Part shown: piece by piece, positions 1-64,000 of the stretch
Layout: each line of letters opens with the position of its first letter
Numbering within the stretch: position 1 is the first letter of the stretch
Assembly: GCF_004421005.1 (NCBI RefSeq)
Contig: NZ_CP038026.1
Span: 5,084,001-5,148,000 of the forward strand
Reading direction: 5' to 3'
Length of the DNA stretch: 64,000 nucleotides
Source of the DNA: Pseudoduganella plicata
Lineage (GTDB): Bacteria > Pseudomonadota > Gammaproteobacteria > Burkholderiales > Burkholderiaceae_D
The notes under the pieces: generated by a model
Databases searched by the model: none
What the model was told of the DNA's origin: nothing
What the model saw: only the letters and a program-made list of their open reading frames with translations
Translations under genes and position numbers: made by a program

Positions 1-23
1 TGATACAGGCCCTCAAAAGGGCT

Positions 24-40
24 GTCCGTGCCACACGGAC
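24..40 (+). other. Leader hairpins ahead of the TonB receptor
   Basis: Two short inverted repeats lie just upstream of the first gene. GCCCT/AGGGC (positions 9-13 and 18-22) has a 4-base loop. GTCCGTG/CACGGAC (24-30 and 34-40) has a 3-base loop. They could fold in the 5' leader of the receptor mRNA or be the tail of an upstream gene outside the window. There is no T-run, so they are not a typical terminator. Confidence 0.3.
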
Positions 41-74
41 AACATACAAAAGCGACCACTTGCAGGAGAGAGTC

Positions 75-2942
75 TTGAATCAGAAGTTGGTGTTGAAGCG
101 CAGCGTGATCGCTGTCGCCATGGCGGTAGCTGCCCAGGCAGCGTTTGCCCAGGAGGCGCAAGCCCCCGTCCAGAAGGTTTTCGTGACCGGTTCGAATATC
201 AAGCGCGCGGACAAGGAAGGTTCGTCCCCCGTCCAGACCGTATCGGCAAAGCAGATCGCCGCAACGGGTGCCAACACGGTCGCCGAACTGCTGCACTCGA
301 TCCCGGCCTTTGGCTCGGGCGCGTCGGTCGACGGTTCCGACGGCGGCTTCTCGAACGGCGCCAGCACCGCTTCGCTGCGTGGCCTGGGTTCGTCCTCGAC
401 GCTGATCCTGCTGAACGGCCGCCGCATCACGGCCTCCGCGTATGCCGACCCGAACCAGGGCAAATCGGCCGTCTATGACCTGAACACCATTCCGATCTCC
501 GCCATCGAGCGCGTCGAGATCTTCAAGGATGGCGCTTCCGCCGTGTACGGTTCCGACGCCATTGCCGGCGTCATCAACTTCATCACGAAGACGGACGTGC
601 AGGGCCTGCAGCTGTCGGCAAGCGTCAGCGCCAACGACGACGGTGAATACAAGCGCGAGAACGTCAATGGCGTCTGGGGCTTCGGCGACCTGGAGTCGAA
701 AGGCTGGAGCGGCTTCGTCGCGTTCGACGCATCGAAGCGCCAGCGTACGACGATCAAGGACCAGAAGGACGTCGAGAACGAGCTGTACCGCGACATCAAC
801 ACGCGCCTGAACCCGTTCTCGAACTCGCTGTCGGCATCGCCTTTCTTCTACAAGGAAACGAAACCGGGCAGCATGGCGTTCTTCAACAACTACGCCAACC
901 GCGCCAGTGTCATCAACCAGGTCAACTGCGACAAGTCGCAGCAACTGGTCGGCGATCGTGCAACGCACAATCTGACGGCCACCGACACCCTGATCGGTCG
1001 CACGTTCTGTAACTTCGACACGAATGGGTACAACGAAGTGCAGGGCAAGGGCGAGGACGCGAACCTGCTGTCCAAGTTCACGTTCAAGATCAACAACGAC
1101 ATCACGGCCTTCGCCGAAGCATCGTACAGCCGCACCGAGCGTTACTTCACGGCGGCCCCGCGCGCGGTCCGTTCGACGGCACCGTCGACCGTGTTCACGA
1201 ACGGCGGCATCCCGTCGCAGTTCCAGATCGTGCTGCCGGTGGGCCACCCGGACAATCCGTTCACGGATGCCCGCTCGGCGGTCGGCTTCCGCCTGGTGAA
1301 CTCCACCAACGCGTCCGAGAATATCAACGAATCGTACCGCATGGTCGTCGGCCTGCAGGGCAGCGCCAAGGGCTGGGACTGGGAAACGGCCCTGCTGTGG
1401 AACCGCGGCGAACGTACCGAACGTGGCTACGGCTACCTGTACCTGCCGACGATGCGCCGCATCATGACGGAGAACCGCACGCTGGCTGCCACGATGGCGG
1501 ACCCGACGGCCACCCGTGACATCGAGAACCGTGGCTTTGCTCAAGTGAAGCAGATCGACGCGAAAGCGTCGACGTCGTTCGGCAAGCTGCCAGGCGGCGA
1601 GATCGGCCTGGCCTTGGGCGGCGAGATCCGCCAGGAACAGATCGGCCTGACCCCGGACCTGGCAGTCCAGCGCGGCGACATTATCGGCCTGGCCAACTCC
1701 ACGGCCGACGGTTCGCGCATGGTCAAGTCGGCCTTCGTCGAACTGCGCACGCCGTTCTTCAGCAACTTCGAGATGGACTTCGCTGGCCGCTGGGACAAAT
1801 ACCCGACCGCCAGCAACTTCGTGCCGAAGGTGGGCGCCAAGTGGACCGCCAACGAGCACTTCACCTTCCGCGGCACGTTCGCCGAAGGCTTCCGCGCGCC
1901 GGCCCTGACCCAGGTTTCACCAGGCGGCGTGCAGTCGTTCACCATCGTGACCGATACGCTGCGCTGCCCGGATGGCGTCAGCCCGCGGGATGGCGCCGAC
2001 CAGGCCGACTGCTCGAAAGGTGTCTCCAGCCTGTCCGCGGCCAACCCGAACCTGGCCAACGAACGCTCGCGCAGCCTGTCGTTCGGCATGATCGTCACGC
2101 CGACGAAGAACCTGGACATCCTGGTCGACTGGTACCGCATCAAGAAGGTCGACGAAACCGCGCTGCTGGGCGCCCAGACCGTCATCGATCACAGTGCCGA
2201 GTATCCTGGCCTGGTGGTACGCGATACCAACCCGAACAACTGGGTGACCGATGCCAACGGCAACGTGATCCGCAATTCGGGCGCCATCACGCAGGTGAAC
2301 CGTTCCTACGTCAACCAGGGCAGCACCGAAGTGTCCGGTATCGACCTGGAAATCACGCACCGCCTGCCGCTGGGCGACCTGGGCAAGGTGACCACATCGC
2401 TGAACTGGGCCTACCTGGCCGAGTTCCGCCGCGCCGAGCACTACGGGGACGTGGCGCACAACCTGACCGGCACCCGTGGCGGCCTGTCCGACTGGAACAC
2501 GTCCGTGGGTGACAACCCGCGCAACCGCGGCACGCTGTCGGTCAACTGGCTGCGTGGCGACCACTCGGTCACCGCGACCGCGAACTACGTGGGTGGCGTC
2601 TCGCTGCTGCGCCGTTACGACAACGACGTGACGTACGCGCAGCCGTACTGCCACTTCGGTACCGGCCAGCCAACCGGCGCCTACGCCCTGGGTGGCCTGC
2701 CAAAGTTCACCAGCTACTTCGGCAACAACTGTTCCGTGGCGGCGTGGACGACGTTCGACCTGAACTACAGCTTCTCCGGTATCAAGAACCTGGTACTGTC
2801 GTTCAACGTGAAGAACCTGTTCGACCGCAAGGCACCGTACGATCCTGACTACGGCACCACCAGCGACTTCCAGGGCTTCAACGAGCAGCTGCACAACGGC
2901 AAGGGCCGCTACTTCCGCCTGAGCGCGAGCTACAACTTCTAA
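75..2942 (+). CDS. TonB-dependent outer-membrane receptor
   Basis: Outer-membrane beta-barrel receptor for energised uptake of a large substrate; the substrate is unknown. The N-terminus is a signal peptide ending near AQAAFAQ (about residue 26). A plug domain follows (about residues 35-170), with the typical VFVTGSNI start and the segments LRGLGSSSTLILLNGRR and IERVEIFKDGASAVYGSDAIAG. The rest is a long barrel ending in a terminal aromatic (SASYNF). The start chosen is TTG at 75 because AGGAG lies at 64-68 with a 6-base spacer. A longer reading from TTG at 60 would bury that ribosome-binding site. At about 955 residues it fits the large carbohydrate/peptide receptors common in Oxalobacteraceae. 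It stands alone, with a strong terminator behind it and no transporter or enzyme next to it to name a substrate. Confidence 0.93.
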   Translation: MNQKLVLKRSVIAVAMAVAAQAAFAQEAQAPVQKVFVTGSNIKRADKEGSSPVQTVSAKQIAATGANTVAELLHSIPAFGSGASVDGSDGGFSNGASTASLRGLGSSSTLILLNGRRITASAYADPNQGKSAVYDLNTIPISAIERVEIFKDGASAVYGSDAIAGVINFITKTDVQGLQLSASVSANDDGEYKRENVNGVWGFGDLESKGWSGFVAFDASKRQRTTIKDQKDVENELYRDINTRLNPFSNSLSASPFFYKETKPGSMAFFNNYANRASVINQVNCDKSQQLVGDRATHNLTATDTLIGRTFCNFDTNGYNEVQGKGEDANLLSKFTFKINNDITAFAEASYSRTERYFTAAPRAVRSTAPSTVFTNGGIPSQFQIVLPVGHPDNPFTDARSAVGFRLVNSTNASENINESYRMVVGLQGSAKGWDWETALLWNRGERTERGYGYLYLPTMRRIMTENRTLAATMADPTATRDIENRGFAQVKQIDAKASTSFGKLPGGEIGLALGGEIRQEQIGLTPDLAVQRGDIIGLANSTADGSRMVKSAFVELRTPFFSNFEMDFAGRWDKYPTASNFVPKVGAKWTANEHFTFRGTFAEGFRAPALTQVSPGGVQSFTIVTDTLRCPDGVSPRDGADQADCSKGVSSLSAANPNLANERSRSLSFGMIVTPTKNLDILVDWYRIKKVDETALLGAQTVIDHSAEYPGLVVRDTNPNNWVTDANGNVIRNSGAITQVNRSYVNQGSTEVSGIDLEITHRLPLGDLGKVTTSLNWAYLAEFRRAEHYGDVAHNLTGTRGGLSDWNTSVGDNPRNRGTLSVNWLRGDHSVTATANYVGGVSLLRRYDNDVTYAQPYCHFGTGQPTGAYALGGLPKFTSYFGNNCSVAAWTTFDLNYSFSGIKNLVLSFNVKNLFDRKAPYDPDYGTTSDFQGFNEQLHNGKGRYFRLSASYNF

Positions 2943-2985
2943 TGCCGTGAATGACGTTGCCGGCGCCATGCCGGCAGCCGTCGCA

Positions 2986-3020
2986 AAGCCGCCGTACCTT
3001 TGGGGACGGCGGCTTTTTTT
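2986..3020 (+). terminator. Rho-independent terminator after TonB receptor
   Basis: A 10-bp perfect stem, AAGCCGCCGT pairing with ACGGCGGCTT around a 10-base loop, followed by a T-run. It ends the receptor transcript. Confidence 0.9.
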
Positions 3021-3042
3021 CATGGGTGGAGAAATTGCGGAC

Positions 3043-3107
3043 AAAAAAAAGCCCGCGCAAGAGAGGCGGGCTTCAAACTATTATCTTGGAGGAGAATAGT
3101 GGAGACA
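3043..3107 (-). ncRNA. Candidate small RNA, sibling copy 1
   Basis: Predicted transcript of about 65 nt on the minus strand. A sigma70-like promoter (TTGGAC, 18-base spacer, CATAAT) places the start near 3107. The transcript then has a hairpin with CTATT/AATAG arms whose loop presents CTCCTCC, complementary to a Shine-Dalgarno sequence. A terminator follows: AAGCCCGC/GCGGGCTT and eight T. No convincing open reading frame is present. The layout (short RNA, C-rich loop, terminator with U-tail) is that of Hfq-dependent trans-acting small RNAs that block ribosome binding. The tandem arrangement recalls the sibling RNAs NmsR/RcoF of Neisseria. Homology to those is not claimed. The body is identical to copy 2. 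Confidence 0.65.
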
Positions 3108-3113
3108 GGTGCG

Positions 3114-3167
3114 ATTATGCTGCGTCGCCAGATATGCGTCCAATTTTGATTTCCGATAAGCGTTATA
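3114..3167 (-). promoter_or_regulatory. Promoter and upstream block of sRNA copy 1
   Basis: On the minus strand, -35 TTGGAC (3138-3143), 18-base spacer, -10 CATAAT (3114-3119). Upstream of the -35, a 14-base block (3154-3167) is identical to the one before copy 2. It contains ATAA-GCG-TTAT, an inverted repeat of LysR-box style, located roughly -47 to -60 from the predicted start. The spacer is diverged between copies while -35, -10 and this block are kept, as expected for a working promoter. Confidence 0.55.
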
Positions 3168-3431
3168 GAAAAAATCAATATCTCAGCAGTGCGCTGGTGG
3201 CTCATTGATGAGGTTGCCGCTCGGCGCGCCGGGCAAGGAGCAGGATGCATGTGTTCGCAGCGACGATGGCAGCAGCAGAATTCCGCGTAGCAGACCTGCA
3301 GGCGTGTCGGATGCGCTATCTCCATGACACTGTCGGCTTCTGTCCTGTTCGGAGGGATGGGTGCCGACAAGGATACGAACTCGGCAGTGCTCCACATGAC
3401 CGGCAACCGCCGTTCCGCACGCATTCCGGAC

Positions 3432-3496
3432 AAAAAAAAGCCCGCGCAAGAGAGGCGGGCTTCAAACTATTATCTTGGAGGAGAATAGTGGAGACA
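3432..3496 (-). ncRNA. Candidate small RNA, sibling copy 2
   Basis: Second copy of the minus-strand small-RNA unit, with the same CTCCTCC-loop hairpin and the same terminator ending in eight T (plus-strand A-run 3432-3439). Its promoter is TTGGAC (3527-3532), 18-base spacer, CATAAT (3503-3508). It lies 26 bases beyond the stop codon of the minus-strand SDR gene. Its terminator could therefore also end the SDR transcript, and an RNA processed from that mRNA's 3' end is a possible second source. The predicted RNA body is identical to copy 1, so any functional difference would come from the promoter. Confidence 0.65.
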
Positions 3497-3502
3497 GGTG
3501 AG

Positions 3503-3556
3503 ATTATGCTGCGATGCGATATATTCGTCCAATTTTGGTTTTCGATAAGCGTTATA
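3503..3556 (-). promoter_or_regulatory. Promoter and upstream block of sRNA copy 2
   Basis: On the minus strand, -35 TTGGAC (3527-3532), 18-base spacer, -10 CATAAT (3503-3508). The conserved block containing ATAA-GCG-TTAT is at 3543-3556. It sits between the SDR stop codon and the small RNA, so copy 2 can be transcribed independently of the SDR gene. Confidence 0.55.
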
Positions 3557-3582
3557 AAAACATCGCATATCTCGACGGCGCC

Positions 3583-4347
3583 TCAGTCGCTCACGGGTAC
3601 CGTGTAGTTCAGCGCCAGCCGGCCGCCGTCGACGTACAGCGTCTGGCCCGTCATGTAGCTGGCGTCGTCGCTGGCCAGAAACGCGGCGATCGCTGCCACT
3701 TCCTCCGGCTCGCCGCAACGGCCCAGCGGCGTGCGCGACAGGATCGTGTGCCGTGCCTCCGCGCTGCCCAGGACAGCCTTCCTTGCCAGCTCCGTCAGGA
3801 TCGTGCCGGGGCCGATGCCATTGACGCGGATGCCGTACGGCGCCAGGTTCAGCGCCATCACCTTCGTCAGCTGGTTGATGCCGCCCTTGGACACCACATA
3901 GGGCACCTGGTTCGGTATTGCCAGCGCGGCATTGACGCTGGACATATTGATGATGCAGCCGGACCCGCGTGCCACCATCAGCCGCGCGACAGCCTGGCCG
4001 CACAGGAACATCGATTTGAGGTTGGTACGCAGTACGCGGTCGAAGTCTTCTTCCGTCACATCGAGAAAATCGGCGGCGTGCACGACGCCGGCATTGTTGA
4101 CGAGGATATCGATGTGACCGAAGGCATCGGCGGTTGCCGCGACCAGCGCGTCCACCTCCGCCTTGATACCGACGTCGGCCTGGAAGAAGCGGGCGCCGTC
4201 GCCCAGCGCCCCGGCGGCCTGCGCCCCTTCCGGCAGCACGTCGGCCAGCATGACACGGGCGCCTTCGGCGACGAAGCGCTGCGCGATGGCCAGGCCGATG
4301 CCGCGCGTCGCGCCCGTCACGAGAGCGGTTCTATGCGTCAGTTTCAT
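3583..4347 (-). CDS. Short-chain dehydrogenase/reductase
   Basis: A 254-residue classical SDR that uses NAD(P)H to oxidise or reduce an unidentified alcohol/ketone. The cofactor motif TGATRGIG is at residues 10-17, NNAG near 90, the catalytic Ser in MSSVN near 140, and the YVVSK catalytic Tyr/Lys near 153. The C-terminal part has the family's YMTGQTLYVDGG. The start is the ATG at 4347 because GGAGG lies just upstream; the frame is open further but without a better signal. Sequence style is closest to the FabG/glucose-1-dehydrogenase-like group, where substrate cannot be read from sequence. It stands alone between the TPM operon and the small-RNA repeats. Confidence 0.88.
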   Translation of the reverse strand: MKLTHRTALVTGATRGIGLAIAQRFVAEGARVMLADVLPEGAQAAGALGDGARFFQADVGIKAEVDALVAATADAFGHIDILVNNAGVVHAADFLDVTEEDFDRVLRTNLKSMFLCGQAVARLMVARGSGCIINMSSVNAALAIPNQVPYVVSKGGINQLTKVMALNLAPYGIRVNGIGPGTILTELARKAVLGSAEARHTILSRTPLGRCGEPEEVAAIAAFLASDDASYMTGQTLYVDGGRLALNYTVPVSD

Positions 4348-4388
4348 GCTCGCCTCCATGGAGTGCAATCCTGGCAGCGCGGCCGTCG

Positions 4389-4913
4389 TCAGAGAATCAC
4401 GGCCTCGTTGGACAACTGGTTGGGTCGGGCGCCATTTGCGGGGAAGTGGCGTTGCAGCAGCTCGGTCAGCTGACGCAGCGCGGCCAGCGTGCTGTCGTGG
4501 AAGTCGCCGCGGGCGAACCCGGTCGTCATCGTGCGGCAGACGGCCTGCCACTCGCTGTCCGCGATCAGGCGGCCGACGTTGCGGTCGGCAACGATGTCGA
4601 CTTCGCGGGACGCCAGGTTCACGTAGATCAGCACGCCGCAGTTCTCTTCCGTGTCCCAGACGCCATACTGCGCGAACAGAGTCCGCGCCCGGTCGCGGTT
4701 GCTGAGGTTGTCAAAGGCGGCGCCAAACGCCAGCGCCGGCTCGACGATCAGCCGCACTTCGGCGCGGTGCCGCGTTTCGCCCTCGGCGATGGCCGCCGCG
4801 ATGGCGGTCAGCGTCGCGGGCGGGAAGCAGCGCCGGCCCAGCGACGAACCCGTCAGCAGATGCCGCAACGCACGCCGGCAGCGGCCGATTAAAGTGTCAG
4901 GTAGGGTGCTCAT
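4389..4913 (-). CDS. TPM-domain protein
   Basis: A 174-residue protein with a TPM domain (named after TLP18.3/Psb32/MOLO-1), covering most of its length. The recognisable block is HRAEVRLIVEP, then VWDTEENCGVLIYVNLASRE and VDIVADRNVGRLI. It has no signal peptide or clear membrane segment, unlike its upstream neighbour. Its ATG overlaps the stop of that neighbour as TAATG, so translation is probably coupled. It is the last gene of the lemA-TPM-TPM operon. Family members are linked to membrane or photosystem maintenance, but the bacterial function is not settled. Confidence 0.8.
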   Translation of the reverse strand: MSTLPDTLIGRCRRALRHLLTGSSLGRRCFPPATLTAIAAAIAEGETRHRAEVRLIVEPALAFGAAFDNLSNRDRARTLFAQYGVWDTEENCGVLIYVNLASREVDIVADRNVGRLIADSEWQAVCRTMTTGFARGDFHDSTLAALRQLTELLQRHFPANGARPNQLSNEAVIL

Positions 4914-5929
4914 TACCAGTCTCCCGAGGCGCCGCCGCCGTCGAAGGTGCCGCCGCCACCGCCGCCGAAGCCGCCACCGCTACCAGAGCCGCTGCGTCCG
5001 CCGCCACCCAGCACGCTGCCGATGACACTGCCGATCAGCACACCGGCCGCGTCGGAACCCCAGCCGGAGCGGTGCAGGCCGCGCCGTCGGCTCCCGCCGC
5101 GCAGCATCGGCAGTACGACAAAAACGCCGAACAGCAGCAATGGCCACAGCGGGAAGCCGCCGCCTTCGGCTTGTTTCGGTGCGGGTGCCTGCTGGGCGGG
5201 AGCAGGGAACTGCTCCTTGTCCAGCAAGGTGGCGATGGCGCCGACGCCGGCCGTCAGGCCGCCGTAATAATCGTTGTTGCGAAAGTGTGGCGCGATAACG
5301 TCCTGCAGCACGCGCTTCGACTGCGCGTCCGTCAGCACGCCCTGCACGCCGCGGCCCGCCTCGATGCGCAGGCGCCGCAGCGACGAAGGATTGTCCTTGG
5401 CCACGACCAGCAGTACGCCGTCGTCGACACCCTTGCGCCCCAGCTTCCACGCATCCGTCACGCGGATGCTGTATTGCTCGATCGGTTCCGGTGCCGTGCT
5501 GGACATCAGCAGGACGGCAATCTGGCTGCCCGTCTTCGTTTCATAGTCGGCCAGCACCGCCTCCAGCGACGCGCGCTGCTCGGCGGTCAGCAGGTTGACC
5601 TGGTCCGTCACGCGCGACTGCAGCTGGGGCACGGGCACGAACCCGTCCGCCCGCTTCGTGCCCTGCGCCTTCGCCGCCTCGACGACAAGCAGCGCAAAGC
5701 TCAGGATGACCACCAGGATCGTGTACCGGACCAGCCAATGGCTCAGCCAGCCGCCCGACGGTTTCTGCGGCGGCCAGCGCAGCCGGCGCCGGCGACCGCG
5801 ACTGCGCACGTCGCGCTCGTTGGTGACCTCGGCCGTGCCAAGCCACTTGCCCTCGGCGGGATGCTCGCGCGAGCGCCGCCGGGCGGGCGCCGCGGGCGGG
5901 GTCACATGGTCCGTTGGGCCAACCGGCAT
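4913..5929 (-). CDS. YgcG-like TPM-domain membrane protein
   Basis: A 338-residue membrane protein. An Arg-rich N-terminal stretch of about 65 residues is followed by a transmembrane segment (YTILVVILSFALLVV), a TPM domain (about 95-235, with GSQIAVLLMSS and DDGVLLVVAKDN), a second hydrophobic segment (PLWPLLLFGVFVVLPML) and a Gly/Ser-rich tail ending GGGASGDW. This TPM plus glycine-rich tail is the YgcG architecture. The Arg-rich N-terminal extension is unusual, but the start is supported by TAAGGAAG just upstream, which overlaps the lemA stop codon. LemA and YgcG-type proteins are commonly neighbours, and a shared envelope role is likely but undefined. Confidence 0.85.
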   Translation of the reverse strand: MPVGPTDHVTPPAAPARRRSREHPAEGKWLGTAEVTNERDVRSRGRRRRLRWPPQKPSGGWLSHWLVRYTILVVILSFALLVVEAAKAQGTKRADGFVPVPQLQSRVTDQVNLLTAEQRASLEAVLADYETKTGSQIAVLLMSSTAPEPIEQYSIRVTDAWKLGRKGVDDGVLLVVAKDNPSSLRRLRIEAGRGVQGVLTDAQSKRVLQDVIAPHFRNNDYYGGLTAGVGAIATLLDKEQFPAPAQQAPAPKQAEGGGFPLWPLLLFGVFVVLPMLRGGSRRRGLHRSGWGSDAAGVLIGSVIGSVLGGGGRSGSGSGGGFGGGGGGTFDGGGASGDW

Positions 5930-5938
5930 GGCGCTTCC

Positions 5939-6538
5939 TTATTTCTTGTTGAAGTCGACGGTCGGTGCCGTGGAGATCGCTTTTTCGTTCTCCACCTGGA
6001 AGCTTGGCCGCACCTCGTAACCGAACATCTTGGCCGTCAGGTTGGTGGGGAAGCGCCGTGCCAGGATATTGTAGTCCTGCACGGATGCAATATAGCGCTG
6101 GCGCGCCACCGTGATGCGGTTTTCCGTGCCTTCCAGCTGCGACTGCAGGTCGCGGAAGCTGGTATCGGCCTTCAGGTCAGGGTATTTTTCCGACACCACC
6201 ATCAGGCGCGACAGCGCGGACGACAGCTCGCCTTGGGCCTGCTGGAATTTCTGGAACGCCGCAGGATTGTTCAACGTTTCAGGTGTCACCTGGATGCTGG
6301 TGGCCTGGGCCCGCGCCTTGGTCACCGCCTCCAGTGTTTCGCGTTCGTGCGACGCGTAACCCTTGACGGTATTGACGAGGTTTGGAATCAGGTCGGCACG
6401 GCGCTGGTACTGGTTGACCACCTCGCCCCACGCGGCCTTGACGCCCTCATCCTTCGTCTGGAAGTCGTTGTAGCCGCAGCCGGACAGGGCCACGGCAGTC
6501 AGGACCAGTGCGATCCATCGTTCGAACCTGTTGCGCAT
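5939..6538 (-). CDS. lemA: LemA family lipoprotein
   Basis: A 199-residue LemA protein anchored to a membrane as a lipoprotein. The N-terminal signal has the lipobox LSGC (Cys about residue 21). The family core follows: a predicted helical bundle with QYQRRADLIPNLVNTVKGYA, then TEN-type helices and YNILARRFP and FGYEVRPSFQVE near the end. A strong AAGGAG precedes the ATG by 5 bases. It is the first gene of an operon with two TPM-domain genes, 10 bases before the next. The biochemical role of LemA is not established. Confidence 0.93.
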   Translation of the reverse strand: MRNRFERWIALVLTAVALSGCGYNDFQTKDEGVKAAWGEVVNQYQRRADLIPNLVNTVKGYASHERETLEAVTKARAQATSIQVTPETLNNPAAFQKFQQAQGELSSALSRLMVVSEKYPDLKADTSFRDLQSQLEGTENRITVARQRYIASVQDYNILARRFPTNLTAKMFGYEVRPSFQVENEKAISTAPTVDFNKK

Positions 6539-6670
6539 GATTTCTCCTTATTGTTCGCGTTCGCCCACGGCGGTCGCTCCACCGTGGCTGGGTTGACTAT
6601 ACACGGAACGCAAGACCTCTATTGTTCGATGCAGCACATAGCGTTGCCGCACCCGCAAGCGTCCCTCACC

Positions 6671-6676
6671 TATAAT
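6671..6676 (+). promoter_or_regulatory. Candidate -10 box for pyrF
   Basis: A perfect TATAAT lies 36 bases before the pyrF start. No good -35 is seen at the standard 16-18 spacing; TTGCCG at 6644-6649 would give a 21-base spacer. The promoter is therefore tentative. Confidence 0.4.
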
Positions 6677-6711
6677 ATTGGGTTTGCAACGTATTACTCA
6701 AAGGGGCCGTC

Positions 6712-7530
6712 GTGACTTTCATTAACAAATTGAACGCTGCCTGGGCAGCCAACGACTCCTTGCTGTGCGTCGGCCTCGATCCGGACATGGCCCGCCTGCC
6801 GCCACAGTTCCAGTCCGCGCCGGACGGGATCTACCAATTCTGCACGGCGATTATCGACGCCACGGCCGACCTGGCCTGCGCTTTCAAGCCGCAGATTGCC
6901 TACTTCGCGGCGCTGGCTGCCGAAGGGCAGCTGGAACGCATCTGCGCCTACCTGCGCGACAAGTACCCGCACATCCCCCTGATCCTCGACTCCAAGCGCG
7001 GCGATATCGGCGCTACGGCAAAGCAGTACGCGTGCGAGGCGTACGACCGCTACGGGGCCGACGCCGTGACGGTCAGCCCGTACATGGGCAGCGACTCCGT
7101 AGAGCCGTACATGGAATGGCGCGACCGCGGCGTGATCGTCCTGTGCCGCACGTCCAACCCGGGCGGGTCGGACCTGCAGTTCCTGGACGTGAACGGCCGC
7201 CCGCTGTACCAGCACGTGGCCCAGCTCGTTGCCGACAAATGGAACGCGAACGGCCAGTGCGCGCTCGTGGTCGGCGCCACGTTCCCGGAAGAGCTGGCGC
7301 AGGTGCGGGCCATTGTCGGCGACATGCCGCTGCTGGTGCCCGGCATCGGGGCGCAGGGCGGGGATATCGTTGCGACCGTCACCGCCGGCAAGACCGGCAG
7401 CGGCTCGGGCATGATGATCAATTCGTCGCGCGCGATCCTGTACGCCACCGCCGCGGTGGGCGAAGACTTTGCGCAGGCGGCGCGGCGCGTGGCTTCGGAG
7501 ACGCGCGACGCCATCAACGCGGCGCGCTGA
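6712..7530 (+). CDS. pyrF: Orotidine 5'-phosphate decarboxylase
   Basis: Catalyses the last step of de novo UMP synthesis, decarboxylating orotidine monophosphate in the cytoplasm. It is the longer subfamily of OMP decarboxylase (272 residues), with LCVGLDPD near residue 22 and the catalytic Lys/Asp cluster [15 protein letters not shown] near residues 88-102. SSRAILYA is in the C-terminal phosphate-binding region. The start is GTG, preceded by AAAGGGG. It stands alone and converges with sbcB. Confidence 0.96.
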
Positions 7531-7540
7531 CGTGTTTGGT

Positions 7541-7583
7541 GGCAGGCACCGCTGCAGGTGTCCAACCCGCAAAGGCGCCTGCC
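7541..7583. terminator. Inverted repeat between convergent pyrF and sbcB
   Basis: GGCAGGC (7541-7547) pairs with GCCTGCC (7577-7583) across a 29-base loop that has further partial pairing. Lying between convergent stop codons, it may serve as a bidirectional terminator, although no T-run follows. Similar GGCAGG/CCTGCC hairpins occur at 52741-52771. Confidence 0.35.
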
Positions 7584-7590
7584 CCATCCA

Positions 7591-9036
7591 TTAATACGGC
7601 TGCGGCACGATCATCTCCGCGTAATCGTACAGCTGCCCCAGGATCGCCTCGGCGCGCTCGTCCGCTTCTGCCGACAGGTGGTCGATCTCGCCGAACAGCT
7701 GGTCCAGGCTGCGGGCGCCGTCGGCGCCTTCCAGCAGCCGGGCGGCGCGGTGCTGTTCCCAGTGCTCGAATTCCTGTTCCGACAGCGTCTCGGGAAAATT
7801 GCGGGCGCGATAGCGGAACAGCAGCTCGCCCAGCCGCTCGTCCTCGAAATGCGGCGCCAGCGTGGCGAGCCGTTGCGGGCTTTCGCGGCGCAGCGATTCG
7901 AGCAGCCGGCGGTCGGTCGAGCCGACGAAGCCGCCATACAGATCCTCGTCCACGTCGCCCGGCTCGCTGGCAGGACGGTGGAATACCGCCTCCCAGATCG
8001 CCGACATGTCCGGCCCTGCGCCCGCGTAACCGGCGTGCGTCAGGGCGCGCTCCACGTCCATCCCCCACCGTTCGGCCATTTGCGCCGACAGCGTTTTCAG
8101 GTTCGACACCAGCATCGGCGATTTGTTCAGGTGGATCGTCTTGATGGGCAGGCGCGTCACGCCTTCGGGCAGGTCGTCGCCGCGCGTGAACATGCGCTGG
8201 CGGATCGTGTCGGCATCGAGCTCGAACAGCTCGCGCGGATCGTGGTGGCAATCCCAGACGATCAGCTCGTTGCGGTTGGTCGGGTGGCTGGCCAGCGGCC
8301 ACACCAGCGCCATGCAACCCCGCTCGGCAGGAAACATGCCGGACACGTGCAAGAACGGCCGGCGCAGCTCGCGCGCCAGGTGCAGCCCCGCTTCCTCGGC
8401 CACGCGATCCTTCTTGTGCAGCGCCAGGCAGAAGTCGTACAGGCGCGGCTGCTTCTGGCGGATCAGCCGCGCCAGCGCGATGGTGGCGCGCACGTCGGAC
8501 AGTGCGTCGTGCGCCGCCTCGTGCTGCAAACCGTTGGCGGCTGTTAATAATTCAAGTTTGAAGCTGGGCTTGCCGTTATCCCCTGCAGGCCAGTTGATGC
8601 CGTCGGGGCGCAACGCGTAGCACATGCGCACGACGTCCAGCAGGTCCCAGCGGCCGCAGCCGTTCTGCCATTCGCGGGCGTACGGGTCGATCAGGTTGCG
8701 CCAGAACAGGAAGCGCGTCACTTCGTCGTCGAAGCGGATGGTGTTGTAGCCGACGCCGATCGTGCCCGGCTGGGAAAACGCTCCTTCGATGACGCGGGCG
8801 AATTCGTGCTCCGGCACGCCATCGTTCAGGCACTGCTGCGGCGTGATCCCCGTGATCAGGCAGGACTGCGGGTCGGGCAGGTAGTCGTTGGCGGGCTGGC
8901 AGAACAGCATGATCGGCTCGCCGATTTCGTTCAGCTCGGCATCGGTGCGGATTGCGGCGAACTGGGCAGGGCGGTCGCGGCGCGGTACGACGCCGAAGGT
9001 TTCGTAATCGTGCCAAAGAAAGGTGTGGTTGCTCAT
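7591..9036 (-). CDS. sbcB: Exodeoxyribonuclease I
   Basis: A 3'-to-5' single-strand DNA exonuclease used in recombination and mismatch repair. The 481-residue protein matches the family length. The DEDDh active site is visible: the first Asp/Glu in HDYETFG (residues 9-15), an Asp in GVGYNTIRFDDE, and the His/Asp pair in HEAAHDALSDVRATIALARL. The accessory SH3-like and helical exoI C-terminal regions follow. No obvious Shine-Dalgarno precedes the ATG. The gene is divergent from the DUF5610 gene. Confidence 0.95.
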   Translation of the reverse strand: MSNHTFLWHDYETFGVVPRRDRPAQFAAIRTDAELNEIGEPIMLFCQPANDYLPDPQSCLITGITPQQCLNDGVPEHEFARVIEGAFSQPGTIGVGYNTIRFDDEVTRFLFWRNLIDPYAREWQNGCGRWDLLDVVRMCYALRPDGINWPAGDNGKPSFKLELLTAANGLQHEAAHDALSDVRATIALARLIRQKQPRLYDFCLALHKKDRVAEEAGLHLARELRRPFLHVSGMFPAERGCMALVWPLASHPTNRNELIVWDCHHDPRELFELDADTIRQRMFTRGDDLPEGVTRLPIKTIHLNKSPMLVSNLKTLSAQMAERWGMDVERALTHAGYAGAGPDMSAIWEAVFHRPASEPGDVDEDLYGGFVGSTDRRLLESLRRESPQRLATLAPHFEDERLGELLFRYRARNFPETLSEQEFEHWEQHRAARLLEGADGARSLDQLFGEIDHLSAEADERAEAILGQLYDYAEMIVPQPY

Positions 9037-9107
9037 GGTTCGCAGGTTTGTAGCGCAGTTTGTAGTAACCGGGCCCCCGTCGGGGTGTGCCCTCCAGGAG
9101 GATTATC

Positions 9108-9668
9108 GTGGCAAACTCTGTTTCTCTCAATGCAAAATCACCCCCCGCCGAGACGCGGGCCGGCAGCCGGGTCGAGGCCAAACCTGAGCTCACGCCCACG
9201 CAGCGCGCGAAACTGCAGCTGAACGCTTCGATCATGCAGGCATCCGCGTCGATATCCATCGGCGCGCAGGACGACCCGCAGGCGCTGCTGTACAAGTCGG
9301 CGATTACCGGCATCAACGAAGCACTGCAGGCTGAGCTGGGCGATAACGCTGTCCAGAACGCCGCATCGCAGGACCATTCGCCGGAAGGCACGGCTGGCCG
9401 CATCCTGTCGTTTTCGACAGCCTTCCTGGGCGCCTACAAAAAGCAGAACCCCGGTATGGAAGACTCGGCAGCCATGGAAAAGTTCATGGACACGATCAAG
9501 GGCGGTATCGAAAAAGGCTTCAGGGAAGCGCGCGACATTTTGAAGGGACTGAACGTGCTGGGCGGCGATATCGCCGGCAGTATCGACCGGACCTACGAAC
9601 TGGTGATGAAGGGGCTGGACGACTTTGCCGCCAACGCCGGCGGCCCGGAGGAAGAAAAAGCCGCCTGA
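9108..9668 (+). CDS. DUF5610-domain protein
   Basis: A 186-residue protein of unknown function. The start is GTG at 9108, set by AGGAGG at 9096-9101 six bases upstream; the frame is open further upstream but lacks a signal. A low-complexity N-terminus (about 45 residues) is followed by a helical region with IGAQDDPQALLYKSAITGIN and a C-terminal part with FSTAFLGAYKKQ and ARDILKGLNVLGGDIAGSID, matching my memory of the DUF5610 family. There is no signal peptide. Its stop codon abuts that of the convergent GGDEF gene with no intergenic base. Confidence 0.75.
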   Translation: MANSVSLNAKSPPAETRAGSRVEAKPELTPTQRAKLQLNASIMQASASISIGAQDDPQALLYKSAITGINEALQAELGDNAVQNAASQDHSPEGTAGRILSFSTAFLGAYKKQNPGMEDSAAMEKFMDTIKGGIEKGFREARDILKGLNVLGGDIAGSIDRTYELVMKGLDDFAANAGGPEEEKAA

Positions 9669-10652
9669 TCAGGCGGCGCTCGGCAGCACGGGCGTCGAGC
9701 TGGCGCTGCCATCCACGTCGACACGGTCGCGCCCGGCCGCCTTGGCGCGGTACAGCGCCGCGTCCGCGGTGGCCACCAGCTGCTGTTCGTCCTGCGCCGG
9801 CGCCAGGCTGGCCACGCCGAACGATGCCGTGATATGCGGCAGCGGGTGGGCGTCGGGCAGCACGCTGGCCTGGCGCATGCGTTCGCACAGGCGTCCGGCC
9901 ACGGCGGCTGCGACGGTGCCGCTGGTCTCCGGCAGGATCACCATCAGCTCCTCGCCGCCATAACGCACGGCGCAATCGGAGGGACGCAAAGCGCTCGCCA
10001 GCACCTGTGCCGCCGCGCGCAGCGCCTGGTCGCCCTGCGGGTGGCCGTGGCGGTCATTGAAACGCTTGAAATGGTCGATATCGAGCATGATGACGGACAA
10101 TGGCTTGCCCGTCTTGTGTGCCGTGCCCACCAGGCGCGGCAGCATATCGTTCAGCCAGGCGCGGTTGTGCAGGCCCGTCAGGCCATCGTTCATCGACAGC
10201 TGGCGGTAGAACTCGCCCAGCTTCTGGCGCTTGCGCAGCTGCACGTTAGCGGCGCGGATGCGGAATGACAGCAGCCGCAGCAGGTTGCGCGCCACGCCGT
10301 CCGATTCCTCGATCAGGCGCCACGCGACGTCGGCATCGATCAGCAGCAGCTCGCTCCGCTCCAGCGCCGTCAGGATGGCCGGGTCCGCATCGTCGTCCAG
10401 CACCGATTGCTCGCCGACGCTTTCGCCCGGCAGCAGGCGTGTGGTGACGCCTTCGGCCTGGACGGACAGCGTGCCGCGCAGCACGACCGTCAACCGCGGC
10501 CGGGTGGGATCGGAGACATTCTCGCCCGCTTCCGCCTGCATCACCGGGCACTCCGCCAGCAATGCCGCAGCCGCCCGCGTATCCGCGTCGCGCAGCAGGT
10601 GCAGGTCGGCAATCGGATAGGAGGAGGCGGCAAAATTGCTCAGGAGCTTCAT
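9669..10652 (-). CDS. Diguanylate cyclase with N-terminal cNMP-like domain
   Basis: Predicted to make cyclic di-GMP from two GTP. The 327-residue protein begins with a cyclic-nucleotide-binding-like domain (about 1-140, with RLTVVLRGTLSVQAEG and LLPGESVGEQSVL). A GGDEF domain follows (about 160-320), starting at DGLTGLHNRAWL and carrying IMLDIDHFKRFND. The active-site loop is RYGGEEL, an intact GGEEF-type signature. RPSD sits five residues before it, the position of the allosteric I-site RxxD, so product inhibition is likely. There are no membrane segments. The Crp-type input could sense a nucleotide or simply be structural. Confidence 0.9.
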   Translation of the reverse strand: MKLLSNFAASSYPIADLHLLRDADTRAAAALLAECPVMQAEAGENVSDPTRPRLTVVLRGTLSVQAEGVTTRLLPGESVGEQSVLDDDADPAILTALERSELLLIDADVAWRLIEESDGVARNLLRLLSFRIRAANVQLRKRQKLGEFYRQLSMNDGLTGLHNRAWLNDMLPRLVGTAHKTGKPLSVIMLDIDHFKRFNDRHGHPQGDQALRAAAQVLASALRPSDCAVRYGGEELMVILPETSGTVAAAVAGRLCERMRQASVLPDAHPLPHITASFGVASLAPAQDEQQLVATADAALYRAKAAGRDRVDVDGSASSTPVLPSAA

Positions 10653-10743
10653 TGTTGGCTTTCGGCAAAACTGGCACCATCATAGCGCACGCGACTTAAG
10701 ATATGCTTCAACCAGACGATATCTCACCGATTTTTACAACAAC

Positions 10744-11532
10744 ATGGAATACACCGACGCCATCGGCCGGCGCCACGCCGCCAACCCGCACGCCCGCATC
10801 GTGTCACTGGTGCCATCGATCACGGAACTGCTGTGCGACCTGGGCCTGGCGCCGCAGCTGGTCGGACGCACGGGGTTCTGCATCCATCCCGCCGACGTGG
10901 TGCGCGACGTCCCGAAAATCGGCGGCACGAAGGACGTCAATCTCGACAAGATCCGCAAGCTTGCGCCGACCCACGTGATCGTCAACATCGACGAAAACGA
11001 GAAACCGACCGTGGACCGGCTGGCTCAGTTCGTGCCCAACATCGTGGTAACGCATCCGGTCAAGCCGGCGGACAACGCCGCACTGGCACAGCTGATGGGC
11101 GGCATCTTCTGCGCCGCGGATCGGGCCGAGGCCTGGTGCGCTGCCTTTGAAGCGGAACTGGCCGCATTGCGCGCGATACCGAAGGGCCCGGCGCAGCGGG
11201 TGCTGTACTGCATCTGGCAGGACCCGTGGATGACTGTTTCGGCCGATACGTATATCGCTGCCATGCTGGCCGAGCTGGGCTGGACCGTGCCGGCGCTGGG
11301 CGACGCGCGCTATCCCCGTTTCGAGTGGACGCCGGCACTGCTGGCCCAGGTGGACCTGGTGCTGCTGTCGTCGGAACCGTACCGTTTCACGGAAGCGCAC
11401 GTGGACGCGCTGGAACGCCAGATCGGCAAGCCCACGGCACTGGTGGATGGGGAGATGATGTCGTGGTACGGCAGCCGCGCGCTGCGCGGCGTGCGGTACC
11501 TGGCAACGTTGCGCGGCCTGGCGGGGCAGTAG
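10744..11532 (+). CDS. BtuF-like helical-backbone binding protein, no signal peptide
   Basis: A 262-residue protein of the cobalamin/iron-siderophore periplasmic-binding fold, with RIVSLVPSITELLCDLGL near the start, VGRTGFCIHP and LAPTHVIVNIDEN. In transporters this domain delivers B12 or ferric chelates to an ABC permease. Here no signal peptide or lipobox precedes the fold, and no ABC permease or ATPase is nearby. It may act in the cytoplasm or be an uncoupled relative. The ATG at 10744 is chosen because the fold starts there. The frame extends upstream to 10636 without adding a recognisable signal sequence. Confidence 0.75.
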   Translation: MEYTDAIGRRHAANPHARIVSLVPSITELLCDLGLAPQLVGRTGFCIHPADVVRDVPKIGGTKDVNLDKIRKLAPTHVIVNIDENEKPTVDRLAQFVPNIVVTHPVKPADNAALAQLMGGIFCAADRAEAWCAAFEAELAALRAIPKGPAQRVLYCIWQDPWMTVSADTYIAAMLAELGWTVPALGDARYPRFEWTPALLAQVDLVLLSSEPYRFTEAHVDALERQIGKPTALVDGEMMSWYGSRALRGVRYLATLRGLAGQ

Positions 11533-11559
11533 CCCGAGGCCGCGCGAAGGATGGTGACG

Positions 11560-11934
11560 TCAGTCCCGGGTCGGCTCGACGGCCTCGGGCTCGACAAGGT
11601 CGGCCACGGGGATGTTCTTCTTGTTGTCGTGCAGCTTGCCCAGGGCGCTGTCGAGCGCGCGCTTGAGCTTGTCGGCAGCACGGTTGATGGCCTGGTGCAG
11701 CGTCTGTGCGTGGTCCGTGACGACGACCGGCTGATAGCCGTTGACACGCGCTTCCATCATGCAGCGGTTGTCGCCATCGGCGGACTTCTGCGCGTTGTCG
11801 TCGCTCAGGTGGACTTCGACGCGGCTGATCTGCTCGCCGAAGCGGCCGATGGCGGCGTTGACGACTTCGGCGACGTGCTCGTCCAGGGCGGAGGTATGGT
11901 CGATGCTTTTGTTGGTATTGACTTGAATCTGCAT
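11560..11934 (-). CDS. HPF/RaiA family ribosome-associated protein
   Basis: A 124-residue protein of the S30EA/HPF-RaiA family, which binds the 30S subunit and stabilises inactive ribosomes in slow growth. The core has IQVNTNKSIDHT at the start, RVEVHLSDDNAQKS in the middle and LHQAINRAADKLKRALDSAL. The region after residue 105 is acidic and short, so the long-HPF dimerisation domain is absent. A GAGGAG ribosome-binding site lies 6 bases before the ATG. It is a stand-alone gene rather than the rpoN-linked copy, so it could be a stress-specific paralogue. Confidence 0.8.
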   Translation of the reverse strand: MQIQVNTNKSIDHTSALDEHVAEVVNAAIGRFGEQISRVEVHLSDDNAQKSADGDNRCMMEARVNGYQPVVVTDHAQTLHQAINRAADKLKRALDSALGKLHDNKKNIPVADLVEPEAVEPTRD

Positions 11935-12033
11935 TGTGAGCTCCTCTTCGTTATCGGTATGAGCCGATGTTACGCCCTTTGTCCCTGCGCCGCCGTTAAG
12001 TGCTGCACATTGCCGGGAAATACTTGACCCCGG

Positions 12034-13281
12034 TTATTTTTGTGCCGCCAGTTCCTTTTCGTGGTGGGGAAAGCGGTCCATCCGCGACAGCACGGGGAAC
12101 AGCCGGATCCAGCCTGCCGTCACCGCCAGCGTAACGGCACCGCCGAAGATAATGGCGCGCTGCAGGCCGAACCAGCCGGCCGTGACGCCCGATTCGAACT
12201 CGCCCAGTTCATTGGACGCGCCGATGAACACGGAGTTCACGGCGCTGACGCGGCCGCGGATGGCGTCCGGCGTCTCGAACTGCACCAGCAGGTGACGCAC
12301 GTAGACGCTGACCATGTCCCCCGCGCCCATGACCAGCAGGCAGGCAAGGGCGACGGCGAAGCTGTCCGTCGCGCCCAGGATCACGGTGCCCAACCCGAAC
12401 AGCGCGACGCCGCCGAACATCCACAGGCCGACACGACGCGTGATGGGGAAGAAGGCCAGCGCCACCGAGCACAGCGCCGCACCGGCACCCGGGGCGGTGC
12501 GCAGCAGGCCCAGCCCCGTGGGCCCGATGTGCAGCACGTCGTGCGCCAGCGCCGGCAGCAGCGCCGTGGCGCCGCCGAACAGCACGGCAAACAGGTCCAG
12601 CGACATCGCGCCCAGCACGACGGGCCGCGAGAAGACGAAGCGCAACCCCTCCAGCACGCTGTGCCACGTGGGCGGGTCGCGGTGCGTTACCTGCGGCGGG
12701 GACTTCGTCAGCGCCATCAGCACCGTCGAGGCCAGCAGCAGCACGGCCGCGGCCACGTACACGACCGTCGGGCCGTAGATGTACAGCAGGCCGCCCAGCG
12801 TCGGCCCCAGGATGACGGCCACGTGGAAGCTGGAACTGGACAGCGCGACGGCCTTGCTGAAGTCCCGCTGCGGCACCATGTTCACCAGGATCGCCTGGGT
12901 GGCCGGCCCCATGAATGCACGTGCGCTGCCGAACAGCACCAGCACGGCAAATACGGGCCACACGACCTGCATGCCCGACAGCGTGAAGGCCAGCAGCGCC
13001 AGCCCCACCAGCAGTTGCAGGCCCAGGCAGATCGTGATGATGCGGCGGCGGTCATAGCGGTCGGCCGCGTGGCCGGCCAGCAAGATCAGCAGCAGGAACG
13101 GCGCGAACTGCGCCAGTCCGATCATGCCCAGGTAAAACAGGTTGTGCGTCATCGAGTAGACCTGCCAGCCGATGGCGACGTTCTGCATCTGCACGGCCAG
13201 CGTGCCGAGGATGCGGGCGCTCAGGTAAAACGAAAAATTTCGGTGACGCAGGACGGAAAAGCCGTTCGAGGAGGAAGACAT
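12034..13281 (-). CDS. MFS transporter (EntS/MFS_3-like)
   Basis: A 415-residue major facilitator with about 12 hydrophobic segments, predicted to be an inner-membrane exporter. The loop between helices 2 and 3 reads GHAADRYDRRRII, the family A-motif. The overall pattern (FRNFSFYLSARI-type start, QNVAIGWQVYSMT) fits the MFS_3/EntS group, whose known members export siderophores or drugs. Substrate is not identifiable. The ATG at 13281 follows the terminator of the upstream minus-strand reductase, so it likely has its own promoter. The frame is open further upstream into that gene, but only as a shadow. Confidence 0.85.
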   Translation of the reverse strand: MSSSSNGFSVLRHRNFSFYLSARILGTLAVQMQNVAIGWQVYSMTHNLFYLGMIGLAQFAPFLLLILLAGHAADRYDRRRIITICLGLQLLVGLALLAFTLSGMQVVWPVFAVLVLFGSARAFMGPATQAILVNMVPQRDFSKAVALSSSSFHVAVILGPTLGGLLYIYGPTVVYVAAAVLLLASTVLMALTKSPPQVTHRDPPTWHSVLEGLRFVFSRPVVLGAMSLDLFAVLFGGATALLPALAHDVLHIGPTGLGLLRTAPGAGAALCSVALAFFPITRRVGLWMFGGVALFGLGTVILGATDSFAVALACLLVMGAGDMVSVYVRHLLVQFETPDAIRGRVSAVNSVFIGASNELGEFESGVTAGWFGLQRAIIFGGAVTLAVTAGWIRLFPVLSRMDRFPHHEKELAAQK

Positions 13282-13306
13282 TGAGGAACAAAGACGCGGC
13301 AGAAGT

Positions 13307-13333
13307 AAAAACGCCGACGGGGGCCGTCGGCGT
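13307..13333 (-). terminator. Terminator after the 2Fe-2S flavoreductase
   Basis: On the minus strand, a 10-bp stem ACGCCGACGG/CCGTCGGCGT with a 3-base loop is followed by five T (plus-strand A-run 13307-13311). It separates the reductase from the downstream MFS gene. Confidence 0.8.
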
Positions 13334-13343
13334 AGGGAAGAAA

Positions 13344-14369
13344 TCAGGGCTTGGCGAGGTCCGCTTCGGTGGTGAACGCGTCCGCGTAGAACTCGTCGTC
13401 GGGCAAGCCGCACAGCGCCGTGAAGTCGCGCTTGGCCGATTCGACGACGATCGGCGCGCCGCAGGCATACACCTGCCAGCCGGACAGGTCCGGCTGATCG
13501 GCCACCACGGCCTGATGCACGTAACCCGTGCGGCCCGCCCAGCCGTCCTCGGGCAGCGCATCCGACACCACTGGCACGTAGCGCAAGTTCGGCAGTTCCT
13601 GCTCCCACTGGCGGCACAGCGCGTCCATGTACAGGTCTTGCGGACGACGCCCGCCCCAGTACAGCACCATCGGCCGCTTCGAGCCGGTGGCGCGCATCTG
13701 CTCGACGATGGCCTTGATGGGGGCAAAGCCCGTGCCGGAGGCCAGCAGCACCATCGGCTTGTCGCTGTCCTCGCGCACGAAGAACGTGCCCAGCGGACCT
13801 TCGAAGCGCAGGATGTCGCGCTCCTTCATCGTGCCGAACACCTGGTCGGTAAACAGTCCGCCCGGCATGTGGCGGATGTGCAGCGAAATCGCACCCTGGC
13901 CCGGCGCCGTCGCCATGCTGTAGCTGCGGCGCTTGCCGCCGGGCAGCAGGAATTCGATGTACTGGCCGGCGCGGTATTCCAGCACCTCGTTGGCGGGCAG
14001 TTGCAGCGTGATGACGATGACGTCCGGCGCCACCCGTTCCAGGGTCGATACGCGCGACGGCATTTTCTTGACGGGGAAGTCGCCGCTGCCGGCCACTTCG
14101 CGCGCCTCGATCACGAGGTCGGAATGGGGCAGGGCGCAGCAGAACAGCGACATGCCCTTTTCTTCCTCGTCTTCCGTGAGAGCGCGGCGCTGGTGCGGTT
14201 TATGCGTGATGGAACCTGAAACGACCTTGCCCTTGCAGGAGCTGCACGCGCCGTTCTTGCAGCCGTAAGGCAGGCCGACACCGGCCCGCATGGCGGCTGC
14301 CAGCACGGTCTCGTCTTCGTCGCACGGGAACTGGTGGCCGCTGGGCTGAACAGTAATCTGAAACGTCAT
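13344..14369 (-). CDS. 2Fe-2S ferredoxin-FAD/NAD(P) oxidoreductase
   Basis: A 341-residue electron-transfer reductase passing electrons between NAD(P)H, FAD and a 2Fe-2S cluster. The N-terminal plant-type ferredoxin domain (1-90) has cluster cysteines in YGCKNGACSSCKG and a fourth in LFCCALP. The FAD domain (about 100-200) has RSYSMATAP. The NAD domain has LLASGTGFAPIKAI and ends with YACGAP. This order is that of CDP-6-deoxyglucoseen reductase-like and phenol/benzoate reductase-type proteins. No partner oxygenase or sugar pathway lies nearby. The ATG at 14369 has AAGGA upstream. It is divergent from the epimerase-like gene, with only 12 bases between start codons. Confidence 0.88.
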   Translation of the reverse strand: MTFQITVQPSGHQFPCDEDETVLAAAMRAGVGLPYGCKNGACSSCKGKVVSGSITHKPHQRRALTEDEEEKGMSLFCCALPHSDLVIEAREVAGSGDFPVKKMPSRVSTLERVAPDVIVITLQLPANEVLEYRAGQYIEFLLPGGKRRSYSMATAPGQGAISLHIRHMPGGLFTDQVFGTMKERDILRFEGPLGTFFVREDSDKPMVLLASGTGFAPIKAIVEQMRATGSKRPMVLYWGGRRPQDLYMDALCRQWEQELPNLRYVPVVSDALPEDGWAGRTGYVHQAVVADQPDLSGWQVYACGAPIVVESAKRDFTALCGLPDDEFYADAFTTEADLAKP

Positions 14370-14381
14370 ACAATCCTTGAG

Positions 14382-15278
14382 ATGAATATTCCAAAACAAC
14401 AAAAATTCGGCAGGCCCCGCCTGTTGATCCTGGGCTGCGGGGACATCGGGATGCGCCTGCTGCCGCTGCTGCGGGCGCGCTATCGCGTGTTTGCCGTCAC
14501 CACCCAGGCGGCGCGTCTGGACGAACTGCGCGCGGCCGGCGCCGTGCCCGTGCTGGCGGACCTCGATCGGCCGGGTACGTTGCGCCGGCTGGCGGGGCTG
14601 GCGCACCGGGTGATTCACCTGGCGCCGCCGCAGCCGGACGGGGCGCTGGACCGCCGCACGCGTCACGTGACCGCCATTCTACCCGAGGGCGCACAGGTGG
14701 TTTACGTGAGCACGACGGGCGTGTATGGCGACCTGCAAGGTGCGCTGGTGGACGAAACGCAGCCGGTGGCGCCGCGCAATGCCCGGGCGCACCGCCGCGT
14801 TGACGCCGAACGGACACTGCGCGCATGGTCGCGCCGGGCGGGCGGGCGTGTCGCCATCCTGCGTGCACCAGGGATCTATGCGGCCGACCGGCTGCCGCTG
14901 GCGCGGCTGCACGCGGGCACGCCGGCGCTCGTGGCAGAAGACGACGTCTACACCAATCACATCCATGCGGACGACCTGGCGGCCATCGTCCGCCAGGCGC
15001 TGTACCGGGCGCAGCCAGGGCGCGTGTACCACGCCGTGGACGACACCGACCTGCGCATGGCGGACTATTTCGATGCCGTGGCCGATGCGTTCGCGCTGGC
15101 GCGACCGCCGCGGCTGCCACGTGCCGAGCTGGCGCGGGTGGTGTCGCCGACTTTGCTGTCGTATATGTCGGAATCGCGCCGGCTGGCCAACGACCGGCTG
15201 ACGCGGGAGCTGGGCGTGCGCCTCCAATACCCGACGGTAACGGACGGGCTGCGCGCAGCCATTTCGGGGATGCCGTAA
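14382..15278 (+). CDS. NAD(P)-binding epimerase/SDR-like protein
   Basis: A 298-residue extended-SDR (nucleoside-diphosphate-sugar epimerase-like) protein. The N-terminal Rossmann motif is LLILGCGDIGMRLL (about residues 13-26). The body has VVYVSTTGVYGDL, and the conserved Ile-Tyr region ILRAPGIYAADRLPL and YTNHIHADDLAA. The catalytic Tyr-x3-Lys is not obvious, so oxidoreductase activity is uncertain, as in many YeeZ-type members. The ATG at 14382 lacks a clear ribosome-binding site. An in-frame GTG at 14334 inside the divergent reductase is an alternative start. Confidence 0.8.
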   Translation: MNIPKQQKFGRPRLLILGCGDIGMRLLPLLRARYRVFAVTTQAARLDELRAAGAVPVLADLDRPGTLRRLAGLAHRVIHLAPPQPDGALDRRTRHVTAILPEGAQVVYVSTTGVYGDLQGALVDETQPVAPRNARAHRRVDAERTLRAWSRRAGGRVAILRAPGIYAADRLPLARLHAGTPALVAEDDVYTNHIHADDLAAIVRQALYRAQPGRVYHAVDDTDLRMADYFDAVADAFALARPPRLPRAELARVVSPTLLSYMSESRRLANDRLTRELGVRLQYPTVTDGLRAAISGMP

Positions 15279-15515
15279 AGCTCTGGATATAGCGTTTGGC
15301 AATACTGGAGGGGCGTACCTTTGCGCCGCAACCATCGTGGCAACGGTTGTTGCGGCTAACGTAGGCGGACACGATCAGGATGGCGTATGGACGCACACCG
15401 GTATGCGGACCTGCGGCAGGCGGCAGTGCTCGCCGAACTGGCGGCAGCCACGCTGCTGGCCTGGTGCACGGCGTTCGTTCCAAAGGCGGGACAGTCAGAA
15501 AAATTGACAGGACAA

Positions 15516-15544
15516 TTACCTAGCACAACAAATCGGGTTAAAAT
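15516..15544 (+). promoter_or_regulatory. Candidate promoter upstream of the small HTH gene
   Basis: TTACCT (15516-15521), a 17-base spacer and TAAAAT (15539-15544). A perfect TTGACA also sits at 15504-15509 but has no -10 at standard spacing. The 430-base gap between the epimerase-like gene and the HTH gene (15279-15709) contains no other gene I can support. The local AT-rich patch at 15500-15550 stands out from the surroundings. Confidence 0.4.
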
Positions 15545-15709
15545 CTCACACATTGTCACAATCGTCGCTCCAGGCTGGCCCTGAACGGCGATGGTGGAAC
15601 CCGGGTAATGCAAGGCGCGGCGCTTTGCGCCATGCCAGGGGACACCGTTGCTGAAATTTGTCTGCCCGTGTCGTACTCCACGAGCGCGACCGCTAACCCA
15701 AGATTGAAA

Positions 15710-15949
15710 ATGCTACTGAAAGAACTGACGTCCTCGCCGACGTACAACCCGAACCGCGTCCTGGACGCCATCATGGAAAAGCTGCAGCTGAAAACGGACG
15801 CCGCGCTGTCGCGCGCACTGGAAGTGGCGCCGCCCGTCATCAGCAAGATCCGGCACAACACGCTGCCGATCGGCGCGACCATCCTGATCCGCATGCACGA
15901 GATCAGCGAGTTCAGTATTCGCGAGCTGCAGGAGTTGATGGCGCACTGA
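15710..15949 (+). CDS. Small helix-turn-helix protein
   Basis: A 79-residue protein that looks like a compact DNA-binding regulator. TDAALSRALEVAPPVISKIR (about residues 23-42) has the spacing of an XRE-type helix-turn-helix, followed by a helical C-terminus (RMHEISEFSIRELQELM). There is no second domain, so it may act as a dimer like phage Cro-type proteins. The ATG at 15710 is the first residue of the conserved-looking block. The frame is open upstream to 15608, but that part reads as low-complexity. The gene ends at a strong bidirectional terminator. Confidence 0.7.
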   Translation: MLLKELTSSPTYNPNRVLDAIMEKLQLKTDAALSRALEVAPPVISKIRHNTLPIGATILIRMHEISEFSIRELQELMAH

Positions 15950-15973
15950 GCACTGAGCACTGCGCGATGTGCA

Positions 15974-16007
15974 AAAGGCCGGCACCTGGATCCAGGTGCC
16001 GGCCTTT
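15974..16007. terminator. 34-bp perfect palindromic bidirectional terminator
   Basis: A perfect 34-base palindrome centred at 15990/15991, with AAAGGCCGGCACCTGGA as the left arm and short A/T runs at the ends. It lies between the plus-strand HTH gene and the minus-strand AFSG-repeat gene. Confidence 0.8.
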
Positions 16008-16050
16008 CTACTTTGAAATCCTCATTTTGAGGTATTTGACGCCGTCGGAA

Positions 16051-16893
16051 TCACTCAGCGTTGATGCGCGGGCGGGCGTTGTAAAACGCGTCCTGCACCG
16101 ACGGGGCGGCCTGCACGCGTCCCGAGAACGCGGTCTTGTCCGCCACGCGTCCGGAGAACGCCGCTACATTGTCCGCACTGATGCGCCCGGAGAAAGCAAG
16201 CTTTGCCGCAATCGTGGGCTCGGCGACGCGGCCGGAGAACCCGGTGGCGGCGCTGATCCGGCCGGAAAACGCGGTCTGCCCGGCAACCCGGCCGGAGAAC
16301 GCCGTCTGTTCGCTGATGCGGCCGGAAAACGCGGTTTGCTCGGCAACCCGTCCCGAGAATGCCGTCTGCGCGCTGATCCGCCCGGAGAATGCGGTCTGGT
16401 CCGTAACCCGTCCCGAGAACGCGGTCGCTTCGCTGACCCGCCCGGAAAACGCCGTCTGTTCGGCAACGCGGCCCGAAAATGCCTGCGCCGGCGTTTCGGC
16501 ACGGGCGCCGATGCCATAGGGCTCGCCGAACGTGCTTTCGTACAGTTCCTTCATCCGCTGTCCCACGCGCTCGTGCGCCGCCTCGTCGTCCTCGCCGCGC
16601 AGTCCGATGTACGGGAAGTGGTGCAGGAAGTAGCCAAACACGGCCTCGCAGTCGATGGCGTATTTCATCGTATCGAGGATGTGGTAGTGCCAGAAGATGT
16701 CGACGTCCATCAGCGGTGCCGTCTGTTCCTGCGGGAACATCTTCATCAGGTACAGGAAGCGGCGGTACTCGAACTCGACAGCATTGGCCTTCTCCAGCGA
16801 CCAGCCTTCGCCGGACTCGACGTGCATCAGCTTGACCTTGATGGGTTCCAGGTCGAGGGCCGCGATTGGGTTGAAGTGTTCGGTAGAAAACAT
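16051..16893 (-). CDS. GRDP-like domain protein with AFSGR decapeptide repeats
   Basis: A 280-residue protein in three parts. Residues 1-115 resemble the glycine-rich-domain-protein-like (GRDP) N-terminal fold: EFEYRRFLYLMKMFP, then DIFWHYHILDT and DCEAVFGYFLHHFPYIGLRG, rich in His, Trp and Cys that could bind a metal. Residues about 138-260 are 12 copies of (A/G)FSGR(V/I); the first eight are exact 10-residue units such as AFSGRVAEQT. The tail DAFYNARPRINAE ends the protein. There is no signal peptide or membrane segment. A diverged tandem paralogue lies next to it. The function is unknown. Such arrays can be structural solenoids, binding arrays or multi-copy precursor peptides, and nothing here decides among them. 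Confidence 0.8.
   Translation of the reverse strand: MFSTEHFNPIAALDLEPIKVKLMHVESGEGWSLEKANAVEFEYRRFLYLMKMFPQEQTAPLMDVDIFWHYHILDTMKYAIDCEAVFGYFLHHFPYIGLRGEDDEAAHERVGQRMKELYESTFGEPYGIGARAETPAQAFSGRVAEQTAFSGRVSEATAFSGRVTDQTAFSGRISAQTAFSGRVAEQTAFSGRISEQTAFSGRVAGQTAFSGRISAATGFSGRVAEPTIAAKLAFSGRISADNVAAFSGRVADKTAFSGRVQAAPSVQDAFYNARPRINAE
16114..16482 (-). repeat. 12-unit AFSGR-encoding tandem repeat
   Basis: Coding tandem repeat with a 30-base period for the first eight units, then longer units. Each unit encodes (A/G)FSGR(V/I) plus a variable linker, often xxQT or xxAT. Synonymous positions vary between units, so selection has kept the peptide rather than the DNA. Confidence 0.9.
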
Positions 16894-17122
16894 GCGTGAT
16901 GACCTTTACTCGAGGTGGGCACAGGCATTGTCCTGGCCAGCGTGGCCGGATGCCGGGGGAAGTGAAACGGGCGTGTTGATTCGCATCAACTCAAACTAGT
17001 ATATTGAAAGTCGCTCTGATTACAAGCGGCAAGTTCTATCGTGCGCACGCAACGAATGTGGCTGTAGAGGAGAGCGATAGCGGAAACCAGAACCGCTGTT
17101 GCGGTTCCGGTACAACAGGACT

Positions 17123-17938
17123 TCAGGCAGCGTGGGTCAGACGCGGCCGTTGCGCGTAGAACTGATCGGCAGGCACCTGCGCTACGGGCATGGCGGACGA
17201 GGCCACCTGAGGCGAGCCGGAAAACGCTGCCGATGCCCGTCCCGCGGGCGCACCGGAGAACGCGGCACGGGCCGCGCCCGCCGGCGCACCGGAGAACGCT
17301 GCCTGCGTCCCGGTCGCGGCACCGGAAAAGGCGACCTGCTCGCTACCGGCAGCGGCGCCCGAGAATGCCACCTGCGCACTGCCGGTCGCGGCACCAGAGA
17401 ACGCCGTGCGCATCCGCGCGGCAGGCGCGCCCGAGAAGGCGATCTGTTGCCCGCCTCTTGCCGCGCCCGAGAATGCGGTCCGCGCCGCCGCGCCGGAAAA
17501 TGCCGTGCGCACGCCGTCGGCAGGCGCGCCGGAAAACGCGGCAGCGGCCCGGCCCGCATGGATATACGGCTCGTTGAACGTCGCTTCGTACAGTTCCTTC
17601 ATGCGTTCGCCAACCCTGTGGTGTGCCGCCTCGTCCTCCTCGCCGCGCAGGCCGATGTAGGGGAAGTGGTGCAGGAAGTAACCGAACACGGCCTGGCAGT
17701 CAGCGGCGTATTTCAGCGTATCGAGGATGTGATAGTGCCAGAACGTGTCGACGTCTTGCAGCGGTGCGGTCTGTTCCTGCGGAAATTTCTTCATCAGGTA
17801 AAGGAAGCGCCGGTATTCGAATTCGACGGCATTGGCCCGTTCCAGCGACCAGCCTTCTCACGATTCCTCGTGCATCAGCTTGACTTTGATGGGTTCCAGA
17901 TCCAACTCGGCAATCGTATCGAAATCGTTCGTGTCCAT
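17123..17938 (-). pseudogene. AFSG-repeat paralogue with in-frame UGA
   Basis: Tandem paralogue of the upstream GRDP-like gene. From the ATG at 17938 the frame reads MDTNDFDTIAELDLEPIKVK, but codon 27 (17858-17860) is TGA where the paralogue has a Gly codon in HVESGEGWSL. After it the frame stays open for 244 codons with the domain intact (DTFWHYHILDT, FGYFLHHFPYIGLRG), ten AFSG(A/S)(A/P) repeats and the tail DQFYAQRPRL. Either translation restarts downstream (for example at the ATG at 17794), or UGA is read through, or the gene is newly inactivated, or the base is an error. The repeat linkers differ from paralogue 1 (no Arg after AFSG), while AFSG and FYxxRPR are kept. Confidence 0.75.
17210..17539 (-). 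repeat. 10-unit AFSG-encoding tandem repeat
   Basis: Ten units encoding AFSG followed by (A/S)(A/P) and a 3-7 residue linker rich in Ala, Gly and Arg, with spacing of 9-12 residues. Compared with the neighbouring array, AFSG is invariant while the linker composition has changed as a block. Confidence 0.88.
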
Positions 17939-18028
17939 AATCGTATCCTTTCGTGGTTGGGAGTGCAGGCAAATCTTTTTCTCAGGCGTCTCGGCACGTC
18001 TGGTAACGCAACAGCTGGGAAAAACTCG

Positions 18029-19854
18029 TCAATGCTCGGCGAACTGGCTGATAAACGGCGGCAGCGCTCCCCGGTACGCGACGGGGACGGAGACCGTGAT
18101 GGTGGTGCCCCCGTCCGGAATGCTGCTGATCGCGCACGTCCCGCCCAGCAGGTTGATGCGCTCCTCAATACCGACGAGCCCGAACGAGCCCGTCTTGTTC
18201 CGGCTGGCCGCCTGCAGGCCGACGCCGTTGTCGGTAATGCTCATCTGCAGCAGGCCTTGCTGCTGGTGCAGCTCGACCTTCACCCGGGTGGCCTGCGCAT
18301 GCTGGCAGATATTGCTGAGCGACTCCTGCAGCACGCGGAAGAAGGCCGTGGCGCAGCGGTCGTCGATATCGACGTCGCCGCCGTGTTCGATCAGCTCGCA
18401 GTCGATGCCCGAACGCTTGCGGAACTGCGCCACCTGCCACTCCACGGCGGCGTTCAGGCCAAGGTCCAGCACGTTCGGCCGCAGATCGTTGATGATGTGG
18501 CGCACGCTGCGGATCGTGTTGTCGATCTGGTTCAGGGTGTAGCGGGCGCGTGCATGCAGGTAGGGATGACGCTTGGCAGTGCGGGTGGCGAGGATGTCCG
18601 CTTCGATCCGCAGCGCCAGCAGGTTCTGGCCCAGATCGTCATGGATCTCGCGGGCGATACGCTTGCGCTCCTCTTCCTTGATCTGGTCGGCATGCGCGGC
18701 CAGCCGGCGCAGGCGCTGGTGCGACAGCTGCAGCTTGGCCTGGCTGTCGCGCAGCTCGCGCGTCATGGCGCGGGCAATCTTCAGCGCCCGTTTGCGCGAC
18801 GAGGCCAGGGTATGGAACAGCGCATACAGCAACAGGCAGCTGATCGTGCCCGTCAGTCCGGCGAGGACCGGCAGGTAGGCATCGAAGCGTGTGTAAAGCG
18901 CGGCCTTCGGGGCGCTGAAGTAGGCCGTCCACACACGGCCGTTGAAGTCGATGGGCAGCATGTGCTGGAACGTCCGGTCCGGCGCTTCCAGCCGGGCCGA
19001 ATCGGCGCTGTCGAACAGCAGCTGGCGCGTTTCGTCGACCGTGCCGGCGCTATCGGGAACGCGGCGCCCCACGTCGTACAGCTGCAGCCGGACATTGGGG
19101 ACCGGCATCTCGTCCAGCGCTCCCTGCAGCAGGCGCGGCACGCTGAAACCGATGCCCACCGAACCCATGTACGCCGTGCGGCGCTGCAGAATCGTGTCGA
19201 GCGGCATGCCAGGGTAGTACAGGGGCAGGCGCATGCCCAGATCGGCGCCGTGGGGCCGCGCCATGATGCCGATCGGGCGGCCCGACGAGGCCAGTTCGCC
19301 GGTGTCGCGCGAGCGCGCCAGGGCGGCGGCCACGTGCGGCTTGCCGGATAGATTGACCCCGTATTTTTCCTCGAAGCCGCCGATGGGTTCGAGCATGGCC
19401 AGCACCTCGTAGGTGGGATAGCGCGTGCCAGGCTTGATCGCAAAGGGGGATACCCGTCCGCCGAGGCGCCGTTGTGACGCATGGACAGTTCGAACCCGGC
19501 CCGCTCGTCGTCGCGCACGTAGCGGGCGAAATTGATGTTGTCGATGGCAGGGAAGTTATGGGGCAGGTCGAGGCCGCGGACGAAACGGTGGAAACTGGCA
19601 CGGGAAACGTCGTCATCGGCCTGGAAGAAGCTGGCCGTGGCGCGCAGCACGTCCGTATAGGTCTTGATGCGCGACGCGATGCTGAACTGGGCGGTACGGG
19701 CATGGTTGCTGAAGCGCTGGCGCGCGTCGGTTTCGATCGAGCGGGCCGCAGCGCCGTAGAACAGCGCACCCGCAGCCAGCGACAGCAGCACTCCCGGCCA
19801 CCAGCGCGGATTTTTCGGAAGCGCATGCCCGATCGGGCGGAATAATGCGTGCAT
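18029..19854 (-). pseudogene. CHASE-type sensor histidine kinase, frameshifted
   Basis: Two overlapping minus-strand frames together encode a NarX/DegS-class sensor kinase. The first (from ATG 19854) has a membrane segment and the start of a CHASE-like extracellular domain (ETDARQRFSNHARTAQF and FPAIDNINFARYV). It breaks at GYPP near 19445-19450, a run of five C on the coding strand. The other frame continues AIKPGTRYPTYEVL, the rest of CHASE, a second membrane segment, the HisKA_3 box REIHDDLGQ (about residue 400) and an ATPase domain (SLSNICQHAQA, ITDNGVG). Restoring one base, for instance a sixth C, gives a 608-residue intact protein. No response regulator is adjacent. Causes: true inactivation, phase-variable tract, or sequencing error. 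Confidence 0.85.
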
Positions 19855-20205
19855 GATCAGAACCCTCTTTGTGCTGCCATTAATATAAGAATGGTGCTGG
19901 TGCTTCGTCAAGTAGCGTTCGAGATTTACGACCAGAAGTTATTCAATCTGGTAGACCGATACATAATACCGTTGCATTCATTGCTCAGTGGGTGCAAAGG
20001 CTATTAAAGTGATACCAGAAAAGCGGTGTGTACGCATAGCTGTCATTCTTGCCAGCGACAGTGCCTCGATGTAACAGCGATTACCGGATACCGATCGCAT
20101 AGGGTCGCAAGGCGCAAGCGATATTCGCGCCGGATATGCCGCTGGCGCAAAAATAAATAAATACGGCAGCGATAATCAGATCCGAAAAGCCGTTTTTCCG
20201 GAACG

Positions 20206-20236
20206 AAAAAAAACCGCCGATCGGCGGTTTTTTTTT
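20206..20236. terminator. Bidirectional terminator after glnS
   Basis: AAAAAAAACCGCCGA/TCGGCGGTTTTTTTT forms an uninterrupted palindrome with 8-9 A/T on each side, just downstream of the glnS stop. The rest of the 19855-20205 gap contains nothing I can assign. Confidence 0.9.
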
Positions 20237-20251
20237 GCGTATGAAAATGCT

Positions 20252-22015
<1,764 letters not shown>

Positions 22016-22206
22016 GTAAAAAGACGGTAATTGGAGTCGAATAGCGGGCATTTTACCGTACACGCGAGCAGCCGTCGGGACGGCGCTCGCATTTATATAG
22101 GATAATTCGCCCTTACGCCTGGAGATACCGCCGGGGCGGGGGCGGCAGCAAGAATGCGCGCACCCGCTACCGCGGCTCCACGCATTCCGGACGACCCAGG
22201 AGAATT

Positions 22207-22500
22207 ATGGACAATTTGTACAACGTGCTCGGTGTCGCGCCCAATGCGTCGGACGACGAAATCAAGAAGGTCTACCGCTCGCTGGCAATGCGCTTCCACC
22301 CGGACCGCAACCCCGAGCGGGGTGCTGCAGCGCGCTTCCAGGGCATCGCCAAGGCTTACGAGGTGCTGTCCGACCCCGTCAGGCGCGAGGAATACAACCA
22401 GAGCCTGAACCACCGCATCATCATCGACCCGGAAGCCGAAGCTTACCAGCTGTGGCGCTCCGTGTTCGGTTTGCATGGCGTGGCGCTGCCGGCCGAATGA
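22207..22500 (+). CDS. Short J-domain protein
   Basis: A 97-residue protein that is essentially a DnaJ J-domain (residues 1-65: [20 protein letters not shown], then the HPD motif in RFHPDRNPE, then [14 protein letters not shown]). HPD is the surface that stimulates Hsp70 (DnaK) ATPase. There is no Gly/Phe or zinc region, so it probably targets DnaK to a specific client through its short C-terminus (residues 70-97). AGGAG lies 4 bases before the ATG. It leads a close cluster of three unrecognised genes, the next starting 22 bases on, which suggests a dedicated client in the same operon. Confidence 0.9.
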
Positions 22501-22522
22501 CGATCACACTAGAAAGCAAGCA

Positions 22523-23029
22523 ATGAGAAAAGTACACCCCGAGTTCGCCTACCAGTCGCGCGAACTGGCTGCCCAGATCGAAGGCATCCTGGGCGACCCG
22601 CCCGACCGCAAGAATTACCAGAAGATGCTGGACGCGCTGATGGACGAGTACGCCAACGGCGGCGGCATTGAAGACCTGAACATGATGGCGTTCGCCCTGG
22701 TGGACGTCATCGAGTTTACCGACCCGAAAGCCATCCTGGCGGACGCGGGCGACTACGAGTACGGCGACCCGGCCCGCGTGTTCGCGGCTGCCTCGTGCCC
22801 CGAAGGCAAGCCGGCGCAGATGCTGGCGGCGCTGGAGGAGAACCACCCGGACCTGGGACGCCAGGCCATCGTCACCGCCTTCCTGCACAAGCATCCGCGG
22901 CTGTGGGACGACGACGACATGTCGCTCGACCAGCTGGCCGAAGGCGATGAAGGCGATGACGACAACGATGATGAGGACATGGTGAGCGACGACTTCGCGC
23001 AGATGTTCGACCAGGAAGGAGAGAAGTAA
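22523..23029 (+). CDS. Hypothetical acidic-tail protein of J-domain operon
   Basis: A 168-residue soluble protein that I do not recognise. The N-terminal 125 residues look helical (AYQSRELAAQIEGILGDP, IEDLNMMAFALVDVIEF). Residues about 132-152 are a run of Asp/Glu with Asn (GDEGDDDNDDEDM), followed by a short helix (SDDFAQMFDQEGEK). Acidic tails of this type occur in histone-like-protein partners and chaperones, but nothing identifies a function. Its stop overlaps the next ATG as TAATG, indicating translational coupling. Confidence 0.7.
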   Translation: MRKVHPEFAYQSRELAAQIEGILGDPPDRKNYQKMLDALMDEYANGGGIEDLNMMAFALVDVIEFTDPKAILADAGDYEYGDPARVFAAASCPEGKPAQMLAALEENHPDLGRQAIVTAFLHKHPRLWDDDDMSLDQLAEGDEGDDDNDDEDMVSDDFAQMFDQEGEK

Positions 23030-23814
23030 TGTCCGACGAAACGTCCAATAAGAATCTGCCGGCCATCAGCAAGCAGGTCACCGAGCTGGTGCTGGCCGGC
23101 TCGCTGAGCCACGCCGAACAGGCGTTTGCCGAAGCGGCCGAGCAGCACGGCGACCTGGTCGTCGCTGAAGTGCTGCAGAACATTCCGCCGCACGTGACGG
23201 CGCTGCACATGGCCGGCTTCGACGGCGGCAAGATGTCGCTGGCGACCCTGCTGGTGCCACCGAAAGCGTGGGCCGACAGCCTGGCCTATATCGCCGCGAC
23301 GTGGAACGAAGACATGATCGAGGACGACCCGGAGCGCATCGCCGAGTCGCTGTTCGCGCACATCCATGGCGTGGTCTTCGCCACGGACGACGAGGAGCGA
23401 CGCAACGAACTGCTGCAGGAAGCGTCCGCCACCGACTGGGGCTGCACGGCGTTCGCGACGGTGTTCTCGCTGGCGCCGAAGGAAGTGATGGAGCTGGCCG
23501 GCGAGATCATCTCGAAAGGGCAGTACATCACGGCGCAGACGGGGTCCGACAGCGATATCGCGCCGCTGGCCGTCGCATTGGCCAAGGCCAGCGAAGATGG
23601 CTGGGACCGCGCGCTGTTCGAGCTGTTCCCGGAATTCCGCCACAGCGCCGACCTGGCCGATGCCGAGTTCTCCGACGACCCGGACGAGGAACAGCCATTC
23701 ATGCAGCGTTCGACGAAAGAGCTGCTGTACCGCATGCGCAAGCAGGTACCGAGCACGCGCAACGCCAGCGGCCGCACGGGCCGCCGCAGCCTCGGCTCGG
23801 GGATCTTCAGCTGA
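23029..23814 (+). CDS. Hypothetical protein of J-domain operon
   Basis: A 261-residue soluble protein of unknown function, with predominantly helical character (VTELVLAGSLSHAEQAFAEA; ERRNELLQEASATDWG). It carries an acidic patch (SDDPDEEQPF) near residue 220 and a basic C-terminus (NASGRTGRRSLGSGIFS). No enzyme motif or membrane segment is seen. Its start overlaps the stop of the previous gene and its stop overlaps the next start, so it is made in step with both neighbours. Confidence 0.7.
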   Translation: MSDETSNKNLPAISKQVTELVLAGSLSHAEQAFAEAAEQHGDLVVAEVLQNIPPHVTALHMAGFDGGKMSLATLLVPPKAWADSLAYIAATWNEDMIEDDPERIAESLFAHIHGVVFATDDEERRNELLQEASATDWGCTAFATVFSLAPKEVMELAGEIISKGQYITAQTGSDSDIAPLAVALAKASEDGWDRALFELFPEFRHSADLADAEFSDDPDEEQPFMQRSTKELLYRMRKQVPSTRNASGRTGRRSLGSGIFS

Positions 23815-24683
23815 TGCTGCCGGCACTCGTAGGGGAAAACCTGCCGCGGCTGACGCGTGCGATCAAGCTGCTGGTGGGGACGAACGACGATACCGCCGTG
23901 GTGCTGGCCGACGAGCTGGCCGGCATCACGGCCATGGTGGCGGAAAAGTTCACCAACAACCGGACATCCGAAGGCATCCAGAAGGCCGTCAACCTGACGG
24001 TAGGCGGCGTCTCGCTGGGCCTGGAAAACGTGCTCACCATGGACAGCGACGAGCAGGCGCTGGACTACCTGGTCGACAACGGCGCCGAAGCCGCGTTCCA
24101 GGCGGGCTTTCGCCAGCTGAAGGATTTGGCAGCCATGCCGGAGGACACGCTGGTGGGCGAGTACGACCAGGACCCGGTCTACGCCCAACGCCGCCTGCGC
24201 GACATCTTCTTCGACATCTGCCTGACGGACCCGAACCAGAACTGGGACGGCCCGGCACGCTACCAGCAGCAATTGAAGCAGCGCCAGGAAGCGCAGGCCA
24301 TCGTGCGGCTGGCGTCCTGGATGCGCCGCCACAACAGCGAAGGTCCGATCACCGACACCGACCTGAACGCCGAAGGCGTCATTGCGCTGGCGATCATCTT
24401 CGCGGTCGAAGGCGGCGGGCGTATCGTCGCCCGCACGGGCCAGAAGGAATTCGAGCGCTTCGTCAAGTCCGTGCGCAAGAACAAGCCGGACTACGAAGCG
24501 GGCTGGGCCGCGCTGGCCGCCGCCGTCCCCGCACAGCACCACCCGGTACTGCTGCACCGCATCGACCTGTACCGCCGCACCTGTACGGTACTGCAGCACA
24601 TCCCCGGCCGCACGGCCATGAAGACGCTGTTTGCCGAGCTGGAGAATTATGCCGGGTCGGAGTTGGAAGCGGACTACGACTGA
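23814..24683 (+). CDS. Hypothetical protein, last gene of J-domain operon
   Basis: A 289-residue soluble protein that I cannot place in a family. It is largely helical: RAIKLLVGTNDDTAVVLADE near the start, then LDYLVDNGAEAAFQAGFRQL, and LASWMRRHNSEGPITDTD in the middle. The C-terminal part (HPVLLHRIDLYRRTCTVLQH) keeps two His and a Cys that could be structural. The start codon overlaps the previous stop as TGATG, so it belongs to the same translationally coupled unit. A terminator follows 40 bases later. Confidence 0.7.
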   Translation: MLPALVGENLPRLTRAIKLLVGTNDDTAVVLADELAGITAMVAEKFTNNRTSEGIQKAVNLTVGGVSLGLENVLTMDSDEQALDYLVDNGAEAAFQAGFRQLKDLAAMPEDTLVGEYDQDPVYAQRRLRDIFFDICLTDPNQNWDGPARYQQQLKQRQEAQAIVRLASWMRRHNSEGPITDTDLNAEGVIALAIIFAVEGGGRIVARTGQKEFERFVKSVRKNKPDYEAGWAALAAAVPAQHHPVLLHRIDLYRRTCTVLQHIPGRTAMKTLFAELENYAGSELEADYD

Positions 24684-24723
24684 TACAACCGGGACAGACG
24701 CCTGGTTTGAGTAATGTTTCTTT

Positions 24724-24749
24724 AAAACCCGGGCTTGTCCCGGGTTTTT
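24724..24749 (+). terminator. Terminator after the J-domain operon
   Basis: AAAACCCGGG pairs with CCCGGGTTTT around the 5-base loop CTTGT, and T's follow. It closes the four-gene unit. Confidence 0.85.
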
Positions 24750-24957
24750 ATATTGCAACGCCGGCGCTGACCAAGGGTACGAACGGACTTCGATTAAGGT
24801 CAATCGAATGCTCTGCTGTGGATCATGGACGAGCCGATACCTCTGCGATATAATCTATGGTTGCAAAATTTATAATTCGCACAGTTTAAAGCGTGGCAGG
24901 TGTCATTTCCTCGGCAACGCCGCCCGTGCACACGACAAACCAAGGAAGTTTCTGAGC

Positions 24958-26652
24958 ATGACTGATATGAGCACGCCATCCTTCCCCGCCACGGCCATGG
25001 TCGGCCAACAAGATCGCCTTCTACAATTGACGACGCCTCTGGGCGAGGACGTTTTTTTGCCACAACGCGTCGTGGCGCACGAACGGCTGGGTCGTGGGTA
25101 TGAATATACCGTGGACTGCCTGTCTGTCCGTGACGATATCGAACTGAAAAAGCTGATTGCACAGCCGGTGACGTTGTGGATACAGCAGGACGATCGCAGC
25201 TATAGTCCCGTCCATGGCTACATCCACATGGTAAAGCGCCTCGGCAGCGACGGGCAGTTCGTTGCGTGCCAGCTGGCCTTTTCTCCCTGGCTGCATTTGC
25301 TGAGATTTCGCAGGGATGCCCGGATCTGGCAGGACAAGACGGCCGACGACATCCTTGCGGATGTATTCAACGTACATCCTCAGGCGCAGGGCAACTTCCG
25401 TTTCGACGTTCGCGATCCTGCGGTACCCCGTTCTTATTGCACGCAGTATGAGACGGACTGGCATTTCGCCCAGCGTCTGATGGAAGAGGAAGGCTGGTAC
25501 AGCTATCACGAACAGAAGCCCGATGGTTCGGGCCATATTCTCGTGATTACCGATACACCGGATCAGCTTAAACCGGTTACTGGCGAAAGTATTTACTTTC
25601 ACCACGGCGGTACCGAAGACGAAGTGCACAAGATCGTTCACTGGAGTGCTGACCGCAGCCTGGCTCCCAGCCAATATTCCGCCAGGACGAACGACTACAA
25701 GGCGCCGAACGCATTAAAACACACGAATACTGCGGTACGGCACGAGCATGGAGATTTGCCGGCCCAGCTGGAGGTATATGAATATACCGGCGCATATACA
25801 TATTCGAATCACGAACAAGGCGACCGGCAGTCGCGGCTGCGTGTCGAGCAATGGGAATCCAGCATGAAGCGGTTTTGTGCCGTGTCGGGCGTGCGCTCCC
25901 TGTACGCTGGCGCATGGTTCACGCTGGAAGATCATCCGGCACATCAGGCTGACTCGCCCGACGACCGGGAATTCATGATCGTTGCGCTCGACTGGAGCAT
26001 TGAGAACAATCTACCGTTCTCCCATCAGGTCAAGAGCTTCCCCGGCAGTCTCGCAGCGGAGCTGGAGGCTTTCAAGACGGCCATAGGCCGAACACAGGTC
26101 CGGCGCGCCGAGGCAACCAACGTCCATACGGGGCACTGTTTTAATCGGATGGAAGTCCAGCGCCGTAAGGTGCCGTTTCGCAGCCCCTTCGAGCATACAA
26201 AGCCCATACTGCATCCGCAGACAGCCATCGTGGTCGGACCCGCCGGCGAAGAGGTGTACACGGATCACCTCAACCGCGTAAAGGTCCAGTTCCGCTGGGA
26301 CCGGCAGAATCCCGGCGACGAGCGCGCGTCTTGCTGGGTGCGTGTCAGCTATCCGAATGCCGGACAGGACTGGGGCGCCCTCCATGTGCCGCGCATCCGT
26401 CAGGAAGTAATCGTGACGTTCCTCGATGGCGATGCCGATCGCCCTGTGATTACGGGCCGCCTGTACAACGAGGAACAGACGCCGCAATGGCATACGGATG
26501 GCGTACTTTCCGGCCAAGTCCAAGGAGTACAAGGGCAGCGGTTTCAACCAGCTGGCGCTGGACGATACGACGGGACAGAACCGGGTCCACCTGTACAGCA
26601 CCAATACCAATGCTCAGTTGAATCTGGGGTATCTCGTTTCGCAGACCGGTAA
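24958..26652 (+). CDS. vgrG: VgrG spike protein, N-terminal part (frameshifted)
   Basis: Type VI secretion spike. Residues 1-519 are the gp27-like and gp5/OB-fold domains of VgrG (VVAHERLGRGYEYTVDCLS near the start; HLNRVKVQFRWDRQNPGDE and RIRQEVIVTFLDGDADRP before GRLYNEEQTPQWHTDG). After LSG at 26514 the frame is lost and the last 45 residues are out of frame. The expected continuation, KSKEYKGSGFNQLALDD, is intact in another frame. The indel fits loss of two bases or gain of one. AAGGAAG precedes the ATG by 9 bases. A -10-like TATAAT is at 24849-24854 with a weak -35 (TGGACG). No baseplate or sheath genes are nearby, so this is an orphan vgrG module using a T6SS elsewhere. Confidence 0.88.
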   Translation: MTDMSTPSFPATAMVGQQDRLLQLTTPLGEDVFLPQRVVAHERLGRGYEYTVDCLSVRDDIELKKLIAQPVTLWIQQDDRSYSPVHGYIHMVKRLGSDGQFVACQLAFSPWLHLLRFRRDARIWQDKTADDILADVFNVHPQAQGNFRFDVRDPAVPRSYCTQYETDWHFAQRLMEEEGWYSYHEQKPDGSGHILVITDTPDQLKPVTGESIYFHHGGTEDEVHKIVHWSADRSLAPSQYSARTNDYKAPNALKHTNTAVRHEHGDLPAQLEVYEYTGAYTYSNHEQGDRQSRLRVEQWESSMKRFCAVSGVRSLYAGAWFTLEDHPAHQADSPDDREFMIVALDWSIENNLPFSHQVKSFPGSLAAELEAFKTAIGRTQVRRAEATNVHTGHCFNRMEVQRRKVPFRSPFEHTKPILHPQTAIVVGPAGEEVYTDHLNRVKVQFRWDRQNPGDERASCWVRVSYPNAGQDWGALHVPRIRQEVIVTFLDGDADRPVITGRLYNEEQTPQWHTDGVLSGQVQGVQGQRFQPAGAGRYDGTEPGPPVQHQYQCSVESGVSRFADR

Positions 26653-27703
26653 CAAGCGCGGAAATTTCTACGGATCCGGTTTCGCGCTCTGCACGGACGA
26701 TTTCGGTGCCATCGTTACGCACAAGGGATTGTATCTCAGCACCCATGGCCGTCCCGGCCCGCAAGGTACACAGATGGATGCTACGGAAGCCACCAGCCAG
26801 CTGAAGGCGGGCGCGGCGCTGACCAAAAATCTGTCCGACACCGCATCCAGGGCCGGTGCGGAGCCACTGGTCGGCCAGGAGGCGCTGAACACTTTTATCG
26901 ATGCCACGCAGGATCGGTATGAGGGCGATGGACAAGGCGGTGCGAACCGGTTCAAGGAACCCGTACTGCTGGCAGGTTCCCCGGCCGGTATCGGGCTGGC
27001 CAGCGCCCAGGGAACCCATGTCCACGCCGGCGCGGAAGTAACGCTGTCGTCCGGCCAGGATACCAACATCGCGGTGGGCAAGAGTCTGCTAGCCAGCATC
27101 GCCGAGAAAATCAGCCTGTTTGCGTACAACGCAGGCATAAAACTCTTCGCCGCCAAGGGCAAGGTCGAAGTGCAGGCGCAAAGCGGCGACCTCGATCTGA
27201 TCGCGGAAAAGGTGGTGCGCATGCTGTCGACAACGGCACGCATCGAAATTCACGCGAAGGAGGAAGTGCTGATCTCCGCAGGTGGGTCGTTCGTCAAGAT
27301 CAACGGCTCCGGCATTACCAACGGCACCTCAGGTACCTGGACCGCTCAGGCGTCGATGCATACGATGCCGGGGCCGGTGACCAATTCGCATGTGATGCCG
27401 CACGTGCCGAAACCGGAACTGGAAAAGAACGACCTCGAGTTCCGTCACATGACGGACTGGGGCGAGCCGCTGGCCGGGGCGGCATACAAGGCAATCCTGA
27501 GCGACGGCAGTATCCGCAAGGGCATTCTGGATGCGGCAGGTATCGCGCGCATCAGCGGCGTGCCGCCGGGCGTGGGGGCAAAAATCGAATATGACTACCG
27601 GCCATTGCAGGCAAGTTCCACTGTCAGTACAGAGCTGGACGATGACGTGCATGAGTTACTGAACTGGGTTCCGGGTGGAACGGGCAAGAAGGGGCAGGCA
27701 TGA
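26498..27703 (+). CDS. VgrG C-terminal part with TTR-like end
   Basis: Continuation of the VgrG needle in the +1-shifted frame, from SKEYKGSGFNQLALDD onward: DUF2345-type needle repeats (GIGLASAQGTHVHAGAEVTL, LDLIAEKVVRMLSTTARIEI) and a C-terminal domain of about 75 residues (EFRHMTDWGEPLAGAAYKAI, KGILDAAGIARISGVPPG) resembling transthyretin-like effector-docking domains of VgrGs. The first ATG at 26498 overlaps the previous frame and lacks a Shine-Dalgarno, so independent translation is doubtful. Repairing the indel would give one protein of about 915 residues. Its stop overlaps the effector start as ATGA. Confidence 0.85.
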   Translation: MAYFPAKSKEYKGSGFNQLALDDTTGQNRVHLYSTNTNAQLNLGYLVSQTGNKRGNFYGSGFALCTDDFGAIVTHKGLYLSTHGRPGPQGTQMDATEATSQLKAGAALTKNLSDTASRAGAEPLVGQEALNTFIDATQDRYEGDGQGGANRFKEPVLLAGSPAGIGLASAQGTHVHAGAEVTLSSGQDTNIAVGKSLLASIAEKISLFAYNAGIKLFAAKGKVEVQAQSGDLDLIAEKVVRMLSTTARIEIHAKEEVLISAGGSFVKINGSGITNGTSGTWTAQASMHTMPGPVTNSHVMPHVPKPELEKNDLEFRHMTDWGEPLAGAAYKAILSDGSIRKGILDAAGIARISGVPPGVGAKIEYDYRPLQASSTVSTELDDDVHELLNWVPGGTGKKGQA

Positions 27704-29364
27704 CCCAGCGCGCACCTGATCAGAATAATATTCTTGAAGATGCATGGGGCCAGGTCGTAGGCGGCATGGATTGGCTAAAATCGGTCCTGCTTGGCGAGTT
27801 CGCCGATCACCGCCCGCTGTCGGTCATCGTGGCCGACATGCTGGTCAGCTTCATTCCCGGCGTCGTTATCGTGACCAGCGCCCGCGACGCGGTCGCCGTC
27901 ATCCTGCGACTGGCAAGGCACCCCGAGAAGCGCGACGACCTGTTGGAATGGGTGCTGCTTTCCGCCTGCATGATCGTCATTGCCCTGCCCGTCGCCATGG
28001 CGGCAGCAGGTCTGGCAGCGGCAGGCGTCGGCGCGATCGTCGGCGGCATTGCCGGCTCGGAACTGGGCGCGGCACTGCGCGCGGTCATGCTGCTGCTGAT
28101 CAAGGAAGCGTCCAAGCTGGTCGAACTCGTGCAGTTCCTGCAAAAGTTCATCAAAGGCGACATCATCAAATTCCTTCGTGCGATCGACTTCGTCAAGTAC
28201 GAGAAACCGCTGCTGCAAGCGCTGAACAAGCTGACCGGCAAGCTGGTGTCGATCGTCAAGTCCCTGCGCACCCACCTGGAAAGCCTGAGCTACTTCGATG
28301 CGGTCAAGGCGACGATCGCGAAGCTGAAACAGTGGGAAGATGCGTTCTATGAAGTGCAGCGAGCGGCAATACGGCAGATACCGAAAGCGCTCGCGGAATT
28401 GAACGTGCGGCTGGCGAAGGTGCTGACGCAGATGTTGCCAAAGGAGGCGCATACCGTTGCCGCTGGTGTAAGCGCAGACAAGAACGTCGTGGTTCCGCCG
28501 ACGCGACAGCGCGTCAGGGATACGCCGGGTAATGTTCTTGCTCATACAGGCGAGGGCGCGCCTGCGGCGGGCGGCAAGGCGACAGGCAAGGGCGGTGCAA
28601 AGGCGAAGCCCAAGGCCGCAGCGAAAGCCGAGACGAAGCCGAAGCCGCCACTGAAGGACAAGCCTGAGCCGCCTCCGAAGCCGCCCGAGGGCACGAATAC
28701 GAAGAAGCAGGTTGCTGCCGATGTCAAGGCGGCTGCGGACCGGGAGCGGATTACGCAGTTGTCGAATGAGGCGCTAGAAGCCGAAAAGCGGGGCGACACG
28801 GCGTTAAAGGATAAGAAGATCGGGGAGGCTCAGGATATATTACGACCGTATTTTCCTAAGAAGAACTCTAACGAAACATGGGATGAAGTTATAAAACGGC
28901 TGGATGTGGCATCACCCAAGGATGGGGCAGTTTTCTGGTCTGGAACTGCAAGGTTGGCGGATGATACCGGTAAACCAGACGCTGCGAGAGCATTTGCGGA
29001 GAAGATCGGCGGCGTGACGTTGGAGACGACGCCTGGTGGGCGGATCGTCGATGGTTGGAAAGAGATTAATGTTGATTATCCCTGGAACGAGAAGAATGGA
29101 CCCCCGCCATTTGCAAGCGAATTGTGGCAAGGTATTTCAACAAACTATGCACAGTCCGCGACTGGGAATGTGAATGTTGTTCAGACCGCGGATAAATTGC
29201 GGGCAGATTATACCGTTTGGTATAACTTTGAGAAGGGTGAACTCATTAGTCGCAGAAGGAACGGGCTTGTGAATGATATAAATATTCACGTAGCAAATGC
29301 TGATTCGACGCTTACCACGCTGGGAAAAGATGAGGTCGAGGATCTATTGTTCTATAGGAAGTAA
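27700..29364 (+). CDS. T6SS effector with CD38-like NAD-cyclase/hydrolase toxin domain
   Basis: A 554-residue polymorphic toxin translated from an ATGA overlap with vgrG. Residues 1-130 form a hydrophobic delivery module with membrane-like segments (VLLSACMIVIALPVAMAAAG), seen in T6SS-associated toxins. Residues 130-250 are helical. Residues about 285-330 are a Lys/Pro-rich linker. From about residue 385 base composition becomes AT-rich and a toxin domain starts. It carries FWSG (W413), TLETT (E442), ELWQGIS (W476, S480) and NFEKGE (E511/E514). These match in order and spacing human CD38 W125, E146, W189, S193 and E226 of the ADP-ribosyl cyclase/NAD glycohydrolase fold. I infer NAD+ destruction or cyclisation in the target cell. 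The family match is by eye and needs structural confirmation. Confidence 0.75.
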   Translation: MTQRAPDQNNILEDAWGQVVGGMDWLKSVLLGEFADHRPLSVIVADMLVSFIPGVVIVTSARDAVAVILRLARHPEKRDDLLEWVLLSACMIVIALPVAMAAAGLAAAGVGAIVGGIAGSELGAALRAVMLLLIKEASKLVELVQFLQKFIKGDIIKFLRAIDFVKYEKPLLQALNKLTGKLVSIVKSLRTHLESLSYFDAVKATIAKLKQWEDAFYEVQRAAIRQIPKALAELNVRLAKVLTQMLPKEAHTVAAGVSADKNVVVPPTRQRVRDTPGNVLAHTGEGAPAAGGKATGKGGAKAKPKAAAKAETKPKPPLKDKPEPPPKPPEGTNTKKQVAADVKAAADRERITQLSNEALEAEKRGDTALKDKKIGEAQDILRPYFPKKNSNETWDEVIKRLDVASPKDGAVFWSGTARLADDTGKPDAARAFAEKIGGVTLETTPGGRIVDGWKEINVDYPWNEKNGPPPFASELWQGISTNYAQSATGNVNVVQTADKLRADYTVWYNFEKGELISRRRNGLVNDINIHVANADSTLTTLGKDEVEDLLFYRK

Positions 29365-29366
29365 TT

Positions 29367-29960
29367 ATGAACGCGTATCAGAACTTCTTGAATTTTTTTT
29401 CAATGCACAATAAGGAGCGGCTAGATGGACTTACTGTTGCCTATTTTGATGCAATGACACAAGATGAAAAGGCGAGAGCATATGAGTATCTACTTGCACG
29501 GATAAAAACGGGCGGTGTCGAAGAAGATGTTAACGGTCTTTTTCTAGTGGACCCTAAGTTGGCCTATCAGGATGTCGCTAATCTCTTGAAATCAAATCAA
29601 CTCGGCAGGGAAGCAATAATTGTTGGTGCAGGGCGCCTCTACACTGATTCTCAAGACCAAAATTTGATAAATATCTTCGTAAGCGCGATGTCCAGTCGGG
29701 AAAAACGTCTGCGTGAACTAGGGGCTCGCTATGTACCAGCGATCCCCGAGCCGGAGGTTGTGGGAAGTTTGCAAGGAATGATCAGGACCGAAACCGATAG
29801 GCGATTGCTTATTCAAGCGGCCACGAAGTTGTTGCAGTGTTGTAATGTTACTAGGCACACGGTTGGGACGAACCGATATATCGATCTATTTGACGGATTG
29901 TTGAGTGACGATACTGCTGTAAAGGAGCATTCTATCGCAAGCCTACATTCTTCTGTTTAA
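29367..29960 (+). CDS. Probable immunity protein to the T6SS effector
   Basis: A 197-residue cytoplasmic protein starting two bases after the effector stop. It is AT-rich compared with the flanking chromosome, like the toxin domain it follows. No catalytic motif is seen. The sequence is helical throughout, with units such as LGREAIIVGAGRLYTDSQDQ and RRLLIQAATKLLQCCNVT suggestive of HEAT-like repeats, a fold used by several immunity proteins. Position, size and composition make immunity the best guess. It is not recognised as a named Imm family. Confidence 0.7.
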   Translation: MNAYQNFLNFFSMHNKERLDGLTVAYFDAMTQDEKARAYEYLLARIKTGGVEEDVNGLFLVDPKLAYQDVANLLKSNQLGREAIIVGAGRLYTDSQDQNLINIFVSAMSSREKRLRELGARYVPAIPEPEVVGSLQGMIRTETDRRLLIQAATKLLQCCNVTRHTVGTNRYIDLFDGLLSDDTAVKEHSIASLHSSV

Positions 29961-30082
29961 TGCTTGGCTACATAGACAGCGGCGGTGCCTTGTATGTCGC
30001 ACGCATACGAGCCGCTGAACAACCGCTGTAACGGCATCTCGAATCTTGGACGTTCTGCCGGTGCAATTTGAAAGGAAATATC

Positions 30083-30349
30083 GTGAGCTTGCCAATTGTT
30101 AGGATGGGGGATGCCACGTCACATGGAGGCCGTGTCGTGACCGCCTCGCCAACTCATACAATCGGAGGAATCGGAATAGCGCGTGTTGGCGACAAAATCG
30201 TTTGCCCGTTGCCTGGGCACGGCGTTAACATCATAGTCGAAGGCGCTCCAAACTATCTCATCAGCGGTCGTATGGTAGCGTTACATGGGCACCATGGCGC
30301 ATGTGGTTGCACACTAATCTCCGGCCTCGTAACAGCAACACATGGGTAA
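30083..30349 (+). CDS. PAAR-domain spike-tip protein
   Basis: An 88-residue PAAR protein, predicted to cap the VgrG trimer as a sharp zinc-bound cone. MGDATSHGG at the start, VGDKIVCPLPGHG in the middle and ALHGHHGACGC near the end provide the Cys/His ligands and Gly turns typical of the fold. The start is GTG at 30083 because AAAGGA (30071-30076) is correctly placed; a TTG at 30068 is the alternative. It is the fourth gene of the vgrG-effector-immunity-PAAR module. The 276 bases after it (30350-30625) contain only short frames without recognisable content. Confidence 0.88.
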   Translation: MSLPIVRMGDATSHGGRVVTASPTHTIGGIGIARVGDKIVCPLPGHGVNIIVEGAPNYLISGRMVALHGHHGACGCTLISGLVTATHG

Positions 30350-30625
30350 TGGAAGTCAATACAGATCAAGGGCGTGGAACTGAATACCTCCGGCAGGCAC
30401 AGGGCGGCGGAGCTCTACGTATTTCAGGTTGGGCGGGAGGCAAGGGCTGGACGAACAATTCCTCAGCCATTTCCAGGGCATGACCACACGAGCTGTACAA
30501 TAGATTCAGCTCGGCGAATCAGTAAGAAGTCTTCTACTCTGTGTCAGCGTGCGAGATGTTCCAAGTGACACTCGCGCATGGCTGGCCGACTGGCAGCGGG
30601 CCGCGCCTTGCTCGGCGCGGCTGCG

Positions 30626-31525
30626 TTATTGCAGACCCCGCGCCGCCCGTTCCGCCAACTCCACAAACGCCTCCACCCGGGGATTTCCATCCTCCACCCG
30701 CTGCGCCAGCATCATCGTCGTCATGGCCGCCGGATCGGCCAGCGGCCGGTAGACGACGCCCTCCATATTGATACGATCGAACGAGCTCGGCAGCACCGAG
30801 ATGCCGATGCCCGCCGCAACGAGGCCGATGATCGTCGACGCTTCGCCCGCTTCCATCGCGATTTGCGGTACGAAGCCGGCTTCGCGGCACATGCGGAAGA
30901 TCTGCGGGTAGATGCCCGTGCCGGCGTTCTTCGGGTACATCACGAACTGCTGGCCTGCCAGATCTCTAACCGCCACCGTTTCCTGCGCGGCCAGCGGCGA
31001 ATCGGCTGGCAGTACGAGCCGCAGCGGGACGTGCTGCAGCGTGGTCAGGCGTACGGTGTCCGGCACGGCGACGGAAACCGAGCGGACGAAGCCCAGGTCC
31101 AGCTCGCGCGCCTCCAGCGCCGCCAGCTGCGGCAGTGTCGCCATCTCGTGCAACGTCAGCGCCACGCCGGGGAACTGCTGACGGTATTGGCGTATCACGG
31201 TGGCAAACAGCGGCGTGAAGGGCGTCGAGAAGGTGAAGCCGACGCGCAGTTCGCCAGCTTCGCCACGTGCCGCGCGGCGTGCCGTTTCCTTGGACTGCTC
31301 GGCCAGGGCCAGCATGCGGCGAGCGTCGGCCAGGAACAGCTTGCCCGCTTCCGTCAGGCGTACCCAGCGCTTGCTGCGCTCTAGCAGCAGGGTGCCCACT
31401 TCCGCTTCCAGCGCCTGGATCTGCTGGCTCAGCGGTGGCTGGCCGATGTGTAGCCGCTCGGCCGCGCGTGTAAAGCTCAGTTCTTCCGCGACGGCGACAA
31501 AATAACGTAGATGGCGCAGTTCCAT
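30626..31525 (-). CDS. LysR family transcriptional regulator
   Basis: A 299-residue LysR regulator. The winged HTH is at residues 1-60 (MELRHLRYFVAVAEELSFTR, then QPPLSQQIQALEAEVG). The effector-binding domain follows at about 90-295 (ELRVGFTFSTPF). The start style (LRHLRYFVAVAEE) is that of the CatM/BenM/CbnR branch, often sensing aromatic or dicarboxylic metabolites. It is divergent from an MFS transporter gene with 96 bases between start codons, so it most likely controls that transporter and itself from the AT-rich shared region (31526-31621). Confidence 0.92.
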   Translation of the reverse strand: MELRHLRYFVAVAEELSFTRAAERLHIGQPPLSQQIQALEAEVGTLLLERSKRWVRLTEAGKLFLADARRMLALAEQSKETARRAARGEAGELRVGFTFSTPFTPLFATVIRQYRQQFPGVALTLHEMATLPQLAALEARELDLGFVRSVSVAVPDTVRLTTLQHVPLRLVLPADSPLAAQETVAVRDLAGQQFVMYPKNAGTGIYPQIFRMCREAGFVPQIAMEAGEASTIIGLVAAGIGISVLPSSFDRINMEGVVYRPLADPAAMTTMMLAQRVEDGNPRVEAFVELAERAARGLQ

Positions 31526-31621
31526 GTTATCGCTTCAAAGTATTAATAACGCCTCAAATATATATTGGACAGTAATAGAACGCAAAACTAAGATCGTTCC
31601 ACTGTCAGATCGAGGTTCATC

Positions 31622-32836
31622 ATGTCCCGCATCGCCGTCGGTACCGCCGACTTCAAACGCACCAACCGCGCCATGTTCTTTGGCGGCTTCTCCTGCTTTG
31701 CCCTGCTGTACTGCGTGCAGCCGCTGATGCCGTTGCTGGCCCATGAGTTCGTGCTGACACCGGCGCAGAGCAGTCTGTCGCTGTCGATCTCGACGGGCGC
31801 GCTGGCGCTGTCGCTGCTGGTGTCGTCGGTCGTGTCCGACCGCTTCGGACGCAAGCCCATCATGGTCGCCGCCATGGCGATCGCGGCGTTGATGACACTG
31901 GCCTGCGCATTTGCCGACGGCTACCCGCAACTGCTGGCGATGCGTGCCTTGCTGGGCCTGGCGCTGGGCGGCATGCCTGCCGTGGCGATGGCCTATCTGG
32001 GCGAGGAGATCGAGCCGGCATCGCTGGGCCTGTCGATGGGGTTGTACATCAGCGGCAGCGCGTTTGGCGGCATGTTCGGCCGGGTGCTGGCGTCCACCCT
32101 GTCCGATTTCCTGTCGTGGCGGGTTGCAATGGCCGTCATCGGCATCGCCGGCGTCCTGGCCGCGGCCGAGTTCTGGCGCAGCCTGCCCGCTTCCCGGCAC
32201 TTCCGGCGCGGGCCCGGCGGGCTGCGCGCTCTCGCTGGCGGCCTGCGCCGGCATTTCGGCGACGCGGGCCTGCCGTGGCTGTTCGCGCTGGCTTTCCTGC
32301 TGATGGGCTGCTTCGTCAGCGCCTATAACTATATCGGCTACCGGCTGCTGGGCACGCCATACGGGCTGCGCCAGAGTGTCGTTGGCGGCATCTCGTTCCT
32401 GTATTTGCTGGGCATTTTCAGTTCGGTGTGGGCCGGCAAGCTGGCCGACCGCCTCGGCCGCCGCGGTGTGCTGTGGCTGGTAATGTCCGTGATGGCGGCC
32501 GGTCTGGCGCTGACGCTGTCACATGCCTTGCCGCTGATCGTCCTCGGCATGGCACTGTTTACGTTCGGCTTCTTCGCCTCGCACTCGGTCACGAGCAGCT
32601 GGGTGGGACGGCGCGCCCGTCCGCCGCAGGCGCTTGCCTCTGCGCTGTACCTGTTCTTCTATTACCTGGGATCGAGCGTGGTGGGGTGGCTGTGCGGACA
32701 CCTGTGGGCATGGGCCGGCTGGAACGGCGTCGTGTTGCTGCTGGGAACGCTGCTGGGCGGCGCCCTGTTGATCGCGCGGCGCCTGCGCAGCCTGATGCCG
32801 CTCGACCCGGCGGCATCGCTGGCCGCGGCCACTTGA
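31622..32836 (+). CDS. MFS transporter (YnfM-like)
   Basis: A 404-residue, 12-helix major facilitator. The loop motif DRFGRKPIM is at residues 76-84 and its half-molecule repeat DRLGRRGVLW lies past the midpoint. FALLYCVQPLMPLLAHEF near the start is the pattern of the YnfM/arabinose-efflux-like family. The substrate is unknown; the divergent LysR regulator should sense it or a related compound. It probably exports a small metabolite or drug across the inner membrane. Confidence 0.88.
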   Translation: MSRIAVGTADFKRTNRAMFFGGFSCFALLYCVQPLMPLLAHEFVLTPAQSSLSLSISTGALALSLLVSSVVSDRFGRKPIMVAAMAIAALMTLACAFADGYPQLLAMRALLGLALGGMPAVAMAYLGEEIEPASLGLSMGLYISGSAFGGMFGRVLASTLSDFLSWRVAMAVIGIAGVLAAAEFWRSLPASRHFRRGPGGLRALAGGLRRHFGDAGLPWLFALAFLLMGCFVSAYNYIGYRLLGTPYGLRQSVVGGISFLYLLGIFSSVWAGKLADRLGRRGVLWLVMSVMAAGLALTLSHALPLIVLGMALFTFGFFASHSVTSSWVGRRARPPQALASALYLFFYYLGSSVVGWLCGHLWAWAGWNGVVLLLGTLLGGALLIARRLRSLMPLDPAASLAAAT

Positions 32837-32938
32837 CGTTTGAGACGCGTCAAGCGGCAATCATCCGCCCGCAACTTGCGCACGGTGCCGCCCTCCAACG
32901 ATCAGTGGCGCACGGGCGCCTTTCGATATGGAGGGATC

Positions 32939-33265
32939 ATGTTGCCTGAACAGGAAATCCGAAGCCGTCTCAGCAGTTTGCAGCTTGCCGTGGGCCATGC
33001 CGCCCAGGCATTGTCCGCCGAGCGCCACCTGCCCGGCGAGTTGCGCGAATACATACAGCGGCTGGACCATCATTCGGATCGCATCACGGAGATCCTGGCG
33101 CTGCGCGACCCGCGCCGGATCGTCAAGCTGGTGGACGATATGGAACTGCTCGGGGCACGCGCCCGCCGCGTCTGCGCCAGCGGACTACCGCTGTCCGGGC
33201 AGATGAAGTCGGCTGTCAATCATATGTATAACGAGCTGGTCGAGTTCAAGCAGCGCCTGCATTGA
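32939..33265 (+). CDS. Hypothetical small helical protein
   Basis: A 108-residue soluble protein of unknown function. GGAGGG lies 3 bases before the ATG. The sequence is Arg/Leu-rich and probably a helical bundle (RLSSLQLAVGHAAQALSAER; MKSAVNHMYNELVEFKQRLH), with two His-rich turns. No domain is recognised. It lies about 100 bases after the MFS gene and may be co-transcribed with it. The 210 bases that follow (33266-33476) hold nothing I can assign. Confidence 0.6.
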   Translation: MLPEQEIRSRLSSLQLAVGHAAQALSAERHLPGELREYIQRLDHHSDRITEILALRDPRRIVKLVDDMELLGARARRVCASGLPLSGQMKSAVNHMYNELVEFKQRLH

Positions 33266-33476
33266 GTCGGCGGCCGCGGCCAGGTTTTTGTCGGGTGACA
33301 TGGGTGACACTCGCCCGGAGGCACGAGTGGCGCATGCCGGTTGGGACTGTAGTGTCGCCCGATGGGGCAAGCTGCCGGCGGCGGCCCGTATGCAATCGTC
33401 GGCAGTGCAGGCAGGTATCCGCGCGCCTGGCCTGCGTTGCCGCTGCCGCAAACCGCCGGGCCGTCAGCAGGGCAGG

Positions 33477-34721
33477 TTACAGCACGCCAGCCGCCCGCAG
33501 CGCCGCCAGCTCCTCCTCGCTACGCCCCAGCAGCTCGCGCAGCACCTCGTCCGTATGCTGCCCCAGCGTGGGCGGGGCCGTGCGCACGTCCGCCGGGGAG
33601 GCCGAGAGGCGCATCGGGCTGCGCACGAGCTTCGTGCTGCCGGCGGTAGGGTGGGGCACGTCGACCACCATGCCGCGCGCCTGCACCTGCGGATTCTTGT
33701 AGACGTCGGCCAGGTCGTTGATGGGGCCGCACGGCACGTTGACCGCTTCCAGCAGCGCGATCCATTCGTCGCGCGACTTCTGCAGCACCATGTCGGCCAG
33801 CAGCGGGACCAGCACGTCGCGGTTCTGCACGCGCAGCGGATTGGTGGCGAAGCGCGGATCCGCCGCCAGCTCGGCGCGGCCGCCGGCTTCGACGAATTTG
33901 ACGTACTGGCCGTCGTTGCCGGTGGCGACGATGATGTAGCCGTCGGCACACTGGAACGTCTGGTACGGCACGATGTTCGGGTGCGCGTTGCCCCAGCGCT
34001 TCGGCGCCTTCCCGCTGTTGAGGTAATTGCTGCCCATATTGGCCAGCATGGCGACCTGCACGTCCAGCAGCGCCATGTCGATGTACTGACCCTCGCCCGT
34101 GCGGTCGCGGTGGATCAGCGCGGCCTGGATGGCAATGGTGGCGTACATGCCCGTCATCAGGTCGCACAGGGCCACGCCGGCCTTTTGCGGGCCGCCGCCG
34201 GGCAGGTCGTCGCGCTCGCCCGTCACGCTCATCAATCCGCCCATGCCCTGGATCAGGAAGTCGTAGCCGGCGCGGTGGGCATACGGGCCGTCCTGGCCGA
34301 AGCCCGTCACGGAGCAGTAGACGATGTCGGGCTTGACGGCTTTCAGCGACGCGTAGTCGAGACCATAGCGTTGCAGTTGCCCCACCTTGTAGTTTTCCAG
34401 CACCACGTCCGACTGCTGCGCCAGCTCGCGGATCAGGGCCTGGCCTTCGGCGGTCGAGATGTCGACGGTGACGGAGCGCTTGCCCCGGTTCGCGGCCAGG
34501 TAATAGGCCGCTTCGCGCGTATCGTTGCCGTCCGCATCCTTTGCATACGGCGGCCCCCAGGCGCGCGTGTCGTCGCCGGCGCCGGGCCGTTCGATCTTGA
34601 TGACGTCGGCGCCCAGGTCCGCCAGGTTCTGCGAGCACCAGGGGCCGGCGAGCACGCGCGACAGGTCGAGCACGCGGATATGTCCCAAGGCTCGTGGCCC
34701 GGGAGTAGGAGTGGTTTGCAT
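33477..34721 (-). CDS. Class III CoA transferase (CaiB/BaiF family)
   Basis: A 414-residue family III CoA transferase, moving CoA between carboxylic acids. The start of the fold is LGHIRVLDLSRVLAGPWCSQ. The characteristic LADLGADVIKIERPGAGDD follows, with NRGKRSVTVD and the catalytic-Asp region ALLDVQVAMLANMG (Asp about residue 170). The acyl substrate cannot be told from sequence; succinate/formate, carnitine and bile-acid members look alike here. The start is set at MQTTPTPG. No acyl-CoA synthetase or dehydrogenase is adjacent. Confidence 0.93.
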   Translation of the reverse strand: MQTTPTPGPRALGHIRVLDLSRVLAGPWCSQNLADLGADVIKIERPGAGDDTRAWGPPYAKDADGNDTREAAYYLAANRGKRSVTVDISTAEGQALIRELAQQSDVVLENYKVGQLQRYGLDYASLKAVKPDIVYCSVTGFGQDGPYAHRAGYDFLIQGMGGLMSVTGERDDLPGGGPQKAGVALCDLMTGMYATIAIQAALIHRDRTGEGQYIDMALLDVQVAMLANMGSNYLNSGKAPKRWGNAHPNIVPYQTFQCADGYIIVATGNDGQYVKFVEAGGRAELAADPRFATNPLRVQNRDVLVPLLADMVLQKSRDEWIALLEAVNVPCGPINDLADVYKNPQVQARGMVVDVPHPTAGSTKLVRSPMRLSASPADVRTAPPTLGQHTDEVLRELLGRSEEELAALRAAGVL

Positions 34722-34800
34722 CGATGGTCTCGTTGTTGTTCGAAGGGCCACAGCTTAGCCTATCTGTACCCGGGCATCCACTCGTGGTACTGTTTCACGC

Positions 34801-35544
34801 ATGTGGCCCTATCCCAGAATGATCGCCCACCGGGGCGGTGGCACCATGGCGCCGGAAAACACGTTGGCGGCGCTGGCGGCCGGCCTGCGCCACGGCTATC
34901 ATGCCGTCGAGTTCGATGTGATGCTCTCGCGCGACGGCATCGGCGTCGTCATGCACGACCCGGACTTCGGCCGCACCGTCCTGGGCCCGGGCAGCGTCGC
35001 GCAGACGGATGCGGCGGCCATCGCGGCGCTCGATGCCGGTAGCTGGTTCGGCGCGGAACACGCGGGCGAGCCGGTGCCACTGTTCGTGCCGTTCGCCGAG
35101 TACTGCAAGGGGCACGACATCTGGATGAACATCGAGATCAAGCCTGCGCCCGGCCACGACGAGGCGACCGGCCGCTGGGTCGCCAGCACCGTCCGCGACC
35201 TGTTTCCGGACGAGAGTGACCAGGCCAGGCTGCCGCTGCTGTCGTCGTTCAGCGCCGCGGCGCTGCGGGCGGCGCGGGCTGCGGCCCCGGGCTTGCCCCG
35301 GGCGCTGGCCTTCGGCGCGCTGCCGCCCGACTGGGAAGGGCAGGCGCGCGAACTGGGCGTGCTGTCCGTCCACGTCGACCACAACCGGCTGACACCGGCC
35401 CTGGCGCAGTCCGTCAAGGCGGCCGGATTCGGGCTGTTTTGCTATACCGTCAACGATCCCGCGCGCGCCCGGCTGCTGCTGGGGTGGGGCGTGGACGCGA
35501 TCTGCACCGACCGGATCGATCTGCTGGCGTGGGACTTCAAGTAG
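34801..35544 (+). CDS. ugpQ: Glycerophosphodiester phosphodiesterase
   Basis: A 247-residue cytoplasmic GDPD releasing glycerol-3-phosphate from glycerophosphodiesters. The metal and active-site residues are in IAHRGGGTMAPENTL (HRG and PENT), VEFDVMLSRDGIGVVMHDP (catalytic His with E/D ligands) and NIEIKP. The C-terminal part has GLFCYTVNDP and VDAICTDRID, standard for the family. There is no signal peptide, matching UgpQ rather than periplasmic GlpQ. It lies alone between the CoA transferase and alaS; a TATAAT for alaS (35557-35562) follows its stop. Confidence 0.93.
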   Translation: MWPYPRMIAHRGGGTMAPENTLAALAAGLRHGYHAVEFDVMLSRDGIGVVMHDPDFGRTVLGPGSVAQTDAAAIAALDAGSWFGAEHAGEPVPLFVPFAEYCKGHDIWMNIEIKPAPGHDEATGRWVASTVRDLFPDESDQARLPLLSSFSAAALRAARAAAPGLPRALAFGALPPDWEGQARELGVLSVHVDHNRLTPALAQSVKAAGFGLFCYTVNDPARARLLLGWGVDAICTDRIDLLAWDFK

Positions 35545-35615
35545 CTGCCAGCGTTATATAATCAGCGTTTTACCCAATCCAGCCAGGGCACGCGCGCCCG
35601 CACTAGCCAACCAAC

Positions 35616-38225
35616 ATGAAATCATCTGAAATCCGCGAGAAGTTCCTCAAATTCTTCGAGTCCAAGGGTCACACGATCGTCCGCTCCAGCCCGCTGGTGC
35701 CTGGCAACGATCCGACCATGCTGCTGACGAACTCCGGCATGGTGCAGTTCAAGGACGTGTTCCTGGGCCTGGATACGCGTCCGTATTCGCGCGCCACGTC
35801 CGTGCAGCGCTGCGTGCGCGCCGGTGGCAAGCACAACGACCTGGAAAACGTGGGCTACACGGCGCGTCACCACACGTTCTTCGAGATGCTGGGTAACTTC
35901 AGCTTCGGCGACTACTTCAAGCGCGACGCCATCGCCTACGCCTGGGAACTGCTGACGAAAGTGTACCTGCTGCCGGCCGAGAAGCTGACCGTCACCGTCT
36001 ACCAGGAAGACGACGAAGCGTACGACATCTGGGCCAACGAGATCGGCGTGCCGAAAGAGCGCATCATCCGCATCGGCGACAACAAGGGCGCCCGCTACGC
36101 TTCCGATAACTTCTGGCAGATGGCCGACACCGGCCCGTGCGGCCCGTGCACCGAGATCTTCTACGACCATGGCGCGGAAATCTTCGGCGGCCCTCCGGGT
36201 TCGCCGGACGAAGACGGCGACCGCTTCATCGAAATCTGGAACCTGGTGTTCATGCAGTTCAACCGCGACGAAGCGGGCAACATGACGAAGCTGCCGAAGC
36301 CTTGCGTGGACACGGGCATGGGCATGGAACGCCTGGCCGCCGTGCTGCAGCACGTGCACAGCAACTATGAGATCGACCTGTTCCAGAACCTGATCAAGGC
36401 GGCCGCACGCGAAACGGGCGTGACGGACCTGGAAAGCAAGTCGCTGCGCGTCATCGCCGACCATATCCGCGCCGCGTCGTTCCTGATCGTCGACGGCATC
36501 ATCCCGAGCTCGGAAGGCCACGGCTACGTCCTGCGCCGCATCATCCGCCGCGCGCTGCGTCATGGCCACAAGCTGGGCCAGACCAAGCCGTTCTTCTACA
36601 AGCTGGCCGCCGACCTGAACACGGAAATGGGCACCGCCTATCCGGAGCTGGCCGACAAGCTGTCGTACGTCCAGCAGGTGCTGAAAACGGAAGAAGAGCG
36701 CTTCGGCGAAACGCTGGAAAACGGCATGAAGATCCTGGAAGCGCAGCTGGGCAAGGATCCCCACAAGCTCGATGGCGCCACCGCCTTCACGCTGTACGAC
36801 ACCTACGGCTTCCCGCTGGACCTGACGGCGGACATCTGCCGCGAGCGTGGCGTCACGCTGGACGAAGCCGGCTTCGCCGAGGCGATGGAAAACCAGAAGA
36901 AGACGGCGCGCGCGGCCGGCAAATTCAAGATGGCCGCCAATGTGGAATACAGCGGCGCCAAGACGAGTTTCGTCGGCTACGAGCAGCTCCATTTCGATTC
37001 GACCGTCATCGCGCTGTACAGCAACGGTGCGCCGGTGCAGGAACTGAACGCGGGCGAGCAGGGCATCGTCGTGCTGGACACGACGCCGTTCTACGCGGAA
37101 TCGGGCGGCCAGGTGGGCGACCAGGGCGCCATCCAGAGCGCGACCGCGAAGTTCGCCGTGGACGACACGCTGAAGATCCAGGCGGACGTGTTCGGCCAGC
37201 ACGGTGTGCTCGACAGCGGCACGCTGAAAGTGGGCGACAAGGTCTCGGCACTGGTCGACACGGAAAAGCGCAACCGCACGATCCGCAATCACTCGGCAAC
37301 GCACCTGATGCACAAGGCGCTGCGCGAAGTGCTGGGAGGCCACGTGGCGCAGAAAGGCTCGCTGGTCGATCCTGACAAAACCCGTTTCGACTTCAGCCAC
37401 AACGCGCCCGTGACGGCCGAGCAGATTGCCCAGGTCGAAGCGCTGGTGAATAAAGAGATCCTGGAGAACCATCCGACCAAGGCCCAGCACATGTCGTTCG
37501 ACGACGCCGTCAAGCATGGCGCCATGGCGCTGTTCGGCGAGAAGTACGGCGACCAGGTGCGCGTGCTGGACATCGGCACGTCCAAAGAGCTGTGCGGCGG
37601 CGTGCACGTCAACCGCACGGGCGACATTGGCCTCTTCAAGATCGTTTCCGAAGGCGGCGTCGCGGCCGGCATCCGCCGTATCGAAGCGGTGACGGGCGAA
37701 GGCGCGCTGGCGCTGGTGCAGTCGATGGCGCGCCGTCTGAACGAAGCGGCGGCGGCTCTGAAGGCCACGCCGGAAGAAATCACGAGCCGCATCGGCCAGG
37801 TACAGGACCAGGTCAAGTCGCTGGAGCGGGAACTGAACGCGCTGAAGTCGAAGCTGGCCTCGGGCCAGGGCGACGAGCTGGCGACCAAAGCCGTCGACGT
37901 CAAGGGCATCAAGGTGCTGGCGGCAACGATGGAAGGCGCCGACGTGGCGGCGCTGCGCGAGACGATGGACAAGCTGAAGGACAAGCTGAAGACGGCCGCC
38001 ATCGTGCTGGCCAGCGTGGCCGACGGCAAGGTCAGCCTGATCGCCGGCGTCACCGCCGATTCGATCGGCAAGGTCAAGGCAGGCGAGCTGGTCAACTTCG
38101 TCGCCCAGCAGGTGGGCGGCAAGGGCGGCGGCCGTCCGGACATGGCGCAGGCGGGCGGCACCAACCCGGCCGGTCTGCCTGATGCGCTGGCTGGCGTGGC
38201 CGGCTGGGTCGAGGCCAAGCTGTAA
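35616..38225 (+). CDS. alaS: Alanyl-tRNA synthetase
   Basis: Charges tRNA-Ala and edits Ser/Gly mischarging. At 869 residues it is close to E. coli AlaRS. The class II aminoacylation core is N-terminal ([17 protein letters not shown], motif 1 region; [19 protein letters not shown]). The editing domain has the zinc/water ligands [12 protein letters not shown] and [13 protein letters not shown]. The C-terminal C-Ala region follows, with a coiled-coil stretch ([17 protein letters not shown]) and [11 protein letters not shown]. No clear Shine-Dalgarno precedes the ATG. It is a single-gene unit. Confidence 0.98.
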
Positions 38226-38300
38226 GGGCCGCTAGGGCGGGGCAGGGAGGGCGGCATTGGCCGCCCTTTTTCTTACGCGCGCCACACGCAGCCAAAATCC

Positions 38301-38354
38301 AGGGACAGCCCCCTATTTTCGGGACACATTACCTGGAAATAGGCGGCTGTCCCT
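38301..38354. repeat. Long palindromic intergenic element after alaS
   Basis: AGGGACAGCC (38301-38310) pairs with GGCTGTCCCT (38345-38354), and CCTATTT (38312-38318) with AAATAGG (38337-38343), giving an almost continuous hairpin. The GGGACAG/CTGTCCC arms resemble elements at 58848-58912 and fragments elsewhere in the window. There is no T-run. The 370-base gap (38226-38594) otherwise contains the short palindrome described next. Confidence 0.65.
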
Positions 38355-38489
38355 GCTTTGTGGTCCAGCGGTCACCAACGTAGTGCGCAGGATGCACCGT
38401 GATGACGCAGTGCATCAGCGGCCATTTTTGGTCTATACTCCGCTCCCTGCGCGTCAGATCGGGGTCTCGTTGTCTTACATGAATCTGAC

Positions 38490-38505
38490 GTTGCAACTTT
38501 GCAAC
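38490..38505. promoter_or_regulatory. GTTGCAA inverted repeat upstream of tusA-like gene
   Basis: GTTGCAA-CT-TTGCAAC is a perfect 7-bp inverted repeat with a 2-base centre, about 90 bases before the TusA-like start and upstream of a TAGACT -10-like sequence. It has operator symmetry. No cognate regulator is known from the sequence. Confidence 0.35.
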
Positions 38506-38594
38506 GACATATGAACAATTTTGGTGCAGTGCGTCACGCCAGGTAATTTGGAGTAGACTGTGCCGACTCTGCACAAAAATTGGCGAGAAATTTG

Positions 38595-38852
38595 ATGAGC
38601 GAAACTCTACTCGAAACCGAAATCATGGAATTTCACAAGGAACTCGATGCACGGGGCCTGAACTGCCCGCTGCCGATCCTGAAAGCAAAAAAGGCGCTTG
38701 CCGAACTGGAAAGCGGCCAGGTGCTGCGCATCATGGCGACCGACCCCGGTTCCGTGCGCGACTTCCAGGCGTTCGCCAAGCAAACGGGCAACCCGCTGCT
38801 GTCGCACGTCCAGCATGGGGCCGAGTTTACCTTCCTCATGCAACGCAAGTAA
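38595..38852 (+). CDS. TusA-like sulfur carrier protein
   Basis: An 85-residue TusA/SirA family protein. DARGLNCPLPILKAKKAL carries the CPxP motif with the sulfur-accepting Cys. The family fold continues with VLRIMATDPGSVRDFQAFA and ends in EFTFLMQRK. Family members relay persulfide sulfur for tRNA thiolation or cofactor synthesis, or have lost that role. No sulfurtransferase partner is adjacent. The start at MSETLLETE is chosen over TTG (38580) and a later ATG (38625); all are in frame and none has a strong ribosome-binding site. Confidence 0.88.
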   Translation: MSETLLETEIMEFHKELDARGLNCPLPILKAKKALAELESGQVLRIMATDPGSVRDFQAFAKQTGNPLLSHVQHGAEFTFLMQRK

Positions 38853-38902
38853 GCTGGCAACATTCGCGGGTGCCTCGCCGGCCCGCGCGCGGCACAGAAC
38901 CT

Positions 38903-38930
38903 AGGACAGTTCCTGCTTCAGGACTGTCCT
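38903..38930 (+). terminator. Hairpin after tusA-like gene
   Basis: AGGACAGT (38903-38910) pairs with ACTGTCCT (38923-38930), with TCCTGCTTCAGG inside, which adds further pairing. A weak T-rich tail (TTGTCATTTT) follows. It is a probable terminator; the ACAGT/ACTGT arms also echo the dispersed GGGACAG elements. Confidence 0.55.
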
Positions 38931-38965
38931 TTGTCATTTTAGAGCGCTGCCACTAACAAAAAATC

Positions 38966-39020
38966 GCACGATCGTGCTTTAATTCTGTACCGGGCTAGAA
39001 ATACTCATATAATCTAGCCC
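38966..39020 (+). promoter_or_regulatory. etfBA promoter with two candidate operators
   Basis: A perfect TATAAT at 39008-39013 is 50 bases before etfB. It is overlapped by an inverted repeat, GGGCTAGA-N13-TCTAGCCC (38992-38999 and 39013-39020), so a bound regulator would cover the -10. Further upstream is the 12-base palindrome GCACGATCGTGC (38966-38977), the size of a TetR- or MarR-type half-site pair. The -35 is weak (TGTACC), consistent with a regulated promoter. Confidence 0.5.
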
Positions 39021-39062
39021 ACATTTTCGCTAACACCACTATCACTTTTCCAAAGGCATCCC

Positions 39063-39812
39063 ATGAAAGTCCTGGTACCTGTCAAACGCGTGGTCGACTA
39101 CAACGTCAAGGTACGCGTCAAGTCTGACGGCACTGGCGTCGATATCGCCAACGTCAAAATGTCGATGAACCCGTTCGACGAGATCGCAATGGAAGAGGCG
39201 ACCCGCCTGAAAGAAGCGGGCAAAGTGACCGAAGTGGTGGCCGTCTCCTGCGGCGTGACGCAGTGCCAGGAAACGCTGCGCACGGGCATGGCGATCGGTG
39301 CCGACCGCGGCATCCTGGTGGAAACCACCGCCGACCTGGAGCCGCTGGCAGTGGCCAAGCTGCTCAAGGCGCTGACCGACAAGGAGCAGCCGCAGCTGAT
39401 CATCCTGGGCAAGCAGGCCATCGACGACGACTCCAACCAGACCGGCCAGATGCTGGCAGCCCTGCTGGGCTGGCCACAGGCGACGTTTGCGTCGAAAGTG
39501 GTGCTGGAAGACGGCAAGGCAACCGTGACGCGCGAAGTGGACGGGGGCCTGGAAACGGTGGCCCTGACGCTGCCGGCCATCGTCACCACCGACCTGCGCC
39601 TGAACGAGCCGCGCTACGTGACGCTGCCGAACATCATGAAGGCCAAGAAGAAGCCGCTGGAAACGATCAAGCCGGAAGACCTGGGCGTGGACGTGGCGCC
39701 GCGCCTGAAGACGCTGAAGGTCGTCGAGCCGGCCAAGCGCTCCGCCGGCATCAAGGTACCGGACGTGGCAACGCTGGTGTCTAAGCTGCGCACCGAAGCC
39801 AAAGTCATCTAA
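39063..39812 (+). CDS. etfB: Electron transfer flavoprotein beta subunit
   Basis: A 249-residue EtfB. With EtfA it takes electrons from acyl-CoA and other dehydrogenases and passes them to ETF-ubiquinone oxidoreductase. [20 protein letters not shown] and [16 protein letters not shown] are typical N-terminal signatures. The AMP-binding loop region is [19 protein letters not shown], and the conserved tail contains [25 protein letters not shown] precedes the ATG. It is first in an etfB-etfA unit, with an acyl-CoA dehydrogenase immediately downstream. Confidence 0.97.
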
Positions 39813-39932
39813 TTCACTAGCGGCGCGTACAAAAACCGGGGTCAGCCGATTCGTCGGACCGCCCCTTTGGGGACAGATCCCGGACTGGGGTCACCGGGCC
39901 AACTCGCCACAGCAAACAAGGACACAGAAATC

Positions 39933-40865
39933 ATGGTCGCACTCGTCATCGCAGAACACGACAACGCCAGCCTGAAAGGCAGCACCCACCACACCGTCAC
40001 CGCGGCAGCACAAGCCGGTGGCGAAGTCCACGTCCTCGTCGCCGGCTCGAACGCCGGCGCCGCGGCGCAGCAGGCCGCGCAGATCGCTGGCGTCACCAAG
40101 GTGCTGGTCGCCGATGCACCGCACTTTGCCGACGGCCTGGCCGAAAACGTGGCCGAGCAGATCCTGGCCATCGCCGGCAACTACAGCCACATCCTGGCGC
40201 CAGCCACCGCCTACGGCAAGAACATCCTGCCGCGTGTGGCCGCCAAGCTGGACGTCGCGCAGATCTCCGAAATCACCAAGGTCGATGCGCCCGACACGTT
40301 CGAGCGCCCGATCTACGCCGGTAACGCCATCGCCACCGTGCAGTCGTCGGACAAGGTGAAAGTCATCACGGTCCGTACCACGGGCTTCGACGCCGCTGCC
40401 GCCACCGGCGGTTCGGCCGCCACGGAAAACGTGACGGCAGTGGGCGACGTCGGCAAGTCGTCGTTCGTCGGCCGCGAACTGGCCAAGTCGGACCGTCCCG
40501 AGCTGACGGCCGCCAAGATCATCGTTTCGGGCGGCCGCGGTATCGGCTCGGCCGACAACTTCAAGCTGCTCGAACCGCTGGCCGACAAGCTGGGCGCGGC
40601 CATGGGCGCCTCGCGCGCTGCGGTGGACGCGGGCTTCGTGCCGAACGACTGGCAGGTAGGCCAGACCGGCAAGATCGTCGCGCCTTCGCTGTACGTCGCC
40701 GTCGGCATCTCCGGCGCGATCCAGCATCTGGCCGGCATGAAGGATTCGAAGACGATCGTGGCGATCAACAAGGATCCGGAAGCGCCGATCTTCTCGGTGG
40801 CCGACTACGGCATCGTGGGCGACCTGTTCGAGATCGTGCCGCAACTGGTCAAAGAGCTGGGCTAA
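39933..40865 (+). CDS. etfA: Electron transfer flavoprotein alpha subunit
   Basis: A 310-residue EtfA, the FAD-binding partner of Etf[21 protein letters not shown] starts the protein. [16 protein letters not shown], then [20 protein letters not shown] and [15 protein letters not shown] form the C-terminal FAD-binding domain, with the standard AIQHLAGM. The ATG at 39933 is the natural start; an upstream in-frame extension to 39867 overlaps an intergenic repeat and is unlikely. The 120-base etfB-etfA gap contains GGGGTCAG/GGGACAG-type motifs of the dispersed element. Confidence 0.97.
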
Positions 40866-40891
40866 CCAGCCCGCCGCAGGACTGAATCACG

Positions 40892-40936
40892 AGCCACGCT
40901 GGCCAGGCACAGAACGCCGGCCACCGTGGCTTTTTT
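40892..40936 (+). terminator. Terminator between etfA and acyl-CoA dehydrogenase
   Basis: AGCCAC (40892-40897) pairs with GTGGCT (40926-40931). An inner GGCC/GGCC pair extends the stem and a run of six T follows. The ribosome-binding site of the next gene begins only a few bases after the T-run, so read-through or a regulated terminator would set how much dehydrogenase mRNA is made. Confidence 0.7.
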
Positions 40937-40949
40937 CTTGGAGAAGACA

Positions 40950-42752
40950 ATGCCTTATACCGCCCCATTGAAGGACATGCTGTTCGTGATGAACGAACTG
41001 GCCAACCTGTCGGCCGTCAGCGCGCTGCCGGGTTGCGAGGACGCGACCCCGGAGACCGTCGAAGCGGTGCTGGAGGAGAACGCGAAATTTGTCAGCGGCG
41101 TCATCGCCCCGCTGAATCATGCCGGCGACAAGGAGCCGAGCTTCTGGCATGACGGCCAGGTCACCACCAGCAAAGGCTTCAAGGAAGCGTTCCGCCAATT
41201 CGCGGACGCCGGCTGGCAAGGCCTGCAGCACCCGCAGGACTTCGGCGGCCAGGGGCTGCCCAAGCTGGTCGGCACGCCATGCGTGGAGATGCTGCAGGGC
41301 GCGAACATGTCGTATGGCCTGGTCGCGCTGCTGTCCGACGGCGCCATCGAGGCGCTGCTGACCGCAGGCAGCGACGAGCAGAAGGCCACGTACCTGGAGC
41401 CGCTCGTCACGGGCAAGTGGACCGGCACGATGAACCTGACGGAACCGCAGGCCGGCTCCGACCTGGCCGCCGTGCGCACCCGCGCCGTGCCGCAGGGCGA
41501 CGGCACGTACAAGATCTTCGGCACGAAGATCTACATCACGTGGGGCGAGCATGACATGACGGAGAACATCATCCACCTGGTGCTGGCGCGCACGCCGGAT
41601 GCGCCACCGGGCGTGAAAGGCATCTCGCTGTTCATCGTGCCGAAGTTCATGGTCAATGCGGACGGCTCGCTGGGCGCGCGCAACGACGCGCACTGCGTGT
41701 CGATCGAACACAAGCTGGGCATCAAGGCCAGCCCCACGGCCGTGCTGCAGTTCGGCGACAACGGCGGCGCCATCGGCACGCTGGTGGGCGAGGAAAACCG
41801 CGGCCTGGAATACATGTTCATCATGATGAACGCCGCCCGTTTCGGCGTCGGCATCCAGGGCATCGGCCTGGCCGAAAACGCCTACCAGCAGGCTGTCGCG
41901 TTCGCCAAGGACCGCGTGCAGTCGCGCGACCTGGCCGGATCGAGCGGCCCGGTCTCGATCATCCATCATCCGGACGTGCGCCGCATGCTGATGTCGATGC
42001 GCGCCCAGACGGAAGCGGCGCGCGCGCTGGCCTACGTGGGTGCGGGCTTCTCCGACATCGCCCATCATCACCCGGATGCGGACGAGCGCGCGGCCCATAT
42101 GGCCATCTACGAATACCTGGTCCCGATCATCAAGGGCTGGTCGACGGAGATGAGCGAGAGCGTCACGCGCGATGGCGTGCAGGTGCATGGCGGCATGGGC
42201 TTCATCGAGGAGACCGGCGCCGCACAGCACTACCGCGATGCCAAGATCCTGCCGATCTACGAAGGCACGACCGCGATTCAGGCCAACGACCTGGTAGGCC
42301 GCAAGACGGTGCGCGATGGCGGCAAGGTGGCGCAGCACCTGATCGCGCAGGTGCGCGCGACGGCCACGCAGCTGGGCGAGCTGGAGGGCGCGGGTCATGG
42401 CGAACCCTTTGCCGCCATCCGCAAGAGCCTGGAGCAGGGCGCCGCCGACCTGGAAGCGGTGGTCGCCTTCGTGCTGGACAACGTCAAGAGCGACGTCAAG
42501 GCCGTCTTCGCGGGCAGCGTGCCTTACCTGAAGCTGGCCGGCATCGTGCTGGGCGGCTGGCAGATGGGCCGCGCCGCCGTCATCGCGCAGAAGAAGCTGG
42601 CCGAAGGCGCCGGCGACGCGTCGTTCTTTCAGGCCAAGATCGTCACGGCCCGCTTCTTCGCGGACCACATCCTGACGGCATCGGTCGGCCTGAAGAACGC
42701 CATCGTCGACGGCCACGCCGGCGTGCTGGGACTGTCGGAAGACCAGTTCTGA
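40950..42752 (+). CDS. Acyl-CoA dehydrogenase (long form)
   Basis: A 600-residue FAD-dependent acyl-CoA dehydrogenase that introduces the first double bond in fatty-acid beta-oxidation and donates electrons to ETF, encoded just upstream. The N-terminal helical domain carries LQHPQDFGGQGLPKLV. The middle domain has TGKWTGTMNLTEPQAGSDLA, and the C-terminal domain has MNAARFGVGIQGIGLAENAY and VHGGMGFIEETGAAQHYRDA, the catalytic-base region, with ILPIYEGTTAIQANDLVGRK. The extra C-terminal segment of about 130 residues is typical of the FadE5-like long class. The ATG at 40950 follows GGAG. Confidence 0.95.
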   Translation: MPYTAPLKDMLFVMNELANLSAVSALPGCEDATPETVEAVLEENAKFVSGVIAPLNHAGDKEPSFWHDGQVTTSKGFKEAFRQFADAGWQGLQHPQDFGGQGLPKLVGTPCVEMLQGANMSYGLVALLSDGAIEALLTAGSDEQKATYLEPLVTGKWTGTMNLTEPQAGSDLAAVRTRAVPQGDGTYKIFGTKIYITWGEHDMTENIIHLVLARTPDAPPGVKGISLFIVPKFMVNADGSLGARNDAHCVSIEHKLGIKASPTAVLQFGDNGGAIGTLVGEENRGLEYMFIMMNAARFGVGIQGIGLAENAYQQAVAFAKDRVQSRDLAGSSGPVSIIHHPDVRRMLMSMRAQTEAARALAYVGAGFSDIAHHHPDADERAAHMAIYEYLVPIIKGWSTEMSESVTRDGVQVHGGMGFIEETGAAQHYRDAKILPIYEGTTAIQANDLVGRKTVRDGGKVAQHLIAQVRATATQLGELEGAGHGEPFAAIRKSLEQGAADLEAVVAFVLDNVKSDVKAVFAGSVPYLKLAGIVLGGWQMGRAAVIAQKKLAEGAGDASFFQAKIVTARFFADHILTASVGLKNAIVDGHAGVLGLSEDQF

Positions 42753-42774
42753 TCCGCTGACGTTGCCAAAAAAC

Positions 42775-42823
42775 GGAGCCTGTCACCGGTTTTCGAAAAA
42801 CCGGTGACAGGCTCCTTTTTTTT
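42775..42823. terminator. Strong bidirectional terminator
   Basis: A 19-bp stem (42775-42793 pairing with 42797-42815, arms starting GGAGCCTGTCACCGG and ending ACAGGCTCC) with a minimal loop. Eight T follow, and A's precede it on the other side. It separates the dehydrogenase from the convergent glycine-zipper gene. Confidence 0.9.
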
Positions 42824-42832
42824 CGGCGCAGG

Positions 42833-43252
42833 TTACCCGCGCACCAGCGTGCCGTCGCGCAGCTTGACCTTGTCCCCGGTGCGCATGGCGGGATCGGTGT
42901 TGAACAGCACCGTCTCCGTCAGGCCGCTGTCGTAGCGCACCGTCACGTGCCACTCGCGCACCTTGTTCATCTTGCCTTCCACCTGCTTGCCGGCATACGC
43001 GCCGCCAGCGGCACCGGCGAAGGTTGCCACCGTGCGGCCGCTGCCGCTGCCGATCTGGTTGCCCAGCATCGCGCCGGCCACGCCGCCGGCGATCATCCCT
43101 GCAGCCCCGCCTTCGCCGTCACGCTCCGTCATGCGCACGTCGGTTACTTTGCCGCACTCGTTGCAGGCCTTCTTTTTCGGAGCGGCCTGCGCTTCCATTG
43201 CCGTGGTGCCTGAAGCCAGCAGCATGGCAATTATCACATTGCAGAGTTTCAT
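42833..43252 (-). CDS. Glycine-zipper envelope protein, copy 1
   Basis: A 139-residue exported protein. A signal peptide (MKLCNVIIAMLLASGTTAME) is followed by a CNECGKVT segment and then a glycine-zipper 2TM domain (about 50-85: AAGMIAGGVAGAMLGNQIGS, TFAGAAGGAYAGKQVEG). The C-terminal region has WHVTVRYDSGLTETVLFNTD and GDKVKLRDGTLVRG. The zipper suggests membrane insertion or oligomerisation in the envelope, as in SlyB/Rcs-type proteins. No lipobox is evident. A close paralogue lies 1 kb away on the same strand, on the other side of the LysE gene. Confidence 0.85.
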   Translation of the reverse strand: MKLCNVIIAMLLASGTTAMEAQAAPKKKACNECGKVTDVRMTERDGEGGAAGMIAGGVAGAMLGNQIGSGSGRTVATFAGAAGGAYAGKQVEGKMNKVREWHVTVRYDSGLTETVLFNTDPAMRTGDKVKLRDGTLVRG

Positions 43253-43430
43253 ATGTCCTCCAGGAAAGTTGGAGGGCCAGTATCGCCCGGCGTCCGCAGG
43301 CGCAGAGGGCAGAGCGATCGAGTCTTGCTTGTGGTCAATTGGCCGCCGCCGAGCCCCTGCGTTGCGTGAAGGGCGCGCAATTGTGGGAAAACTGTCGGAG
43401 TCTTCAGCGCATTTGTAAGGAAGCGCTCAC

Positions 43431-43562
43431 ATGGCTGCGACGCTGGAGTACGCTGACTGCTGTGGTCACGCGGGAGCTGAAGAAGGGCTCCAGCCCATCT
43501 TCTTGCCTTTGCCCTGCCAGTACGTCTCTGCTGGCGGGGATTTTTTTGTTCTGCCAGAATGA
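43431..43562 (+). CDS. Possible 43-residue leader ORF before lysE-type gene
   Basis: A short frame in the 330-base gap upstream of the LysE exporter. AAGGAAG (43417-43423) lies 7 bases before ATG 43431, a near-ideal ribosome-binding site. The frame runs through a terminator-like hairpin and ends at TGA 43560-43562, 19 bases before the exporter start. The peptide starts MAATLEYADCCGHAG and shows no run of one amino acid, so classic attenuation by codon starvation is not indicated. It may still be a leader peptide whose translation disrupts the hairpin, or it may be chance. Confidence 0.3.
   Translation: MAATLEYADCCGHAGAEEGLQPIFLPLPCQYVSAGGDFFVLPE
43512..43547 (+). terminator. Attenuator-like terminator upstream of LysE gene
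   Basis: CCCTGCCAG (43512-43520) pairs with CTGGCGGGG (43531-43539) in a 9-bp stem with one G-U pair, followed by A and seven T. It points toward the LysE gene 35 bases downstream, and no gene ends upstream on this strand within the window's preceding 700 bases. That makes it an attenuator, or the end of a small untranslated RNA, rather than an ordinary gene terminator. Confidence 0.6.
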
Positions 43563-43581
43563 CAAGACTTCGGGGGAAAAC

Positions 43582-44202
43582 ATGGACCTGTCCACGCTGC
43601 TGCTGTTCGTTCCTGCCTGCTTCGCGCTTAACCTGGCGCCCGGGCCCAACAATCTGCTGTCGGTCAGCAATGCCACGCGTTACGGTTTTCGTGCGGCATG
43701 TGCCGCCGGGGCCGGCCGCCTGATCGCTTTTGCCGGGATGATCGCGCTGGCCGCTTCCGGCCTGGCCGTGGTGCTGCATACGTCGGCCACGCTGTTTTCC
43801 GTCATCAAGGTGCTGGGTGCCGCTTACCTGTTCTGTCTCGCCTGGCAGCTGTGGCGCGCCGAGCTGGCAGCGGGGCACGATGAGGGGGCGGTAAGCGCGG
43901 GCTTGCTGTCCCTGATGCGGCAGGAGTTCCTCGTCGCGGCCGGTAACCCGAAGGCCATCCTGATCTTCACGGCATTCCTGCCGCAGTTTGTCGACCCGGC
44001 CGGCCCGGTGGCGTCGCAGTTTGGACTGCTGGGCGCATTGTTCCTCGGGTTCGAGGGCGTGGCGATCGCGCTGTATGCCGCGCTGGGTACGCGGCTGCGC
44101 CTGTGGTTCCGCGCCCCGCGCAGCAAGCGCATTTTCAATCGCAGCTGCGCGGGGTTGTTGTCCGGTGCGGGTCTGGGGTTGTTGCTGGCGCGGCGGGCCT
44201 AA
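43582..44202 (+). CDS. LysE family exporter
   Basis: A 206-residue inner-membrane exporter with about six hydrophobic segments. LNLAPGPNNLLSVSNATRYG (residues 17-36) is the LysE/RhtB signature. LVAAGNPKAILIFTAFLPQF is the second conserved block. The family exports amino acids such as lysine, threonine or homoserine, and the substrate cannot be assigned here. GGGGGA precedes the ATG. A transcription terminator and a possible leader ORF lie just upstream, suggesting control by attenuation. It sits between two paralogous glycine-zipper genes on the opposite strand. Confidence 0.9.
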   Translation: MDLSTLLLFVPACFALNLAPGPNNLLSVSNATRYGFRAACAAGAGRLIAFAGMIALAASGLAVVLHTSATLFSVIKVLGAAYLFCLAWQLWRAELAAGHDEGAVSAGLLSLMRQEFLVAAGNPKAILIFTAFLPQFVDPAGPVASQFGLLGALFLGFEGVAIALYAALGTRLRLWFRAPRSKRIFNRSCAGLLSGAGLGLLLARRA

Positions 44203-44220
44203 GACGCGCCGCGTGGCGCA

Positions 44221-44655
44221 TCACCCGCGGACGATGGTGCCGTTGGCGCGATGCACGCGGTCGCCGTTGTGCAGGCGCGGGTCGTTGCGGAAGTTGAACG
44301 TGCCGGACTTGCCGTTGTCATAGCGTACTTTCACGGTCCAGACGCGTTCCTTGTTCATGCGGCCTTCGATATGCTTGCCGGCATAGGCACCGCCAACAGC
44401 GCCCGCGACGGTGGCGAGCGAGCGACCCGTGCCGCTGCCTACCTGGTTACCCAGCAGGCCGCCGGCCAGACCGCCGACGATGACGCCGGTGGCGCCGCCC
44501 TTGCCGTTCTGTTCCGAGACGTGCACGCTCGTGACCCGGCCGCAGTCGTTGCAGACGCGGTGCTTCTTGTGATGCGGGTCGGCCTGAGCGCCCGCCATCG
44601 TGACAGTCAGTGCGGTGGCCAGCAGCGTGGCGCGGAGTTTGGTCAGGGTGTTCAT
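44221..44655 (-). CDS. Glycine-zipper envelope protein, copy 2
   Basis: A 144-residue exported paralogue of the protein on the other side of the LysE gene. It has a signal peptide (LLATALTVTMAGAQA), a His/Lys-rich stretch, CNDCGRVTSVHVSEQNG, a glycine zipper (TGVIVGGLAGGLLGNQVGSG, VAGAVGGAYAGKHIEG) and the tail NGDRVHRANGTIVRG. Position-by-position similarity to copy 1 runs through the whole mature protein, including the CNxCG motif and the VRYD segment. The two Cys could bind metal or form a disulfide in the periplasm. The start is the ATG at 44655. Confidence 0.85.
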   Translation of the reverse strand: MNTLTKLRATLLATALTVTMAGAQADPHHKKHRVCNDCGRVTSVHVSEQNGKGGATGVIVGGLAGGLLGNQVGSGTGRSLATVAGAVGGAYAGKHIEGRMNKERVWTVKVRYDNGKSGTFNFRNDPRLHNGDRVHRANGTIVRG

Positions 44656-44800
44656 GTGCGGCTCCTTATGTGGCGATGGCCGCAGTATAGAGCTGGCATC
44701 GACCCTATGGCTGAGCAAATTGTAATCTCTTGTGACAGGGAAACGCGATCAACCGGGCAAGTCCGCGACGGTGCTGGAAAAGTCCGAGCGTCCGCGCCCG

Positions 44801-45220
44801 TCAGCCGTAGGCACCCCCCGTGTAAAGCAGGTCGAACAGCCGGGCCATCGTGGCGATCAGCAAACCGGCGCCGACCATCAGCGTGGCGACGAGGATGAGC
44901 GCCAGCGGCCAGCGCGATACGGAGGTCCGGCCGGAAGCGGCGTTGTAACGCGCATCCCACTTCTCGTCCGGCATCAGCCCCAGCACCAGCGCTTCAAGGC
45001 AGCCTGCCAGGACGGAGAGCGTCAGCGGCAGGTACCAGAAATACCAGTCGGCCGCCGGCGCGGAGGTCATGGCAAGGCCGCAGGCGGGCAGGGCGGCCGC
45101 GTGCAACCAGCCCCAGCGGTCCTGCAGGCCATGCAGATAGAAGCGGTGGACGCCGAGGCCGCCGAGCAGGGCTGCCAGCAATGTCGCCAACGTCTTGTTT
45201 TTGTGTCTGCTTCGCAACAT
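44801..45220 (-). CDS. TM2-domain membrane protein
   Basis: A 139-residue inner-membrane protein. HKNKTLATLLAALLGGLGVH and RFYLHGLQDRWGWLH form a TM2 domain (two helices joined by a short DRF-like turn). Further hydrophobic segments follow (YFWYLPLTLSVLAGCLEALV and LALILVATLMVGAGLLIATM). The function is unknown. The start is put at MLRSRHKNK where the conserved region begins; upstream in-frame ATGs at 45262 and 45331 are alternatives without ribosome-binding sites. Confidence 0.8.
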   Translation of the reverse strand: MLRSRHKNKTLATLLAALLGGLGVHRFYLHGLQDRWGWLHAAALPACGLAMTSAPAADWYFWYLPLTLSVLAGCLEALVLGLMPDEKWDARYNAASGRTSVSRWPLALILVATLMVGAGLLIATMARLFDLLYTGGAYG

Positions 45221-45383
45221 GTCGACAATACAAGGTTCCGGGAAGCCAACAGTATCTTGCATAATCGGCCCGTCGTGTTGGCCGTCTGCGAGGCGATCCG
45301 AAGAATAATTAGCGATTGCCGTTGAGGCCAAGGTAGAGGATAATCATGGATTACCCCGACACAGTCCCATTGTCATTAATGCT

Positions 45384-45412
45384 TTGCAGTCGCAGGAGAA
45401 GCACGCTATAAT
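45384..45412 (+). promoter_or_regulatory. Promoter of the rpsP operon
   Basis: TTGCAG (45384-45389), an exact 17-base spacer and TATAAT (45407-45412), 40 bases before rpsP. It is the best sigma70-type promoter in the window, as expected for a ribosomal protein operon. Confidence 0.85.
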
Positions 45413-45452
45413 CTGCGGCTTTTTCCGACTCAGCACACTTTTTGGAATTATT

Positions 45453-45698
45453 ATGGTCGTTATTCGTTTAGCTCGTGGTGGTGCCAAGAAGCGCCCTTTC
45501 TACAACATCGTTGCAACCGATTCCCGCAACCGTCGTGACGGCCGCTTCGTCGAGCGCATCGGTTTCTACAACCCGATGGCATCGGGCCAGGAAGAGCCGT
45601 TCCGCGTTGCAGCAGACCGTCTGGCCTACTGGCAAGGCGTCGGCGCTCAGCTGTCCCCAGCTGTTGCCCGTCTGGTCGCAAGCCAAAAAGCAGCCTAA
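45453..45698 (+). CDS. rpsP: 30S ribosomal protein S16
   Basis: An 81-residue S16, an early-assembly small-subunit protein. [20 protein letters not shown] and [20 protein letters not shown] are the diagnostic N-terminal blocks. [20 protein letters not shown] is in the C-terminal half. It is first of the conserved rpsP-rimM-trmD-rplS operon. The frame is open upstream to 45384, but the family start is the ATG at 45453. Confidence 0.98.
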
Positions 45699-45707
45699 GT
45701 TTTCAGT

Positions 45708-46256
45708 TTGTCCGGCAAGACAGCATCCGGGGTGGAAATCCCTGACGATCTGGTACAGGTAGGCTTTGTCTCCGGTGCCTATGGGGTGGTTGGCGGAATC
45801 CGGGTGCGCCCGTTTTCCGATGACGCCGATGCCCTGTTGCACGTGACAACCTGGTGGCTGGATAAACCGGGCCTGCGCGACGTCGACGTCAAGCGGGCCA
45901 AGTTGCATGGCGGCGATGTTGTCGCCCAGCTGGTCGGTCAGACCGACCGCGATGCGGCGGAAGCGCTCAAGGGCGCCGCGGTGTTCGTGCCGCGCAGCCA
46001 GTTCCCGCAACTGGATGAAGACGAATTTTACTGGTCCGATCTGATCGGGCTGGAAGTAGAGAATTTGCAGGGCGAACGCCTCGGCGTCGTGCACGACATG
46101 ATGAGCAATGGGCCGCAGTCCATCCTGCGCGTCACGTCGGCGCCCGCGGCGGAAGAAGCAGGGCAGGAACGCCTGATTCCGTTCGTGGACCAGTTTGTCA
46201 TCAAGGTGGACAAGGACGCGAAGAAGATCGTCGTGGACTGGGGCCTGGATTACTGA
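45708..46256 (+). CDS. rimM: 16S rRNA processing protein RimM
   Basis: A 182-residue 30S maturation factor that binds S19 and helps form the 30S head. [20 protein letters not shown] begins the N-terminal RimM barrel. The PRC-barrel C-terminal half has [32 protein letters not shown] and [13 protein letters not shown]. The start appears to be TTG at 45708, 9 bases after rpsP; no ATG exists in frame before the conserved region. A GTG near residue 9 is the alternative. Confidence 0.95.
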
Positions 46257-46279
46257 GCCCCGTTTTAACCAGGTCCACC

Positions 46280-47026
46280 ATGCAGTTCGACGTCGTTTCC
46301 CTGTTTCCCGAGATGTTTTCCGCGCTGACGCAGTCCGGCGTGACGCGTCGTGCCTTCGAGCAGGGGCGTTGGGGTCTGTCGTTGTGGAATCCGCGCGATT
46401 TCACGACGGACAACCACCGTACCGTGGACGATCGCCCGTATGGCGGCGGCCCCGGCATGGTAATGCTGGCCAAGCCGCTCGAGGCAACGATCAATGCGGC
46501 GAAACATCGCCAGGTGGTTGCGGGCCTGCCCGCGCCGCGCGTCGTGTTCATGTCGCCGCAAGGCCGGCAGCTGACGCACGAGCGGGTAATGGCGTTGAAG
46601 AACGAACCGGGTCTCGTGATCCTGTGCGGCCGTTACGAGGCGGTGGACCAGCGCTTGCTGGACCGCTGCGTCGACGAGGAGATCAGCCTTGGCGACTTCG
46701 TGCTGTCGGGCGGTGAACTGCCCGCGATGGCGCTGATGGATGCCGTTGTCCGGCAGTTGCCCGGTGTGCTGAACACCGACGCATCGGCCGTGGAGGACAG
46801 CTTCGTCAACGGCCTGCTCGACTCGCCGCACTACACGCGGCCGGAAGTGTACGAAGGCATGGCCGTGCCGCCTGTCCTGATGGGCGGCAACCACTTTGAA
46901 ATCAACAAGTGGCGCCGTGAGCGGATGCTGGAAGCAACCGCGAAAAAGCGTCCCGACCTCCTGGAGGCAGCCCGCGCGGCGGGCCTGCTGTCGAAGGGGG
47001 ACGAAAAGTTTTTGGCGGGTTTGTAA
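46280..47026 (+). CDS. trmD: tRNA (guanine-N1)-methyltransferase
   Basis: A 248-residue TrmD, methylating G37 of tRNAs to prevent frameshifting. [20 protein letters not shown] starts the protein. The trefoil-knot SAM site is in [20 protein letters not shown] and [40 protein letters not shown] marks the C-terminal tRNA-binding part. It is third gene of the ribosomal operon. Confidence 0.98.
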
Positions 47027-47166
47027 ATCCGCCAGGGTGGCGGCAGCAACAAGCTGAGGCGGCCCTGTAATACCGTGCGAACAATCGTGTTCGCGTGTTT
47101 AACCCCATCCTCTACCGGGCGGTAGTTTCGAATGCGCCGGCAAGATGGTTATTGGAGTCATTAAAA

Positions 47167-47553
47167 ATGAACCTGATTCAGCAACTCGAGCAAGAAGAAA
47201 TCGCTCGCCTGGGCAAGAACATCCCTGATTTCGCGCCTGGCGATACCGTGGTCGTCAACGTCAACGTCGTCGAAGGCACGCGCAAGCGCGCCCAGGCTTA
47301 CGAAGGCGTCGTGATCTCCCGTCGTAACCGTGGCCTGAACTCGAACTTCATCGTTCGCAAGATCTCGTCCGGCGAAGGCGTCGAGCGTACCTTCCAGCTG
47401 TACTCCCCGCTGATCGCTTCGATCGAAGTGAAACGTCGCGGTGACGTCCGTCGCGCCAAGCTGTACTACCTGCGCGAGCGTTCGGGCAAGTCCGCACGTA
47501 TCAAGGAAAAGCTGCCGAACCGTCGCGCTACCGCGAACAAAGAATCCGCGTAA
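47167..47553 (+). CDS. rplS: 50S ribosomal protein L19
   Basis: A 128-residue L19 located at the 30S-50S interface. [20 protein letters not shown] starts it, followed by [40 protein letters not shown], the family's central signature, and [20 protein letters not shown]. It is the last gene of the rpsP operon, after a 140-base gap from trmD. A terminator with a GCGA tetraloop follows. Confidence 0.98.
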
Positions 47554-47575
47554 TCGTAGCGGGTTGGTTCGAGAG

Positions 47576-47602
47576 AAGGGGTGCCGCGAGGCGCCCCTTT
47601 TT
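47576..47602 (+). terminator. Terminator of the rpsP-rplS operon
   Basis: AAGGGGTGCC pairs with GGCGCCCCTT (one G-U pair) around a GCGA tetraloop, followed by T's. This is a very stable GNRA-capped hairpin. Confidence 0.9.
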
Positions 47603-47717
47603 CTTTGGCGGCAAGGCGCGCGATTGTAATCGGACACGCAGTCCCCATCTCGTCACGATTGCCTGATCGTGCCTTGTGCTATGGTTTCCGTCAGCATCAA
47701 TTCACCCGGAGGATTCA

Positions 47718-48377
47718 TTGGCCAAGCCCCAGTTCGACCCGACCCAGCTCCCCATCGACAACATCGCCGGCGAAGCGCCCGTGCCGCCGGAGCGCCTGGA
47801 CGCCACCTGGCTGCGCGAACGCTTTGCCGCACCCCCCGTGTGGACGCCCGAACCTTCCGACGAAAGCTGGTCGCCACGGCCGAACCCCACGCCGGCCTCC
47901 GTACTGGTGCCGCTGGTACAGCGACCGCGCGGCCTGTCGCTGCTGCTGACGCTGCGCACGGCACACCTGAACGATCACGCGGGCCAGATCGCCTTCCCCG
48001 GCGGCCGGGCGGAGCAGTTCGATGCCGATGCCGTCGATACGGCGCTGCGCGAGACGGAGGAGGAGATCGGCCTGCACCGCCGCCATATCGAAGTCCTGGG
48101 CACGCTGCCGTTGTACCAGACCGGGACGGGCTACAGCGTGACGCCGGTGGTGGCCCTGGTGGCGCCGCCGTTCGAGCTGAAGGCGGACCCGTTCGAGGTG
48201 GCGGAGATCTTCGAAGTGCCGCTGGCGTTCCTGCTGGACGGCGCCCATCACGAGCGCCGTTCGATGGCGCTGGCGGGCGCCCGCCGCACGTTTTACACGA
48301 TGCCCTACGAGCAGTATTTCATCTGGGGCGCCACTGCCGGCATGCTGCGCAATCTGTTTCATTTCTGGCGCGCTTAG
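47718..48377 (+). CDS. Nudix hydrolase, CoA pyrophosphatase-like
   Basis: A 219-residue Nudix enzyme. The family region FPGGRAEQFDADAVDTALRE followed by TEEEIGL forms the metal-binding Nudix helix and the preceding loop typical of CoA diphosphatases (NudL/YeaB group), which clear CoA derivatives. The upstream part contains VLVPLVQRPRGLSLLLTLRT and HLNDHAGQIAFPGG. The start is TTG at 47718, placed 5 bases after CGGAGG; the frame is open further upstream but without signal. It is about 40 bases before a membrane-protein gene. Confidence 0.92.
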   Translation: MAKPQFDPTQLPIDNIAGEAPVPPERLDATWLRERFAAPPVWTPEPSDESWSPRPNPTPASVLVPLVQRPRGLSLLLTLRTAHLNDHAGQIAFPGGRAEQFDADAVDTALRETEEEIGLHRRHIEVLGTLPLYQTGTGYSVTPVVALVAPPFELKADPFEVAEIFEVPLAFLLDGAHHERRSMALAGARRTFYTMPYEQYFIWGATAGMLRNLFHFWRA

Positions 48378-48420
48378 GCTATCGTAGCGCACATTGCGGT
48401 ATTGCTATCAAAGGACATAG

Positions 48421-49383
48421 ATGACATTTCTTTCCATTCTCTGCGCATTGCTGCTCGAGCAGATGAAGCCACTACGCGCGGATAATCCGATCTACGCCGA
48501 GATCAAACGTCTCGCAGTGCGCATGGAAACCTGGTTCAACGCGGGTCACCCCAGCCATGGCCGGATCGGCTGGTTCGTCATGATGGCAGCGCTGATCATT
48601 CCCACGGGGCTGATCTACTGGGTGCTGCAGCGCTATGACCTGATCGTCGCCGCCTTTGCGTGGAATGTCCTGATCGTTTATCTCACGCTGGGCTTCCGGC
48701 ATTACAGCCACTATTTCACGTCGATCCAGCTGGCCCTGAACGCGGGCGACGAAGCGGCCGCGCGCGCGCTGCTGGCCGAATGGACAAAGCTCGATACCGT
48801 GGGCATGGAAGTCACCGAGATCTCCCGCGTCGCCGTCGAGAAGGCGCTGATCACGACGCACCGCAGCGTGTTCGGCGTGTTCTTCTGGTTCCTGATGCCC
48901 CTCGGTCCCGCAGCCGCCGTCATGTACCGCGTCGCGGAATACCTGGCGCGCGCCTGGAACGAGCCTGAACACATGCGCAATGAGGCGTTCGGCCTGTTCG
49001 CCGCGCGCGCGTTCTACTGGATCGACTGGATACCGGCGCGCCTGACGGCCGTGGCCTTCGCCATCGTGGGCAATTTCGAGGACGCCATTTACGCATGGCG
49101 CAACTTCGCCCACCGCTGGCGCGACGAGGCGATCGGCATCATCCTGGCCGCCGGTGGCGGCGCGATGGGCGTGCGTCTCGGTACGCCGCTGGAAAACGCG
49201 GCAAAAATGATGGTGCCGGCAGATGCGGGCACGGTGGACATCAGCGACGTCGAAGTGGAGACGCTGCCGGGGGATGAACCGTCGATCCGCGCGCTGCAAA
49301 GCACCGTGGGCCTGGTCTGGCGCGCGCTGTTGTTGTGGATGCTGCTGCTGTTGCTGCTGTCGGGCGCCGTGTATCTAGGGTGA
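48421..49383 (+). CDS. CobD/AmpE-like inner-membrane protein
   Basis: A 320-residue integral membrane protein. It begins with FLSILCALLLEQMKPLRADN, the CobD/CbiB-family start found in many beta-proteobacterial proteins that are not in cobalamin operons. Hydrophobic segments include WFVMMAALIIPTGLIYWVLQ, FGVFFWFLMPLGPAAAVMYR and a C-terminal LLLWMLLLLLLSGAVYL. Cobalamin genes are absent here, so a role in B12 synthesis is doubtful; AmpE-like regulation or an unknown membrane function are alternatives. Confidence 0.8.
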   Translation: MTFLSILCALLLEQMKPLRADNPIYAEIKRLAVRMETWFNAGHPSHGRIGWFVMMAALIIPTGLIYWVLQRYDLIVAAFAWNVLIVYLTLGFRHYSHYFTSIQLALNAGDEAAARALLAEWTKLDTVGMEVTEISRVAVEKALITTHRSVFGVFFWFLMPLGPAAAVMYRVAEYLARAWNEPEHMRNEAFGLFAARAFYWIDWIPARLTAVAFAIVGNFEDAIYAWRNFAHRWRDEAIGIILAAGGGAMGVRLGTPLENAAKMMVPADAGTVDISDVEVETLPGDEPSIRALQSTVGLVWRALLLWMLLLLLLSGAVYLG

Positions 49384-49602
49384 GCCTCTCCAGGCTGAAC
49401 CGATGCCGCGCTTCCTGCGCGGCATCGGTGCCCGGCAAAGCCGTTTACAATGCAGCCGGCGGCAGTCGCACGGGCGTAGTAATCCTTCAGCGGCGGTCGG
49501 GTACTTCGGCGCTCAGGTCTTCTATAAGATATAATACCTGAGGTTTCTCCACCGGGTTTCTCACGGGTTTCTCACGCATATCTCAGGTATTCTTCCCAGC
49601 CT

Positions 49603-49914
49603 ATGGCCAGCGAGTTCTTTATTCTTGGGCTTACCACCGACGGCAAGCAATTCCGTCCCAGCGACTGGGCGGAGCGCCTGTGTGGCGTGATGTCCTGCTT
49701 CCGGCCGGCGGGCACGGGCGGCCGCAACGCCCACCTGCAGTATTCGCCGCTGGTGCGGCCGACGATGACGAACGGCGTCAAGGCCGTTGTCGTCAACGAC
49801 ACGCTCAAGGAAATCGAGCCGATGGCGTATCACTTCGTGCGCCAGTTCGCCGCCGACAACAAGCTGCAGGTCGTCGATGCCTGCCACGTGCCCCTGCCGG
49901 GCGACAAGACCTGA
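49603..49914 (+). CDS. DUF3579 protein
   Basis: A 103-residue soluble protein of the DUF3579 family, found mainly in beta-proteobacteria. FFILGLTTDGKQFRPSDWAE is the family start, and the remainder has GVMSCFRPAGTGGRN, KAVVVNDTLKEIEPMAYHFV and RQFAADNKLQVVDACH. No catalytic motif is evident. It precedes the M16 peptidase by 75 bases on the same strand. The function is unknown. Confidence 0.85.
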   Translation: MASEFFILGLTTDGKQFRPSDWAERLCGVMSCFRPAGTGGRNAHLQYSPLVRPTMTNGVKAVVVNDTLKEIEPMAYHFVRQFAADNKLQVVDACHVPLPGDKT

Positions 49915-49989
49915 CGGTTTCCATACCAGTTCCCCCTGGCGCCCGAATGGCGTAGGATAAGGTTTTGCCAACGCTCGTTGCGAGACCAA

Positions 49990-51942
49990 ATGACTTCACG
50001 TACCAAGGCAGCCTCGCTGCTGTCCTGCTTTTCCCTTACCTTCTCCCTCACCTGTTCCGTCAGCTTCGTTCCCACCGCCGCCGCGGCCGACAATGTCGTC
50101 GCCAAACTCCCGGCCGGAGTCGTCAAGGGACCTTCCATCGAAGGCATCACCGAGTACCGCCTGGCCAACGGCATGAAGGTGCTGCTGTTCCCCGATGCAT
50201 CCAAGCCTACCGTCACCGTCAACGTCACGTACCTGGTCGGCTCGCGCCACGAAAACTATGGCGAGACGGGGATGGCGCACCTGCTGGAGCACCTGATGTT
50301 CAAGGGCTCGCCGAACCACCGCGCCATCCCGCAGCAGTTTGCCGAACGGGGCATGAACTTCAACGGCACCACGTCGCAGGACCGCACCAATTACTACGAG
50401 GTCTTCCCGGCCAGCGGCGACAATCTCCAATGGGCGCTGTCGATGGAGGCGGAGCGCATGACGAAGTCGTTCATTGCGAAGAAGGATCTCGACTCCGAGA
50501 TGACCGTCGTCCGCAACGAGTACGAAAGCGGCGAGAACAGCCCGTTCCAGGTGCTGTCGAAGCGGATGGAGAGCGTGGCCTACGACTGGCACAGCTATGG
50601 CCGTTCGACCATCGGCAACCGCAGCGACATCGAGAACGTGCGCATCGAGAACCTGCAGGCGTTCTACCGTACGTGGTACCAGCCGGACAACGCCGTCTTG
50701 CTTGTCGCCGGCAAGTTCGACCCGGCGCAGACGCTGGCGTCGATCGCCAGGACATTCGGCGCCATCCCGAAGCCGAAGCGCAAGCTGCCGCCCTTCTGGA
50801 CGGTCGAACCCACGCAGGACGGCGAGCGCCAGTTCACCGTGCGCCGCAAGGGCGACGTGCAGATCGTCCTGGTCGGCTACAAGGTGCCGTCCGGCCTGCA
50901 TCCGGATGCGGACCGGCTGTCGTTCATGAGCCAGATCGAAAGCGATACGCCGAACGGGCGGCTGCACAAGCTGCTGGTGGAGACCGGCAAGGCGGCGCAG
51001 GTCTTCAGCTATGGCCAGACCGGCTATGCGCCGGGCCTGCAGCTGTTCGGCGCCGTCGTCAAGGCGGGCCAGCCGATCGAGCCCGTGCGCGACGCGCTGA
51101 TCGAAGCCGTGGAGAGCTTCGCCAAGGTGCCGCCGACGGAAGAGGAAATGGAACGCACGCGCCGCACCTACAACAACGCCATCGAGAAGGCGCTGAACGA
51201 TCCGCAGCAGGTGGGCGTGGCGCTGTCCGAGCCTATCGCGCTGGGCGACTGGCGCCTGCTGTTCCAGGGTCGTGACAATATCGCAACGATCACGGCGCAG
51301 CAGGTGGCCGATGCGGCCGCCACGTACCTGAAGCGCGATAATCGTACGGTGGGCCTGTTCCTGCCGGAAGACCAGCCGCTGCGCGCCGTGATCGCGCCGG
51401 CGCCGGAGGCGGCCGAAGTGCTGAAGCATTACAAGCCGAAGGAAAGCAGCCTGACGTCGGAAAACTTCGACCCGAGCCAGGACAACATCATGGCGCGCAC
51501 CACGCTCACGCAGATCGGCAAACTGAAGGTGGCGCTGCTGCCGAAGAAGAACCGCGGCGAAGCCGTCTCCGTAAACCTGCGCCTGCACTGGGGCGACGAG
51601 AAGAACCAGTTCAACAAGTCGATGATCGCGGCCATGACGGGCGAGATGCTCACGCGCGGCACCAGCAAGTACACGCGCGCGCAACTGGCAGACGCAATGT
51701 CGAAGCTCAAGATCAGCGGCGGCATCTACGGCTACGAGACGACCCGCGAGCACCTGGACGCGGCGGTACGCCTGATGGCCCACGTGCTGAAGGAGCCGAG
51801 CTTCCCGGAAGCCGAATTCGAGCAGCTGCGCCAGCAGTGGATCGTCGGCATCGAGGCCAATCGCAACGAGCCGCCCGCGCTGGCAAGCCAGGCGCTGGAG
51901 GAATACTTCGACCACTGGCCGAAGGGCGATCCCGCGCCGTGA
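49990..51942 (+). CDS. M16 zinc peptidase, N-terminal part
   Basis: Exported metallopeptidase of the insulinase/pitrilysin (M16B) type. The signal peptide is about residues 1-35 (LSCFSLTFSLTCSVSF). The catalytic zinc site is in GMAHLLEHLMFKG (inverted HxxEH near residue 97) with a downstream Glu in VRNEYESGENSP. The second M16 half-domain begins near residue 510. The frame is lost after HWPKGDP, where homologous logic expects an uninterrupted linker, and stops at TGA 51940-51942. One base appears missing within GATCCCGCG. The stop overlaps the next ATG as TGATG, so the rest can be made by reinitiation. Confidence 0.88.
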   Translation: MTSRTKAASLLSCFSLTFSLTCSVSFVPTAAAADNVVAKLPAGVVKGPSIEGITEYRLANGMKVLLFPDASKPTVTVNVTYLVGSRHENYGETGMAHLLEHLMFKGSPNHRAIPQQFAERGMNFNGTTSQDRTNYYEVFPASGDNLQWALSMEAERMTKSFIAKKDLDSEMTVVRNEYESGENSPFQVLSKRMESVAYDWHSYGRSTIGNRSDIENVRIENLQAFYRTWYQPDNAVLLVAGKFDPAQTLASIARTFGAIPKPKRKLPPFWTVEPTQDGERQFTVRRKGDVQIVLVGYKVPSGLHPDADRLSFMSQIESDTPNGRLHKLLVETGKAAQVFSYGQTGYAPGLQLFGAVVKAGQPIEPVRDALIEAVESFAKVPPTEEEMERTRRTYNNAIEKALNDPQQVGVALSEPIALGDWRLLFQGRDNIATITAQQVADAAATYLKRDNRTVGLFLPEDQPLRAVIAPAPEAAEVLKHYKPKESSLTSENFDPSQDNIMARTTLTQIGKLKVALLPKKNRGEAVSVNLRLHWGDEKNQFNKSMIAAMTGEMLTRGTSKYTRAQLADAMSKLKISGGIYGYETTREHLDAAVRLMAHVLKEPSFPEAEFEQLRQQWIVGIEANRNEPPALASQALEEYFDHWPKGDPAP

Positions 51943-52727
51943 TGACCGTCGACGAGCAGCTGGCCGAGCTGAAAGCGATGAAGCTGGACGACATCAAGGC
52001 ATACCACCGCGAGTTCTACGGCGCGTCGCACGGCGAGCTAGCGATTGTCGGCGACTTCGACAAGGATGCCATCGCCAGGACCGTGGCGGAGTCCCTGGAC
52101 GGCTGGGAAAGCAAGGCAAGCTACGCGCGCATCCTCGATGCGAATGTCGACAAGCCTGCGGTGCGCAAGGCGATCGTCACGCCCGACAAGGAGAATGGCT
52201 TCTACACCGCGCGCGTCAACCTCGACCTGCGTACCGACGATGCCGACTACCCGGCGCTGGAGCTGGCCAACTTCATCTTCGGTGACGGCGGCCTGAAGTC
52301 CCGCCTGATGGACCGCATCCGCCAGAAGGACGGGCTGTCGTACGGTGGCGGGTCGGCGCTGAACGCGGGGGACATCGACCGCGCAGGCAGCTTCTCGATC
52401 AGCGCCATCGCCGCGCCGCAGAACCTGCCGAAGCTGGAAAACGCCGTGCGCGAGGAACTGGCGCGGGCAGTCAGGGAAGGCTTCACGGCCGCGGAAGTGG
52501 CGGGCGCCAAATCGGGCCTGCTGCAACAGCGCCTGCAGAACCGCTCGAAGGACAACGTCGTTGCCGCCGGCTGGACGAAGTACCTCTACCTCGGCCGCAC
52601 GTTCGAATGGAGCAAGCAGCACGAGCAGAAGCTGCAGCGCCTGACGGTGGAGCAGGTCAATGCCGCGTTCCGCAAGCATGTCGATCCGGCGAAACTGGCT
52701 GTCGTTGTGGCGGGCGATAAGAAGTAG
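51942..52727 (+). CDS. M16 peptidase, C-terminal part
   Basis: A 261-residue continuation of the peptidase above, starting at the ATG of the TGATG overlap. MTVDEQLAELKAMKLDDIKA and YGASHGELAIVGDFD join the preceding half-domain. LEDANFIF-type helices and the substrate-binding SRLMDRIRQKDGLSYGGGSA follow. If the missing base is restored the two frames give a single 912-residue protein with both halves. As encoded, the two products could associate like the separate subunits of other M16 enzymes, or the gene may be inactive. Confidence 0.85.
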   Translation: MTVDEQLAELKAMKLDDIKAYHREFYGASHGELAIVGDFDKDAIARTVAESLDGWESKASYARILDANVDKPAVRKAIVTPDKENGFYTARVNLDLRTDDADYPALELANFIFGDGGLKSRLMDRIRQKDGLSYGGGSALNAGDIDRAGSFSISAIAAPQNLPKLENAVREELARAVREGFTAAEVAGAKSGLLQQRLQNRSKDNVVAAGWTKYLYLGRTFEWSKQHEQKLQRLTVEQVNAAFRKHVDPAKLAVVVAGDKK

Positions 52728-52740
52728 CAGTGGAAGCACC

Positions 52741-52771
52741 GGGGCAGGTGCCATTCCCGGGTGCCTGCCCC
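52741..52771. terminator. Inverted repeat between convergent M16 and gntR genes
   Basis: GGGGCAGG (52741-52748) pairs with CCTGCCCC (52764-52771), with partial pairing inside. It lies between convergent genes and resembles the repeat at 7541-7583. No T-run is seen. Confidence 0.45.
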
Positions 52772-52781
52772 GGCGTGGACG

Positions 52782-53519
52782 CTATGGCGTCGAGAGCTCC
52801 GCCACAAAGTCATACATGTCCCCGCGGAAGATGGACCGGCAAAATTCCACCGCCCGGCCATCGCGCAGGAAACCCAGGCGCTCGACCGCCAGCCCCGCAT
52901 CCCCCTGCTGTGCTTGCAGCAACTGGGCCTGCTCCGCGTTCAGCAGCAGCGCGGAGAGCCGCTGCAGCGCACGCACGGGCCGGTTGCCCGACTTCTCCAG
53001 CGCCTCGTACATCGACACGTCCACGGCTTCCAGCGAGGGCAGCGCGCCCGCGACGATGGTCGCGTATTCGAGGCACATCGGCATGTCGTCGGCATAGCGG
53101 ATGCGGTTGAACCGGTAGACCGGCGCGCCCGGCGAGAGCCGCAGACGGAGCGCTTCTTCCGGCGTCACCGTGCCTTCCGAACGCTTCAGCCAGACGCTTT
53201 TCGGCGTGCGTCCGCGCGCCCGCATGTCCTCCGAAAACGACGTCAGCTTGGCGAAGTTCTTTTCGATGCGGGTATTGATGAAGTTGCCGGAGCCGGGCCG
53301 GCGCACCAGCAGGCCTTCGTCGACGAGACCGTCGATGGCCTTGCGCACGGTGATGCGGGAAATCGACAGGTCCGCCGCCAGCTGGCGCTCCGCCGGCAGC
53401 GCTTCCTCCGGGCCGAACACGCGCTTGTCGATGGCCTCGCGCAGCGCCCGCTGCAACTGCTGGTACAGCGGCAGGCTGGTCTGCCCCATGCCGCGCATGA
53501 TCTCTGCAAGCGTACTCAT
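52782..53519 (-). CDS. GntR/UTRA transcriptional regulator, probably NagR-type
   Basis: A 245-residue GntR regulator of the HutC/FarR branch. The winged HTH (about 15-80) includes SLPLYQQLQRALREAIDKRV and LSISRITVRKAIDGLVDEGL. The UTRA effector domain (about 95-240) has SFSEDMRARGRTPKSVWLKR and ends FCRSIFRGDMYDFVAEL, the usual sugar-phosphate-binding type. It is divergent from a TonB receptor followed by GH18 and NagX-like genes, so GlcNAc-6-phosphate or a related amino-sugar phosphate is the likely signal. The start is the ATG at 53519, with GGGAGAGGGA upstream. Confidence 0.9.
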   Translation of the reverse strand: MSTLAEIMRGMGQTSLPLYQQLQRALREAIDKRVFGPEEALPAERQLAADLSISRITVRKAIDGLVDEGLLVRRPGSGNFINTRIEKNFAKLTSFSEDMRARGRTPKSVWLKRSEGTVTPEEALRLRLSPGAPVYRFNRIRYADDMPMCLEYATIVAGALPSLEAVDVSMYEALEKSGNRPVRALQRLSALLLNAEQAQLLQAQQGDAGLAVERLGFLRDGRAVEFCRSIFRGDMYDFVAELSTP

Positions 53520-53657
53520 TCCCTCTCCCGTGCGCGGCGATGCGCATTCTTCTCGCGTGCTTTTGTATGCCGAAAGGCGGCGTCGATAATACCAAAAAAA
53601 GACCATACGCAACCGGTCCGCATCAAGCGGGATAGCCGGAACCGCCTGCAGCCCCTC

Positions 53658-53711
53658 AGATAGCGCTATCTAACGTTAGCGGGGCAATAAGTGGTATGTA
53701 TTTTCAATACA
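53658..53711 (+). promoter_or_regulatory. Cluster of palindromes in the gntR-TonB intergenic region
   Basis: Three symmetric sites lie within 54 bases: AGATAGCGCTATCT (53658-53671), CTAACGTTAG (53670-53679) and TGTATT-TTC-AATACA (53697-53711). TGGTA occurs at 53693-53697 and twice more between 53733 and 53752, a half-site pattern seen for NagR/DasR-type GntR proteins. The gntR leader carries TGGTCTTTTTTTGGTAT on its own strand. The 380-base divergent region (53520-53898) probably holds the operators for both directions. Which element is bound cannot be decided by eye. Confidence 0.45.
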
Positions 53712-53898
53712 ACATGCGAAAAAAATACGAGAATTGGTAGTGCTCTGGTATTGAATGGAGTTATATTGGCGCTCAATTGGTTTCGAAAGTGGCATCGGAC
53801 AAAGAGCAACCGGGACCCGCCTCGAGACTGTCGATCAGAGGAGTTATTGGAGCAGCATCGCGCCTTGCATTGAGGCCGATAGAACAACGGGGGAGTAC

Positions 53899-56556
53899 AT
53901 GAAGCGCAATTTGACACCGATCGCGACCGCCGTCGCCATCATGATCGCCGGCAGCGGCCTGGCCAATGCCCAGCAGGCGGGCGACCGGAACACGGATATG
54001 ACCGTCGTCACCGTGACGGGCGTGCGCGCCGCGCTGGAACAGTCGCTGAACCAGAAGCGCAATTCGGATTCGCTGGTCGAAGTGATCACCGCCGAAGACG
54101 TGGGCAAGATGCCCGACAAGAGCGTGGCCGACTCGCTGCAGCGCGTACCCGGCGTCTCCGTGGCTACGGCCGGGGGCACCGAGGGCGGCTTCGGCGAGAA
54201 CGACCGCGTCAGCCTGAAGGGCACGCCGTCGAACCTGACGCTGACGACCTTGAACGGCCATACCGTCTCCAGTGGCGACTGGTATATCTCGAACATCACG
54301 GGCGGCGGGCGTTCGGTCAGCTACTCCATGTTCCCGTCGGAGCTGATCGGCCGCGTTACCGTGCACAAAAGCTCGCAGGCGAACCTGACCGAAGGAGGCG
54401 CCGCGGGCAACGTCGATATCGAAACGCGCAAACCCCTGAGCTTCAAGAAGCCGTTCACGTTGATGGGCTCCATCGAAGGCGTCTACAGCGAAGGCTCGAA
54501 AGAGAAGGACGCGCAGTTCTCCGCGCTGGCCAACTGGAAGAACGAGGCGAACAATATGGGCGTGCTGGTCCAGGTGTTCGACGAGAAGCGCACCCTGCGC
54601 CGCATGGGCCAGGAATTCCTCTGGTGGGACAAGGTCACGCCCGGCACGGCGCCGGACTGGATCCGCGCCAATCCGGAAGTGGAAGGCAAGTGGCTGTCGC
54701 TGCTCACGGGCTCCTCGCTGTTCCAGCAGGAGCGCGAGCGCAAGGGCGGCATGATCGACGTGCAGTTCAAGGTCAACAAGGACTTCAGCTTCGACATCAA
54801 CGGCTTCTACACGCGCCTGGATGCCGACAACGTCAACGCCAACTTCATGCTGGCACCGTACCAGCCGCTGTCGAACAACTGGTCCGGTGTGGGCGGTGTG
54901 GTCCCGTCCAGCTACGCGATCACGGGCAACCAGATCACGTCGATCGCGTTCCCGGCCAGCTGCCCGGCGGGGCTGAACTGCAGCAATATGGGCCCGTCGG
55001 TACAGGACATCATCGCCCGCCCGGGCTCGTATTCCGACTCGAAGTTCCTGAACCTGGACTGGCAATGGCGCGCCAGCGACACGCTGCGCTTCAAGGGCCA
55101 GGTTGGCAGCACGCGCGGCACCGGCTACGCCCGCGATTACGCCTACGAGGCATGGCTGGCCTACTCGGGCACGAGCCTGACGATGCATGGCCTGGGCGCC
55201 CCGGCCACAATCACCGTCGACAATGCCGGCACGTTCAATCCGCGCACGGGCGCCGACTTCTTCGGCGGCTGGGCCTCGGACGTGACGGCCAAGGACAAGG
55301 AAACCTACGGCCAGATCGACGGCACCTGGCAGGCGCGATGGGGCGCGGTACCGAACCTGCACTTCGGCGTGCGCGCGGCCAAGCATGACCGCGACCTGAC
55401 CTGGCTGCAGGGCGCCATCGCCCCAAGCGGCGGCCTGCTGGCGAACCGCCCGAAGGGCCTGACGAATTATCCGACCAGCCCGTTGGCCAACGTGCTGCAG
55501 CGACCATGGACCTTCACGGGCGAATCGATGAAGGAGTGGGGCGACACGTACGTGTCGTTCAACCAGCATGCCTACCAGAGCGAATTCCAGATCCGCGAGA
55601 AGGCGACCGCGGCCTACGTGATGGGTGACCTGGACCTGGGCCGCTTCACGGGTAACGTGGGCGTGCGCTTCGTGCGCACCGAGATCGACGTGGCCAACGG
55701 CTCGCCGAACGACGTATGGAATCCCGTGCGCTCGTCGAACACGTACAACGACTTCCTGCCCAGTATTAACCTGAAGACCAGCCTGACGCCGGACGTCGTC
55801 GTGCGCGCGGCCGCCAGCCGCACGCTGGCGCGGCCCGACTTCGGCGCGCTGGGTGCGCTGTCGCTGAACGACCTGACGTTCTCCGGCTCGGGCGGCAATC
55901 CGAACCTGAAGCCCATCATGTCGAACAACGTGGACGTGGGCGCGGAGTGGTACTTCATGCCGAAGTCGCTGCTGGGCATCAATGTCTACAACATGAACAT
56001 CGGTTCGTACGTGACGTACGGCGCATCGACAGCGCAGTTCTACAACAACTCCGTCAAGGCCGTCACCACGTACAACATGAGCGCGGCGCTGAACACCAAG
56101 GCGCGCGTGCGCGGCGTGGAACTGCAGTACATCCAGGACCTGGGCAACGGCTTCGGCTTCAACGTCAACTACACCTATGCGGACGGCGAAGAGCGTGCCA
56201 AGGCGCCGAAGTCCGCCTGCGCGGACCTGGGCGACTGCAGCATGATCGGCACGTCGAAGAACTCGTACAACGCCAGCTTGTTCTATGAGAACGACCGCTT
56301 CAGCGCGCGCCTGAACTACAGCTTCCGTTCGGCGTTCCTGAACGGCCTGGATCGCAACAGCGCCATCTACCAGGACGATGTGGGCACCGTGTCAGCCTCC
56401 GTCAACTACAACCTGACGGAGAACCTCACCTTGTCGCTGGAGGGCAAGGACCTGAACGATCCGCTGCTGAAGTCGTACGCCTCGTCGAAAGACCAGCCGC
56501 GCGCGTTCTACAAGAACGGCAAGCAGATATTCTTCGGCGTTCGCGGCAAGCTGTAA
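53899..56556 (+). CDS. TonB-dependent receptor of the chitin/GlcNAc locus
   Basis: An 885-residue outer-membrane receptor. The signal peptide ends near GSGLANAQQ. The plug has VTVTGVRAALEQSLNQKRNS, VITAEDVGKMPDKSVADSLQ and RVPGVSV, the pattern of the large oligosaccharide-receptor class in Caulobacter/Xanthomonas-type bacteria. The C-terminal strand is KQIFFGVRGKL. GGGGGAG precedes ATG 53899; an upstream open frame from 53755 is not used. Gene order (receptor, GH18, NagX-like) and the divergent GntR regulator point to chito-oligosaccharides as substrate. Confidence 0.93.
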   Translation: MKRNLTPIATAVAIMIAGSGLANAQQAGDRNTDMTVVTVTGVRAALEQSLNQKRNSDSLVEVITAEDVGKMPDKSVADSLQRVPGVSVATAGGTEGGFGENDRVSLKGTPSNLTLTTLNGHTVSSGDWYISNITGGGRSVSYSMFPSELIGRVTVHKSSQANLTEGGAAGNVDIETRKPLSFKKPFTLMGSIEGVYSEGSKEKDAQFSALANWKNEANNMGVLVQVFDEKRTLRRMGQEFLWWDKVTPGTAPDWIRANPEVEGKWLSLLTGSSLFQQERERKGGMIDVQFKVNKDFSFDINGFYTRLDADNVNANFMLAPYQPLSNNWSGVGGVVPSSYAITGNQITSIAFPASCPAGLNCSNMGPSVQDIIARPGSYSDSKFLNLDWQWRASDTLRFKGQVGSTRGTGYARDYAYEAWLAYSGTSLTMHGLGAPATITVDNAGTFNPRTGADFFGGWASDVTAKDKETYGQIDGTWQARWGAVPNLHFGVRAAKHDRDLTWLQGAIAPSGGLLANRPKGLTNYPTSPLANVLQRPWTFTGESMKEWGDTYVSFNQHAYQSEFQIREKATAAYVMGDLDLGRFTGNVGVRFVRTEIDVANGSPNDVWNPVRSSNTYNDFLPSINLKTSLTPDVVVRAAASRTLARPDFGALGALSLNDLTFSGSGGNPNLKPIMSNNVDVGAEWYFMPKSLLGINVYNMNIGSYVTYGASTAQFYNNSVKAVTTYNMSAALNTKARVRGVELQYIQDLGNGFGFNVNYTYADGEERAKAPKSACADLGDCSMIGTSKNSYNASLFYENDRFSARLNYSFRSAFLNGLDRNSAIYQDDVGTVSASVNYNLTENLTLSLEGKDLNDPLLKSYASSKDQPRAFYKNGKQIFFGVRGKL

Positions 56557-56575
56557 CGCCGTCTGCTTTATCCGG

Positions 56576-56604
56576 GGCAGGGCTGGTTGACGGCCCTGCC
56601 TTTT
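56576..56604 (+). terminator. Intergenic hairpin between TonB receptor and GH18
   Basis: GGCAGGGC (56576-56583) pairs with GCCCTGCC (56593-56600), followed by TTTTCC. It is a moderate terminator or mRNA-stabilising hairpin that would lower expression of the enzyme relative to the receptor. Confidence 0.6.
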
Positions 56605-56621
56605 CCATTTTCGGGGAACCC

Positions 56622-57611
56622 ATGCGTCTACTCGTTTCATTTGTCGCCGCGGCCCTTGCCGCGTGCGCCGTCCACGCGGCACCGGCCGTCGTTGTCGGGC
56701 CATACAAGCACCTGACCCAGCACCGCCCCGGCGATGGCAACGTCATCACCGTCGCGCCGACGGGCAAGCCGGAGGCGTTCGTCACCGCCGCCGGCCGCCC
56801 GGCTACCCTGACGTGGGCCTTTGCCAACGGCGAGTGCGGCGAGGAGACGTGGGACGGCCGCGCAGGCCAGGCGGTGGCCGATGCCAATGTGCAGGCGTTC
56901 GTGCGCGCGGGTATCGGCTACATCGTCTCGACGGGCGGGCAGGGCGGCGTGTTCACGTGTGCCACGGACGCGGGCATGGAAAAATTCGTCGCGCGCTACG
57001 AGTCGCCAAAGCTGATCGGCTTCGATTTCGACATCGAGGAACACCAGACGGACGCGCAGATCCGCGCGCTGGCGGACCGGATTGTCGTCGCGCAGCGCAA
57101 GCGCCCAAAGCTGCGCTTCAGCTTTACCGTGGCGACGCATGCGGCGTCGGATGGCAGCAGGACAAGCCTGAACCCGACCGCGCAGCGGGTGCTGGCCGCC
57201 GTGCGTGCGGCCGGCGTCAAGGATTATGTGCTGAACCTGATGACGATGGATTATGGTGCCGCATCCACCAAGGTGTGCGTGCTGCGCGGCGAACGTTGCG
57301 ACATGGGCGCTTCGGCGCTGCAGGCAGCGCGCAACACGCACGAGAAGTACGGCGTGCCGTACCACCAGATCGCCGTGACGCCGATGATCGGCGTGAACGA
57401 CGTGATCGAAAACGTGTTTACCGTGGACGACGCCGGCACGGTGGCGCGCGGGGTGCGCGAACTGGGGCTGGCGGGCCTGCATTACTGGTCGCTCGACCGC
57501 GACGTGCCATGTGCGCGGCCCGTGACGGGCGCGGACGCACAATGCAGCACGATGCCGGGCGTGCCGGCCGGTGCCTACTGGCGCGCCTTCGACGGCGCGA
57601 TGCGGCGTTGA
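56622..57611 (+). CDS. GH18 chitinase-like glycosidase
   Basis: A 329-residue exported GH18 enzyme. The signal peptide is residues 1-19 (LLVSFVAAALAACAVHA). The catalytic motif LIGFDFDIEE fits the family DxxDxDxE with the general-acid Glu (about residue 139). The TIM barrel continues with TLTWAFANGECGEETWDG and YVLNLMTMDYGAAS, where MTMDY is the usual substrate-binding strand. There is no carbohydrate-binding module, so it may act on short chito-oligomers in the periplasm. GGGGAA precedes the ATG. Its stop overlaps the next start as TTGA. Confidence 0.92.
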   Translation: MRLLVSFVAAALAACAVHAAPAVVVGPYKHLTQHRPGDGNVITVAPTGKPEAFVTAAGRPATLTWAFANGECGEETWDGRAGQAVADANVQAFVRAGIGYIVSTGGQGGVFTCATDAGMEKFVARYESPKLIGFDFDIEEHQTDAQIRALADRIVVAQRKRPKLRFSFTVATHAASDGSRTSLNPTAQRVLAAVRAAGVKDYVLNLMTMDYGAASTKVCVLRGERCDMGASALQAARNTHEKYGVPYHQIAVTPMIGVNDVIENVFTVDDAGTVARGVRELGLAGLHYWSLDRDVPCARPVTGADAQCSTMPGVPAGAYWRAFDGAMRR

Positions 57612-58714
57612 GCGGCCAGTCGTCCCGTTTCCTGTCGCTGGACGTGCTGCGCGGGCTGACGGTCGCGCTGATGATCGTGGTGAACACGCCCGGCAGCTGG
57701 AGCCACGTGTACGCGCCGCTGCTGCACGCCGACTGGCATGGCTTCACGCCGACCGACTGGGTGTTCCCCACGTTCCTCTTCGTGGTCGGCAATGCGCTGG
57801 CGTTCGCGCTGCCGAAGTACGCCGCGCTGGGGAACGGCGCAGTCGTGGTCAAGGTGCTGCGCCGCGCTGCGCTGATCTTCCTGCTGGGCTTCCTGCTGTA
57901 CTGGTTCCCGTTCTTCATGCCCGACGGTGCCGCAGGCTTGCGGCCGATGCCGCTGGCCGACACGCGTATCCCCGGCGTGCTGCAGCGGATCGGACTATGC
58001 TTCGCCATGGGGGCGCTGGTACTGCATTTCCTGAAGGGCAGGGGAGCCGCCGCCTTTGCCGTACTGGCGCTGGCCGGCCACTGGTTTATTCTTGCAAAGT
58101 TCGGCGACTACACGCTGCAAGGCAATGCCGCCGGGAAGGTCGACCTGCGGCTGCTGGGCGCACGACACCTGTATCACGGCGAGGGGTTGCCGTTCGATCC
58201 GGAGGGGCTGTTGGGGACGTTGCCCGCCACCGTCAACGTCATCGCCGGGTATTACGCGGGCCGGCTGCTGCTGGCGCGCGGCGCCACGGCGCCTGCGTTG
58301 GTGCGCCTGGCTGCTGCGGGCGTTGCCTGCCTGGTTGTCGCGCTGTGCTGGAGCGCCGTCCTCCCCTTCAACAAGAAGCTGTGGACAGGGTCGTACGTGC
58401 TGTTGACCGTCGGCCTCGACCTGCTGATCCTGCCGCTGCTTGTATATGCCATCGAGATGCGCGGCGTGCGCCGCGGGACGTACTTCTTTGAAGTCTTCGG
58501 CAAGAACACGCTGTTCATTTACCTGTTGTCCGAGGTAGCTGTCATTGTCATGGTTCGGACCTGGATTGGCAGTGTCACCGTGTATGACTGGGTGTATGCG
58601 ACGCTGTTCGCACCGTCGAAGTTCACGTCGCTGGTGTTTGCCGTGGGGTTCATGCTGGCTTGCTGGGCGGTGGGGTACTGGATGGACCGGCGGCGGATTT
58701 ATATCAAAGTTTGA
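57608..58714 (+). CDS. NagX-like DUF5009 membrane acyltransferase
   Basis: A 368-residue membrane protein with about ten hydrophobic segments. LSLDVLRGLTVALMIVVNTP near the start and WVFPTFLFVVGNALAF, then ADTRIPGVLQRIGLCFAMGA and FFEVFGKNTLFIYLLSEVAV, match the heparan-alpha-glucosaminide N-acetyltransferase-related family (DUF5009/NagX). These are associated with GlcNAc and chitin operons. The start is a TTG overlapping the GH18 stop (TTGA), the only initiation codon before the conserved region. It is probably involved in handling amino sugars at the inner membrane. The exact reaction is not established. Confidence 0.85.
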   Translation: MSGQSSRFLSLDVLRGLTVALMIVVNTPGSWSHVYAPLLHADWHGFTPTDWVFPTFLFVVGNALAFALPKYAALGNGAVVVKVLRRAALIFLLGFLLYWFPFFMPDGAAGLRPMPLADTRIPGVLQRIGLCFAMGALVLHFLKGRGAAAFAVLALAGHWFILAKFGDYTLQGNAAGKVDLRLLGARHLYHGEGLPFDPEGLLGTLPATVNVIAGYYAGRLLLARGATAPALVRLAAAGVACLVVALCWSAVLPFNKKLWTGSYVLLTVGLDLLILPLLVYAIEMRGVRRGTYFFEVFGKNTLFIYLLSEVAVIVMVRTWIGSVTVYDWVYATLFAPSKFTSLVFAVGFMLACWAVGYWMDRRRIYIKV

Positions 58715-58847
58715 TCGCTGGGGTGCGCGGCCAGTGAGCCGCATGGGTTTGTCCCCGGCAGGTGCTGGCTTCGACTCAAGTCCGCGGCATCGCGAGGGGA
58801 CTGCCCCCGGGTTTTTGCCGGCACCGTCGAATTGCAAGCTAACAACC

Positions 58848-58912
58848 GGGGTCTGTCCTCTGGATACGCTGGCCGCTCCTTCGGAAGCCAACACGTACCT
58901 GGGACAGACCCC
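58848..58912. repeat. GGGGTCTGTCC inverted repeat
   Basis: GGGGTCTGTCC (58848-58858) and GGACAGACCCC (58902-58912) form perfect 11-bp arms with a 43-base insert. It lies in the 240-base gap between two convergent NagX-like genes, which has no other assignable content apart from a GGGGACTGCCCCC-type stretch at 58796-58808. The arms match the GGGACAG motif family noted after alaS and between etfB and etfA. Confidence 0.7.
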
Positions 58913-58956
58913 AGCGGCCAGCGTCGGCGACCGAGGCCCACCGCAGGCGGCAGCCT

Positions 58957-60144
58957 CTAAAACTTCAACCGCAACCCAACCCGATCCGCCAGCGCCGTCA
59001 ACCCCAGCATCGCAGCCGTCATCGCGGCCGCATTCAGCAACCCGGCAACGCCGCCGCTTTCCAGGTAAGGCCACCAGACGCGCGGCAGGTGCAGCACGGC
59101 GGCCAGCTGCTCCCACAGGTCCGGCGCGATGTACGCAAACAGCGCATTCGTCCCGGCGGGCAGCACCAGTACCGTCCAGCGTTGCCAGCCGCGCACGTCC
59201 ACCAGCCAATAGCACAGCAGGAACAGCGCCAGCACGATGGCGGCGCAGACCAGCGTGTACGAGGCCGTCGCGTGGATCTTGTTGATGCCGTGGTAGGGCC
59301 GCAGCAGCATGCCGCAGGCGAACAGGCCGGCGGCAAACCATGCCATGAAGCGCAGGCGCTGGCCATGGGCGACGGCCACCGGACCGCGCACGAACAGGCG
59401 CCCGACGATCGTCCCGGCCAGCACGTTGGCCGCCGTGGAGCCCAGCAGTTGCGGGATATTGACGAAGCCTCGCACGGCGGCAGGCAGCCAGTCCAGCGCG
59501 CCCGCCTCGCCACCCAGATACAGCGCGAGCAGCATGCCGAAGGCGCCCATCAGTGCCAGGCCGTCGCCGCGTGTGGCCAGGTAGATCAGGCTGCACAGCA
59601 GGTAGCTCCAGCCGATCATGCCGAGGATGCCCCACCACGTGTGCTGCAGATGGACGCTGCCAAATTCCTCGTTGACGGTACCGCGGAACGACAGCAGCAG
59701 GAACGCCATCAGGGCGGCACCCACCCAGAAACTCCCGTCGCGCCCCTCGCGCTGGCGCCACAGCAGCATCATGGCGACGTAGAACAGCAGGAAGTACGGG
59801 GCCCGGGGCAGAAGGGACGCTGCCGCATCGTAGCGGTAGGCGTTGGCCAGCACGACGCCGGCGATCATCAGGCTGGCGGCACGCCACAGCAGCCTGCCCA
59901 GCAGCGCCGGCGTCACGTGGCCCACGGCGCGCTGCAGCGCCAGCGGGATGGCGATGCCGACGATGAAGAGGAAGCCCGGGAAGACGATGTCCGGCAGCGC
60001 GATGCCGTCCGCGCGCGGGCCCGTGTGCTCCAGCCAGTACGGGATGGCCGGCATGCCGGCGATGTAGTTCACCCAGATCATCGCCGCGATGACGCAGCCG
60101 CGGAAGGCGTCCAGGCTGACGAGGCGGGTGGAGTTCGCTGGCAT
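58957..60144 (-). CDS. Second NagX-like DUF5009 membrane protein
   Basis: A 395-residue polytopic membrane protein of the same family as the convergent neighbour. LVSLDAFRGCVIAAMIWVNY is followed by PDIVFPGFLFIVGIAIPLAL, LLRPYHGINKIHATASYTLV and GTNALFAYIAPDLWEQL. Overall identity with the neighbour looks low, and this copy is longer, so it is a distinct subfamily (closer to the DUF5009 type with the HGINK loop). Convergent orientation and an inverted repeat between them suggest separate transcription. The role in GlcNAc handling is inferred from context only. Confidence 0.85.
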   Translation of the reverse strand: MPANSTRLVSLDAFRGCVIAAMIWVNYIAGMPAIPYWLEHTGPRADGIALPDIVFPGFLFIVGIAIPLALQRAVGHVTPALLGRLLWRAASLMIAGVVLANAYRYDAAASLLPRAPYFLLFYVAMMLLWRQREGRDGSFWVGAALMAFLLLSFRGTVNEEFGSVHLQHTWWGILGMIGWSYLLCSLIYLATRGDGLALMGAFGMLLALYLGGEAGALDWLPAAVRGFVNIPQLLGSTAANVLAGTIVGRLFVRGPVAVAHGQRLRFMAWFAAGLFACGMLLRPYHGINKIHATASYTLVCAAIVLALFLLCYWLVDVRGWQRWTVLVLPAGTNALFAYIAPDLWEQLAAVLHLPRVWWPYLESGGVAGLLNAAAMTAAMLGLTALADRVGLRLKF

Positions 60145-60242
60145 GTTCGAGAGATAAACATCGGGGGCACGGCCGGCATCCGGACATGGATGTCCGGATG
60201 TCGGACCTGACCCCGAAAAAACAGGCCCGAAAAATCAGGCAG

Positions 60243-60280
60243 AAAAAAAGCGGGTCGGGCCGAAGCCGTTCCCGCTTTTT
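60243..60280 (-). terminator. Terminator of the TPR-protein gene
   Basis: On the minus strand, AAAAAGCGGG pairs with CCCGCTTTTT across a 16-base partly paired loop, ending in seven T. It follows the TPR gene's stop by about 18 bases. Confidence 0.8.
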
Positions 60281-60297
60281 GCCGGTGCAGGCAATGC

Positions 60298-61602
60298 TTA
60301 CTGGGCAGCCTGCGCCGGCGCGGCGGCGCCGCCGACCGGCCGGTTCACCCAGATGGTCCAGTAGCGCGCCAGGTCGCCGCGGCCATCCGCGCCTTGCACG
60401 GTCTGCAGCGTCTTGATGGCTTCATCCTTCTTGCCGGCCAGCGCGTACGAGTAGCCCAGGCGCAGCTTGGCGTCTTCCGCGTTCGGCAGGCCGCCCTTGG
60501 CGATGCCTTCCTGGATCAGCGCGATGCCCTTGTCGTACTGGCCCATCGTGACGTAGGCGTAACCCAGGTTGATCAGGCCGGTGCCGTTCTTCGACTTGCG
60601 GGCCGAGGCTTCGCCGCTGCCGATGTTTTTCATGTCGTCCGCTGCCTGGCGGTCGGCCTGGGCGCGCAGCTTCTTGTGCTTGTCCGCGTTCGGGCCCTTG
60701 CCCAGCACACCGGCGGTGAAGCCGGCGTCCAGCGCCTGCTTCGCTTCGATCGGCTGGCCGGCCAGCAGGGCCAGGTCGGCCATCTCGGCATAGTCTTCCG
60801 CCGACATCTTCGATACGGCCGCCTTCTGCAGGCGGTAGATGTCCAGCGCGAAGCGGGTCGAGTACGTGGCCTTGCCCTGAGTGCGGCTCAGCAGGTCGGT
60901 CCAGTAGTCGTCCGACGGGTAGTAGCGCACCAGGTTTTCCACGGCCAGCAGATACGTCGCCTGATCCTTCGTCTTGGCGCCCGTGTTGGCCAGCAGCTGC
61001 AGCTCTTCCAGCTTCGGTGCCGTGTTCGACTTCTGCGCCGCTTCCAGATCCTTCAGCAGTTCCGTCTTGGCGGTGGCGAAGTCGTTGCTGAAGTAGTAGG
61101 CGCGGATGATGTACGGACGCATCTTGTTATCGCCGGTTTCCGTCTGGTAGCGGTTGAACCAGGTGATGGCCTTCTGGTACTCCTTGGCGTTGTAGTACAT
61201 ATTGCCCAGGGCCGCGATGAAGTCCTTCTGCTCGGCCGGCTGCAGCTTGCCCGAGTTGATCACCGATTCCAGCGCCGTCGTCGTCATCTGCGTGTTGTTC
61301 GTGGCCGACCCCAGCGAAATGCGCATGCGGTTCAGGACGAAGATTTCGTACGGCGTCTTGTTCGGCAGGGCTTCGGCCTGGTCCAGGCGGCTCTGCACTT
61401 CGGTGTAGTTCTTCGCGTCCATCAGCGCCTTGATCTGGGCTGGCTCGACCAGCTTGTAGATCTCCGGGCGCACGGAATCCTTCGGCGCCTCGGCGGCCGG
61501 GGCAGCCTTGTCCTGGGCGAATGCAGGGGTCAGCGCGGGCACGGCGGACAGGCCGATGGCGGCCAGCAGCAGGCTAATGCGGGCGATGCGGAACTGGGGC
61601 AT
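60298..61602 (-). CDS. Exported TPR-repeat protein
   Basis: A 434-residue periplasmic or envelope protein. The signal peptide ends at PALTPAFAQ (about residue 30). The rest is made of helical pairs with TPR character (LGNMYYNAKEYQKAITWFNR; LGYAYVTMGQYDKGIALIQE; LGYSYALAGKKDEAIKTLQT). The C-terminus is Ala/Gln-rich. TPR scaffolds mediate protein-protein contacts, and no partner is encoded nearby. AAGGAT lies 9 bases before the chosen ATG (61602); an alternative ATG at 61620 is less well placed. Confidence 0.85.
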   Translation of the reverse strand: MPQFRIARISLLLAAIGLSAVPALTPAFAQDKAAPAAEAPKDSVRPEIYKLVEPAQIKALMDAKNYTEVQSRLDQAEALPNKTPYEIFVLNRMRISLGSATNNTQMTTTALESVINSGKLQPAEQKDFIAALGNMYYNAKEYQKAITWFNRYQTETGDNKMRPYIIRAYYFSNDFATAKTELLKDLEAAQKSNTAPKLEELQLLANTGAKTKDQATYLLAVENLVRYYPSDDYWTDLLSRTQGKATYSTRFALDIYRLQKAAVSKMSAEDYAEMADLALLAGQPIEAKQALDAGFTAGVLGKGPNADKHKKLRAQADRQAADDMKNIGSGEASARKSKNGTGLINLGYAYVTMGQYDKGIALIQEGIAKGGLPNAEDAKLRLGYSYALAGKKDEAIKTLQTVQGADGRGDLARYWTIWVNRPVGGAAAPAQAAQ

Positions 61603-61854
61603 GATGAAATGATCCTTCATTCAGAATGACAAACACTTATTGTCCCATAAATTGGACAACAGCCGGGGTTCGAATGGACACAATTGTAAGACTCTGTTCC
61701 CCCGTCCGACCGATTGCGGACCGTGCCTGCGTCGGGTTCGGCGAAGGCGCGGAAATGCGGCTTCCGCAAATACTCCAGAGTATTTCCACTAGAATATTTA
61801 CGTATCCCATTGTTAATTATTGATGTATATTCGGCTCCTTTTGCCAAGGCCGAT

Positions 61855-62265
61855 ATGCGTCGCTTTCCTCTCCTTCATGCCGTTGTTCCCGCGTTGCTGG
61901 TGCTGGCCGGATGTTCGTCGATCGAGCGTTCCGACGCATTGCAGCAGCATGCCCTGCAGCCTGGAAAAAGCGCAAAAAGCGACGTCGTCAACACCATCGG
62001 CTTGCCCCGATCCACAGAGAAGTCCGGTGACGGCAGCAGGGAGTACTGGTACTACACGGGAAAACCGATCAGTACCAGCTACTTCATCCCGCTGCCCGTG
62101 TCGTCCACGCCGTATACGCCCAGCTCGAACCTCGTCAGCTATGCGGACATCGGCAGCAAGAATGTGATCGGCGACGAGCGCGTCGCGCTGATCTGCGTCT
62201 TCGGTGCCGACGGCAAGCTGCTGCAGGCCTACAACCTTAACGAAAGTACCAATGAAAAAAATTAG
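61855..62265 (+). CDS. Lipoprotein with BamE/SmpA-like character
   Basis: A 136-residue lipoprotein with lipobox LAGC (Cys about residue 21). The mature part has LQPGKSAKSDVVNTIGLPRS, then REYWYYTGKP, the pattern of the SmpA/OmlA/BamE fold (G-x-S start, LGxP turn, aromatic strand), although it is not the canonical bamE gene. AAGG lies 5 bases before ATG 61855; the frame is open upstream but the lipobox fixes the start. It overlaps the next lipoprotein gene by 14 bases, so the two are co-translated. Confidence 0.75.
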   Translation: MRRFPLLHAVVPALLVLAGCSSIERSDALQQHALQPGKSAKSDVVNTIGLPRSTEKSGDGSREYWYYTGKPISTSYFIPLPVSSTPYTPSSNLVSYADIGSKNVIGDERVALICVFGADGKLLQAYNLNESTNEKN

Positions 62266-63013
62266 TCTCCTCCTGATCATTGCGTGCGCGGTCCTCGCCG
62301 GCTGCGCATCCGCACCTTCCGCCGTGCCCGCCATCGACGGCGCGGATATTTCGACGATCAAGTCGGAACGGATCGCCGTCAATTACAAGGTGGTGTCCAA
62401 GCAGGTGAACTACATCGAAACCCTGTACCGGGTCCTTTGGCTGGAGACCAAGACCTCCCGCCAGGACTTTTCCGGCCTGTGGTCCGCGGACGAGGATATG
62501 ACGCGCTATGCCGTCGAGGCGTTGCGCGCGCAGGGATTCAACGCCGACAGTGTCCACGGTGCGATCCCGGCCCCGCAACTGACGGCGGCAAACAGCTTCC
62601 TGATCGGCCGCGCGCAGGCGGACGCGCAGATCAGTCATCCGGAGATCGCCGGAACGAAATTGCTGCCGATTCCGCTGTACTTCGGCACGTGGCCGAAGGA
62701 TGCCGCGCTCGAGACGGCAACCGGCGCACTGCGGCAGAAGGGGTATCGCTACCTGGTCGACATGACCGCCATGGACCTGTACGGTAATGCGGCAGGGTAT
62801 GGCATGGTGATCGTCACCGCGCAGCCGAACGTGCGTGTCGTCGACCTGACGACCGGCAAGGTGGTCTGGAACAGTAATCTCAATCACATGGAAGTGTTCC
62901 AGCTAGGCGGCGACCTGAAGAAGCTCGAGGAAAACGACCTGGCGAAGCTGAAAGAGGGGATGAAGGCCGGTATCGCGAAGCTCAACTTCCAGGCGCTGTG
63001 GGGCGTCAAATGA
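62252..63013 (+). CDS. Hypothetical lipoprotein
   Basis: A 253-residue lipoprotein of unknown function. MKKISLLLIIACAVLAGCAS gives a textbook lipobox (Cys at residue 18). The mature part is soluble, with YRVLWLETKTSRQDFSGLWS and VRVVDLTTGKVVWNSNLNHM, the last suggesting a beta-strand-rich fold. No family is recognised. It begins inside the end of the previous gene and ends overlapping the next ATG (ATGA), making it the middle of a three-lipoprotein operon. Confidence 0.72.
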   Translation: MKKISLLLIIACAVLAGCASAPSAVPAIDGADISTIKSERIAVNYKVVSKQVNYIETLYRVLWLETKTSRQDFSGLWSADEDMTRYAVEALRAQGFNADSVHGAIPAPQLTAANSFLIGRAQADAQISHPEIAGTKLLPIPLYFGTWPKDAALETATGALRQKGYRYLVDMTAMDLYGNAAGYGMVIVTAQPNVRVVDLTTGKVVWNSNLNHMEVFQLGGDLKKLEENDLAKLKEGMKAGIAKLNFQALWGVK

Positions 63014-63438
63014 GGCTGCTCGTTCCTCTTGTCGCGCTGGCGCTGGCACTGAGCGGATGCAAGACGCCGTATGCCTACCAGGGCCCCGCCGGTGCGCCCA
63101 CTGCCGTGTTGAAGCTGGGGACGGACAAGATCCCGTTCGTGTACATCTCCGAGACCAACGAGTGCCCCAAGGCGATGATGGACCAGAAGCAGCCGTTCAC
63201 GGTCATCCCGGCCGGCCGTAAACTCTACGTGGAACCGGGCTTTTCCACCGCCGGCCTGCCCGGTGGATACACCTGCGTATCGCCCATGAGCTTCGTGCCG
63301 GAGGCGGGCAAGGAATACTTCGTCGTGTATCAGTTGCAGGCGATGCGCTGCTACGGGCAGATCCTGACGAAGAACGCGAATGGTGCCGTGCTGCCCGTGC
63401 CAACGGCCAAGGAAAAAGCCCACATGTGCATGTGGTGA
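63010..63438 (+). CDS. Hypothetical small lipoprotein
   Basis: A 142-residue lipoprotein with lipobox LSGC (MRLLVPLVALALALSGC). The mature domain has FVYISETNECPKAMMDQKQP, VIPAGRKLYVEPGFSTAGLP and YTCVSPMSFVPEAGKEYFVV with four Cys that could form disulfides outside the cytoplasm. The beta-rich pattern resembles small surface-exposed or PKD-like domains, but no family is assigned. It starts on the ATGA overlap with the previous gene. Confidence 0.7.
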   Translation: MRLLVPLVALALALSGCKTPYAYQGPAGAPTAVLKLGTDKIPFVYISETNECPKAMMDQKQPFTVIPAGRKLYVEPGFSTAGLPGGYTCVSPMSFVPEAGKEYFVVYQLQAMRCYGQILTKNANGAVLPVPTAKEKAHMCMW

Positions 63439-63471
63439 TGCCGGCCGGCCTCCCCGTGGCCGGCTGGCCCT

Positions 63472-64000
63472 TCAGCGCGCGGCGGCGGAAGGCCGTGCAT
63501 CCTCTATGGCGGGAGTTTGCGCGGGCTCCGCCTGCACGCGCGACGTCAGCGGAATGAACAGCGCCATCAACGTCACGGGGATGGCGCACAGCAGCACCCA
63601 GATGAAGAAGTGCTGGTAGCCCAGGTGCGCCTGGATTTCGCCGCTGTAGAACTTGAACAGCACGAAGCCCAGCTGCATGATCCCTGTCGAAAAGGCGTAG
63701 TGCGCGGTCTGGTATTTGCCGGGGGCGACGACCTGCATCATGTACAGGATGACCCCCACGAAACCGAAGCCATAGCCGAACATCTCCAGGCTCAGTGCCG
63801 CGCCGATGACGGTGAGGTCGGTGGGCAGCCACGTGGACAGGAAGTAGAACACGAGGTTGGGCAGGTTGACGGCCAGGATCAGGAAGATCATCGCCCGCTT
63901 GAGACTGAGCCACGACGTGAAATAGCCGCCGGCGATGGAGCCGATGATAAAGGCAATCGTGCCGCTGGTGCCGTAGACGGTACCCACCTGCGCGGTGGTC
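63472..64000 (-). CDS. AmpG-like MFS transporter, C-terminal part (cut by window end)
   Basis: The last 175 or so residues of a major facilitator; the N-terminal half lies beyond the window edge. About five hydrophobic segments are visible (GTIAFIIGSIAGGYFTSWLS, FLILAVNLPNLVFYFLS, MFGYGFGFVGVILYMMQVVA, FFIWVLLCAIPVTLMALFIP). YGFGFVGVILYMMQ and KYQTAHYAFSTGIMQLG are the pattern of AmpG/muropeptide and related GlcNAc-sugar permeases. Proximity to the chitin locus makes an amino-sugar substrate plausible, but the distance (3 kb) weakens that. Confidence 0.7.
   Translation of the reverse strand, partial: TTAQVGTVYGTSGTIAFIIGSIAGGYFTSWLSLKRAMIFLILAVNLPNLVFYFLSTWLPTDLTVIGAALSLEMFGYGFGFVGVILYMMQVVAPGKYQTAHYAFSTGIMQLGFVLFKFYSGEIQAHLGYQHFFIWVLLCAIPVTLMALFIPLTSRVQAEPAQTPAIEDARPSAAAR

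Follow-up and report, generated by a model that had tools for sequence, protein, structure and literature searches.

Two short, nearly identical transcription units lie on the minus strand at one end of the 64,000-nt window of Pseudoduganella plicata DNA that we analysed (contig NZ_CP038026.1, positions 5,084,001 to 5,148,000), and they raise the question of whether they encode a pair of sibling trans-acting small RNAs (sRNAs) and, if so, whether such a pair is new. The initial annotation, made from the sequence alone, had proposed both, describing tandem sRNAs with anti-Shine-Dalgarno (anti-SD) sequences and knowing of no described equivalent in Oxalobacteraceae. The reading that we favour, with a probability of about 0.8, is a lineage-specific tandem duplication within the Rfam family RF02278, in which each copy has its own promoter and would give a trans-acting RNA of ~65 nt that represses uptake and catabolic mRNAs at their SD sequences.

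A tandem pair within a catalogued RNA family

Every part of the layout described in the initial annotation is present. The two units are 389 bp apart, the spacing of a 171-nt direct repeat (D1) of 86% identity, and each consists of a -35 element TTGGAC, an 18-nt spacer, a -10 element CATAAT and, 6 nt further on, a 65-nt RNA closing with a GC-rich hairpin and a run of eight U (Table 1). The identical RNA bodies and diverged promoter spacers also hold up: the 65 nt are the same in copies A and B, and 8 positions differ in the 60 nt upstream. A promoter pattern scan met both promoters with its register shifted by one base, and gave three promoter-like sites in all against 0.5 expected. The simple terminator rule of that scan listed neither of the two terminators; folding clearly gives both (-20.1 kcal/mol, z = -3.85, with none of 200 shuffles equally stable). 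The predicted RNA fold has two hairpins, the second being the intrinsic terminator, with CUCCUCC in the loop of the first and a single-stranded 5' end, UGUCUCC, that forms another anti-SD site.

Table 1. Coordinates of the sRNA pair and its conserved neighbour in the window
Feature	Position	Strand	Basis
sRNA copy B, second in transcription direction, 65-nt body	3043..3107	-	RF02278, 52.6 bits, model 1-64; 5' end inferred
Copy B UGUCUCC, anti-SD site 1	3101..3107	-	Invariant in 20 aligned homologues; complement GGAGACA in target ribosome-binding sites
Copy B first hairpin, stem ACUAU/AUAGU	3077..3100	-	Fold and covariation
Copy B loop CUCCUCC, anti-SD site 2	3088..3094	-	Sequence; columns nearly invariant
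Copy B intrinsic terminator, 8 U	3043..3072	-	Sequence, fold, covariation
Copy B -10 CATAAT	3114..3119	-	Sequence; conserved in 61 upstream regions
Copy B -35 TTGGAC, 18-nt spacer	3138..3143	-	Sequence; conserved in 61 upstream regions
Copy B upstream box ATAACGCTTAT	3156..3166	-	69 of 84 units carry the box pattern, versus 4% of shuffled sequences
sRNA copy A, first in transcription direction, 65-nt body identical to copy B	3432..3496	-	RF02278, 52.6 bits; identity
Copy A UGUCUCC, anti-SD site 1	3490..3496	-	As copy B
Copy A loop CUCCUCC, anti-SD site 2	3477..3483	-	As copy B
Copy A intrinsic terminator, 8 U	3432..3461	-	Sequence, fold
Copy A -10 CATAAT	3503..3508	-	Sequence, conservation
Copy A -35 TTGGAC	3527..3532	-	Sequence, conservation
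Copy A upstream box ATAACGCTTAT	3545..3555	-	Box pattern and upstream conservation
SDR-family dehydrogenase gene, immediately upstream of the pair; a conserved neighbour	3583..4347	-	NCBIfam NF005559 above cut-off; synteny at 52 other loci

Both copies score 52.6 bits against RF02278 (gathering cut-off 50; E = 1e-7 for the window), the only family to reach its gathering cut-off in a general Rfam scan of the window. Weak matches to the Trp, Phe and Leu leaders, anti-hemB and others stayed below their own cut-offs and were rejected; they probably reflect the terminator. RF02278 is catalogued as 'Betaproteobacteria toxic small RNA', alias double-hairpin RNA, and those of its traits that can be read from sequence are present here, from the covariance model score and the two hairpins to the CU-rich anti-SD 5' end and first loop and the several paralogues per genome. 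Further hallmarks of the family are expression as an RNA of ~60 nt and toxicity to Escherichia coli on overexpression. The pair is therefore a tandem member of an already catalogued family, mostly a known regulator in a new instance.

Across 20 aligned homologues from many genera, compensatory changes occur in 8 of the 14 predicted pairs, with stems such as ACUAU/AUAGU, UCUAU/AUAGA, UCCAC/GUGGA and UCCAA/UUGGA. Together, the score over the cut-off and this cross-genus covariation confirm that the pair is real, far beyond chance. The proposal of tandem trans-acting siblings finds good support. The initial annotation had put its weight on the loop, which is indeed nearly invariant, but had overlooked the 5' UGUCUCC, which is invariant and at least as important.

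Conservation extends to the promoters. In 61 upstream regions, the invariant columns fall within the -35 and -10 elements and also upstream of the -35, where a box of the form ATAAC-N3-4-TAT lies ~12-13 bp from the -35 in several genera. Across genera, a looser search for the box followed by AATTGG met it in 69 of the 84 units versus 4% of shuffled sequences, a comparison that overstates independence because the units are related to each other. It is probably the upstream motif reported as common to three of the four double-hairpin RNAs of Burkholderia (PMC5688073).

Those four RNAs (ncS03, ncS05, ncS27 and ncS62 of B. cenocepacia) are RF02278 members with CU-rich stretches covering ribosome-binding sites (PMC5688073), and the family in Burkholderia has also been studied elsewhere (PMC4603805). 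In Herbaspirillum seropedicae, a member of Oxalobacteraceae, RNA-seq found four expressed copies, Hsnc059, Hsnc063, Hsnc086 and Hsnc107 (PMC7011215). An equivalent of the pair had therefore already been described in this family, and the claimed novelty falls away. A literature search joining Massilia with 'toxic small RNA' found no paper.

Distribution, genomic anchor and duplication

The genome contains six RF02278 matches, four of them over the cut-off, and four of the six lie outside the pair in the window. All 61 genomes searched from the same genus carry the RNA in 4-14 copies each; the genome collection groups strains of Massilia, Duganella, Pseudoduganella and Rugamonas under this genus. 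At least one copy is present in 179 of the 195 genomes of the taxonomic family (again by the collection's definition), representing 42 of its 44 genera. Conservation outside this strain, which the initial annotation had named as a check, is thus extensive. Matches in the wider class are weaker, exceeding the cut-off in 3 of 274 genomes, and a search of 14 control genomes gave no match. At other loci, tandem copies occur in four other genomes of the genus, 199-679 bp apart, and pairs ~210-230 bp apart are found in many genomes of one other genus of the family; the tandem layout is therefore a recurring habit of the family.

Three further matches in this genome (G000:C1:3241325-3241385, 2499618-2499684 and 3328663-3328722), two of them below the cut-off, keep a CGUCUCC/GUCUCU-like 5' end and have an altered CUCCUCC loop, for example CUUCUUUCU. 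This suggests paralogues with changed second seeds.

In a search of named genomes, 52 other loci have the same SDR gene with an RF02278 unit of this sequence subtype behind it (UGUCUCCACUAUUCUCCUCCAAGA or a close variant), nearly all from Massilia, Duganella, Janthinobacterium, Rugamonas or Pseudoduganella, and mostly Oxalobacteraceae; the remaining 28 SDR loci, nearly all in more distant genera, are without the sRNA. The SDR-anchored sRNA is usually single-copy and usually lies 75-116 nt past the SDR stop codon; copy A starts ~85 nt past it. Such proximity could mean that the RNAs arise chiefly from the 3' UTR of the SDR mRNA, as processed or attenuated ends, and that the tandem copy is a functionless duplicated terminator region. 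The spacing of ~85 nt is kept at most of the 52 other loci, and processing does generate Bordetella S17S (PMC11722255) and one form of ncS27 (PMC5688073), yet we consider this origin unlikely: the -35, the -10 and the upstream box stand at fixed spacing in both copies, and the other four genomic matches are situated elsewhere. Furthermore, in several Massilia genomes (for example, at loci L329, L350, L354 and L359), extra sequence, perhaps a gene, sets the sRNA ~570 or 1100 nt past the SDR gene, so that it is independent of SDR read-through. Transcription from a dedicated promoter for each copy is the reading that we retain.

Doubling of the SDR-anchored sRNA is seen here and in one relative (G028), whose second-copy flanks match those of the second copy in the window, so the duplication predates the split of the two strains. 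The two bodies in the window agree even in the terminator loop, but the relative's two bodies do not match one another; this suggests homogenization of the window copies, probably by gene conversion.

The surroundings hold further features. A TonB-dependent receptor gene (window positions 60-2942, plus strand) is convergent with the sRNA pair and has its own terminator at ~2985-3018; among 20 longer stretches compared, only that of G028 has the receptor in this position. Further away, an open reading frame at 16051-16893 (minus strand) encodes a decapeptide like EQTAFSGRVA repeated about ten times and contains a 30/60-bp DNA tandem repeat at 16250-16483, with a second, shorter array at 17316-17405.

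The family name invites another explanation, that these are growth-arresting, 'toxic' RNAs, for example one partner in a type I toxin-antitoxin-like element, and not fine-tuning regulators. Cloned homologues do inhibit E. coli and overexpression of ncS27 slows growth (PMC5688073, PMC4603805), but silencing of ncS27 speeds growth (PMC5688073), Bordetella S17 is hardly toxic, and toxicity on overexpression is expected of any broad anti-SD RNA. With neither an antisense partner gene nor an encoded peptide visible at the locus, and with many chromosomal copies in every species of the genus searched, we regard a primarily toxic role as improbable. Least credible of all is the idea that a mobile or REP-like repeat, present in many copies, only mimics an sRNA gene, an idea which the 4-14 copies per genome and the recurring tandem copies might evoke, but which is largely refuted by the orthologous SDR synteny at 52 loci and further opposed by covariation that spares the anti-SD sites and by the expressed homologues in Burkholderia and Herbaspirillum. 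A search for a plasmid or phage origin of the pair gave no match.

Candidate targets and a proposed mechanism

If the pair acts as a trans-acting repressor, its targets may be sought among ribosome-binding sites complementary to the 5' end. The exact complement of UGUCUCC, GGAGACA, occurs 3-9 nt before an ATG 81 times in this genome versus 15 for the reversed pattern, three of the 81 sites being the sRNA genes themselves. This count alone proves nothing, because a permuted SD, GGAGAAC, shows enrichment that is no weaker (127 versus 11 reversed), and we rejected global enrichment as evidence of targeting; another permutation, GGAGCAA, is not enriched before start codons.

The functions of the genes are more informative. 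Uptake or catabolic functions account for 26 of the 43 Pfam-matched open reading frames that follow GGAGACA versus 3 of the 31 that follow GGAGAAC (Fisher p = 8.7e-6; 5 of 31 and p = 1.4e-4 with a lenient control), with classes assigned by hand, unblinded, by the analyst, and with control genes drawn from roughly the first half of the genome and some long-spacer sites left out. The uptake genes encode MFS and TRAP transporters, periplasmic binding proteins and a TonB receptor, and the catabolic ones glycoside hydrolases, PaaA, HPPD, enoyl-CoA hydratase, alanine dehydrogenase and acyl-CoA/CoA-transferase enzymes. At paaA, the best-conserved site, GGAGACA is kept in 27 of 30 species of the genus, its position shifting; at hppD it is kept in 10 of 30 (GGAGAC in most), below the thyA control, where GGAGAAC is kept in 16 of 30. 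Targets reported for ncS27 fall in the same classes (PMC5688073) and include phenylalanine and tyrosine catabolism (PMC10987360), double-hairpin RNAs have predicted carbon-metabolism targets, and Bordetella S17 acts on transporters and paa genes (PMC11722255).

From these patterns, trans-acting repression of catabolic and transport genes is the likely function. Each copy would be transcribed in this strain, on a putative inducing signal, from its own sigma70-type promoter, probably assisted by a regulator that binds the ATAAC-N3-4-TAT box. The resulting RNA of ~65 nt could pair through its 5' UGUCUCC and loop CUCCUCC with GGAGACA or GGAGGAG in the SD region of mRNAs for nutrient uptake and for carbon or aromatic-acid catabolism; ribosomes would then be kept from binding these mRNAs and expression would fall. 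Hfq, whose gene is present in the genome, probably binds the RNA and assists pairing. Having two copies may raise the dose of the RNA or place it under two inputs.

A bolder and rather doubtful extension is that Oxalobacteraceae possess an RNA-defined catabolic regulon, in which carbon-uptake and catabolic genes would retain GGAGACA as their SD because it is the shared address of a multicopy RF02278 set, copies differing mainly in promoter and loop, one regulator acting at ATAAC-N3-4-TAT and the tandem pair serving as a homogenized dosage amplifier. For a poorly studied and very widespread family, the locus adds testable detail in the form of the SDR anchor, the cross-genus promoter box, catabolism-centred candidate targets with paaA foremost, and a clear case of tandem duplication with homogenized RNA bodies.

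Comparison with known systems

The closest relatives are the Burkholderia ncS and Herbaspirillum Hsnc RNAs, which the pair resembles in sequence, short length, two hairpins, several copies per genome, a CU-rich anti-SD 5' end and loop, a common upstream motif and predicted carbon-metabolism targets. Unlike them, the copies described here are adjacent and identical in their bodies, and stand behind an SDR gene in an arrangement conserved in Oxalobacteraceae. Rhodobacter CcsR, one of the alpha-proteobacterial CCUCCUCCC-loop RNAs, can be likened to the pair by description, having a C-rich anti-SD loop and repeated copies; it is co-transcribed with a small open reading frame and driven by a stress sigma factor.

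Bordetella pertussis S17 is related to RF02278, and its homologous 5' Site 1, an anti-SD sequence, is its main site of pairing with ribosome-binding regions, among them those of transporter and paa genes; S17/S17S is Hfq-dependent (PMC11722255). RNase E releases S17S from a longer transcript under BvgA control, whereas each copy here has its own adjacent promoter. The comparison with Neisseria NmsRA/NmsRB (RcoF1/2, NgncR_162/163), already drawn in the initial annotation, fits as a likeness in design and output: these, too, are tandem siblings with anti-SD motifs that down-regulate metabolic genes (PMC5362039), but they are 70% identical and their described targets are TCA-cycle genes, whereas the two bodies here are the same throughout.

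Follow-up and report, generated by a model that had tools for sequence, protein, structure and literature searches.

Dikaritins (ustiloxin) and cyanobactins are multi-core RiPP precursors, and the BURP-domain peptide cyclases (burpitides) carry a metal-site-like domain fused to repeated aromatic-containing core peptides. Captophorin/oxazolin precursors contain EGKCG repeats (PMC12668002, PMC12452194), methanobactin-type RiPP metallophores provide a further system for comparison (PMC3621798), and Cys-tailed TIGR04222 membrane proteins are regarded by their authors as MNIO-linked putative RiPP precursors (PMC12452194). Plant glycine-rich domain proteins (GRDP1/2) have been studied in auxin-linked development, not in peptide maturation (PMC8585784). 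Our literature search, which covered non-subscription papers, found neither a bacterial role for the GRDP domain family (PF07173) nor a link between PF07173/GRDP and RiPPs. The sole literature match for GRDP together with RiPP was a fungal comparative-genomics paper.

The locus described here lies in a window of 64,000 nucleotides from Pseudoduganella plicata, and its features are listed in Table 1. The first-pass annotation had reported tandem paralogues with 12 and 10 repeat units, each with a GRDP-like N-terminus and a C-terminal FYxxRPR tail; both genes were found on the minus strand, the unit counts hold, and the N-terminus and tail are present in both. Within gene 1, 11 units read AFSGR and one reads GFSGR, and both arrays were recovered independently by Tandem Repeats Finder, with scores up to 321. 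Gene 1 matches PF07173 with an E-value of 2.1e-5 and 25.7 bits, above the curated cut-off of 22.7, the match covering the C-terminal part of the model, while the gene 2 frame reaches 24.3 bits in a genome search. In the FYxxRPR tail the Y, R and P are nearly invariant among 43 proteins. NCBIfam searches assigned neither the array proteins nor the small peptides described below to a family.

Table 1 Features of the GRDP-array locus (positions within the window)
Feature	Position	Strand	Description
Gene 1	16051..16893	-	Intact ORF, 280 aa; GRDP-domain protein with 12-unit array; PF07173 match
Gene 1 N-terminal GRDP-like domain	16516..16893	-	Residues 1-126; conservation and prediction (pLDDT 92.8)
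Gene 1 array	16114..16482	-	Residues 138-260; 12 x (A/G)FSGR(V/I), linkers ~4 residues
Gene 1 C-terminal tail FYNARPRINAE	16054..16086	-	FYxxRPR conservation
Gene 2 paralogue frame	17123..17938	-	Frame interrupted by TGA; probably a pseudogene, or else an N-truncated ORF (17123-17794)
Gene 2 TGA, codon 27	17858..17860	-	Gly in homologues
Gene 2 array	17210..17539	-	Residues 134-243; 10 x AFSG(A/S)(A/P)x
Gene 2 C-terminal tail FYAQRPRLTHAA	17126..17161	-	ORF translation
CHASE/HisKA_3 histidine kinase, syntenic neighbour	18029..19911	-	Frameshifted near 19440 (region 19438-19480)
Small convergent ORF, downstream	15608..15949	+	Conserved at 72/78 loci

Gene 2 had been taken as an open frame from 17938, a reading broken by the TGA, which replaces the Gly of the ESGEGW motif conserved in family members. 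Since the stop falls on this conserved-Gly codon and the only ATG-started ORF begins at 17794, gene 2 is probably a pseudogene in this genome, as judged from its sequence. As to the frameshift in the histidine kinase, three homologous kinases align to two different frames here, and the homologues are single proteins of ~600-650 aa.

To describe the repeats across the family, ~112 different full Oxalobacteraceae sequences were read. Among the 294 family genomes sampled, 122 have a homologue of the GRDP-like domain (the weakest matches being plain GRDP proteins), and 78 loci lie in named genomes, mostly of Pseudoduganella, Duganella, Janthinobacterium, Rugamonas and Massilia. All ~112 sequences contain at least one unit, and 112 table rows have at least three, with a median of 9 and a range of 3-19. 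Every array shows the core A-(Y/F/W/H)-(S/C)-x. In the gene-level consensus, position 1 is Ala in 111 of 112 genes, position 2 is Tyr in 64, Phe in 24, Trp in 13 and His in 11, and position 3 is Ser in 99 and Cys in 13; these frequencies are conditioned, because the unit search accepted only an aromatic residue or His with Ser or Cys directly after it. When the search was relaxed to A-x-(S/C), ~1,026 units had an aromatic or His centre versus ~75 with any other, and a gene with another dominant unit was not seen in the ~112 sequences. Among divergent family members the domain is 68-84% identical to that of gene 1, and the cores have changed block-wise. The AFSG core that the first-pass annotation called invariant is thus so inside this genome, and gives way in the family to A-(Y/F/W/H)-(S/C)-x. 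This layout, in which short repeated cores that vary come after a conserved N-terminal part, is in sequence terms that of a multi-core precursor.

Codon comparisons indicate where selection acts. Averaged by gene, unit pairs differ synonymously in 55% of cases at Ala and 44% at Ser/Cys, with nonsynonymous differences of only 3% and 2% at these positions, while at flanking linker positions 46-68% of unit pairs differ nonsynonymously. The same was tested in gene 1 with nine units of fixed 10-aa period, the period and not the motif serving as frame. Of the resulting 36 unit pairs, 18-24 differ synonymously and none nonsynonymously at the F, S, G and R codons, and 18-25 differ nonsynonymously at linker positions. 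Recent copying of DNA therefore does not by itself account for the units, and the fixed residues at synonymously differing codons support the view that the repeated core, rather than the linkers, is under selection. On a tree of domain DNA (101 rows, array excluded), whose change counts are approximate because many branches are weakly supported, the dominant aromatic underwent at least 19 array-wide changes, none of them leaving Y/F/W/H, while Ser/Cys changed 2 times and the 5-mer core 43 times. Single changes from Tyr codons lead to six other amino acids, of which only Phe and His belong to the allowed set. As Tyr codons mostly reach other residues, the confinement of these 19 changes points to selection. 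The proposal that selection acts on AFSG itself is thus supported in placing selection on the core and wrong in its specific motif, AFSG being the local version of A-Omega-(S/C)-x.

The 126-residue domain in front of the array is predicted with confidence to be all-helical (mean pLDDT 92.8). An alignment of 17 divergent relatives, with membrane forms and one phage protein among them, shows D65, W68, H69, H71, T75, Y78, H92 and P94 invariant and D81 and C82 nearly so, giving the pattern D-x2-WHxH ... DC ... HxP. Residues of the metal-ligand type (D65, H69, H71, D81, C82 and H92) are thus near-invariant in the fused domain, as read from sequence alignment. Foldseek and VIA-align searches gave nothing convincing (no match with E <1; best Z 2.6), and a sequence search of solved structures returned a chance match only. 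We therefore claim no known fold for the domain either way; the absence of a fold match is no proof of a new fold.

In our judgement the chances are about even that gene 1, and gene 2 before its stop, encode a cis-fused, RiPP-like multi-core substrate, with the GRDP-like domain as its recognition or modifying module. One chain would comprise the GRDP-like domain, 10-12 A-F-S-G-x cores and the FYxxRPR tail at its end. The D-x2-W-H-x-H ... D-C ... H-x-P residues are proposed to form a metal-binding or active site, and the domain would act on each A-Omega-(S/C) core. Through duplication in tandem and inter-unit conversion the cores would multiply and become homogenised, while selection would hold Ala, the aromatic residue (or His) and Ser/Cys in place and let the linkers drift. 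We infer three steps here, namely that the cores are modified, that the domain does or guides this modification, and that mature peptides are released.

Many homologues found in class-wide and phylum-wide searches are array-less, and their neighbours bear directly on the multi-core substrate reading. Among the short array-less gammaproteobacterial homologues, eight (L116-L122 and L124, from five family codes) each have a Cys-rich peptide ORF of 41-61 aa located 140-210 nt upstream on the same strand. These peptides have related N-termini and a CxGxC..SGxC core like CNGKCASGVC, for example AACNGKCSGGVCKS, EANCSGHCQSGTC and GCNGTCASGTC, and the same peptide stands beside a truncated or interrupted GRDP frame on a Piscirickettsia plasmid (L179). 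Across 1.95 Mb containing 5,698 small ORFs with an ATG start, a regular expression for the core matched 15, and each of these lay directly upstream of a GRDP gene; some loci are counted twice, and since the expression was built from these very peptides, the result measures specificity, not discovery. The genes close by are usually those of TonB-dependent receptors and TonB, or of ABC exporters (an ABC ATPase plus ABC-2 permease). It had been argued earlier that homologues with the same N-terminus and no repeat would mark the arrays as neutral tails. Such homologues formally exist in these eight; because each has an upstream Cys-rich peptide ORF, they strengthen the substrate reading instead of the neutral one.

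Separate peptides also adjoin GRDP genes elsewhere. In Stanieria, the peptide MNSQAAFCFLMPEAGFCFLDKKGNLQRPSIKL... (AAFCFL...AGFCFL) is followed by a methyltransferase gene, and in G1223 the peptide ...GKAFCGKLCMPMRS (KAFCGKLC) occurs with a methyltransferase and an MFS protein; Cyanobacteria were sampled through one plasmid only. On Halomonas and Pseudomonas savastanoi plasmids, a peptide with ...GGGHCQGGG(S/G)W and divergent leaders lies beside the GRDP gene, together with a ~440-aa membrane protein; the Halomonas one resembles MatE with a marginal score. Apart from Cys and small residues, the trans peptides have little in common from group to group, and several short GRDPs (e.g. L207 and L125) have neither a Cys tail nor a recognisable peptide.

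In other relatives the Cys-containing segment is fused to the domain. A-x-C tails occur in Variovorax (AWCSL, three copies) and Cupriavidus (AYCAR-type, five copies), G018 contains AYCAGPH and AFCAGPH units, and an alphaproteobacterial protein (L209; G1210, reverse strand 5902-6618) has six AMCGGMLK-type repeats, that is, A-x-C-G cores far from Oxalobacteraceae. Alphaproteobacterial tandem GRDP genes end in TPAMCIS and TSSICW. In two unrelated genomes, Azospirillum ramasamyi and G702, a GRDP with a two-Cys tail occurs with a TauD dioxygenase, a methyltransferase and a UvrA-like protein (L156 220-7183, minus strand; L176 8928-16709, plus strand), a combination that from its gene content looks like a biosynthetic cluster. 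One of the two clusters also has a pentapeptide-repeat protein, and the second has PhyH. A further GRDP with a CPNCGRR tail and an RPSF end (L159 7796-9139, minus strand) is directly followed by a pentapeptide-repeat membrane protein. One membrane homologue joins a GRDP-like domain to TIGR04222 (E 7.2e-40) and a Cys/Ser/Gly tail. In the 595-kb genome of an uncultured phage (LR756511.1; L232 2968-3579), a GRDP domain carries a long tail rich in Cys, His and Gly; the viral contigs searched yielded no relative.

The domain is thus paired with Cys/Ser core peptides both in cis and in trans in several bacterial groups and phyla, with maturation or transport genes at some loci. Among the options raised at first pass (a ligand-binding unit, an assembly unit or a multi-core peptide substrate), the relatives favour the multi-core substrate. 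The simplest account, resting on these gene arrangements, would be that GRDP-like proteins recognise or modify short Cys/Ser cores, with the window proteins as fused versions that carry several cores.

An unmodified tail whose repeats bind metal or a partner protein in a store- or buffer-like manner is an unlikely alternative to this account. It would suit the Cys/His-rich tails of some relatives, namely RCxxHACHxPxSCACRxPGACK in two genomes and the tail of the huge-phage protein, and also the TonB-dependent receptors near others. However, most Oxalobacteraceae arrays are Cys-free (AYSG, AFSG, AWSG) and would make poor metal ligands, and the aromatic residue is kept almost as strictly as Ser/Cys.

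We likewise consider it improbable that the array is an intrinsically disordered or weakly beta-forming low-complexity tail that self-associates or condenses by means of its spaced aromatics (with Arg), the domain acting as client or anchor. The arrays are 29% Ala, with Ser/Gly/Thr/Val/Gln besides and ~10% aromatic residues or His, and Y, F, W and H interchange, all as such a tail might require; unit spacing is variable, mostly 7-18 residues, which would suit flexible spacers. The full-length AF2 model places a short beta strand at each unit, but with pLDDT ~50 this prediction is of low confidence and was set aside as evidence. Self-association would not account for the constant Ala preceding the aromatic and Ser/Cys following it, for the Cys versions of the core, or for the free-standing Cys-core peptides next to GRDP genes that lack an array. 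A regular beta-solenoid repeat was rejected on the irregular spacing and on profile searches, in which pentapeptide-repeat and bactofilin models gave no significant Pfam match for the window protein (bactofilin E 0.22, noise).

The conserved neighbours at Oxalobacteraceae loci are glnS, the CHASE-type histidine kinase (on the same strand and directly upstream at 76 of 78 loci) and the small convergent ORF, which has a weak likeness to the HigA antitoxin (E 0.0096, below cut-off). No RiPP enzyme, peptidase, exporter/transporter or receptor is conserved within ~6 kb at the 78 loci. The partners suggested beforehand (a kinase acting on the peptide, a peptidase, modification enzymes) thus do not stand beside the Oxalobacteraceae arrays, and modification enzymes nearby were found in distant relatives only. 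One MNIO (PF05114) gene lies ~60 kb from the window arrays, at contig C1 5161041-5161823 of this genome (G000; 541-aa frame), ~13 kb past the window end. MNIO is kept widely in Oxalobacteraceae, often ~50-90 kb from the arrays, and is present in most array genomes sampled; it was not found in the complete genomes G045 and G058, both array-bearing, and was rejected as an obligatory partner on these two. The window proteins also lack the marks of an MNIO-modified precursor of the TIGR04222, bufferin or captophorin type, with no adjacent MNIO and only Ser in their cores.

A reading in which the GRDP domain serves as no more than leader or carrier, the cores being modified in trans by a RiPP enzyme encoded elsewhere in the genome, such as MNIO, is also improbable. 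The similar distance of MNIO in many array genomes agrees with it, as does the GRDP-TIGR04222 protein, TIGR04222 proteins being published MNIO-associated putative precursors (PMC12452194). Against it stand the two complete array genomes without MNIO and the array-less GRDPs, which adjoin peptides with their own leader-like N-terminus, so that the domain is not just a leader. Finally, a neutral low-complexity tail, expanded by slippage and homogenised by conversion, is highly improbable, for unit number (3-19) and linkers do vary freely between genes, and the linkers may well be neutral, but the core is found in every array, its array-wide aromatic switches stay in Y/F/W/H, and its codons diverge synonymously only, which rules out neutrality for the core.

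Returning to the cis-fused multi-core substrate, at some array-less loci the neighbours examined comprise no more than peptide, GRDP and transport genes, which makes the domain itself a candidate enzyme; the data fit a role in recognition or metal delivery equally well. A broader and more tentative proposal, which we think unlikely though worth stating, is that the bacterial GRDP-like domain represents a new class of peptide-modifying enzymes, all-helical and with a fold not known from the PDB. It would install a modification at aromatic-Ser/Cys or Cys-Gly motifs, in cis on Oxalobacteraceae arrays, whereas its substrates in Gammaproteobacteria, Alphaproteobacteria and Cyanobacteria would be Cys-rich peptides modified in trans, some of them metallophores imported by TonB-dependent receptors. 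The main weaknesses of the substrate reading are that no transport or protease genes lie beside the Oxalobacteraceae loci and that most arrays have Ser where relatives have Cys; in addition, fold searches yield no known enzyme, and in this genome neither gene 2 nor the histidine kinase is intact. If a role in RiPP maturation is true, a class of peptide natural products would have been missed by genome mining for known enzymes, and the Oxalobacteraceae arrays would be natural libraries of tolerated residues (Y, F, W or H, then S or C). A role in metal uptake is suggested by the TonB-dependent receptors at gammaproteobacterial loci.

Compared with known systems, the TIGR04222/MNIO system resembles the GRDP family through the one fusion homologue with its Cys/Ser/Gly tail, but the window proteins lack both a TIGR04222 domain and a neighbouring MNIO gene, and their cores have Ser instead of Cys. 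Gammaproteobacterial GRDP loci, like the methanobactin type, pair a gene for a short Cys peptide with an adjacent TonB-dependent receptor gene; the neighbours examined there included no recognisable MbnB-like (MNIO) gene, its place being taken by a GRDP protein. The multi-core RiPP precursors and the captophorin/oxazolin precursors share with the window genes homogenised tandem short cores, variable copy number and a conserved N-terminal part, whereas the window genes have no adjacent modification genes and their N-terminus is a folded, highly conserved 120-aa domain in place of a short leader. With the BURP-domain cyclases of another kingdom we propose a shared cis-acting logic, a likeness of architecture. 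With plant GRDP1/2, gene 1 shares the PF07173 domain itself, which in bacterial members comes with arrays, Cys tails or separate Cys peptides.
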